From a virus, in the IMG/VR virus record IMGVR_UViG_3300032331_001632, positions 1-26,760 of that record: a DNA stretch of 26,760 bases; one strand, written 5' to 3'. The first letter of the stretch is position 1, and each line of letters starts with the position of its first letter. The position numbers and the translations under genes were made by a program. Positions 1-26,760 of this stretch are shown here, in pieces. The notes beneath the pieces are model-generated. The model had not been told where the DNA came from, searched no databases, and saw only the letters and a program-made list of their open reading frames with translations.

Positions 1-3
1 AAT

Positions 4-267
4 ATGGCTAGCAAAAGAGACACGATCACAGACGTTCCGGCTTCCGGTGTAAGCTGGTTATCAGAACTAGTAAATGAACTTGCTATTGGGTTTCCCCCAA
101 AAGGTGAGGGTTGGGCTACAATGGTGCAAATTTGCGAACAAACCGGACGAGATCATCAGTGTGTGCGCAGAATATTAAAACAACGAAACGCAGAGGTTCG
201 TAAGTTCAAATCTGTTGCATCTGATGGGAAATGTATTATAACTCCACATTACAGGTTTTCTAAATGA
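4..267 (+). CDS. small putative winged-helix DNA-binding protein
   Basis: This 87-residue protein is not recognised as a named family. Residues about 37-60 (W-A-T-M-V-Q-I-C-E-Q-T-G-R through C-V-R-R-I-L-K) look like a helix-turn-helix. They are followed by a short stretch resembling a wing with R-K-F-K and an ending H-Y-R-F, which suggests a small winged-helix fold. It has no signal peptide or membrane segment. Its stop overlaps the endolysin start by ATGA, so the two are probably translated together at the edge of the late region. The window begins three bases upstream, so its own start signals and any longer N-terminus cannot be judged. The DNA-binding role is inferred only from the helix pattern. 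Confidence 0.55.
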   Translation: MASKRDTITDVPASGVSWLSELVNELAIGFPPKGEGWATMVQICEQTGRDHQCVRRILKQRNAEVRKFKSVASDGKCIITPHYRFSK

Positions 268-809
268 GTAACGACTTTCAAAAAGCTTTAGACTTTGTGC
301 TTAAACATGAAGTTGAGTTTGAAAAGGGCCATTATGGTGACATGAACTTTGTTCGTACTGAGCGTGACCCTAATGATCCAGGTGGTACTACCCGCTACGG
401 GATCGACCAACGCTCTCATAACGTAGACATTGACAAGCTCACACTGGAGCAAGCAACCGAGATTTACCGCAAGGATTACTGGGAAAAAAGTAAATGTACA
501 GAGTTGCCCTGGCCTATTTCACTGGCGCACTTTGATGGTTGTGTTAATGTTGGCATCGGCAGGGCTACAAAGATTCTACAGGAAGCTGTGGGGGCCAATC
601 CTGATGGCGCATTTGGCCCTGCTACCAAGCGAGCAATAGATGGGGCATGTAAGGTTAGCGGAGCAAAAGCAGTAGCAGAAAATATCTGTAATATACGCAA
701 AGCTTTTTATAATAACTTGTGCCTTACCAAACCAAACATGAAACGATATCAAAATGGCTGGCTTGCTAGATGTAGTGACTTAAAAGCAACTTTGAATCAA
801 GTGAGTTAA
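264..809 (+). CDS. GH108-family endolysin (N-acetylmuramidase)
   Basis: This 181-residue protein matches the glycoside hydrolase 108 / phage lysozyme plan. The N-terminal part has V-L-K-H-E16 followed by D-P-N-D-P-G-G-T-T-R-Y-G-I at residues 35-47, the hallmark of the family. E16 is the expected catalytic acid that cleaves the MurNAc-GlcNAc bond of peptidoglycan. I-Y-R-K-D-Y-W is also typical. The C-terminal half (about 88-130) has a G-A-N-P-D-G-A-F-G-P-A-T repeat like the peptidoglycan-binding domain that accompanies GH108. Length is normal for the family. There is no signal peptide or anchor, so it would need a holin; none is evident beside it. It is coupled by ATGA to the upstream gene. 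Confidence 0.9.
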   Translation: MSNDFQKALDFVLKHEVEFEKGHYGDMNFVRTERDPNDPGGTTRYGIDQRSHNVDIDKLTLEQATEIYRKDYWEKSKCTELPWPISLAHFDGCVNVGIGRATKILQEAVGANPDGAFGPATKRAIDGACKVSGAKAVAENICNIRKAFYNNLCLTKPNMKRYQNGWLARCSDLKATLNQVS

Positions 810-821
810 CGACCCCAATTT

Positions 822-1058
822 ATGAGTAAACTAATGATCGCCTTAGGTGGCATGGGCATGATGCCCAAGACTAAATCCTGTCCTGACTGCGGCATGCCGC
901 TAGAAAACAATGGATGCTGTTCCGAATGCGGCTACGGAGAAGAGCCAATGCAAGAAGAGGATGAACAAGCTGAAACTCAGGCCATGCTTGATCTTCGTGA
1001 TGCACTTCAGACTGCATTGAAGTTGGTGGATCGCATGATTACCAACAACTGCGACTAA
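822..1058 (+). CDS. small zinc-ribbon protein
   Basis: This 78-residue protein carries two cysteine knuckles, C-P-D-C-G-M-P-L and C-C-S-E-C-G-Y-G, separated by about ten residues. That is a classic zinc-ribbon arrangement and probably binds one Zn2+. The second half is acidic and then helical (Q-A-M-L-D-L-R-D-A-L-Q-T-A-L-K-L-V-D-R). The N-terminus is methionine- and glycine-rich. The function is unknown; small zinc ribbons of this sort are frequent phage fillers and could bind nucleic acid or protein. Its TAA shares an A with the ATG of the tail-hub gene (TAATG), implying translational coupling to virion genes. Confidence 0.65.
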   Translation: MSKLMIALGGMGMMPKTKSCPDCGMPLENNGCCSECGYGEEPMQEEDEQAETQAMLDLRDALQTALKLVDRMITNNCD

Positions 1059-3004
1059 TGCCAGCACAGGTATTAACTGAGGTTGACAACAACTTCATTG
1101 GGTTTAACTCACGGCTAGACCCAAGTAATCTCCAGCCTGGATTTGCTCAAGCCTCGTACAACATGAGGCTACAGCGAGGAACAGCCCAACCACGCAAGGG
1201 AACTAAGCGACTTACAGATAGTACGCTTAATGCCAAGACGATGGTTGGTTCTGGATATTATGTTGATACTAATGGGCAAGATAACATTGTATTGGTATTT
1301 ACGGATGGCATTAGCGTCTATAATACCGAAACAAATGCTAATCCTATATTCCACAGCTTTCCAGCGGAAGGCGGTTATACTCGAGGAATAGCTGCCGGAG
1401 GAGAAGTGGATGTAGTGCAAGCACTGGACAAACTGTACATCTTTAGGGGCAAGGAAACCAACACCAGATACGGCACTGGAGGCGCATCCACAACTTCTGC
1501 GTTAAGCCTTACTCATGCATCTGTTGCGGCTGGGGCAACCGTTACTGTTACTGCAACGTGGGTGAATGGATACTCAACAACATACTCTGTTGGTGATGAG
1601 ATTACCATTTTTAATATCACTGATAACCAGCACGCATCTTTTAATAATACGTTTATTGTAACTTCAGTTACAGGTACTACATCATTTCAGTATTCATACA
1701 CAAATAATACTGGATCAACTATATCAACGTCAGGGCAACCATACCATGCATGTGTTGTTAAAGTTAAGCCTCCATTGATATGGGATGGTGGCGCAGGTGC
1801 ATTAACTGTTGCTAAACAAACATCCATCAACAACAACATCCAAACTCAAACTGGATACACTCCAGAATTTGGATCAATTCCACCATCTGATTTTGGTTTT
1901 TACTTTCAAAACAGATTGGTTTGCAACATATCAAAAACTGAAATTGTTGTTAGTGATATTTTAAGTGAAAACTTTGATTTTACTGTTAATAACTTTATCA
2001 TTAATCAAGGTGGGAATGATCGCATTGTTGGAGTATTGCCGTGGATTGAGAATCAGTTCTTGGTATTCATGTCTAAGTCGATCTATGTTGCTTACGTAGA
2101 TCCACGATTTGACCCTGCCGCTCCTGATCAAAGCCAGATTACAGTGGTAACTACACAAGTAGGATGCCTGGCTCGCCGCAGTATTGTGTCTGCTGGTCAG
2201 TTTGTCTACTTTTTGTCAGGCAAGGGTGTGCACATGATCACTCCTGCTTTGGACTTGAAGCTTATTGGTAACACGCTTCCGTTAAGCGAACCTATTGATG
2301 ATTTCTTTGATAGTGTTAATTTTGGCGCAATAGGTAAATCTGTGTCGTCGTATTATGACAACAGGTTTTATATTGCTATTCCAACTGGATCATCTACGCG
2401 TCCAGATAAAACGCTGGTGTACAATACGCTTAATCAAGCTTGGGAGACTATTGATACATATCCAACTGGATTGTATTCTGATGGCTTAGTTGTTTGTCAA
2501 TACGGCCAAAAGCGCAGGTTGTTTATATTAACAAATTTTACTGGATCTACTGAATTTGGTGGTATCTTTTTAGCAGATGAAAGTGAAGTTGGAGATGAGT
2601 TTTCTTCTCAGACTGGAACTCCAATTATTCCATTTACGTTGCCAGCTACAATAACTAGCAACCAACCTCGCACAGAGCCTGTGGATGCTCGGCTGCGCTC
2701 AAGGCAATATACGTTTGATAACGTACATGAAAAAAGGTTTTTACGTGCAGAGGTGCAGTTTAATAACTCTGCTGGCGATTTAATTCGCTTGTACGCTAGA
2801 ACACATGATCCAGACGTTGCCGAGACATTCATGGAATATCGCTTCAATGGATCTGACACTACAGATTCCACGCTACGCCCAAGAATAGCCCTTAGAGGCG
2901 CGTGCATGGACATGGAGACACAGTTTATAACTGGCAGACCAGCATTGAAAACGGCAGTGCTATATGCTATAGCAGCTAATCGCAACATGGTTTCTGAGGA
3001 ATAA
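1058..3004 (+). CDS. tail hub / tubular protein, T7 gp12- or P22 gp10-like
   Basis: This 648-residue protein opens with N-N-F-I-G-F-N-S-R-L-D-P then N-M-R-L-Q-R-G-T-A-Q-P-R-K-G, the usual N-terminal signature of podovirus tail-hub proteins ('...N...r.G....R.G'). The middle region contains W-I-E-N-Q-F-L-V-F, then G-C-L-A-R-R-S-I-V, then V-Y-F-L-S-G-K-G-V, repeated beta-blade patterns typical of the beta-propeller nozzle/hub proteins. The body is beta-rich with Thr/Ser/Asn-rich strands and no membrane segment. It would sit below the connector in the short tail. Position just before the fibre and gp13/gp14-like genes fits the T7 order. Whether it is closer to T7 gp12 or P22 gp10 cannot be settled by eye. 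Confidence 0.75.
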   Translation: MPAQVLTEVDNNFIGFNSRLDPSNLQPGFAQASYNMRLQRGTAQPRKGTKRLTDSTLNAKTMVGSGYYVDTNGQDNIVLVFTDGISVYNTETNANPIFHSFPAEGGYTRGIAAGGEVDVVQALDKLYIFRGKETNTRYGTGGASTTSALSLTHASVAAGATVTVTATWVNGYSTTYSVGDEITIFNITDNQHASFNNTFIVTSVTGTTSFQYSYTNNTGSTISTSGQPYHACVVKVKPPLIWDGGAGALTVAKQTSINNNIQTQTGYTPEFGSIPPSDFGFYFQNRLVCNISKTEIVVSDILSENFDFTVNNFIINQGGNDRIVGVLPWIENQFLVFMSKSIYVAYVDPRFDPAAPDQSQITVVTTQVGCLARRSIVSAGQFVYFLSGKGVHMITPALDLKLIGNTLPLSEPIDDFFDSVNFGAIGKSVSSYYDNRFYIAIPTGSSTRPDKTLVYNTLNQAWETIDTYPTGLYSDGLVVCQYGQKRRLFILTNFTGSTEFGGIFLADESEVGDEFSSQTGTPIIPFTLPATITSNQPRTEPVDARLRSRQYTFDNVHEKRFLRAEVQFNNSAGDLIRLYARTHDPDVAETFMEYRFNGSDTTDSTLRPRIALRGACMDMETQFITGRPALKTAVLYAIAANRNMVSEE

Positions 3005-3006
3005 TT

Positions 3007-4038
3007 ATGGCCCAAATACAAAAAGGAACAACTTACGCAACTGGATCGCAAGTTACCGCTGACAATTTAAACGCACACGTTGATAGTGCCACTTTGCTAC
3101 CAGGGGCAATTACGGATCAAGCAGCAGGAACGGCTCTTGGCACGGATTTGATATTGGTGTCAAAAGCCGGAGTGCTAAACAAGGTTACCGCAGCATCAAT
3201 ATCAAGCCTTGCTGACTCTGGTGGTGTATTTCTACGCACTGATGGCAGTGCCGCTATGGCTACTGGTCAGCAACTAACGCTAGGAACAACCAATCAGCTT
3301 GCTGCTTTAAATGCGACATCTAAGGGTTATGTAGATGCAGTTGCAGCAACCCGTTTGCCGCTAACTGGAGGTACGTTAACTGGAAATCTAACGCTAACAA
3401 CTACAGCAGTTGTAACATTATCTAAAGATCCTGTTAATGCGCTTGAAGCTGCAACTAAGCAGTATGTTGATAGTGGAACAGTAAGTGCAAAGGCATGGGT
3501 TAATTTTAATGGATCAACTTCTACAACATGGGCGGGTGGTGGATCAACTGTCACCAGAGTGTCTGGAAGCACAACTGCAACAGTTACGACTGCAACAAAC
3601 CACAATTTAATTACTGGAAATAGTGTTTATGCGTTAACAGGAGTTGTTGCTGGCATTTATGTGGTAACAGTCCTTACTGCTACAACATTTACAATTCAAA
3701 CTGTTGCAACAACAGCCTTGTCTTCAGTAACAATTACATTTCAAGGATGCACAATTAGATCATCTTATAATATTTCTAGTGTAACCAAAAATGGAACTGG
3801 CGATTATACTATAAATTATATAAAACCAATGGCTGATTTGAATTCCGTTCCTATAGGAACTAGCTCATCTTTTGCAGATGCAAGTGGTCAACCCGCGGCA
3901 GGCAGAGGATCCTCTATAGTAACAGTTATGTGGAGACCAACTAGCACAGCTTTTCAAAGAGTTGTAACTCAATATACAACCGGAACTGCCAATGCATATG
4001 ATTCTCAAGATATGTTTATAACGGTTTTTGGAAATTAA
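3007..4038 (+). CDS. tail fibre protein
   Basis: This 343-residue, Thr/Ser/Ala-rich protein contains the classic tail-fibre repeat L-P-L-T-G-G-T-L-T-G-N-L-T-L, with two K-G-Y-V-D / K-Q-Y-V-D segments typical of trimeric phage fibres. The N-terminal ~60 residues (G-T-T-Y-A-T-G-S-Q-V-T-A-D-N-L-N-A-H-V) resemble virion-attachment domains. The C-terminal half is beta-rich and carries no repeats I can recognise; it is the likely receptor-facing tip. This gene has one of the better ribosome-binding sites in the window (GAGG, 7 bases before ATG). It lies 2 bases after the tail hub gene. Host-recognition function is inferred from family and position. Confidence 0.85.
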   Translation: MAQIQKGTTYATGSQVTADNLNAHVDSATLLPGAITDQAAGTALGTDLILVSKAGVLNKVTAASISSLADSGGVFLRTDGSAAMATGQQLTLGTTNQLAALNATSKGYVDAVAATRLPLTGGTLTGNLTLTTTAVVTLSKDPVNALEAATKQYVDSGTVSAKAWVNFNGSTSTTWAGGGSTVTRVSGSTTATVTTATNHNLITGNSVYALTGVVAGIYVVTVLTATTFTIQTVATTALSSVTITFQGCTIRSSYNISSVTKNGTGDYTINYIKPMADLNSVPIGTSSSFADASGQPAAGRGSSIVTVMWRPTSTAFQRVVTQYTTGTANAYDSQDMFITVFGN

Positions 4039-4048
4039 TTAAAAACTA

Positions 4049-4477
4049 ATGAAAAAACTAACGCTTGATTTATACGAGCGTATTGTTGATGCAGTATATG
4101 AGAAGTCGAAGCATAGCCCAGACATGGAAATTGGAGATGGCACAAGGCACAACTGTGCCGAATACATTGCATTCTACGCTATTCACAATGAGTTGTTTTG
4201 GAGTGAACGGGATGGTAAGATTTGCGGCATTGCAACTTTTCATCCTGGTCGTTCTGATTTTGGTTGGAATTGGCCAGATTTTGATAATGGATCGTGGACG
4301 CTACATCTTGTTTGGGCTGATAACGTCAATATTCTGCATGAGATGTTTGTTGAATTTTTATCAAAACGAAAAAATCCAGTTACAGAATTTTGGACGTGCA
4401 GAAATGATGGTTTGGTAGAACTTACTGAAGCAAAACTTAAAAGACTATTTTATGGGAAAAGGCGGAACTACAATTAA
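4049..4477 (+). CDS. small protein, possibly T7 gp13-like acyltransferase fold
   Basis: This 142-residue protein has a GNAT-like flavour: a helical N-terminus with an H-N-E-L-F-W segment, a strand pair around D-G-K-I-C-G-I-A-T-F, then L-H-L-V-W-A-D-N and a C-terminal helix followed by a basic tail. T7 gp13, of similar length, precedes gp14 and has been described as acyltransferase-like. The same position here, just before a gp14-like gene, supports homology in role, perhaps an assembly or ejection cofactor. No catalytic residues can be pointed to with confidence. It overlaps the next gene by 26 bases in another frame. An unrelated hypothetical remains possible. Confidence 0.5.
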   Translation: MKKLTLDLYERIVDAVYEKSKHSPDMEIGDGTRHNCAEYIAFYAIHNELFWSERDGKICGIATFHPGRSDFGWNWPDFDNGSWTLHLVWADNVNILHEMFVEFLSKRKNPVTEFWTCRNDGLVELTEAKLKRLFYGKRRNYN

Positions 4478-5309
4478 CGCACCAGCAGCACCGAACTACC
4501 AGGAGTCAATGAAATCGATCTTGCAAGCGCAAGTTCAGATGGCTCCGGAAGTATATGCGCGCGAAGCTGAGTACCAACCTAAGTATCAGCAGCTACAAGC
4601 GCAGATACAGGCTCAATCTGCTCAAGATCAACTAAAGCTATATGGTCAGTTGCAACCGGAGTATTCCGCGCTTGAAGCTAACTATATGCGTGCGCAGCAG
4701 GCAGCGCAGCAAAAAGCATTACAAGAACAAGCTCCCGATTACCTTAAAGCTTTCCAACAGGCTTCTGGCACATATGACACCAATCAGGCATTGCAGCAAT
4801 ACGGCCAGCAAAAGCTAGCGCAACTTAATGCCAATGGGACTTACTTGTCTCCAGAGGAACAGCGTCAAATTGATCAACAAACTCGTGCTGGATATGCCTC
4901 CAGAGGAACGGCATTAGGCCAGCAAGCCAATCTTAGTGAGGTGCTAAATCGTTACCAGTACCGCCAAGGACGCGAGCAACAGTTGCTGGGCACTGGAATG
5001 CAACTTGGGCAGTACCAGGCTCAAGCTGCTGCTCCTGCCTTGCAATCATTCTATCAGCAACCTATGTATGCTGGCGCGTTTGGCGGTCAGGCTCTTGGTA
5101 ACGCAATAGGAAGTCAGCAGCAGGCTGGCCCATCGTTGTTTAACCCAGAGTCCCAGACTGGTATGGGAAGTATCTACGGCGCGTATAACTCGCAGCTAAA
5201 CCTTGCTGCGGCACAAGCGCAAGCTAATGCTGCTTCAAGTGCTGGTAAGAGCGGCATGTTTGGTTCTATTGCTGGCGGTGCGCTTATTGGGGGCGGGTTG
5301 GCATACTAA
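4452..5309 (+). CDS. internal virion / ejection protein, gp14-like
   Basis: This 285-residue protein is extremely rich in Gln and Ala, starting M-G-K-G-G-T-T-I-N-A-P-A-A-P-N-Y. Long helices with Y-Q-x-x-Q-A-Q patterns fill residues 20-190. The C-terminus is a glycine-rich hydrophobic segment (S-I-A-G-G-A-L-I-G-G-G-L-A-Y). This composition and layout match T7 gp14-like ejection proteins, which leave the capsid and insert in the outer membrane to start the DNA-translocation channel. The start ATG lies inside the previous gene and the stop forms TAATG with the PP-loop gene downstream. No enzymatic motif is visible. The assignment rests on composition and neighbours. Confidence 0.6.
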   Translation: MGKGGTTINAPAAPNYQESMKSILQAQVQMAPEVYAREAEYQPKYQQLQAQIQAQSAQDQLKLYGQLQPEYSALEANYMRAQQAAQQKALQEQAPDYLKAFQQASGTYDTNQALQQYGQQKLAQLNANGTYLSPEEQRQIDQQTRAGYASRGTALGQQANLSEVLNRYQYRQGREQQLLGTGMQLGQYQAQAAAPALQSFYQQPMYAGAFGGQALGNAIGSQQQAGPSLFNPESQTGMGSIYGAYNSQLNLAAAQAQANAASSAGKSGMFGSIAGGALIGGGLAY

Positions 5310-6166
5310 TGAAACTGGGAACAAAAACTAGAGCAATAGTTGTAATTCAACGTGCACTTAAAAACGCAAGGCGACCTGCCGTACTTTGGAGTGGCGGCAA
5401 GGATTCCACTGTATTATTACACCTTGCACAGGAGATACGCCCTGACATTGAAATGATTCACTTCAAGCTGCCGTTTCTTCCTGAAAAGTACATGCATCAT
5501 CATAAGGTGCAGGAAAATTTGAACATCACGGTTCACGATTGGCCGCCTGTCTCGATTGCGTTAGTCCATGGGAATGATCGCATAGACGTTTGTGAGACGT
5601 ACTCTCTTGGTGAAGGCACGCTAAAGGTGATGCGTGGCACTGAGCCGTTTGAGCCTAATCATGCCTGGGTATGCGGCAGGGAATGGCTTAATAGGCCAAA
5701 AGCGCACGTAGTTAATGACTTTGACGTGTTGTTGTGTGGACACAAGAATAGTGACGAGGATCCTATTACAGGAGCAATTCCACTTGAAGTTGACCGAAAG
5801 ATTCTAGGAACCAACACTGCCATGTGGTTTCCTTTGCGTAATTGGACGGACGAAGATGTTGCTAATTACATTCTGCAAAATGGAATTGCATACGACACGC
5901 AACGGTATGACTCTGATGTCGTCAGCAAGCCTGACAAGCATCTAAACTCTGACTACGTGCATACTTGCTTTAGGTGCGTTGACAAGCGCGAAGGCAAGTT
6001 TGTGCATTGTCCTAAACATAATATAGATATAGAAAATATACATGAACAAGTATTGCACGAGCAGCCAGTTAGTGCCTACTGCAATGTCAGAACTGGACTG
6101 CAAGACCTGCGGAGCTTGTTGCGCTCACAAGTGGAGCTGGCCGATATTGCGTCGAGACAGGAGTGA
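5309..6166 (+). CDS. PAPS reductase-family PP-loop protein
   Basis: This 285-residue protein has the PP-loop ATP-pyrophosphatase motif S-G-G-K-D-S at residues 28-33 and the adenylyl-sulfate-reductase-like body (D-V-L-L-C-G-H-K near 139-146; F-P-L-R-N-W-T-D-E-D-V-A-N-Y-I near 174-188). The E-C-G-L-H catalytic motif of true CysH enzymes is absent. C220-x-x-C223 and C234 form a possible metal site instead. Such phage proteins are annotated as phosphoadenosine phosphosulfate reductase, but the substrate may be something else, for example in sulfur-based modification. It sits between ejection genes, coupled by TAATG to the gp14-like gene. Residues 259-285 are read from DNA that also encodes the next gene in another frame. 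Confidence 0.8.
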   Translation: MKLGTKTRAIVVIQRALKNARRPAVLWSGGKDSTVLLHLAQEIRPDIEMIHFKLPFLPEKYMHHHKVQENLNITVHDWPPVSIALVHGNDRIDVCETYSLGEGTLKVMRGTEPFEPNHAWVCGREWLNRPKAHVVNDFDVLLCGHKNSDEDPITGAIPLEVDRKILGTNTAMWFPLRNWTDEDVANYILQNGIAYDTQRYDSDVVSKPDKHLNSDYVHTCFRCVDKREGKFVHCPKHNIDIENIHEQVLHEQPVSAYCNVRTGLQDLRSLLRSQVELADIASRQE

Positions 6167-6371
6167 TGCTATAAACATCCCTAAAGAGTTTATACGAGAT
6201 GATTATCCGCTGCTTAAAACAGTTAACAATCGGTGCATCGCCCTCTGCGGCGAGATTGGCAAATCAGTCTCATGCTCAATTTATGAACATCGTCCACAAG
6301 CTTGTGCTAAATTTGAAAAAGGCAGTCCTCTTTGTCTAGAGGCCAGAAAGAAACTTTATGAAACCTCGTGA
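6084..6371 (+). CDS. YkgJ-type Zn/Fe-chelating cysteine-cluster protein
   Basis: From the chosen ATG this is a 95-residue protein starting M-S-E-L-D-C. It has C-x-x-C-x-x-C-C at residues 6-13, then C-I-A-L-C, a single C before S-I-Y-E-H-R-P, and C-A-K-F: the YkgJ family pattern (CxxCGxCC ... C.iY..RP..C), thought to bind zinc or iron. An upstream ATG at 6042 would add 14 residues without family resemblance, so 6084 is preferred. It overlaps the PP-loop gene by 83 bases and the next virion gene by 14. Pairing with a PP-loop protein suggests a joint redox or metal-dependent role; this is inference. A +1 frameshift linking the two proteins is an alternative. Confidence 0.75.
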   Translation: MSELDCKTCGACCAHKWSWPILRRDRSDAINIPKEFIRDDYPLLKTVNNRCIALCGEIGKSVSCSIYEHRPQACAKFEKGSPLCLEARKKLYETS

Positions 6372-7095
6372 ACTTTATAGTGGCCCTGCTCCAGCGGCTC
6401 AGGCTCAAATGGGTGCTGGTATCTTGGAAGCCGGAGCTAACATCGGACGCAGCATTCAGTCTGGATACGAGTCTATCGGCAAGAGCATCGGAGCAGGCTT
6501 GCAGGCAGTTGGCGGTGCTGTTGGCCAATATGAGACAGCTAAGTCCGCTAACAAAGTTACTGAGTCGCTACTTGGTAACGAAGAGCTATCAAAGACCATA
6601 TTGGGCATAAGTGGGCAACAGCGCGTGGATATGTTGAGCAGCTTTAGAGATACCATAGCGCAACATGGACAAATGGGCGGGGCGCAGTTTTCTAGTCAGT
6701 TGCTTACTCCAATTCATGAGTACGCTCAAATTGGCAGGCAATATACTCAGCAACAAGAATTAGCTAAAACAGCAGCAGATGCTTCAAGGTATAATGCTGA
6801 ACTTGGAGCAGAAACCAGTAGGTTTGTTGGTGCACTTCCGTATGGCATGCCAAAAGGAGGAGCAGGGGTTAGCGCATCAACTTTTATTCCCCCTGTTGCT
6901 GCGCCTTCTGTTGTTCCTGGCCCAGAGCCTTATACTAATGTTCCAGCCAGCCAAGTAGAGGCTTTTAAGAGTGATCCAAATAATTTAGGGGTGCCCGTTA
7001 CTGCCGAAGGATTAGCTGCGTGGAGTGCTAATTATCTTAAACAAAAGAAAGCAGCAGGATCAACTGCAACTCCTAATCTTAGAATGGGGCCTTAA
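6358..7095 (+). CDS. putative internal virion protein
   Basis: This 245-residue protein is Ala/Gly/Gln-rich. Its N-terminal third (about 15-60) has repeating heptad-like glycine/alanine helices (G-A-G-I-L-E-A-G-A-N-I-G-R-S-I, G-K-S-I-G-A-G-L-Q-A-V-G-G-A-V-G). These resemble membrane-active or helical-bundle segments of ejection proteins. The middle is Q-rich helical and the C-terminal ~80 residues are Pro/Ala-rich and probably disordered. No enzyme motif is seen. It overlaps the YkgJ-like gene and is followed 5 bases later by another Q-rich gene. In a T7-type order it falls where gp14/gp15 lie. The precise homology is uncertain; a virion role is inferred from context. Confidence 0.55.
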   Translation: MKPRELYSGPAPAAQAQMGAGILEAGANIGRSIQSGYESIGKSIGAGLQAVGGAVGQYETAKSANKVTESLLGNEELSKTILGISGQQRVDMLSSFRDTIAQHGQMGGAQFSSQLLTPIHEYAQIGRQYTQQQELAKTAADASRYNAELGAETSRFVGALPYGMPKGGAGVSASTFIPPVAAPSVVPGPEPYTNVPASQVEAFKSDPNNLGVPVTAEGLAAWSANYLKQKKAAGSTATPNLRMGP

Positions 7096-7100
7096 TAAAT

Positions 7101-8264
7101 ATGAACGACCGCATCGCATCTACAATGCAGCAAATAATGGAGTTTAGGAACCAGATGCAGCAGAATCAGCTTGAACAAGATAAGCAACAAGCTGCTGCGT
7201 TACGGGAATATCAGCAACAAGCTGCGCCTGTTGGTGAATCAGCCCCAGCAACTCAGCCTGCTGCGCCCGCTGTTGATCCAAATGCTTTTGTTTATAAGGC
7301 AGACAAATACGAAAAAGATCGCCAAGATATTATAGCAAAAAAGGGATTTGGATATAATAAAATTTTAGAAATGAGGCTTGATGAGCCTACTTCTAAAAAT
7401 GTAAGAGAAATGTTGGAAAATCAGTACGGCCCAACTCCTGCACCCTTCAATTTATCTCCAGAGTATAAAACGGCACAAGATAGTGTTGATAAAATCAACG
7501 AAAAGTCTCGCACAACCCAGACGCTAGGCACTCAATTAGATGTAATGCGGAAATATCTAGACGCTGGCGACAAGCAAGGAGCTTTGACGTTTGCTAAAGA
7601 AGTGATGGCAAAAACAGTAAATTCGCTAATTAGTTCTGATGCAGTTAGTATTGGTGAAGCATTTATGCGCTATCCCACGTTGTTGAATGCTCCAGAAATG
7701 GCAATGCTAGGTGACAGAAAAAACGGACTGACTAACACCATACTTACAAGATTAAGCGGCATGTCTGCGGATGAACTTAAAAAGCTAAATGTGCTTGGTG
7801 CCTTAAAGAAAGCATACAACGCAGATCCAGAGGCTTTTTACGAGGCAACCGCTCACGCTTATAATGCTTCTGCAATTCCGTTTAATAACGAGATGCACAC
7901 AGTTATTGAGCGCACAAGCCCCAAACATGCATTTGATATGGGAGTAAGACCCCTTGCAATGTTTGGGGTTCGCAGCGCAGATCCTGTTGAACAACTTAAG
8001 AACTCTGAAGATTTTCGCAAAAAACACGCAGACGATCCAAAAGCCAGTCAATTTGTTAATCAATTTAGAGGCTACGATATTCAGGCCATTACCCCAACAG
8101 TAATGCGAGGTGGAAGCCAACAGGGATCGCCTAATTTAGCATATCCAAGTGGACAGGCAGCTTCTGTGCAGCCGTCAACACAAGGCCAAGCAGCGGCCCC
8201 TAGCGGCCCAGTATACGGCCCAGTGAAAACATATGGCTCAACTCCATTCACTGTTATAAAATAA
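7101..8264 (+). CDS. putative internal virion protein, gp15-position
   Basis: This 387-residue protein has a Q-rich N-terminal coiled coil (M-Q-Q-I-M-E-F-R-N-Q-M-Q-Q-N-Q-L) and a Pro/Ala linker near 50-60. A helical central domain (about 70-330) follows, with charged helices such as S-A-D-E-L-K-K-L-N-V-L-G-A-L-K-K. The tail is disordered and Gln/Gly/Pro-rich. No catalytic motif or membrane span is evident. It lies directly before the giant ejection protein, the position of gp15 in T7, which forms the periplasmic tunnel with gp16. That role is inferred from order and composition only. The ATG is preceded by an A/T-rich leader with no Shine-Dalgarno. Confidence 0.55.
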   Translation: MNDRIASTMQQIMEFRNQMQQNQLEQDKQQAAALREYQQQAAPVGESAPATQPAAPAVDPNAFVYKADKYEKDRQDIIAKKGFGYNKILEMRLDEPTSKNVREMLENQYGPTPAPFNLSPEYKTAQDSVDKINEKSRTTQTLGTQLDVMRKYLDAGDKQGALTFAKEVMAKTVNSLISSDAVSIGEAFMRYPTLLNAPEMAMLGDRKNGLTNTILTRLSGMSADELKKLNVLGALKKAYNADPEAFYEATAHAYNASAIPFNNEMHTVIERTSPKHAFDMGVRPLAMFGVRSADPVEQLKNSEDFRKKHADDPKASQFVNQFRGYDIQAITPTVMRGGSQQGSPNLAYPSGQAASVQPSTQGQAAAPSGPVYGPVKTYGSTPFTVIK

Positions 8265-8270
8265 TTTAAT

Positions 8271-11200
8271 ATGGAACAAAATCCAAACCCTAATGCTGGG
8301 CTTGAGGTGTTAACTGATGTTGTTCCTGCTGGAACCACCATTCAACTTCCTAATCATTTTGATGAGAATGGCAATCCTGTTAAATTACAGATCAACCAGG
8401 ACATACGGCAAAAAGACCTACAGCAACAACTTGATATTCATTATCCAAATGATGTTAATGCGCTGGCTAGGCAGATGGCGTTTGGTTCTCCCGATCAAGC
8501 AAGCAGAGTAACTCAAGAGCAGTTCAATGATGTGCTTGATGCTGCTTCTGCTAAAGAAGAAGTAGATAAGGTTCGCGGTATAAAGTCTGATAACCCTGGC
8601 TTTTTTGCTTTAGCGGGGAATGTTCTTCCTCATATTGTTTCTGATATTACTCATGGCTTGGTTGAAACCGCCAAACAGGTTGGTATTGCTGGTATGCCAA
8701 TGGTTGGTGGGTTGCAAAATGCCGAAAGTTTTAAGCAACAAAGCTATGCTGTTGCAAAGCTTGTAGAAGGCGTTGCCGAGGGAACTGAGCAGTTTGCTAA
8801 TGCAACTGAACTCCTTGCAAGGGCTGGATTGTTGCAACAAAGTAATGTCAATAAGTATGCGATGTATAATATCGCAAAAGACATGGAGTTAAACGACCAG
8901 CAACGCAAGGCTGGTGATACTCTTTTATTTGGTCAAAATCCTGAGATTGGAGCAAGTGCTGCACTAACCAAGAATGTTCTTGATTTAAGCTTGATACTTC
9001 CTGGAGTCGCAAAGCTTGCTGGAGGATTAAGCAGGGCGGGAACCGAGGTGGCCGCTCAATCCATAAAGGCACTAGCCGAGGAAACTGGCGTTGGAATGGC
9101 TAGGCAGCTTGCTGGCAATGTAATGGCTGCGACTGGTGATAAAATTGCTGCTGGGGCAAATGCAACGCAAGTTCTTACATCTTCCTTAAAAAAAGGAATT
9201 GGCGTTGGTGGACAAGTTGCTGCTGGCTTAGGCGCAATCCATGTAGCAGAAGAAAACCCATACTTAGCAGGTGGTCTAGCCTTGCTTGCTGTTGGTGCTC
9301 CGGCAATAGGAAGTGTTGTTGGCAAAGGAATGCAGTTTGCAGGAAAGGCCCTTGCAACTGATTCAGCGGTTCTTGCTGGCAGAGAAATCCTTCAACAAGG
9401 GTCTAGAAATGCTGCTGAAGACTTTGCTATTAGAACAGCACTTAGTCTTACACCTCCAGATTCTGTTGTAAGAACCATTGGCAGTGTGCTGGATTCTTCG
9501 GTGCATGGTGCTGCTATTGGGGGTGGGCTTGCCTATGGACAAGCAATGTCTGATCCATTTGCTTCCGCTGGCGAAGTGGCACAAAACACTATTGTAGGAG
9601 CAGTTGGCGGTGCTGCGGCTGGCATGACTTTAAGTGGAGCAACTCACTTAGCTTTTCGACCAGAGTTTAGCAAAGGTGCTCGTGACTTAAATTACGCACG
9701 AAATGTTGCGGCTGACATTCAGTCTAGGCCAAACGAGCGCAGTGTTATAATTGACAATCAAGAGATCAAGTCCAACGACAAAGACAACAGAATCAATCTT
9801 TTAGTTAGAAGCGACATCCCTACTGGAGATAAGGCCAGAATCAATTCCGTACTTAGGAGTGCTGAAGCTGCGGGCCATGATGTTATTTTTGTAAATAACG
9901 ACACTGCACTTCCAGATATGCTGGGTGGTAGGGGCGAGCAAATGGGTAAGGGCGTTGTGGTTTCAAATGATGCCAGCACAGGCAAGAGCACGATCATAAT
10001 CAACTCTGATAAGATCACTCCGGCCTCAGCTATTGAGGAGGTTTCTCATGCTGTGATTGGCGATCAGATGGCAACTGATATTCTCAAGAGTTTGATGAAA
10101 GAAGGCGGCGGGATTAGCGGTGCGCTTGATAAGCTAACGCCGTTTGCAGATCGCTATATCTCAACGCAACGCGAAAGCAATCCAGCCGCAGCGGACGCGC
10201 TTAAAGCCAAGCTTGACATAGCCAAGCAAACAAACATTTCGGAGAATGAGCGGATGGCAGCACTGCTTCCTATTGTGCATGAGTATGCGGCAATGGGTAG
10301 TGGCGAGATGCTAAAAGGTCGTCCTCCAGAGTTGCTAGAAACTGGCATCTCTCGAAATGTGTGGATAAATGCTGCACACAATGTTCAATCTTCGCTTGGA
10401 ATGCTTCCTTCTGGAGCAACCAAAGATCCAATTACTGGCTTCTTTTGGAAAGACGGCAAGATCACGGACGACAAAGTTTTGCAGGGCGTTTCCAAAAATA
10501 TTAGCGACTTTATCAAGTCTGGAAGAGCCCCAGTTGGCATTAGTGCAGTCCCATCAGACGTACCAATCGGCACAAGGAGAACCGCTGGCAAGTCTGCGGA
10601 GCCTCCTAAAACGGGATATGAACCTGGGGACATTGCACCTGATGGTGGTCGTGTGGTTGGTGAAGTTCCTCACGTTCGCTACGAAGACAAGGTAGTTGAC
10701 CAAAAGACGGGACAACTGCGGCAATCTAAAAAGTCAGAACAAGACAAGATTCATGGCGATGTATTTAAGTTGGCATCCAAAATACTTGGCACAGAAAACA
10801 TTGACCCACAGAGATGGGAACAAGGCATTTATGGCGGTAATGTGTCGGTTGGCAATGGCGGTAAACCAATTATCTACAAGGACACGCCATTGTCCACGGC
10901 GGAGTTAATGGGGTTGTTCTCATTAAAAGATCACTTTGGCAACTTTATTATTAAGCCAGAAAATCAACAGCATGTTGAATTACTCAACGCATCAATAGGT
11001 ACTGGCAATATTGTTAATCTTGATAGTGTTGTTAATCTAAACAGAAATACATCTAATCGAGATTATAAAACTAGAGTAAATGGCAAGGCGTTAATACTTG
11101 GCTTTCAGCAAACACCAAAGGGTGGGATACATGTATTAACCTATGATTTATCATTGCTTGATAACTTAATAAATCATGAACGTGGAATAACTGAAGTAAT

Positions 11201-13481
11201 TAATAAAGCACTCAAAGAGTACAAAATTAACTCTTTAGATGACGCTGTGCCTTATGTTAAAGCCTACCTTGAGAACTTATCTCAAAGTCAAGCAATGCCA
11301 TCGGCATTTAAGCTGGCATTAGTTGCTCCAGATGGAGCTAGCGCAACAAGCGCAACAGTGCTGCGAGATGTGTTTCATTTGGCTGGAGGATTGGATCAAA
11401 GGGCAGAAAGCACCACAGACAGGCTATTAAATCAACCTCTCAAAGAAAGGTTTGAGGGATTAGTTGAGCCAGGAAGACCTCGTGATCAAAGCGTGTTCAA
11501 CAATCGTCGCCTTGACGATATTCTCGGTGCTTCTTTGTATCAGCCTGAGGGATCTCCGGTATCCATCAAGGTAGATAAGAGCAAGATGATCAGCCGTTAC
11601 AGGGCCAACTTCAGCCCTGATACATCTCCTGTAGAGAATCTAGGAGACAGCAAAGTCATCACTGATCCCATTGCAAAAGAGCGGATTATTGTTAATCCAA
11701 ATGGCAAGGCCACTTTGTTCTTGGAAAATGGCAGGAAAGTTGTGCTTGCATCTGAGCAAGAAGCAATCGACTACAGCAACAAGGAGCTGGCAAAGTCTCG
11801 TGCAAGGTTCTCTCCATCGTCCAGAGAAGACATGCCTGAAGGCCCAGTTTTCACGAGAGAACAAGCCCAGCAAAGAATTGACAGTGCTGCTGATTGGGAA
11901 TTTGTCTCGATGCTTAAAGATAGGGACAAAAATCAAAAAAGAATTGAACGCACCTATAACAGGTTTTTGACTTCAGATAAATCCTCAAAGCGCATTGAGG
12001 CACTTAATAATGCTGTTGATGTTATTCAAGAAAACGCTGGCATCAAGATCGACAAAAACAAGTTTCCGTTCTACACAGAGCGTGGTGGTGCTCCTGCCCT
12101 ATATAGGGAAATGCAGCAGTCTATAAGTAAAGCATATCCTGAACTTACTGATCTATTTAAGTTAGGTGAGCTTGAACATCAAGTCCAAGGAAAAAAATCT
12201 TTTGGAATGTCTCTTGATCTATTTCCCGTAATAGAAGGACGAGAGACATACTCAATGAAAATTGGACGAGAAATGTCAGAACTTACTGACAAAATTGTCC
12301 AAAAGTTTAAAGGCAAAATTTCAAATGCTGATGCTCTTAAAAAGGCAACTCAGGTCTATGATTCAATCACAAATGTCTTTTCTAAGACAGAACGTGATCT
12401 GGTTACGGACAAAATAAACAACGAGTTCATTGCTCTTGTTGACGCAACCAGACCATCTTCTGGAGGTCAAAATGTTCGCTTCTCTCCAGATACAGAAGGC
12501 TACCAAAGATACACGGCAAAGGAAAAGAAGCAGCTAGAAGTGTACATTCGCAATAAAGATATTCGCGATGGCACTGCGTTTAAGGAGCTTTGGGCGGCAC
12601 ACGATGCCATGTTGCGTGGCAGGCAAGAAACAGAAGGCGGCGACATTCCTGCTTGGGTTCAAGCAAAAGAAATACGTAGCGACATTGAACGTGAATCTCA
12701 GACTTTGATGCGGAAACGCAGGAAAATGGCACAGACCATTCGCGAGGACTCGATTGCATGGCAAGCAGAAGACAAGCCTCCAGTTTATGATCCTGAGTTG
12801 ATTGAACCTAGCAAGGGCCGCAAGCCAAAGCTTGAGCGCAGACAAATGTCTCAATCAGAACTAGAAGCTGTGACCGAGGCTGCTGGTTATAAGCCACCAG
12901 TTGGCAAGCCCGCTGAAGTTCGGCCAAGTCAAGTTGTGAAACCTGGCACAACACTTAAGTCCTTGCAGGATCTTACTGGCCTGCAAACGTATGCGCCTAG
13001 TCCCAAGGCTGAGGCTGTTGTGGCTGTACAAGCTGCACCAACAACAAGGCCAAATGTGACGGATTTAATTTCACAAAAGCGTGTTCCGTTTAGGGTTATA
13101 CCGATTAAAACGGAAACTGTTACTGGCTTTTTAAAAGAGCTTTCTGGCAGCAAAAGTGCGCTTTATGAACAAGCCGTACAACAACAAATGGCATCTGAGC
13201 CAACCACTTATACTGAGCCTCGAAAGGCGGCAACGCCTCCTCCACTTCCTCCAAAGCAGACAGCCGTTGAAGGCTTGGTGTCTGCCATAGATGATCCTGC
13301 CATTCCTCCAACTCACATCATTCAACCTATGCCAAGCGGCAAGTTTAAGGTGTGGTCAGTTGGCAGGCAAGTTGTTGACGCCATTACAGAAAGCTATCAA
13401 GACGCTGTTAAAGCGGCCCAAATCAAACGACAGGCCGAACAGAAGGTGAAATCAACCAGAATGCGCCGTTATGCCCCTTAA
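8271..13481 (+). CDS. giant ejection / internal virion protein (gp16-position)
   Basis: At 1736 residues this is the largest gene. It has a helical N-terminus and two glycine/alanine-rich hydrophobic blocks (about 310-360 and 410-460) that could insert in membranes. Residues 520-600 are alpha/beta and contain E589-E-V-S-H593, which resembles a zincin HExxH with the first His replaced; H670-E follows later. Long charged regions carry three F-S-P motifs (F at 1114, 1180 and 1404). A Pro-rich segment near 1645 precedes a basic C-terminus. No lytic transglycosylase motif like that of T7 gp16 was found by eye. Size, position after two Q-rich proteins and hydrophobic blocks support a DNA-ejection role. 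A polyvalent or multi-domain injected protein is an alternative reading. Confidence 0.7.
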   Translation: MEQNPNPNAGLEVLTDVVPAGTTIQLPNHFDENGNPVKLQINQDIRQKDLQQQLDIHYPNDVNALARQMAFGSPDQASRVTQEQFNDVLDAASAKEEVDKVRGIKSDNPGFFALAGNVLPHIVSDITHGLVETAKQVGIAGMPMVGGLQNAESFKQQSYAVAKLVEGVAEGTEQFANATELLARAGLLQQSNVNKYAMYNIAKDMELNDQQRKAGDTLLFGQNPEIGASAALTKNVLDLSLILPGVAKLAGGLSRAGTEVAAQSIKALAEETGVGMARQLAGNVMAATGDKIAAGANATQVLTSSLKKGIGVGGQVAAGLGAIHVAEENPYLAGGLALLAVGAPAIGSVVGKGMQFAGKALATDSAVLAGREILQQGSRNAAEDFAIRTALSLTPPDSVVRTIGSVLDSSVHGAAIGGGLAYGQAMSDPFASAGEVAQNTIVGAVGGAAAGMTLSGATHLAFRPEFSKGARDLNYARNVAADIQSRPNERSVIIDNQEIKSNDKDNRINLLVRSDIPTGDKARINSVLRSAEAAGHDVIFVNNDTALPDMLGGRGEQMGKGVVVSNDASTGKSTIIINSDKITPASAIEEVSHAVIGDQMATDILKSLMKEGGGISGALDKLTPFADRYISTQRESNPAAADALKAKLDIAKQTNISENERMAALLPIVHEYAAMGSGEMLKGRPPELLETGISRNVWINAAHNVQSSLGMLPSGATKDPITGFFWKDGKITDDKVLQGVSKNISDFIKSGRAPVGISAVPSDVPIGTRRTAGKSAEPPKTGYEPGDIAPDGGRVVGEVPHVRYEDKVVDQKTGQLRQSKKSEQDKIHGDVFKLASKILGTENIDPQRWEQGIYGGNVSVGNGGKPIIYKDTPLSTAELMGLFSLKDHFGNFIIKPENQQHVELLNASIGTGNIVNLDSVVNLNRNTSNRDYKTRVNGKALILGFQQTPKGGIHVLTYDLSLLDNLINHERGITEVINKALKEYKINSLDDAVPYVKAYLENLSQSQAMPSAFKLALVAPDGASATSATVLRDVFHLAGGLDQRAESTTDRLLNQPLKERFEGLVEPGRPRDQSVFNNRRLDDILGASLYQPEGSPVSIKVDKSKMISRYRANFSPDTSPVENLGDSKVITDPIAKERIIVNPNGKATLFLENGRKVVLASEQEAIDYSNKELAKSRARFSPSSREDMPEGPVFTREQAQQRIDSAADWEFVSMLKDRDKNQKRIERTYNRFLTSDKSSKRIEALNNAVDVIQENAGIKIDKNKFPFYTERGGAPALYREMQQSISKAYPELTDLFKLGELEHQVQGKKSFGMSLDLFPVIEGRETYSMKIGREMSELTDKIVQKFKGKISNADALKKATQVYDSITNVFSKTERDLVTDKINNEFIALVDATRPSSGGQNVRFSPDTEGYQRYTAKEKKQLEVYIRNKDIRDGTAFKELWAAHDAMLRGRQETEGGDIPAWVQAKEIRSDIERESQTLMRKRRKMAQTIREDSIAWQAEDKPPVYDPELIEPSKGRKPKLERRQMSQSELEAVTEAAGYKPPVGKPAEVRPSQVVKPGTTLKSLQDLTGLQTYAPSPKAEAVVAVQAAPTTRPNVTDLISQKRVPFRVIPIKTETVTGFLKELSGSKSALYEQAVQQQMASEPTTYTEPRKAATPPPLPPKQTAVEGLVSAIDDPAIPPTHIIQPMPSGKFKVWSVGRQVVDAITESYQDAVKAAQIKRQAEQKVKSTRMRRYAP

Positions 13482-13626
13482 AAAATCTTCCTCAGACAAG
13501 GCTTTTACCCAGAACTTAAAAGCAGAAATCGGTGCTGGTAAGCCACAGAAACAGGCAGTTGCTATTGCGTATGCCGTTCAAAGAGAAGCCGCTAGAAAAG
13601 AAGCAGCAGCACGCAGAAAAAAGTAG
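13471..13626 (+). CDS. small conserved phage protein (MPLKK type)
   Basis: This 51-residue basic protein starts M-P-L-K-K-S-S-S-D-K-A-F-T-Q-N-L and contains G-K-P-Q-K-Q-A-V-A-I-A-Y-A. It ends in a Lys/Arg/Ala helix. The layout (M-P-L-K-K-G-x-S-..., then P-Q-K-Q-A-x-A-I-A) recurs in a family of tiny phage proteins of unknown function found among structural genes. It overlaps the giant ejection gene by 11 bases in another frame. Its charge suggests nucleic-acid or protein binding inside the head or during assembly, but this is not shown. Recognition of the motif is good; the function is unknown. Confidence 0.75.
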   Translation: MPLKKSSSDKAFTQNLKAEIGAGKPQKQAVAIAYAVQREAARKEAAARRKK

Positions 13627-13722
13627 TTGACGAGCAATTGGAAACTGGGTCGAATGTGCTCACCAAGTTGATCGCCGGAATGCTCTGGTGGCTTGGCAAA
13701 ACAGTACAATACGATACAGAAA

Positions 13723-14391
13723 ATGAAAGTTGCTAAAATTCAGGACATTGAAAACCTCGCAGATGGTTCCATTATTGGCGAGATGGTAGTGAAAGTTAAG
13801 GCGGCATTTGATGCAAAAACAGGACAAGGTAAGTACGGCCCTTGGCGGGTACAGGCTGCGATTCTTACAGATGCTACGGGTGAGATCCGTGCAAGCTTCT
13901 GGACGACAGAAGACATCAAGGCGATGGTTGGACAGACCATTACCATCAAGTCACAAGGTGGAGCGAAAGGACTACAGGGCTTAAAGGTTAAGCTGTCCAC
14001 TCATTCCGGTAAAAACGAGTTGGATATCTCCGAAAAGGCTGCGATCTATGATCAGGCCAAGAACGCTTTTGAAGAGTACTCCGGTGCGGTAAAAGCCAAC
14101 GCTCAGATTGCCAAGTCTGCGGGATCTGTTGCTGACGCCAAGCGCGTTTTGTTTCAGAAAGCGCAACTATATGTTGAGTGCGTGAAAGCGGCAGACTGGA
14201 TTCGCTCACAGCACGAGTTGACTCAGGATCACTTCCAAGCTGTTGTGTCCACACTATTCATCAGTGCCGATAAGCAGAACTTGGCGAATGCCTTTCCTGC
14301 TTCACAGGCAAAGCCATTGGAGCTTGAGGTTGACGAGATCCCGTTTGTCACCCCAGCTAAGGACGAGTTTGAATCTGAAAACGGCTGGTAA
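13723..14391 (+). CDS. OB-fold ssDNA-binding-like replication protein
   Basis: From the chosen ATG this is 222 residues starting M-K-V-A-K-I-Q-D. The first ~105 residues have the strand pattern of an OB fold (G-S-I-I-G-E-M-V-V-K-V-K, then W-R-V-Q-A-A-I-L-T-D-A-T-G-E-I-R-A-S-F-W, then G-Q-T-I-T-I-K), as in RPA/SSB-type nucleic-acid binding domains. The rest is helical and ends in an acidic tail (D-E-F-E-S-E-N-G-W), similar in spirit to the partner-binding tails of SSB proteins. A TTG start 30 bases upstream (13693) is in frame and possible; neither has a clear SD. It opens the replication module and is coupled by TAATG to a micropeptide. Confidence 0.65.
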   Translation: MKVAKIQDIENLADGSIIGEMVVKVKAAFDAKTGQGKYGPWRVQAAILTDATGEIRASFWTTEDIKAMVGQTITIKSQGGAKGLQGLKVKLSTHSGKNELDISEKAAIYDQAKNAFEEYSGAVKANAQIAKSAGSVADAKRVLFQKAQLYVECVKAADWIRSQHELTQDHFQAVVSTLFISADKQNLANAFPASQAKPLELEVDEIPFVTPAKDEFESENGW

Positions 14392-14459
14392 TGATTGAGG
14401 ACATCTGCATAGCACTGGTGTGCCTTGTTATTTTGTACACAGTCGCATTCAATCAATGA
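14391..14459 (+). CDS. membrane micropeptide, 22 residues
   Basis: This tiny open frame encodes M-I-E-D-I-C-I-A-L-V-C-L-V-I-L-Y-T-V-A-F-N-Q. It is almost entirely one hydrophobic helix with an acidic N-terminal end. Its ATG shares a base with the TAA of the OB-fold gene, and its TGA overlaps the ATG of the resolvase gene. It therefore bridges the two by coupled translation exactly as larger genes do here. Function is unknown; possibilities are a membrane-targeting or inhibitory micropeptide, or simply a translational coupler. Its size alone would hide it from routine gene callers. It is supported by the start/stop arrangement and composition only. Confidence 0.45.
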   Translation: MIEDICIALVCLVILYTVAFNQ

Positions 14460-14785
14460 ACCAACGCCAAAAAGGTGCTCGTGGAGAGCGTATGTGGCGT
14501 GATGAACTTCGCAACGCTGGCTTCACCGCAAGGCGGGGCCAGCAGTTTGCGGGGGGAACAGATAGCCCAGACGTAATCTGCGAAGAACTTAGCGGCATTC
14601 ACTTTGAAGTGAAGTGTGTGCAGGCATTAAATTTGGAGACTGCCATAGCCCAGGCATCACGGGATGCTGGCGACAAGAAGGACTGGGTAATCGCTCACAA
14701 GCGAGATCGCCTTCCTTGGAGGGTCACTATGTCTCCCGAACTCTTTTTCAAGCTACTCCGTGATGGCATGGACGGCTTGAAGTAA
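14456..14785 (+). CDS. Holliday-junction-resolvase-like PD-(D/E)XK nuclease
   Basis: This 109-residue protein has the compact archaeal Hjc/phage resolvase layout: K-G-A-R-G-E11 in the first helix, S-P-D39-V, and F-E51-V-K53 forming the metal-binding D...ExK core. The tail has L-P-W-R-V-T-M-S-P-E-L-F-F. It would cut branched DNA intermediates during replication or before packaging, probably as a dimer. The ATG at 14456 overlaps the micropeptide stop; an in-frame ATG at 14420 would add 12 residues that precede the family N-terminus and is unlikely. The gene is followed by a 101-base gap with two hairpins. Family-level assignment is strong; exact substrate is inferred. Confidence 0.8.
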   Translation: MNQRQKGARGERMWRDELRNAGFTARRGQQFAGGTDSPDVICEELSGIHFEVKCVQALNLETAIAQASRDAGDKKDWVIAHKRDRLPWRVTMSPELFFKLLRDGMDGLK

Positions 14786-14810
14786 CACTTTTCCCTTGTG
14801 TTAACTTAAT

Positions 14811-14833
14811 CTTGTGGCGAGACGAGCCGCAAG
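14811..14833 (+). promoter_or_regulatory. RNA hairpin after resolvase gene
   Basis: CTTGTGGC and GCCGCAAG form an 8-bp stem including one G-U pair around a 7-base loop. No U-run follows, so it is not a standard intrinsic terminator. It may be an mRNA processing or stability element, or a pause site, in the gap between the resolvase gene and the next replication genes. Confidence 0.4.
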
Positions 14834-14847
14834 GGATAAACGGTGGG

Positions 14848-14870
14848 GCGCGTCATCGAGATCAACGCGC
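14848..14870 (+). promoter_or_regulatory. inverted repeat before 14887 gene
   Basis: GCGCGT and ACGCGC are perfect 6-base arms around an 11-base spacer (CATCGAGATCA). It lies 16 bases before the next ATG, so it could act as an operator or as an mRNA hairpin near the translation start. No clear -35/-10 pair was found in the gap. Confidence 0.35.
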
Positions 14871-14886
14871 AACTTAAACCTAAATT

Positions 14887-15216
14887 ATGAAACTAAAACT
14901 GTCATTTGCATACAAACTTACGGACGCTCAAGCGGTGAAGCGCATTCGTGAACTTCCCGAGGACTATCAAGCGATAGTTGCTCGCATCATCTGGTGGGAT
15001 TACTTTGCAACACGCATGTCCGTGAACTGCACTAGGCTATTTGATGAATGGCTTGTTTGGCCAGATCCAGAATTACCTTGGCCGGAACAGCCGGAGTGGA
15101 TGAGTATTATTCCACATTTAATATATGCTGGCTTTCCTCCACAATTAGCAGTTAAACGCTTGCAACCTAAATCAGTTTATATCCAAAAAGAAAAACGCAG
15201 TCACAAAAAGAAATAA
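14887..15216 (+). CDS. hypothetical protein in replication module
   Basis: This 109-residue protein is not recognised. It starts M-K-L-K-L-S-F-A-Y-K-L. It has a helical centre with aromatic clusters (I-I-W-W-D-Y-F-A, then L-F-D-E-W-L-V-W-P-D-P-E-L-P-W-P), and ends in a very basic tail (K-E-K-R-S-H-K-K-K). The basic tail suggests nucleic-acid contact; the Pro/Trp-rich segment could bind a partner. No cysteine cluster, P-loop or membrane span is seen. It follows the 101-base hairpin gap and comes two bases before the next gene, so it may be the first gene of the helicase transcript. Confidence 0.6.
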   Translation: MKLKLSFAYKLTDAQAVKRIRELPEDYQAIVARIIWWDYFATRMSVNCTRLFDEWLVWPDPELPWPEQPEWMSIIPHLIYAGFPPQLAVKRLQPKSVYIQKEKRSHKKK

Positions 15217-15217
15217 T

Positions 15218-15970
15218 ATGATAAAACTTACAATAACAACAAAGGCAGGAACTACAGTTAGCTTAGACATCCCAGAGGTGGACGAAGTAACGCTCGAAAA
15301 TAAGCTTCACGAAGCCCTGTCTGCTGTGGTCTATCCAGACGGCTATGACACCCCAGTAGAATCGCCAGCTACGGCCCAAGAAACACGCCAAGCTAGTAGC
15401 AACGATGAGGAGGTTTCGAGGGTTGATTGTTTTGGTGAGACGTTCTTACCTTCGGACTTGTTACCGTCAGCAAAACGATATAAGTCAGTACAAGAAATGC
15501 TCTTAGCACAGGGAATTGATCTTGCAATCCTCGCGAGCGATACCGGGGAAAAGATGGAGGAAGGGGAGGTAGGAGGGGAAGAGAGGGGTTGCAAGGGGGG
15601 AGAAGGGGAGGTGGAGGGGAAGGAGGAAGAAAAACCTGAGAGAATTTATGATCTTGATCATACCGTGGAGACCGCTTTGGACTTATTCCAGTTTCCTTGT
15701 GAGAATGGTATTTACATACCACCAATGCAGTTAACCCGCGATTTCGTTTTAGCATTTGGAGAGGAGCATACAACAAGGGAGTTTCTTAAAGCTCGTTCAT
15801 GGCTAATTGCCAATCCAACTAATCGTAAAACTCAACGTGGAATGGGGCGGTTTCTTAATGCTTGGTTATGTCGTGAAGCAGGCATGAAACGTACTCCGAT
15901 TAAAGAATCGAAAACCATAAAATCAGACTCATTATTATCGAATGGAACAGAAAACTCGCAGGGTTGGTAA
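15218..15970 (+). CDS. putative replication accessory protein with acidic/Gly linker
   Basis: This 250-residue protein has three parts. Residues 1-105 are alpha/beta without recognised motifs. Residues about 110-142 are a low-complexity Glu/Gly linker encoded by a G-rich purine tract. The C-terminal domain (about 148-230) carries T-R-E-F-L-K-A-R-S-W-L and N-R-K-T-Q-R-G-M-G-R-F-L-N-A-W-L. The pattern R-K-T-x-x-G-M-x-R-F-L-x-x-W-L is common at the end of phage replication-organiser or helicase-loader proteins. Its last 29 bases overlap the helicase gene that follows, which supports a role in loading or partnering that helicase. Loader function is inferred. Confidence 0.6.
   Translation: MIKLTITTKAGTTVSLDIPEVDEVTLENKLHEALSAVVYPDGYDTPVESPATAQETRQASSNDEEVSRVDCFGETFLPSDLLPSAKRYKSVQEMLLAQGIDLAILASDTGEKMEEGEVGGEERGCKGGEGEVEGKEEEKPERIYDLDHTVETALDLFQFPCENGIYIPPMQLTRDFVLAFGEEHTTREFLKARSWLIANPTNRKTQRGMGRFLNAWLCREAGMKRTPIKESKTIKSDSLLSNGTENSQGW
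15545..15634 (+). repeat. G-rich polypurine tract inside a coding region
   Basis: About 90 bases are nearly pure purine on the + strand, with at least six runs of four or more G, one of six. It encodes the Glu/Gly linker of the protein at 15218-15970. Such a tract can form G-quadruplexes in single-stranded DNA or RNA, and stands out from the surrounding base use. Confidence 0.75.
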
Positions 15971-16715
15971 GGCAGATATTGACTTGTCCAAGGTTCCGCT
16001 CGCAACTGAGACTGAGAAAGGCATAGCCAGCATCGCGGTTAACCACCCCGATGAGTTTGTGAAGGTAACGGCTGAGAAAAGGTTTTCTCCACTCGACATC
16101 TTTCATCCACTCAGCAAGGCAGTTGTTGAAGTGGTGCTATCTCAAGCTTCTCGCAGTTCCGAGTGCGATATTAGGATCGTGTTTGAGAAGGTGCGCGAAC
16201 GCTTGCCTGACGTTCAGTTTCACGAGTTGTCGGACATTTACACGCTAATGCCAATCAAAGGCGCACTGCCGGAGTACATCCAAACAGTGCGATCTGTTGC
16301 AAAGCGTAGGACATTAATGGCAGTGTTGGCGCAAGCTAACATGGACATTGGCGACGCGCAGATTAGTACCGCTCAGTTGTTATCGGACATATCCATGCAG
16401 GCAGACTCGCTTAGTCACGAGCTAGCTCCACCGTCTCCAATGGATACCAAGAAACTGTTGATGGAGGCCATTACACGGTACGAAACAGGAGACGATCACA
16501 CAGAGCGAATCAGAACAGGCTACAACAAATTAGACAATCTAACCCCAATCCGCTACGGTGACTTTTTGGTTATCGGCGGCGAAACAAAGTCCGGCAAAAC
16601 CATGCTGGCACTCAACATTATAGCAAATATCATATGCAACTTATCAACCTCACCCCACATCGCATTAACGTCCACGGAAAAACCATTGAACCAACAGGGT
16701 ATGTTTCCCGCATAA
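15942..16715 (+). CDS. DnaB-type replicative helicase, N-terminal half (split gene)
   Basis: This 257-residue protein holds the helical DnaB N-terminal domain (about 20-150; P-L-A-T-E-T-E-K-G-I-A-S-I-A near the start, L-P-E-Y-I-Q-T-V-R-S-V-A-K-R-R near 110-124). It then enters the RecA-fold core: G-Y-N-K-L-D-N-L, the strand D-F-L-V-I-G-G and Walker A G212-G-E-T-K-S-G-K-T220, followed by the P-loop helix M-L-A-L-N-I-I-A-N-I-I ending at residue 231. Residues 232-257 are read from the next gene's DNA in another frame and do not resemble DnaB. Walker B and the remaining motifs are absent here and present at 19266-19853. The start overlaps the accessory gene by 29 bases. It probably works with that second half. 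Confidence 0.85.
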   Translation: MEQKTRRVGKADIDLSKVPLATETEKGIASIAVNHPDEFVKVTAEKRFSPLDIFHPLSKAVVEVVLSQASRSSECDIRIVFEKVRERLPDVQFHELSDIYTLMPIKGALPEYIQTVRSVAKRRTLMAVLAQANMDIGDAQISTAQLLSDISMQADSLSHELAPPSPMDTKKLLMEAITRYETGDDHTERIRTGYNKLDNLTPIRYGDFLVIGGETKSGKTMLALNIIANIICNLSTSPHIALTSTEKPLNQQGMFPA

Positions 16716-16942
16716 ACAGCGTGCAGAGCCAGGTCGAGTTAATCGACGGCATTCCGATCCTTGTTTCAACCGTTACGGAAGCTACACACTTACCCCCGCC
16801 TGAAAAGGGAGTTTACTTCATCTGTGCTGCTATCGTGCGCTTGTCAGCACCGCATCGGAAGGACTTGCTGTCCCCCGCAAAGTTGTTGCGTGATAACAAT
16901 GGTTCTGTAGTTGGCTGTGCAGCATTTGAGCGTAATCCATGA
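16634..16942 (+). CDS. conserved phage protein with LTPH motif
   Basis: This 102-residue protein begins M-Q-L-I-N-L-T-P-H-R-I-N-V. It continues with a beta-rich body (G-I-P-I-L-V-S-T-V, G-V-Y-F-I-C-A-A-I-V), then R-K-D-L-L-S-P and a closing G-S-V-V-G-C-A-A-F-E. This 'INLTPH...IPI...LP...G...DL..P......G...GC..F' order recurs in small phage and actinobacterial proteins of unknown function. It starts inside the last codons of the helicase N-half (82-base overlap) and ends by ATGA overlap with the TGT-like gene. It is the first gene interrupting the helicase. No enzymatic motif can be identified. Confidence 0.7.
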   Translation: MQLINLTPHRINVHGKTIEPTGYVSRINSVQSQVELIDGIPILVSTVTEATHLPPPEKGVYFICAAIVRLSAPHRKDLLSPAKLLRDNNGSVVGCAAFERNP

Positions 16943-17619
16943 ATGTAATGCCAGCAAACGCGACTGGTTGGTTCTGGCATTGTCTTGCCAGAGAAATAGG
17001 ACGCATTGGGCACTTGTTTAGTCCAGGTGCAGAACGTGGCCCGTGGCCTTGGATGCCTTATGCGTTAGATAATGGCGCATTTAGCGCATGGGATCAGAGC
17101 AACAACATCTGGAACGAATCGAAATGGGATATCAACGCATGGCATAGGATGATCTTTTGGGCGCAAACACAAGAGCAGAAACCATTGTGGGCGATTGTGC
17201 CTGATTGGATTGGTGATGGTCAAAAAACCATTGAGCGTTATCACCAATTCAAAGCTGAAATTCCCTTTCCGCTAGCACTAGCAGTGCAAAACGGGATGAC
17301 GGCAGAGGCAGCTCGTGAATTGAATCCAGAGGTTATTTGCGTTGGTGGCACTACCGAATGGAAATGGGAAACCGTAGAGATGTGGGCAAAAGAGTTTCCG
17401 CGAGTCCATGTTCTCAGGGTCAACAGTCCTTCAAAGTTGGATTACCTTGAATCTTTGGGGATTGAAAGCTGTGACGGCACGGGCTGGAATCGCGGAAGTA
17501 GGGATCAAACCATAGGCTTGGAACTATGGGCAAGAAAAAATCCACAACCACGCACGGATTTGTTAACCCCATATACTTGCAGGCAACAACGTGACAAATT
17601 ACAAATTACATTTGCATGA
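16939..17619 (+). CDS. DpdA/TGT-like TIM-barrel transglycosylase (deazaguanine)
   Basis: This 226-residue protein shows a TIM-barrel strand series with acidic residues where the tRNA-guanine transglycosylase/DpdA superfamily has them: A-L-D44-N-G-A-F-S-A-W, V-P-D89-W-I-G-D93, L-A-L-A-V-Q-N-G-M, V-G-G-T-T-E-W-K near 135-142, R-V-N-S-P-S-K-L near 160-167 and S-C-D179-G-T-G-W. These segments are those seen in phage DpdA-like proteins that swap guanine for a 7-deazaguanine in DNA. No preQ0 synthesis genes (FolE, QueD, QueE, QueC) occur in this window, so precursor would come from the host or from genes elsewhere. It is coupled by ATGA on both sides. A different TIM-barrel function cannot be excluded. 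Confidence 0.6.
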   Translation: MNVMPANATGWFWHCLAREIGRIGHLFSPGAERGPWPWMPYALDNGAFSAWDQSNNIWNESKWDINAWHRMIFWAQTQEQKPLWAIVPDWIGDGQKTIERYHQFKAEIPFPLALAVQNGMTAEAARELNPEVICVGGTTEWKWETVEMWAKEFPRVHVLRVNSPSKLDYLESLGIESCDGTGWNRGSRDQTIGLELWARKNPQPRTDLLTPYTCRQQRDKLQITFA

Positions 17620-18146
17620 GCCCGCATGAGTTACACAAAAACTGGAAAATAAACATGAAAATGGATGTTGGCTTGATTGGCCTTGCTGGAAGCGGCAAGG
17701 ATACGGCAGCTATTGGCTTGGTTGCTAATGGTTGGCTTAGAGAAGCGTTTGCGGATCACTTGAAACATTTGGCCCTTGAGTTTGGCTGGAATGGGATTAA
17801 GGACGCAAAGGGCAGGGCATTACTGCAAGACTTGGGAATGGCTGGCAGAAAATACAATCCTGACTGCTGGGTTGAACATATAACTTACAAGTTGAAATTG
17901 CAGTTGAAGTACCGCGAATTATGGCCGCGAGTCTGGACGGATGTCAGATTCCAAAACGAGGCTGATTTTGTCAGAAACAGGGGTGGAATCATCATCCGAA
18001 TCAACCGCCCAGAAATAATTGCAGAAAAACACGAATCAGAGCTAAAGCAATCGGACATAGTTGCCGATTACACTGTAGACAACATTGGAACGATCCAAGA
18101 GTTGCGAGACAAAGTGCTAGAAATCACCAAACAACACAATAGATAA
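17616..18146 (+). CDS. deoxynucleoside monophosphate kinase
   Basis: This 176-residue P-loop kinase has G22-L-A-G-S-G-K-D-T30 followed by a short lid and W-L-R-E-A-F-A-D-H-L-K. The core L-L-Q-D-L-G-M-A-G-R-K-Y-N-P-D-C-W and V-W-T-D-V-R-F-Q-N-E-A are typical of phage dNMP kinases (T4 gp1 type), which phosphorylate dNMPs to dNDPs for the phage nucleotide pool. The family normally begins a few residues before the first strand, so M14 (17655) may be the real start. The ATG at 17616 forms the usual ATGA overlap with the upstream gene and is kept here. Sits within the genes separating the helicase halves. Modified-base specificity, given the DpdA-like neighbour, would be speculative. Confidence 0.8.
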   Translation: MSPHELHKNWKINMKMDVGLIGLAGSGKDTAAIGLVANGWLREAFADHLKHLALEFGWNGIKDAKGRALLQDLGMAGRKYNPDCWVEHITYKLKLQLKYRELWPRVWTDVRFQNEADFVRNRGGIIIRINRPEIIAEKHESELKQSDIVADYTVDNIGTIQELRDKVLEITKQHNR

Positions 18147-18150
18147 GATT

Positions 18151-18921
18151 ATGATATACAGAAACATGCCAATGGCCGAATACCGAGGACAGCTTGGATT
18201 ATCCAAGCATCAATTAGACGACTTTGCAGTTGCTCCGTCCTACTACCTGCACCGCAAGCAGCAGGAATGGAAGCCGTCCCGATCAATGGAAATGGGCACG
18301 CTCATTCACGCTTTGGTGCTAGAGGGGCGTAAGGAGTTTGCAGTTGGCCCGCAAGTTGATCGTCGGACTAAGGATGGCAAGGCCGAATGGCAAGCCTTCT
18401 GCGAGGAGAACATCGGACTGACTATCATTAACGACGAGGAAGCGGCAGTGATTAAGGGCTGCTACGAGTCTGCACTGCCATTGCTTGGCAAGGTAAAAGC
18501 TGACTTTAACGATGACGTAGAAATGTCCTTGTTTTGGCAGAGGAAGGGCATTCACTGCAAGGGCAGGCCGGATCTTATCGGTGAGATCAACGGTGAACTT
18601 GCCATCATTGACCTGAAGACAACCAATGACATTCGGAACTTCGATAGCAGCTTCTATCGTTTTCGCTATGACGTGCAGGCGGCGTGGTATCAGCGCGGGG
18701 CAAAGATTGCTATGAACCTTGAGGAGATGCCAGCGTTCTGGTTTCTTGTAGTTGATACCGAGGCTCCGCACTTGGTGCAGTTCATGCGTTGCTCTACTGA
18801 GTTGTTAGAGCAGGCTAATGAGCGAATTGAAGATGACTTGACCTACTTCAAGAAGTGCCAGAGTGAAGACGTTTGGCCTGGGTTGCCGGAGATGAAGTTG
18901 ATTTTGCCCCGCTCTTGGTAA
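18151..18921 (+). CDS. RecE/exonuclease VIII-like PD-(D/E)XK nuclease
   Basis: This 256-residue protein follows the RecE-like exonuclease layout: L-S-K-H-Q-L-D-D-F near 18-25, G-T-L-I-H53-A-L-V-L-E-G at 49-59, C-K-G-R-P-D141-L, I-I-D154-L-K156-T-T and Q176-A-A-W-Y180. These are the metal-binding and catalytic positions of the family, which degrades one strand of double-stranded DNA to give recombinogenic ends. No single-strand annealing protein gene is recognised beside it, although the OB-fold-like gene at 13723 could partner it. Its stop shares an A with the next ATG. Confident at family level; the exact polarity and substrate are inferred from relatives. Confidence 0.85.
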   Translation: MIYRNMPMAEYRGQLGLSKHQLDDFAVAPSYYLHRKQQEWKPSRSMEMGTLIHALVLEGRKEFAVGPQVDRRTKDGKAEWQAFCEENIGLTIINDEEAAVIKGCYESALPLLGKVKADFNDDVEMSLFWQRKGIHCKGRPDLIGEINGELAIIDLKTTNDIRNFDSSFYRFRYDVQAAWYQRGAKIAMNLEEMPAFWFLVVDTEAPHLVQFMRCSTELLEQANERIEDDLTYFKKCQSEDVWPGLPEMKLILPRSW

Positions 18922-19190
18922 TGGCAATTCCTAAAGCGTATGCAGTACTTAGGCGCACGGAAGTAATAGGCGACAACCTTAAGCTTCCGCGCCCTAAGAT
19001 CACCCAAGACGTAGCACTTATTGGAGACAAGGAAACCTGTATGGAGTTTCTGGAAGAGATGTCCAGACTTCTCGTCAATCAATCTACCGACATAATTAGA
19101 GTAGACTTAACGTGCGTACCCTACACAGGACAAAGAACATATAACTCAAAAGAAGTAACAAAAAACAATGGCAAACCTAAAAGTACTTAA
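18921..19190 (+). CDS. hypothetical protein, 89 residues
   Basis: This 89-residue protein starts M-A-I-P-K-A-Y-A-V-L-R-R-T at a TAATG overlap with the exonuclease gene. A TTG 48 bases upstream in the same frame lies inside the exonuclease and is not preferred. It has an alpha/beta look (T-C-M-E-F-L-E-E-M-S-R-L-L then I-I-R-V-D-L-T-C-V) and a polar Lys/Asn tail. No family is recognised. The last 23 bases overlap the coiled-coil micropeptide downstream. It travels with nuclease and helicase genes, so a DNA-metabolism accessory role is possible but unproven. Confidence 0.6.
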   Translation: MAIPKAYAVLRRTEVIGDNLKLPRPKITQDVALIGDKETCMEFLEEMSRLLVNQSTDIIRVDLTCVPYTGQRTYNSKEVTKNNGKPKST

Positions 19191-19266
19191 AGAATTGAAG
19201 CAGAAGATCTGCGACTTAGAGCAAGAGATCATCAAGTTAAAGCTGGAATTAGCTGCTAAAAAGTAA
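19168..19266 (+). CDS. coiled-coil micropeptide just before helicase C-half
   Basis: This 32-residue frame begins M-A-N-L-K-V-L-K-E-L-K-Q-K-I and continues as a single amphipathic helix with Leu/Ile in heptad positions and alternating Lys/Glu, ending A-A-K-K. It is a clear short coiled coil. Its TAA shares an A with the ATG of the helicase C-terminal half (TAATG), so the two are probably translated together. It could help dimerise or dock the split helicase, or be a translational coupler. It is too short for routine gene calling. Support is the composition plus tight overlaps on both sides. Confidence 0.5.
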   Translation: MANLKVLKELKQKICDLEQEIIKLKLELAAKK

Positions 19267-19853
19267 TGAAGCCAGGAATACTTGTAGTATCGCTGGAAAT
19301 GCCAGCCAGCCAGATTATTGACCGGATGGTGGCTAAGATTGGCAACATCTGCCTCCGCAGTTTGTCCGAGGGGATTAAGTTGGAACCTCAGATGCGAGGA
19401 GTCCAAAAAGCTCTGAGCATCTTGAGCAACACGAACATCGTCATCCGTGACGACCTGCATGACATTGCAAGCATCATTGCCACTGCTCGCGCTATGGCTA
19501 AGTCTGAAGGTGGCCTCAAAATCCTCCTTGTGGACTATATTCAGTTAGTGCGGTGCGAGCTGGGCCGTGAAGGCACTCGTGAGCGTGAGGTTGCCGAGGT
19601 TAGCCGTGGGTTGCGGCTACTTGGCCTTGAGTTGAAGTGCTTGGTAATCGGCATCACCCAGCTTAACGAGCAGGGTAAGGCCCGTGAGTCACGAGCAATT
19701 CAACAGGATGCAACGTGTATTATGGCCATCAAGATGGACGAGGAAGCTGGCGAGACTCGCACAATCGGCATCCCGTACCAACGAAATGGCCCTTGTGGAG
19801 TACAGACAACATTGAAATTCAACGGGAGGACTGCATCATTTCTTGATGCTTAA
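19266..19853 (+). CDS. DnaB-type replicative helicase, C-terminal half (split gene)
   Basis: This 195-residue protein is the missing part of the helicase core. It begins M-K-P-G-I-L-V-V-S-L-E-M-P (strand 2 and motif H1a of DnaB, where E. coli has K-P-V-L-I-F-S-L-E-M-P). It continues with I-L-L-V-D90-Y-I-Q-L (Walker B), V-S-R-G-L-R-L-L-G-L-E-L, I-T-Q-L-N (H3), S-R-A-I-Q-Q-D-A-T and R173-N-G-P with F-N-G-R-T-A-S-F at the end. It has no Walker A. The N-half ends exactly where this begins in the DnaB fold. All catalytic residues are intact, so a two-chain helicase is likely. RecA-type relatives with complete cores exist, but the lack of a P-loop here argues against an independent ATPase. Confidence 0.85.
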   Translation: MKPGILVVSLEMPASQIIDRMVAKIGNICLRSLSEGIKLEPQMRGVQKALSILSNTNIVIRDDLHDIASIIATARAMAKSEGGLKILLVDYIQLVRCELGREGTREREVAEVSRGLRLLGLELKCLVIGITQLNEQGKARESRAIQQDATCIMAIKMDEEAGETRTIGIPYQRNGPCGVQTTLKFNGRTASFLDA

Positions 19854-19860
19854 CTAAAAT

Positions 19861-20049
19861 ATGAACAACGAAAACCACAGCTTAATGCTAAATCAAATTT
19901 CCTCTTACGTGCAGGATTTTGCGGAAACAACAGAAGACAGCACATTGCTTTGTGTGTTGCGGTTGTTAGCGGCTTATCACAAACTTAAACACGAACTTAA
20001 AACAGCAGAACTTTACAGAGCGATTGAACGCGAGGAGGACAAAATATGA
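19861..20049 (+). CDS. hypothetical helical protein, 62 residues
   Basis: This 62-residue protein starts M-N-N-E-N-H-S-L-M-L and is helical and acidic, with L-C-V-L-R-L-L-A-A-Y-H-K-L-K-H-E-L as its main amphipathic helix. No family is recognised. It follows the helicase C-half after seven bases with an A-rich leader and no Shine-Dalgarno. It ends by ATGA overlap with the ABA-sandwich gene. Its 3' end supplies GAGGAGG, the strong ribosome-binding site of that next gene. Function unknown. Confidence 0.55.
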   Translation: MNNENHSLMLNQISSYVQDFAETTEDSTLLCVLRLLAAYHKLKHELKTAELYRAIEREEDKI

Positions 20050-20375
20050 CCGACGAACAAATTAACGCGGCGATTGCCGAGGCGTGTGGGTGGGAGGCAG
20101 TTTGCGTCGATGGAGGCTCTGGATACTACAAGGGCTTTGACAATGGCGCGGAACTACGGCCAGACCTCCCAGATTACTGCACCGACCTCAACGCAATGCA
20201 TGAGGCGGAGAAAGTATTAACCAAAGAGCAGGTGCGAGAATATCAAACTTACATGTACGACATGGCGTGCAAGATCGACAACACTTGTGGCAGATGGATG
20301 CCATATAGCGCAACGGCTGCATACAGGGCAGAGGCGTTTTTGCGAACGCTGGGCAAATGGGAGGAGGCAGAATGA
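20046..20375 (+). CDS. Phage ABA-sandwich domain protein
   Basis: This 109-residue protein has the recognisable order I-N-A-A-I-A-E-A-C-G-W near the start, then P-D-Y-C-T-D-L-N-A-M-H-E-A-E in the middle, and A-T-A-A-Y-R-A-E-A-F-L-R-T-L-G-K-W at the end. This matches the small phage alpha-beta-alpha sandwich family found in many phages. The function of the family is unknown; it is usually found among early or accessory genes. A strong GAGGAGG ribosome-binding site lies 5-6 bases before the ATG, unlike most genes here. It overlaps both neighbours by four bases. Confidence 0.75.
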   Translation: MTDEQINAAIAEACGWEAVCVDGGSGYYKGFDNGAELRPDLPDYCTDLNAMHEAEKVLTKEQVREYQTYMYDMACKIDNTCGRWMPYSATAAYRAEAFLRTLGKWEEAE

Positions 20376-20626
20376 ACGCAGAAGAGACCGTAGCAACAGA
20401 GATCATCCTACTTGAGGCCGAGCGTGAGATTGACAGGCTTAAGGCTGAGTTAGCAGAAACGCGCAGCATCCTCGAAAAGGAACGTGCATTTCATCTTAAG
20501 ATCGCATTCCGAGCAGACAAGCTGCACCTGCAACTCCAGGCTATCCGCGAGTCTGCTTTCGGAGAGTTGGTCAGCATCACTGCCGGAGAACCGGAAAACA
20601 TGGGAGGTATACAGGAAATAGAATGA
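20372..20626 (+). CDS. coiled-coil hypothetical protein
   Basis: This 84-residue protein starts M-N-A-E-E-T-V-A and is one long acidic/basic helix (A-E-R-E-I-D-R-L-K-A-E-L-A-E-T-R-S-I-L-E-K-E-R-A-F) followed by a short tail. A coiled coil is likely. An ATG 15 bases upstream is in frame, but 20372 is preferred because GGAGG lies 5 bases ahead and it gives the usual ATGA overlap. No family is recognised. Similar small coiled-coil genes often accumulate in early regions of phages. The role may be protein bridging; no evidence beyond composition. Confidence 0.6.
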   Translation: MNAEETVATEIILLEAEREIDRLKAELAETRSILEKERAFHLKIAFRADKLHLQLQAIRESAFGELVSITAGEPENMGGIQEIE

Positions 20627-21174
20627 AACCCAAACCTAAACGCAAACCACCGACATATAAGAACCCTGAAGCTAGAGCAAGGCAGCTAGCCGGACTAGCC
20701 AATGTCCGGATTGCTGATCATGTGCCAAATTTTGAGCATATCGAAAAGGTTAACGCTGGCGGTGCGCTAGCCTCTGTGAGCGATGAGCAGAAGAAACAGA
20801 TCGTGGACATGTACTGCAAAGGTATGTCTCTGCGTGCTATCTCTGACGCTATGGGAGTAAGCAAGGATACAGTAAACGGTGTAAAACAATCACTGCTTGA
20901 TCATGATTCACAGTTTCGCAATCAGATGTTTAAGCTATCCATCAAGGAGAAGCTACAGAGGGTAGCTGACGGGGCTACTGAGCGCGTTCTTGAGCGGCTG
21001 CATGAGATGAGTGATAAGGATGCTGTGCTGGCTATGGCCATATCCATAGACAAGCTGGCCATCATGGACAAGTCTGCTGGGCCAGAAACGCTACATCAAC
21101 ATGTGCATCTGCATCAGCCTATGGAGATCAATAATATATTTGCCAGTGCACAACAAATAAAGGAAATAGAATAA
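20623..21174 (+). CDS. helix-turn-helix protein, putative terminase small subunit
   Basis: This 183-residue protein starts with a Lys/Pro/Arg-rich arm (M-K-P-K-P-K-R-K-P-P). It contains a homeodomain-like helix-turn-helix near 50-88: S-D-E-Q-K-K-Q-I-V-D-M-Y, then M-S-L-R-A-I-S-D-A-M-G-V-S-K-D-T-V. A helical C-terminal domain follows, with V-L-A-M-A-I-S-I-D-K-L-A-I-M-D-K and a His-rich stretch (H-Q-H-V-H-L-H-Q). A DNA-binding HTH plus a helical oligomerisation domain is the plan of small terminase subunits that recognise the packaging site. It lies 2.8 kb before the large terminase, separated by accessory genes, which is unusual. A transcription regulator is the main alternative. Confidence 0.55.
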   Translation: MKPKPKRKPPTYKNPEARARQLAGLANVRIADHVPNFEHIEKVNAGGALASVSDEQKKQIVDMYCKGMSLRAISDAMGVSKDTVNGVKQSLLDHDSQFRNQMFKLSIKEKLQRVADGATERVLERLHEMSDKDAVLAMAISIDKLAIMDKSAGPETLHQHVHLHQPMEINNIFASAQQIKEIE

Positions 21175-21359
21175 TGAAAGATAACATGAATCCAGTTAAT
21201 GCAGTGGGAGCCTTGTGCGAGATGATGCACCATAAAAAGCTTCGTGAGTTTAAGGTGGATGTAGGATTAAATAACGGTGAACTTGATGGTGCTCGATATT
21301 TAGTGGTTATCACAAAGATAGAAGAAGAAGTTGAGGAGGAAGTTGAAATGCAATTATAA
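21174..21359 (+). CDS. hypothetical acidic protein, 61 residues
   Basis: This 61-residue protein starts M-K-D-N-M-N-P-V-N-A-V-G at a TAATG overlap with the HTH gene. It has an alpha-beta centre (L-R-E-F-K-V-D-V-G-L, R-Y-L-V-V-I-T-K) and an acidic C-terminal run (E-E-E-V-E-E-E-V-E). No family is recognised. It is the last gene before a terminator-like hairpin and the accessory noncoding stretch. Its arrangement suggests it is the end of the replication transcript. Function unknown. Confidence 0.55.
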   Translation: MKDNMNPVNAVGALCEMMHHKKLREFKVDVGLNNGELDGARYLVVITKIEEEVEEEVEMQL

Positions 21360-21438
21360 ATTTTGATTTTCGTTTAGCGATTACAATTTTGATTTTGCAT
21401 TTTAGATTTTGATTTTGCTTTCAAAAATCTGATTTTGC
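21360..21438 (+). repeat. four-copy ATTTTGATTTTG repeat block
   Basis: Copies begin near 21360, 21386 and 21406, with a shorter fourth copy (GATTTTGCT) at 21431; spacing is 20-26 bases. The block is AT-rich, directly after the last replication gene. A perfect 7-base inverted repeat (AGATTTT/AAAATCT) also lies at 21404-21430. Iteron-like binding sites, a DNA-unwinding element or a transcription pause are possible. Confidence 0.6.
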
Positions 21439-21455
21439 TACAGAAAAATAGGATG

Positions 21456-21487
21456 CCTGGGCTGGTAACGGCCTGGGCTTTCTTTTT
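21456..21487 (+). terminator. intrinsic terminator after replication module
   Basis: CCTGGGC and GCCTGGG pair over seven positions, including two adjacent G-U pairs, around an 8-base loop. They are followed by CTTTCTTTTT. The GC stem plus U-rich tail is a standard Rho-independent terminator, closing the transcript that ends at 21359. Confidence 0.65.
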
Positions 21488-21695
21488 GCTAAAGTGGTTA
21501 GCTCCATCATAATAATTAGTGATACGTTTATCTGTTAAAACAGCTTGTCCTGGCTGCGCCGATTATATTAATAAAAACGACCGCTTTGGTGATGAGCTAA
21601 AAATTCTTTGAAAAAAAGCTATACTTGCCGCCCCTTTATTCCGATTCTCTTTGCGGGGAGCATTCCGTTTCCCTACTTATACCTAAAAAGCTAAA
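21488..21695 (+). other. noncoding leader upstream of the GP88 gene
   Basis: No gene is seen in this 208-base gap. It likely holds the promoter and leader of the GP88 gene. A -10-like TATACT at 21620-21625 has no matching TTGACA-type -35 at 17 bases, so the promoter is uncertain. A pyrimidine-rich leader follows, with CCCC and GGGG runs that could pair, and the ATG is preceded by A-rich sequence without Shine-Dalgarno. Confidence 0.4.
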
Positions 21696-22346
21696 ATGAA
21701 AAACACTACAAACACCACACTAGAAAACTTCACCCTTTCCGATACTAGCAAAATGCCTTGCAAATCGTGGAGCGTCACCGCTTTAGCTTGCAGTGTAGGC
21801 TCCAAACTTGCGCAAGTCTCTGGCTCTGTGTGCCATGGATGCTACGCGCTAAAGGGATTCTACCGAATGCCCAACGTAGCGAGCGCGTTGCACAATCGCC
21901 TTTCGCTGATGGCTTTACCGGGATGGCATAGGGCGATGATTGCAAAGATTAAAGCCGAAGAAAAGTCGGGCTTCTTTCGTTGGTTTGATTCGGGAGATTT
22001 GCAAAGCCTGCGCAATCTCAAAGATATCGTGCGCATTGCCATAGCCTTGCCGAAAATTCGCTTTTGGTTGCCGACTAAGGAATTCGGAATCGTTTCAGAA
22101 TACTATGAACTATACGGGCCATTCCCTGATAATCTAAACGTGAGACTATCCGGGTACATGGTGGACAAAGCAGGACCCGATTCTCTCGCCGAGAATATGG
22201 GACTCACCACAAGCGAAGTGCACACAAAGGAAGGCGAGGCGCAAGAAAAGCATCTTTGCCCTAGTTCAAAGCAAGGGAACAAATGTTTAGACTGTCGAGC
22301 ATGTTGGTCTAAAGACGTTCAAACTGTTGTTTATCGCCTCCACTAA
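21696..22346 (+). CDS. GP88-family protein (Cys-rich, function unknown)
   Basis: This 216-residue protein matches the phage 'gene product 88' family: K-M-P-C-K-S-W-S near 19-26, C46-H-G-C49-Y-A-L-K-G-F-Y-R-M-P-N-V, W-F-D-S-G-D-L near 96-102, R-F-W-L-P-T-K-E near 122-129 and a C-terminal cluster C188...C197-x-x-C200-x-x-C203. The cysteines look like a metal or Fe-S site; the S-G-D and T-K-E elements recall a TIM-barrel-like enzyme, but no reaction is established. It sits alone between terminator-like hairpins with its own leader, like a moron. Its stop is one base before a micropeptide start. Confidence 0.75.
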   Translation: MKNTTNTTLENFTLSDTSKMPCKSWSVTALACSVGSKLAQVSGSVCHGCYALKGFYRMPNVASALHNRLSLMALPGWHRAMIAKIKAEEKSGFFRWFDSGDLQSLRNLKDIVRIAIALPKIRFWLPTKEFGIVSEYYELYGPFPDNLNVRLSGYMVDKAGPDSLAENMGLTTSEVHTKEGEAQEKHLCPSSKQGNKCLDCRACWSKDVQTVVYRLH

Positions 22347-22347
22347 C

Positions 22348-22422
22348 ATGATCACAGATTTACTTTCTCTTTTCATTTACACACCTATTATTCTTTGGTT
22401 TCTAATCTACATAAACAAATGA
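22348..22422 (+). CDS. membrane micropeptide 1, 24 residues
   Basis: This frame encodes M-I-T-D-L-L-S-L-F-I-Y-T-P-I-I-L-W-F-L-I-Y-I-N-K, a single hydrophobic helix with a polar or charged residue at each end. It starts one base after the GP88 stop and its TGA overlaps the ATG of a second micropeptide. The two look like an overlapping pair. Role unknown; small membrane proteins of phages can be lysis or superinfection factors. Below usual gene-calling size. Confidence 0.45.
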   Translation: MITDLLSLFIYTPIILWFLIYINK

Positions 22423-22505
22423 CTACACTGATACTACTCGGCATTATCGTCCTGCCTATCGTTGGCACATGGGGGATAGGTTGGCTGCTAGGTTGGATGG
22501 ATTAG
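22419..22505 (+). CDS. membrane micropeptide 2, 28 residues
   Basis: This frame encodes M-T-T-L-I-L-L-G-I-I-V-L-P-I-V-G-T-W followed by G-I-G-W-L-L-G-W-M-D, one long hydrophobic helix rich in Leu, Ile, Gly and Trp. Its ATG overlaps the stop of micropeptide 1 (ATGA). A strong terminator follows 27 bases after its stop, so it is the final gene of the GP88 transcript. Function unknown. Confidence 0.45.
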   Translation: MTTLILLGIIVLPIVGTWGIGWLLGWMD

Positions 22506-22531
22506 CAAAGCACTAGCACTAGCAAAGCAAG

Positions 22532-22559
22532 GGCCGTCCTCACAAGGGGCGGCCTTTTT
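22532..22559 (+). terminator. strong intrinsic terminator after micropeptides
   Basis: GGCCGTCC and GGGCGGCC pair over eight positions including one G-U, around a 7-base loop, followed by TTTTT. This is a canonical Rho-independent terminator closing the GP88/micropeptide transcript. Confidence 0.8.
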
Positions 22560-22674
22560 GCTGCGCAGGTGTAGCGGGTAGCAAAGGGAGCAAGGGTGAT
22601 GGCGTAAGGGAAGGGTGTGATACAAGGGAATGGGGCGAATGCGTTCACGTGTCCAGGCATCATATTCAACGCTT

Positions 22675-22777
22675 TTCTTATCATTAACCCGCTATTTCTT
22701 ATCGTTAAACGTGTCTCACCTTTCTCTGTAATGTGTGCCATCTTCATTCATATCATCGGCGCGGTTCGTATCATTAG
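22675..22777 (+). repeat. TTCTTATCRTTAA repeats
   Basis: TTCTTATCATTAA starts at 22675 and TTCTTATCGTTAA at 22696, exactly 21 bases (two helical turns) apart. A looser copy, TTCGTATCATTAG, starts at 22765. Phase-matched sites suggest a DNA-binding protein, but this is inferred from spacing alone. Confidence 0.5.
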
Positions 22778-22793
22778 AACATATGCAAAGGGG

Positions 22794-22856
22794 GGGAGGG
22801 GGTTGAGCCAGGAGCTAGCGGTGAATCGCCAACGCATCCCCCCACCCAGATTTTTT
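22794..22856 (+). terminator. G-run/C-run hairpin with T-tract
   Basis: GGG-A-GGGGG at 22794-22802 can pair with CCCCCC-A-CCC at 22838-22847, with an A-A mismatch, enclosing a small GGTG/CGCC hairpin. TTTTTT follows at 22851. The arrangement resembles an intrinsic terminator with an unusually long loop; the G-run could alternatively form a quadruplex. Confidence 0.45.
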
Positions 22857-22940
22857 ATTGCCAAATGGGCCAACGCGGCTAGGCTGGCCACTTAATTCGT
22901 GCTATAAACATAGCCGTGAGACAAACAACTATAATAAATC

Positions 22941-23420
22941 ATGAGCGAGAAACACGTATTTACAGTAAGCGACAAGCTGGTTAAGCTACGAGATGGTGCG
23001 TCATATGACATAGCCAACTATGTGGAGGGCGTTGATTATGTTCAGCGCAAGATTCGATATGGCACCAAGGTTGTGTTCCGTAAGGGTTTTCTTGGTGAAA
23101 CACACAAGATCAACTATAAGTTTGATGGCAATACAGGGCTTAAGATTCAAGATGAGCCACAACATGCTAGCATTAATCATAAAGGCTCAGGCATTAAACT
23201 TAACGACGCCGAGCCGCAGCAGCCTGTTAGTGACGCTTTTGAGGGGTTGCTGCCTGAGCATTGCCCAGTGGTTGAGTGTAAAGTTATGAAGATCCACGCT
23301 AATTATAAGTGGGTGGATACGGATAAAGGACGTGTTTGGGTTGGCTTAAAAGGTAGCAACTTGCGCTTAGGCCAGATCATACGAGTTAAAAATGGTGAGT
23401 TATATTTAAAGCGCGTTTAA
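22941..23420 (+). CDS. hypothetical beta-rich protein, 159 residues
   Basis: This 159-residue protein starts M-S-E-K-H-V-F-T-V-S-D-K-L-V-K-L. It has a basic N-terminal half (R-K-I-R-Y-G-T-K-V-V-F-R-K-G), a polar linker near 75-100 and a C-terminal domain with V-V-E-C-K-V-M-K-I-H, R-V-W-V-G-L-K-G and I-I-R-V-K-N-G-E-L-Y-L. The last pattern suggests a small beta barrel that might bind RNA or DNA. No family is recognised. It is separated from neighbours by noncoding stretches on both sides, so it is probably expressed on its own. Immediately downstream lies the inverted-repeat-rich region, raising the possibility that the two act together; this is speculative. Confidence 0.65.
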   Translation: MSEKHVFTVSDKLVKLRDGASYDIANYVEGVDYVQRKIRYGTKVVFRKGFLGETHKINYKFDGNTGLKIQDEPQHASINHKGSGIKLNDAEPQQPVSDAFEGLLPEHCPVVECKVMKIHANYKWVDTDKGRVWVGLKGSNLRLGQIIRVKNGELYLKRV

Positions 23421-23939
23421 CTTAATATGACGTCTATCTTACAATCTAGCGTGTTTAAGTTAGTTAAACTTAGCTTAGTAGCTATAGTTGCTTTAGTAGC
23501 TACTAGCCGCTGCGCTGCGCTCCGCTCTCGAGCAACTGCCGTTGCTCTCACTGGCGGTAGCTATTCTCTCTCTCTAGTAATAAAACAACAATCCGGTAAT
23601 GAGAATTCCAAGTGAGCATAGTACCCCCAAGACTCAGCATCACTGCTTATCTTGGGAGTGTACTAGCTTAAAGCAACGATCCGTATAAAGTATCATCCGT
23701 TGTTTCGCATTCGCAGTGCTGGCTTATAGCTACCCGTTCAACAAAGCCTTAATCTCTATCGTGGATGACTGCGCAGTACTTGTAAGTTCTTGGACACCTA
23801 CAATTTTTAATCCAGCCCGAGAGGAATAGCTGGAACTATAGTCTTCAGCAGTGAGTCCATCTTTCAGGTGCTATCTCAGTGCCTACACGGCAGACCTATC
23901 ATTGGCCTGCGAGAGAAAAGCTACAGAAAAACAACTACC
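23421..23939 (+). ncRNA. candidate structured noncoding RNA region before terL
   Basis: About 520 bases before the terminase are dense in inverted repeats. They include GTTTAA/TTAAAC (23453-23469), TAGCTAC/GTAGCTA (23497-23563) enclosing a perfect 7-bp GAGCAAC/GTTGCTC stem with a 4-base loop, AGTAC plus CCCAAG pairing CTTGGG and GTACT (23620-23664), CAACGAT/ATCCGTTG (about 23673-23703), CGCAGT/ACTGCG (23712-23773) enclosing GGCTT/AAGCC, TTGTA/TACAA before TTTTT (about 23780-23808) and TCCAGC/GCTGGA (23811-23834). This is more helical potential than expected by chance and resembles a large structured RNA or a packaging/control region. No match to a named RNA class could be made by eye; group I intron core motifs were not found. 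Confidence 0.4.
23427..23615 (+). CDS. doubtful short ORF over structured repeats
   Basis: A 62-codon frame begins M-T-S-I-L-Q-S-S-V-F-K-L-V-K-L-S-L-V-A-I-V-A-L-V-A-T, which looks like a signal peptide or membrane helix. The remainder (R-C-A-A-L-R-S-R-A-T-A-V) is read straight through palindromes and a duplicated TTAGTAGCTA, and lacks protein-like character. It is six bases after the previous gene and has an A/T leader. It may be a genuine small membrane protein, or an accidental frame over a structured nucleic-acid element; the latter seems more likely. Confidence 0.25.
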   Translation: MTSILQSSVFKLVKLSLVAIVALVATSRCAALRSRATAVALTGGSYSLSLVIKQQSGNENSK

Positions 23940-25661
23940 ATGTCAACAGTTCAGCACGAAAAATTGATAGAAAAATTGCTCAAGTTTCCTTTGCAGGAAC
24001 ATCCTCTAATGCCAGCACCTACGACAGATCAGAGGTTGGCAATGATTCAAAATGTTGGGCCGGAAGAAACGATGCGCTTGTTCTTGCTCAGGGAGAACAG
24101 GATCAAGGTTGAGCAGGATGATCCGTACCGATATGGAACAGAGTTGCAGGCTTGGCCGGACGCCGACAACATCTTAAACACACACAACGAACTGCTTATT
24201 CTTGGGGGGAACCGAGCTGGAAAGACTGAGTATGCCGCTAAGAGGATAGCACAGGCGTTTGTGGGAACAGACTTATCTGGCAATATGCCGCCGTGGGTGC
24301 AGGAGAAGGCCAAGAAGCGTGGCATCAACATCTGGTGCTTGCACACGACCCACATGACAAGCGTGAGTATGCAGCAGAACGTGTTTCAGAAGTACTTGCC
24401 CAAAGAGCTAAAAGAAGCCAAGCGCAGCAAGCACACGCAGCTTAGTTGGACGCAAAAGAATGGGTTCTCGGATAACACAGCGGTTTATCAAGGCAACCAG
24501 ATTTGGTTCTTGAACTACAGCCAGGATATTAAAGTGGTAGAAGGTGGCGAGGTGGACTTTGTTTGGTGCGATGAATTAGTGCCATCAGATTGGTTGGAAA
24601 CGTTACGCTATCGCTTGGTAACGCGAAATGGGAAACTTATAGTCACCTTTACGCCCATTTTAGGATACACACAGACAGTTAAGGAATTTATCTCTACCAG
24701 CAAGATTAAGACTTGGAAGGAATCTGAGTTATTACCAAACAACAATGTGCTTGGAGTGCCAAAGGGGCACATGCCATATACCGCTGAGAGCGTGTATGGA
24801 AAACATGGCTGTATCTGGTTTCATTCCAAGTTAAATCCTTACAATAACTGGGAGCGCATGAAACAAACGCTCAAGAGCAGGAGCACACATGACATTAAGA
24901 TTCGTGCTTATGGTTGGGCGGAACAAACGGCTGGCAGTCAATTCCCCATGTTTGGAGACGTAAACATCTTCCATGATAAGGTGACAGATGTTGCGCCAGA
25001 AGGCACAAACTATATGGTTGCTGATCCTGCCGGAGCACGTAATTGGTTCATGCTTTGGGCTAGGGTAGATGAATTTGGTACTATCTGGGTGTATCGAGAG
25101 TATCCTGACCAAAGCTACGGAGAGTGGGCCGTGCCCAGTGAAAAGGCTGATGGCAAACCTGGCCCAGCCCAGCGTCAAGGAGCGGGCAAAGGAGTGAACG
25201 AGTACACAGAGCTAATCTGGGACTTGGAGACTCATGCTGACAAACGTGAGGATATTGCTGAAAGATACATTGATCCTCGGAGTGCTGGAACAGAATCTGT
25301 GAGCAAGGAGGGCGGCGTGACTCTGCTTGATCTGTTATTGGATGCCAGTGATCCATTATATTTTACTCCTGCTGTAGCGGTGTCAGTTGATGAACGAGTT
25401 TTAATTATTAATGACCTGTTGTGCTATGATAGAGAGAAACCATTGCACAGTGAAACAAATCATCCTCGGCTAATGGTGCATGTAGACTGCCAAAACTTAA
25501 TTTATTCATTGCGAGAATGGACAGGAGCAGATGGACAAAAGGGTGCTTCTAAAGATCCGATTGACGCGCTGGGTTATCTTGTGATAATGCAACCTAAACA
25601 CACTAATAGCGAAAAGTGGAAAAAGCACTGGCAATCTGCCGCTAAGTGTGGAACTTATTAA
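23940..25661 (+). CDS. terL: terminase large subunit
   Basis: From the ATG at 23940 this is 573 residues. The ATPase half has L-I-L-G-G89-N-R-A-G-K-T96 (Walker A) and V-D-F-V-W-C-D211-E212 (Walker B with catalytic Glu), then T-F-T-P-I-L-G-Y (coupling motif). The nuclease half starts at Y-M-V-A-D362-P-A-G-A-R-N-W, a metal-binding Asp of the RNase H-like domain, and includes Y-I-D-P-R-S-A-G and a D-P-I-D-A-L-G-Y end. It pumps DNA into the procapsid and cuts the concatemer. An in-frame ATG at 23868 would add 24 residues lying in the structured region and is not preferred. The portal-like gene follows 10 bases after the stop. Confidence 0.92.
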   Translation: MSTVQHEKLIEKLLKFPLQEHPLMPAPTTDQRLAMIQNVGPEETMRLFLLRENRIKVEQDDPYRYGTELQAWPDADNILNTHNELLILGGNRAGKTEYAAKRIAQAFVGTDLSGNMPPWVQEKAKKRGINIWCLHTTHMTSVSMQQNVFQKYLPKELKEAKRSKHTQLSWTQKNGFSDNTAVYQGNQIWFLNYSQDIKVVEGGEVDFVWCDELVPSDWLETLRYRLVTRNGKLIVTFTPILGYTQTVKEFISTSKIKTWKESELLPNNNVLGVPKGHMPYTAESVYGKHGCIWFHSKLNPYNNWERMKQTLKSRSTHDIKIRAYGWAEQTAGSQFPMFGDVNIFHDKVTDVAPEGTNYMVADPAGARNWFMLWARVDEFGTIWVYREYPDQSYGEWAVPSEKADGKPGPAQRQGAGKGVNEYTELIWDLETHADKREDIAERYIDPRSAGTESVSKEGGVTLLDLLLDASDPLYFTPAVAVSVDERVLIINDLLCYDREKPLHSETNHPRLMVHVDCQNLIYSLREWTGADGQKGASKDPIDALGYLVIMQPKHTNSEKWKKHWQSAAKCGTY

Positions 25662-25671
25662 ATGATTACGT

Positions 25672-26760
25672 ATGCCCAATTCTAAAACAGATCCACTAGC
25701 AATCGCTTCAGTTAAGCCTCATGTTGGGGATTTGTTGAATGAATATCAGCGGTCAATGGTTAATTCTAGCCAAGGTAACTTGGTTACTAAGTTTGATAAC
25801 ATTCGATTCTCTAGATGGTCAGGTCAAACTGATGACGGCAAAAAGCATAGTGAATCCCGCCCAGAAGGCAGTCCGGCATGGCCTTTTGAAGGGGCTTCCG
25901 ATGTTCGCAATCGTTTGATTGACTCTAGCTGTAACGAACTTACAGCACTTTTGGTTAGCGCGTTTCAGAAAGCAGATATTCGGTCTACTGGAACTGACTT
26001 GACTGACATGACGTTAAGTAGCATTGCAACAACGCTATTGCATTGGATTAGAGACTCTAAAATGCCGCAGCAGTTGAGCAAGGAGGCTGAATTAGGGGCT
26101 CAATACGCTCTTCAGTACGGATGGAGTGCATTTTTTGTAGGCTGGCAGCAACACATTAGCAAACGCTCGCAGCCAATCTCTATGGATGAGATTATGCAGC
26201 TTGCCCAGCAGTCTGGAAGCCAGACGTTAATGGAGTTGCCGCAGCTAATCATGCAAGCTCCAGATCAAGCTGCTGACATTTTGCAAGCTGTTAAACCAGA
26301 TATCACTCAGACAAATGCCAAGCGAATGGTTCGGGAATTGGCTGAAACAGGTCAAACATCGTATGATGAGGAGTATGTTTCACGAAACTTGCCAGAGATA
26401 GTAGCGTTAAAGCCTTGGGATGAGATTATATTTCCCCCAGAAGCTGCCGATCTGCAACGTGCGCGTGTTATTTTCCGCAGAACTTGGATGTCCGAGGTGG
26501 AATTGCGTGAGAAGATTACCACAGAAGGCTGGAATCCTGACTGGGTTGAACGTGCACTGCAATGCATTGGTAAAAGTAGTACATTCTACAATATCAACCT
26601 GTTGCCAACCACAAACATGCTTGTGTACAACGGCATTAACTACACCAACATGGTGGAAGTTGTGTATTGCTACACCAAGAGCATGGATGGCGATGCTCCG
26701 GCTATCTTTTTCACTGTAATCTGTCCTCAAGCAGCATCAAATCGTACTGAAGACGATTCT
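25672..26760 (+). CDS. portal protein, partial (runs off window)
   Basis: An open frame of 363 codons runs to the window edge without a stop. It begins M-P-N-S-K-T-D-P-L-A-I-A-S-V-K-P-H and contains R-F-S-R-W-S-G-Q-T-D-D-G-K-K, then A-W-P-F-E-G-A-S-D-V-R-N-R-L-I-D, a motif typical of podovirus portal proteins. It has a long helical middle and K-P-W-D-E-I-I-F-P-P. It lies just after the large terminase, the standard portal position, and would form the 12-fold DNA gate at the capsid vertex. The C-terminal part is outside the window. A competing ATG at 25662 gives only seven codons and is rejected as the start. Confidence 0.7.
   Translation, partial: MPNSKTDPLAIASVKPHVGDLLNEYQRSMVNSSQGNLVTKFDNIRFSRWSGQTDDGKKHSESRPEGSPAWPFEGASDVRNRLIDSSCNELTALLVSAFQKADIRSTGTDLTDMTLSSIATTLLHWIRDSKMPQQLSKEAELGAQYALQYGWSAFFVGWQQHISKRSQPISMDEIMQLAQQSGSQTLMELPQLIMQAPDQAADILQAVKPDITQTNAKRMVRELAETGQTSYDEEYVSRNLPEIVALKPWDEIIFPPEAADLQRARVIFRRTWMSEVELREKITTEGWNPDWVERALQCIGKSSTFYNINLLPTTNMLVYNGINYTNMVEVVYCYTKSMDGDAPAIFFTVICPQAASNRTEDDS

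Follow-up and report, generated by a model that had tools for sequence, protein, structure and literature searches.

The window analyzed here, by which we mean the whole stretch of DNA under study, comes from a virus record and runs to 26,760 bases; it is probably a fragment of a larger genome. It carries endolysin, structural, replication, and terminase genes. Elsewhere in it are a PAPS reductase-like and a GP88-like gene (positions 5309 to 6166 and 21696 to 22346; Pfam PF01507 and PF17338, respectively) and a 1736-aa open reading frame (ORF) without a PHROG match (8271 to 13481). The initial annotation reported a replicative helicase divided between two ORFs, and both were found on the plus strand at the positions given there, 15942 to 16715 and 19266 to 19853.

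The upstream gene (the N half, 257 aa) encodes a DnaB N-terminal domain, the linker, the first strand of the core, and the Walker A motif (GGETKSGKT) with its helix. The downstream gene (the C half, 195 aa) encodes the second strand with the catalytic glutamate (SLEM), Walker B (LLVDYIQL), the QLN sensor, and the QRNGP arginine finger. We take the glutamate to be the E of SLEM and the finger to be the R of QRNGP, as is established for the family; the residue two before the finger is Tyr, Phe, Ile, or Trp in the split family and Lys in E. coli DnaB. Both assignments rest on ORF calls, Pfam, PHROG, profile comparison with the G. stearothermophilus DnaB 2r6a, and Foldseek. Starting just upstream and overlapping the start of the N half is a 250-aa gene (15218 to 15970) that has no family match and whose middle part is a Glu/Gly-rich low-complexity stretch; it occupies the position where unsplit phages such as phiEt88 have replication protein O.

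Five clear genes, all on the plus strand, lie between the two halves. Directly 3′ of the N half is a 102-aa gene of unknown function (16634 to 16942; phrog_30542/phrog_21731), followed by a 226-aa gene, also of unknown function and present in some relatives only (16939 to 17619; phrog_15826), a deoxynucleoside monophosphate (dNMP) kinase-like gene (17616 to 18146; phrog_139, E = 8e-33), an exonuclease VIII-like PD-(D/E)XK nuclease gene (18151 to 18921; PF12684 and phrog_412, E = 3e-54), and an 89-aa gene of unknown function that, by comparison with relatives, usually sits just 5′ of the C half (18921 to 19190). The initial annotation had counted six intact genes here; the sixth may be a plus-strand ORF of 32 codons (19168 to 19266), read from the sequence, with the heptad-like translation MANLKVLKELKQKICDLEQEIIKLKLELAAKK. 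This ORF looks like a coiled coil and is matched in the closest relatives only. No homing endonuclease was recognized among these genes with Pfam or PHROG, and scans of the split-helicase region for promoters and terminators gave nothing above chance level.

Position of the break and ends of the two genes

The two proteins divide the DnaB profile almost without remainder. On Pfam DnaB_C (255 positions), the N protein aligns to positions 2 to 61 and the C protein to 51 to 253; on phrog_19 (DnaB-like replicative helicase, 621 positions), they cover 153 to 377 and 384 to 580. The N-protein profile covers residues 11 to 230 of 2r6a and the C-protein profile residues 233 to 436, and because the two abut, almost nothing has been lost at the break, which falls in the loop after the P-loop helix at a cost of about 2 residues. 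The initial estimate of a break between the P-loop helix and strand 2, with some three residues missing, was thus about right. Foldseek searches with single-chain models returned DnaB chains as the top matches for each half, and the N half also matched isolated DnaB N-terminal domains, in keeping with the presence of that domain and the linker ahead of the motor (2r6a residues 11 to 230). Walker A is confined to the N half, and SLEM, Walker B, QLN, and QRNGP are confined to the C half, so the full set from Walker A to arginine finger is present across the two proteins. The motif content first described, an N-domain and Walker A without Walker B upstream and the remaining motifs without a P-loop downstream, is borne out by Pfam, PHROG, and motif checks. 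The C protein had also been said to begin at the SLEM strand; its start lies eight residues before SLEM.

That start is a methionine exactly eight residues before SLEM in every one of 72 distinct N/C pairs (described below), and an in-frame stop lies 0 to 20 codons upstream of this ATG in 58 of them. In the window, the in-frame stop is a TAA two codons before the ATG, and the stop codon of the 32-codon ORF overlaps the ATG as TAATG. Given the conserved ATG and the in-frame stop close upstream, the C half is very probably translated on its own. Two relatives (L041 and L042) have long C ORFs of 323 to 365 aa, which we considered as fusions to the upstream gene and rejected; the extension is open frame 5′ of the same ATG and does not resemble the upstream gene's protein. 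At the other edge of the gap, the N half of most relatives stops a few residues past SGKTMLALNIIAN, ending in ALNIIANLL or a few residues later, and its stop codon overlaps or adjoins the beginning of the gene that follows. In the window and its closest relatives, the N half continues for ∼26 more residues (after residue ∼230), overlapping the gene at 16634 to 16942 in another frame. We take this tail, which most other relatives lack, to be lineage specific.

Conservation of the split among related phages

Related loci were collected by querying IMG/VR with both proteins and with alignments, and by one scan of bacterial genomes. They comprise 72 distinct N/C protein pairs from IMG/VR contigs and one Verrucomicrobiota MAG, with 32 representatives that share less than 97% C-half identity. 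The search for the same split in related contigs, proposed at the outset, found it without exception: all 72 pairs have the same break, with both genes on one strand, N first, and 1323 to 3641 nt between them. As first claimed for the window, the halves stand in order on one strand and keep their catalytic residues. Walker A, SLEM, and DYxQL occur in 72/72 pairs, and QLN and QRNGP are absent only from genes cut by a contig end. Pairwise identity is as low as 39% among N halves and 64% among C halves, and the split is therefore old relative to this group.

Profile searches of the retrieved loci found no fused N-C ORF in environmental loci; fusion was seen in this set only for the DnaBs of a Bordetella and an Erwinia phage and for the host DnaB of the MAG itself. 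All 24 long contigs (37 to 44 kb) have exactly two PF03796 matches, at ∼2 to 48 and ∼47 to 255 of the profile, and the same search detected no intact DnaB copy in them. The window is a 26.8-kb fragment, and an intact DnaB elsewhere in its own genome is excluded only via these relatives and not directly. The DnaB hallmark of an entire motor in one polypeptide is thus absent from the window (two ORFs), from all of the pairs, and from all of the long contigs. Two observations had been named that would overturn the original reading, namely, halves contiguous in the true genome and a complete helicase elsewhere beside decaying halves; among the relatives, neither was seen, the latter in the 24 long contigs. 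An unsplit close relative that could represent the ancestor was not identified in the retrieved loci or in 388 Verrucomicrobiota genomes, where a search at E = 1e-30 returned nothing besides the split MAG copy and a distant unsplit DnaB (418 aa).

Both halves are under purifying selection, as estimated from the sequences by the Nei-Gojobori method for pairs with dS between 0.05 and 1. Median dN/dS is 0.049 for N (maximum, 0.10) and 0.039 for C (maximum, 0.09). Distances among N halves correlate with those among C halves (r = 0.97), a correlation that is also expected from shared descent in one phage genome.

The contents of the gap are partly shared. The gap of all 32 representatives contains a homologue of the 102-aa gene, which in most cases overlaps the N stop codon, together with one of the exonuclease VIII-like gene. 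The 89-aa gene occurs in 30 of these gaps and the dNMP kinase gene in 20; the remaining gap genes differ from relative to relative. HNH endonuclease genes occur in the gap of two representatives only (L128 and L145). The 226-aa gene is 90% identical to its counterpart in L016/L033, a relative that is otherwise ∼50% identical, and this disparity in sequence identity suggests a recent transfer between the window phage and an L033-type phage.

The only host hint found is a split-DnaB phage contig (L099; JAFMIZ010000069.1) binned in a MAG of Pedosphaera (Verrucomicrobiota). It suggests a verrucomicrobial host, but it is one MAG contig only and may be a binning error. Among deposited phages, the C half is ∼36% identical to its best match, and nothing matches the N half at E = 1e-5. 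When unsplit N parts were used to query deposited phages, no further split case appeared among the matches listed. PHROG 23150 (217 positions, function unknown), which we compared with the window's N half and with L105:2299-3690, aligns with no more of DnaB than its N part and stops where the split lies. Its members may, judging from this alignment, include other split or truncated DnaB genes.

A probable helicase core built from two chains

The DnaB motor of this group of uncultivated phages is very probably built from two proteins rather than one, because the break is the same, and under strong selection, in every relative examined; the complex as such is inferred. What we observe is that the gene is split, that the split is conserved, that the halves are complementary, and that selection acts on both. 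In the mechanism that we propose, fission of an ancestral single-chain phage dnaB would have separated the P-loop helix from the second core strand, other phage genes would have ended up in the gap, and each part would use its own start codon. The N chain would supply the N-terminal domain, linker, first strand, and P-loop, and the C chain would supply the catalytic glutamate, Walker B, the sensor glutamine, and the arginine finger. The two would pair noncovalently into a composite RecA-like core, and such cores could assemble into a hexamer of heterodimers, with six chains of each kind. Three polypeptides would then contribute to every ATP site, with the P-loop from an N chain, the glutamate and Walker B from its partner C chain, and the arginine finger from the neighboring C chain. 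Since the first strand of a RecA-like fold sits within the central sheet, N would be expected to add a strand to the sheet of C, an inference from the known fold. We hold this noncovalent, separately translated arrangement with good confidence, with assembly, stoichiometry, and activity being inferred. AlphaFold models of single halves are confident for the N-terminal domain (∼90) and poor at N residues 190 to 235 (∼50 to 67) and over most of C residues 133 to 195 (mostly under 50). Low confidence at the parts expected to pack against the missing half is suggestive only, since shallow alignments may also explain it.

Could the halves instead be joined covalently, by a split intein or a split group I or II intron, into an ordinary single-chain DnaB? 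Fractured genes with split inteins have been described, as have introns in phage genes (Dassa 2009, cited in PMC12350094), and the HNH endonucleases in two of the gaps could be read in the same direction. Against an intein, just 11 to 37 residues follow GKT in the N half, ∼11 of them native helix, and with only Met plus 7 native residues ahead of SLEM, no C-intein can exist; for lack of tails at the break, we exclude a split intein. As for an intron, no Rfam match reached gathering scores in the window or in five relatives, and none appeared across 16500 to 19400 at E ≤ 1, which leaves a highly diverged intron possible. Joining of either kind must also contend with the in-frame stop that closely precedes the window's C ATG and with gap genes that vary between relatives, and we regard it as very unlikely. 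Misassembly or a decaying broken gene has nothing in its favor beyond the split itself. It is countered by 72 distinct pairs from many separate metagenomes and by complementary ORFs that are open throughout, with invariant motifs and dN/dS of ∼0.05 in both; we treat misassembly, chance, and a pseudogene as refuted by the relatives, leaving this account a negligible chance.

A different possibility is that the phage uses the host's DnaB and that its own halves have separate roles, the N half binding host helicase or primase, for example, and the C half acting as a regulator. The N-terminal domain does fold alone in the model, and a host enzyme is on hand, with the host's presumed own DnaB, a 500-aa protein in the MAG, being a possible alternative source of helicase. 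Yet neither half alone has a complete ATP site, and no family member departs from Walker A in N or from the Glu, Asp, Gln, and Arg positions in C. Complementary parts of one active site would not be expected to stay invariant if the roles were separate. Together with dN/dS of ∼0.04 to 0.05 for both halves, this makes separate roles improbable, if somewhat less so than covalent joining. The initial annotation had allowed for either a two-subunit core assembled in trans or joining at the RNA or protein level. Assembly in trans is well supported by the conserved split, the retained catalytic residues, purifying selection, the lack of an intact DnaB in near-complete relatives, and the C half's own start, although no complex has been demonstrated; joining is disfavored. 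Within the two-chain reading, we also entertain, as a speculation that we doubt, that obligate heteromer formation serves as a control, with C joining N rings (or the reverse) to switch on the helicase on DNA and so replacing or supplementing a loader.

Comparison with known systems and significance

Textbooks present DnaB as a hexameric motor of the replication fork whose subunits are single chains. Single-chain SF4 DnaB proteins (2r6a, phage P1 Ban, and that of Bordetella phage IFTN1) have the same domains and motifs in the same order, whereas the split phages use two genes, broken within the RecA-like core after the P-loop helix. The unsplit DnaB-like helicase of a Verrucomicrobiota genome (G204, locus L337; 418 aa), from the same phylum as the MAG with one split copy, is likewise one continuous chain; it is 38% identical to the C half and shares the stretch QLNxQGKxRESRAIxQDA.

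Phage enzymes made of two polypeptides are known. NrdA of phage Aeh1 is in two polypeptides, reassembles, and retains activity, and the phage 25 DNA polymerase parts 43A and 43B copurify and are active (PMC2988022). As in those Aeromonas phage cases, which reassemble without splicing, the split DnaB is a core DNA-metabolism enzyme present as two complementary polypeptides. In contrast to them, it is a different enzyme, several ordinary phage genes lie in the gap with no homing endonuclease in the window's, and the split is common to a diverse group. For a need for both pieces and their assembly, as in Aeh1 NrdA, we have indirect support only, from selection and complementarity. Fractured genes with split inteins (Dassa 2009) similarly have separated parts with other genes between them, but the split DnaB has no intein halves at its break. 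A mitochondrial parallel is the fission of cox2 with a multi-ORF gap (PMC5374615). A literature search for split DnaB or DnaB gene fission found no report, although its coverage was partial and absence is not proven. With two-polypeptide phage enzymes and the DnaB helicase both known already, we rate as the new part the division of a replicative hexameric motor, with P-loop and catalytic glutamate on opposite sides of the break, as a fixed trait of a whole group.

Because family models score the N half weakly, the split class has probably been overlooked in annotation. A stable and widespread split lineage would mean that a RecA-like motor tolerates natural fission at the loop between P-loop and glutamate. 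Such a helicase would offer a natural system in which either side of an ATP site could be labeled, titrated, or mutated without changing the other, and it bears on how the DnaB ring is opened and loaded.
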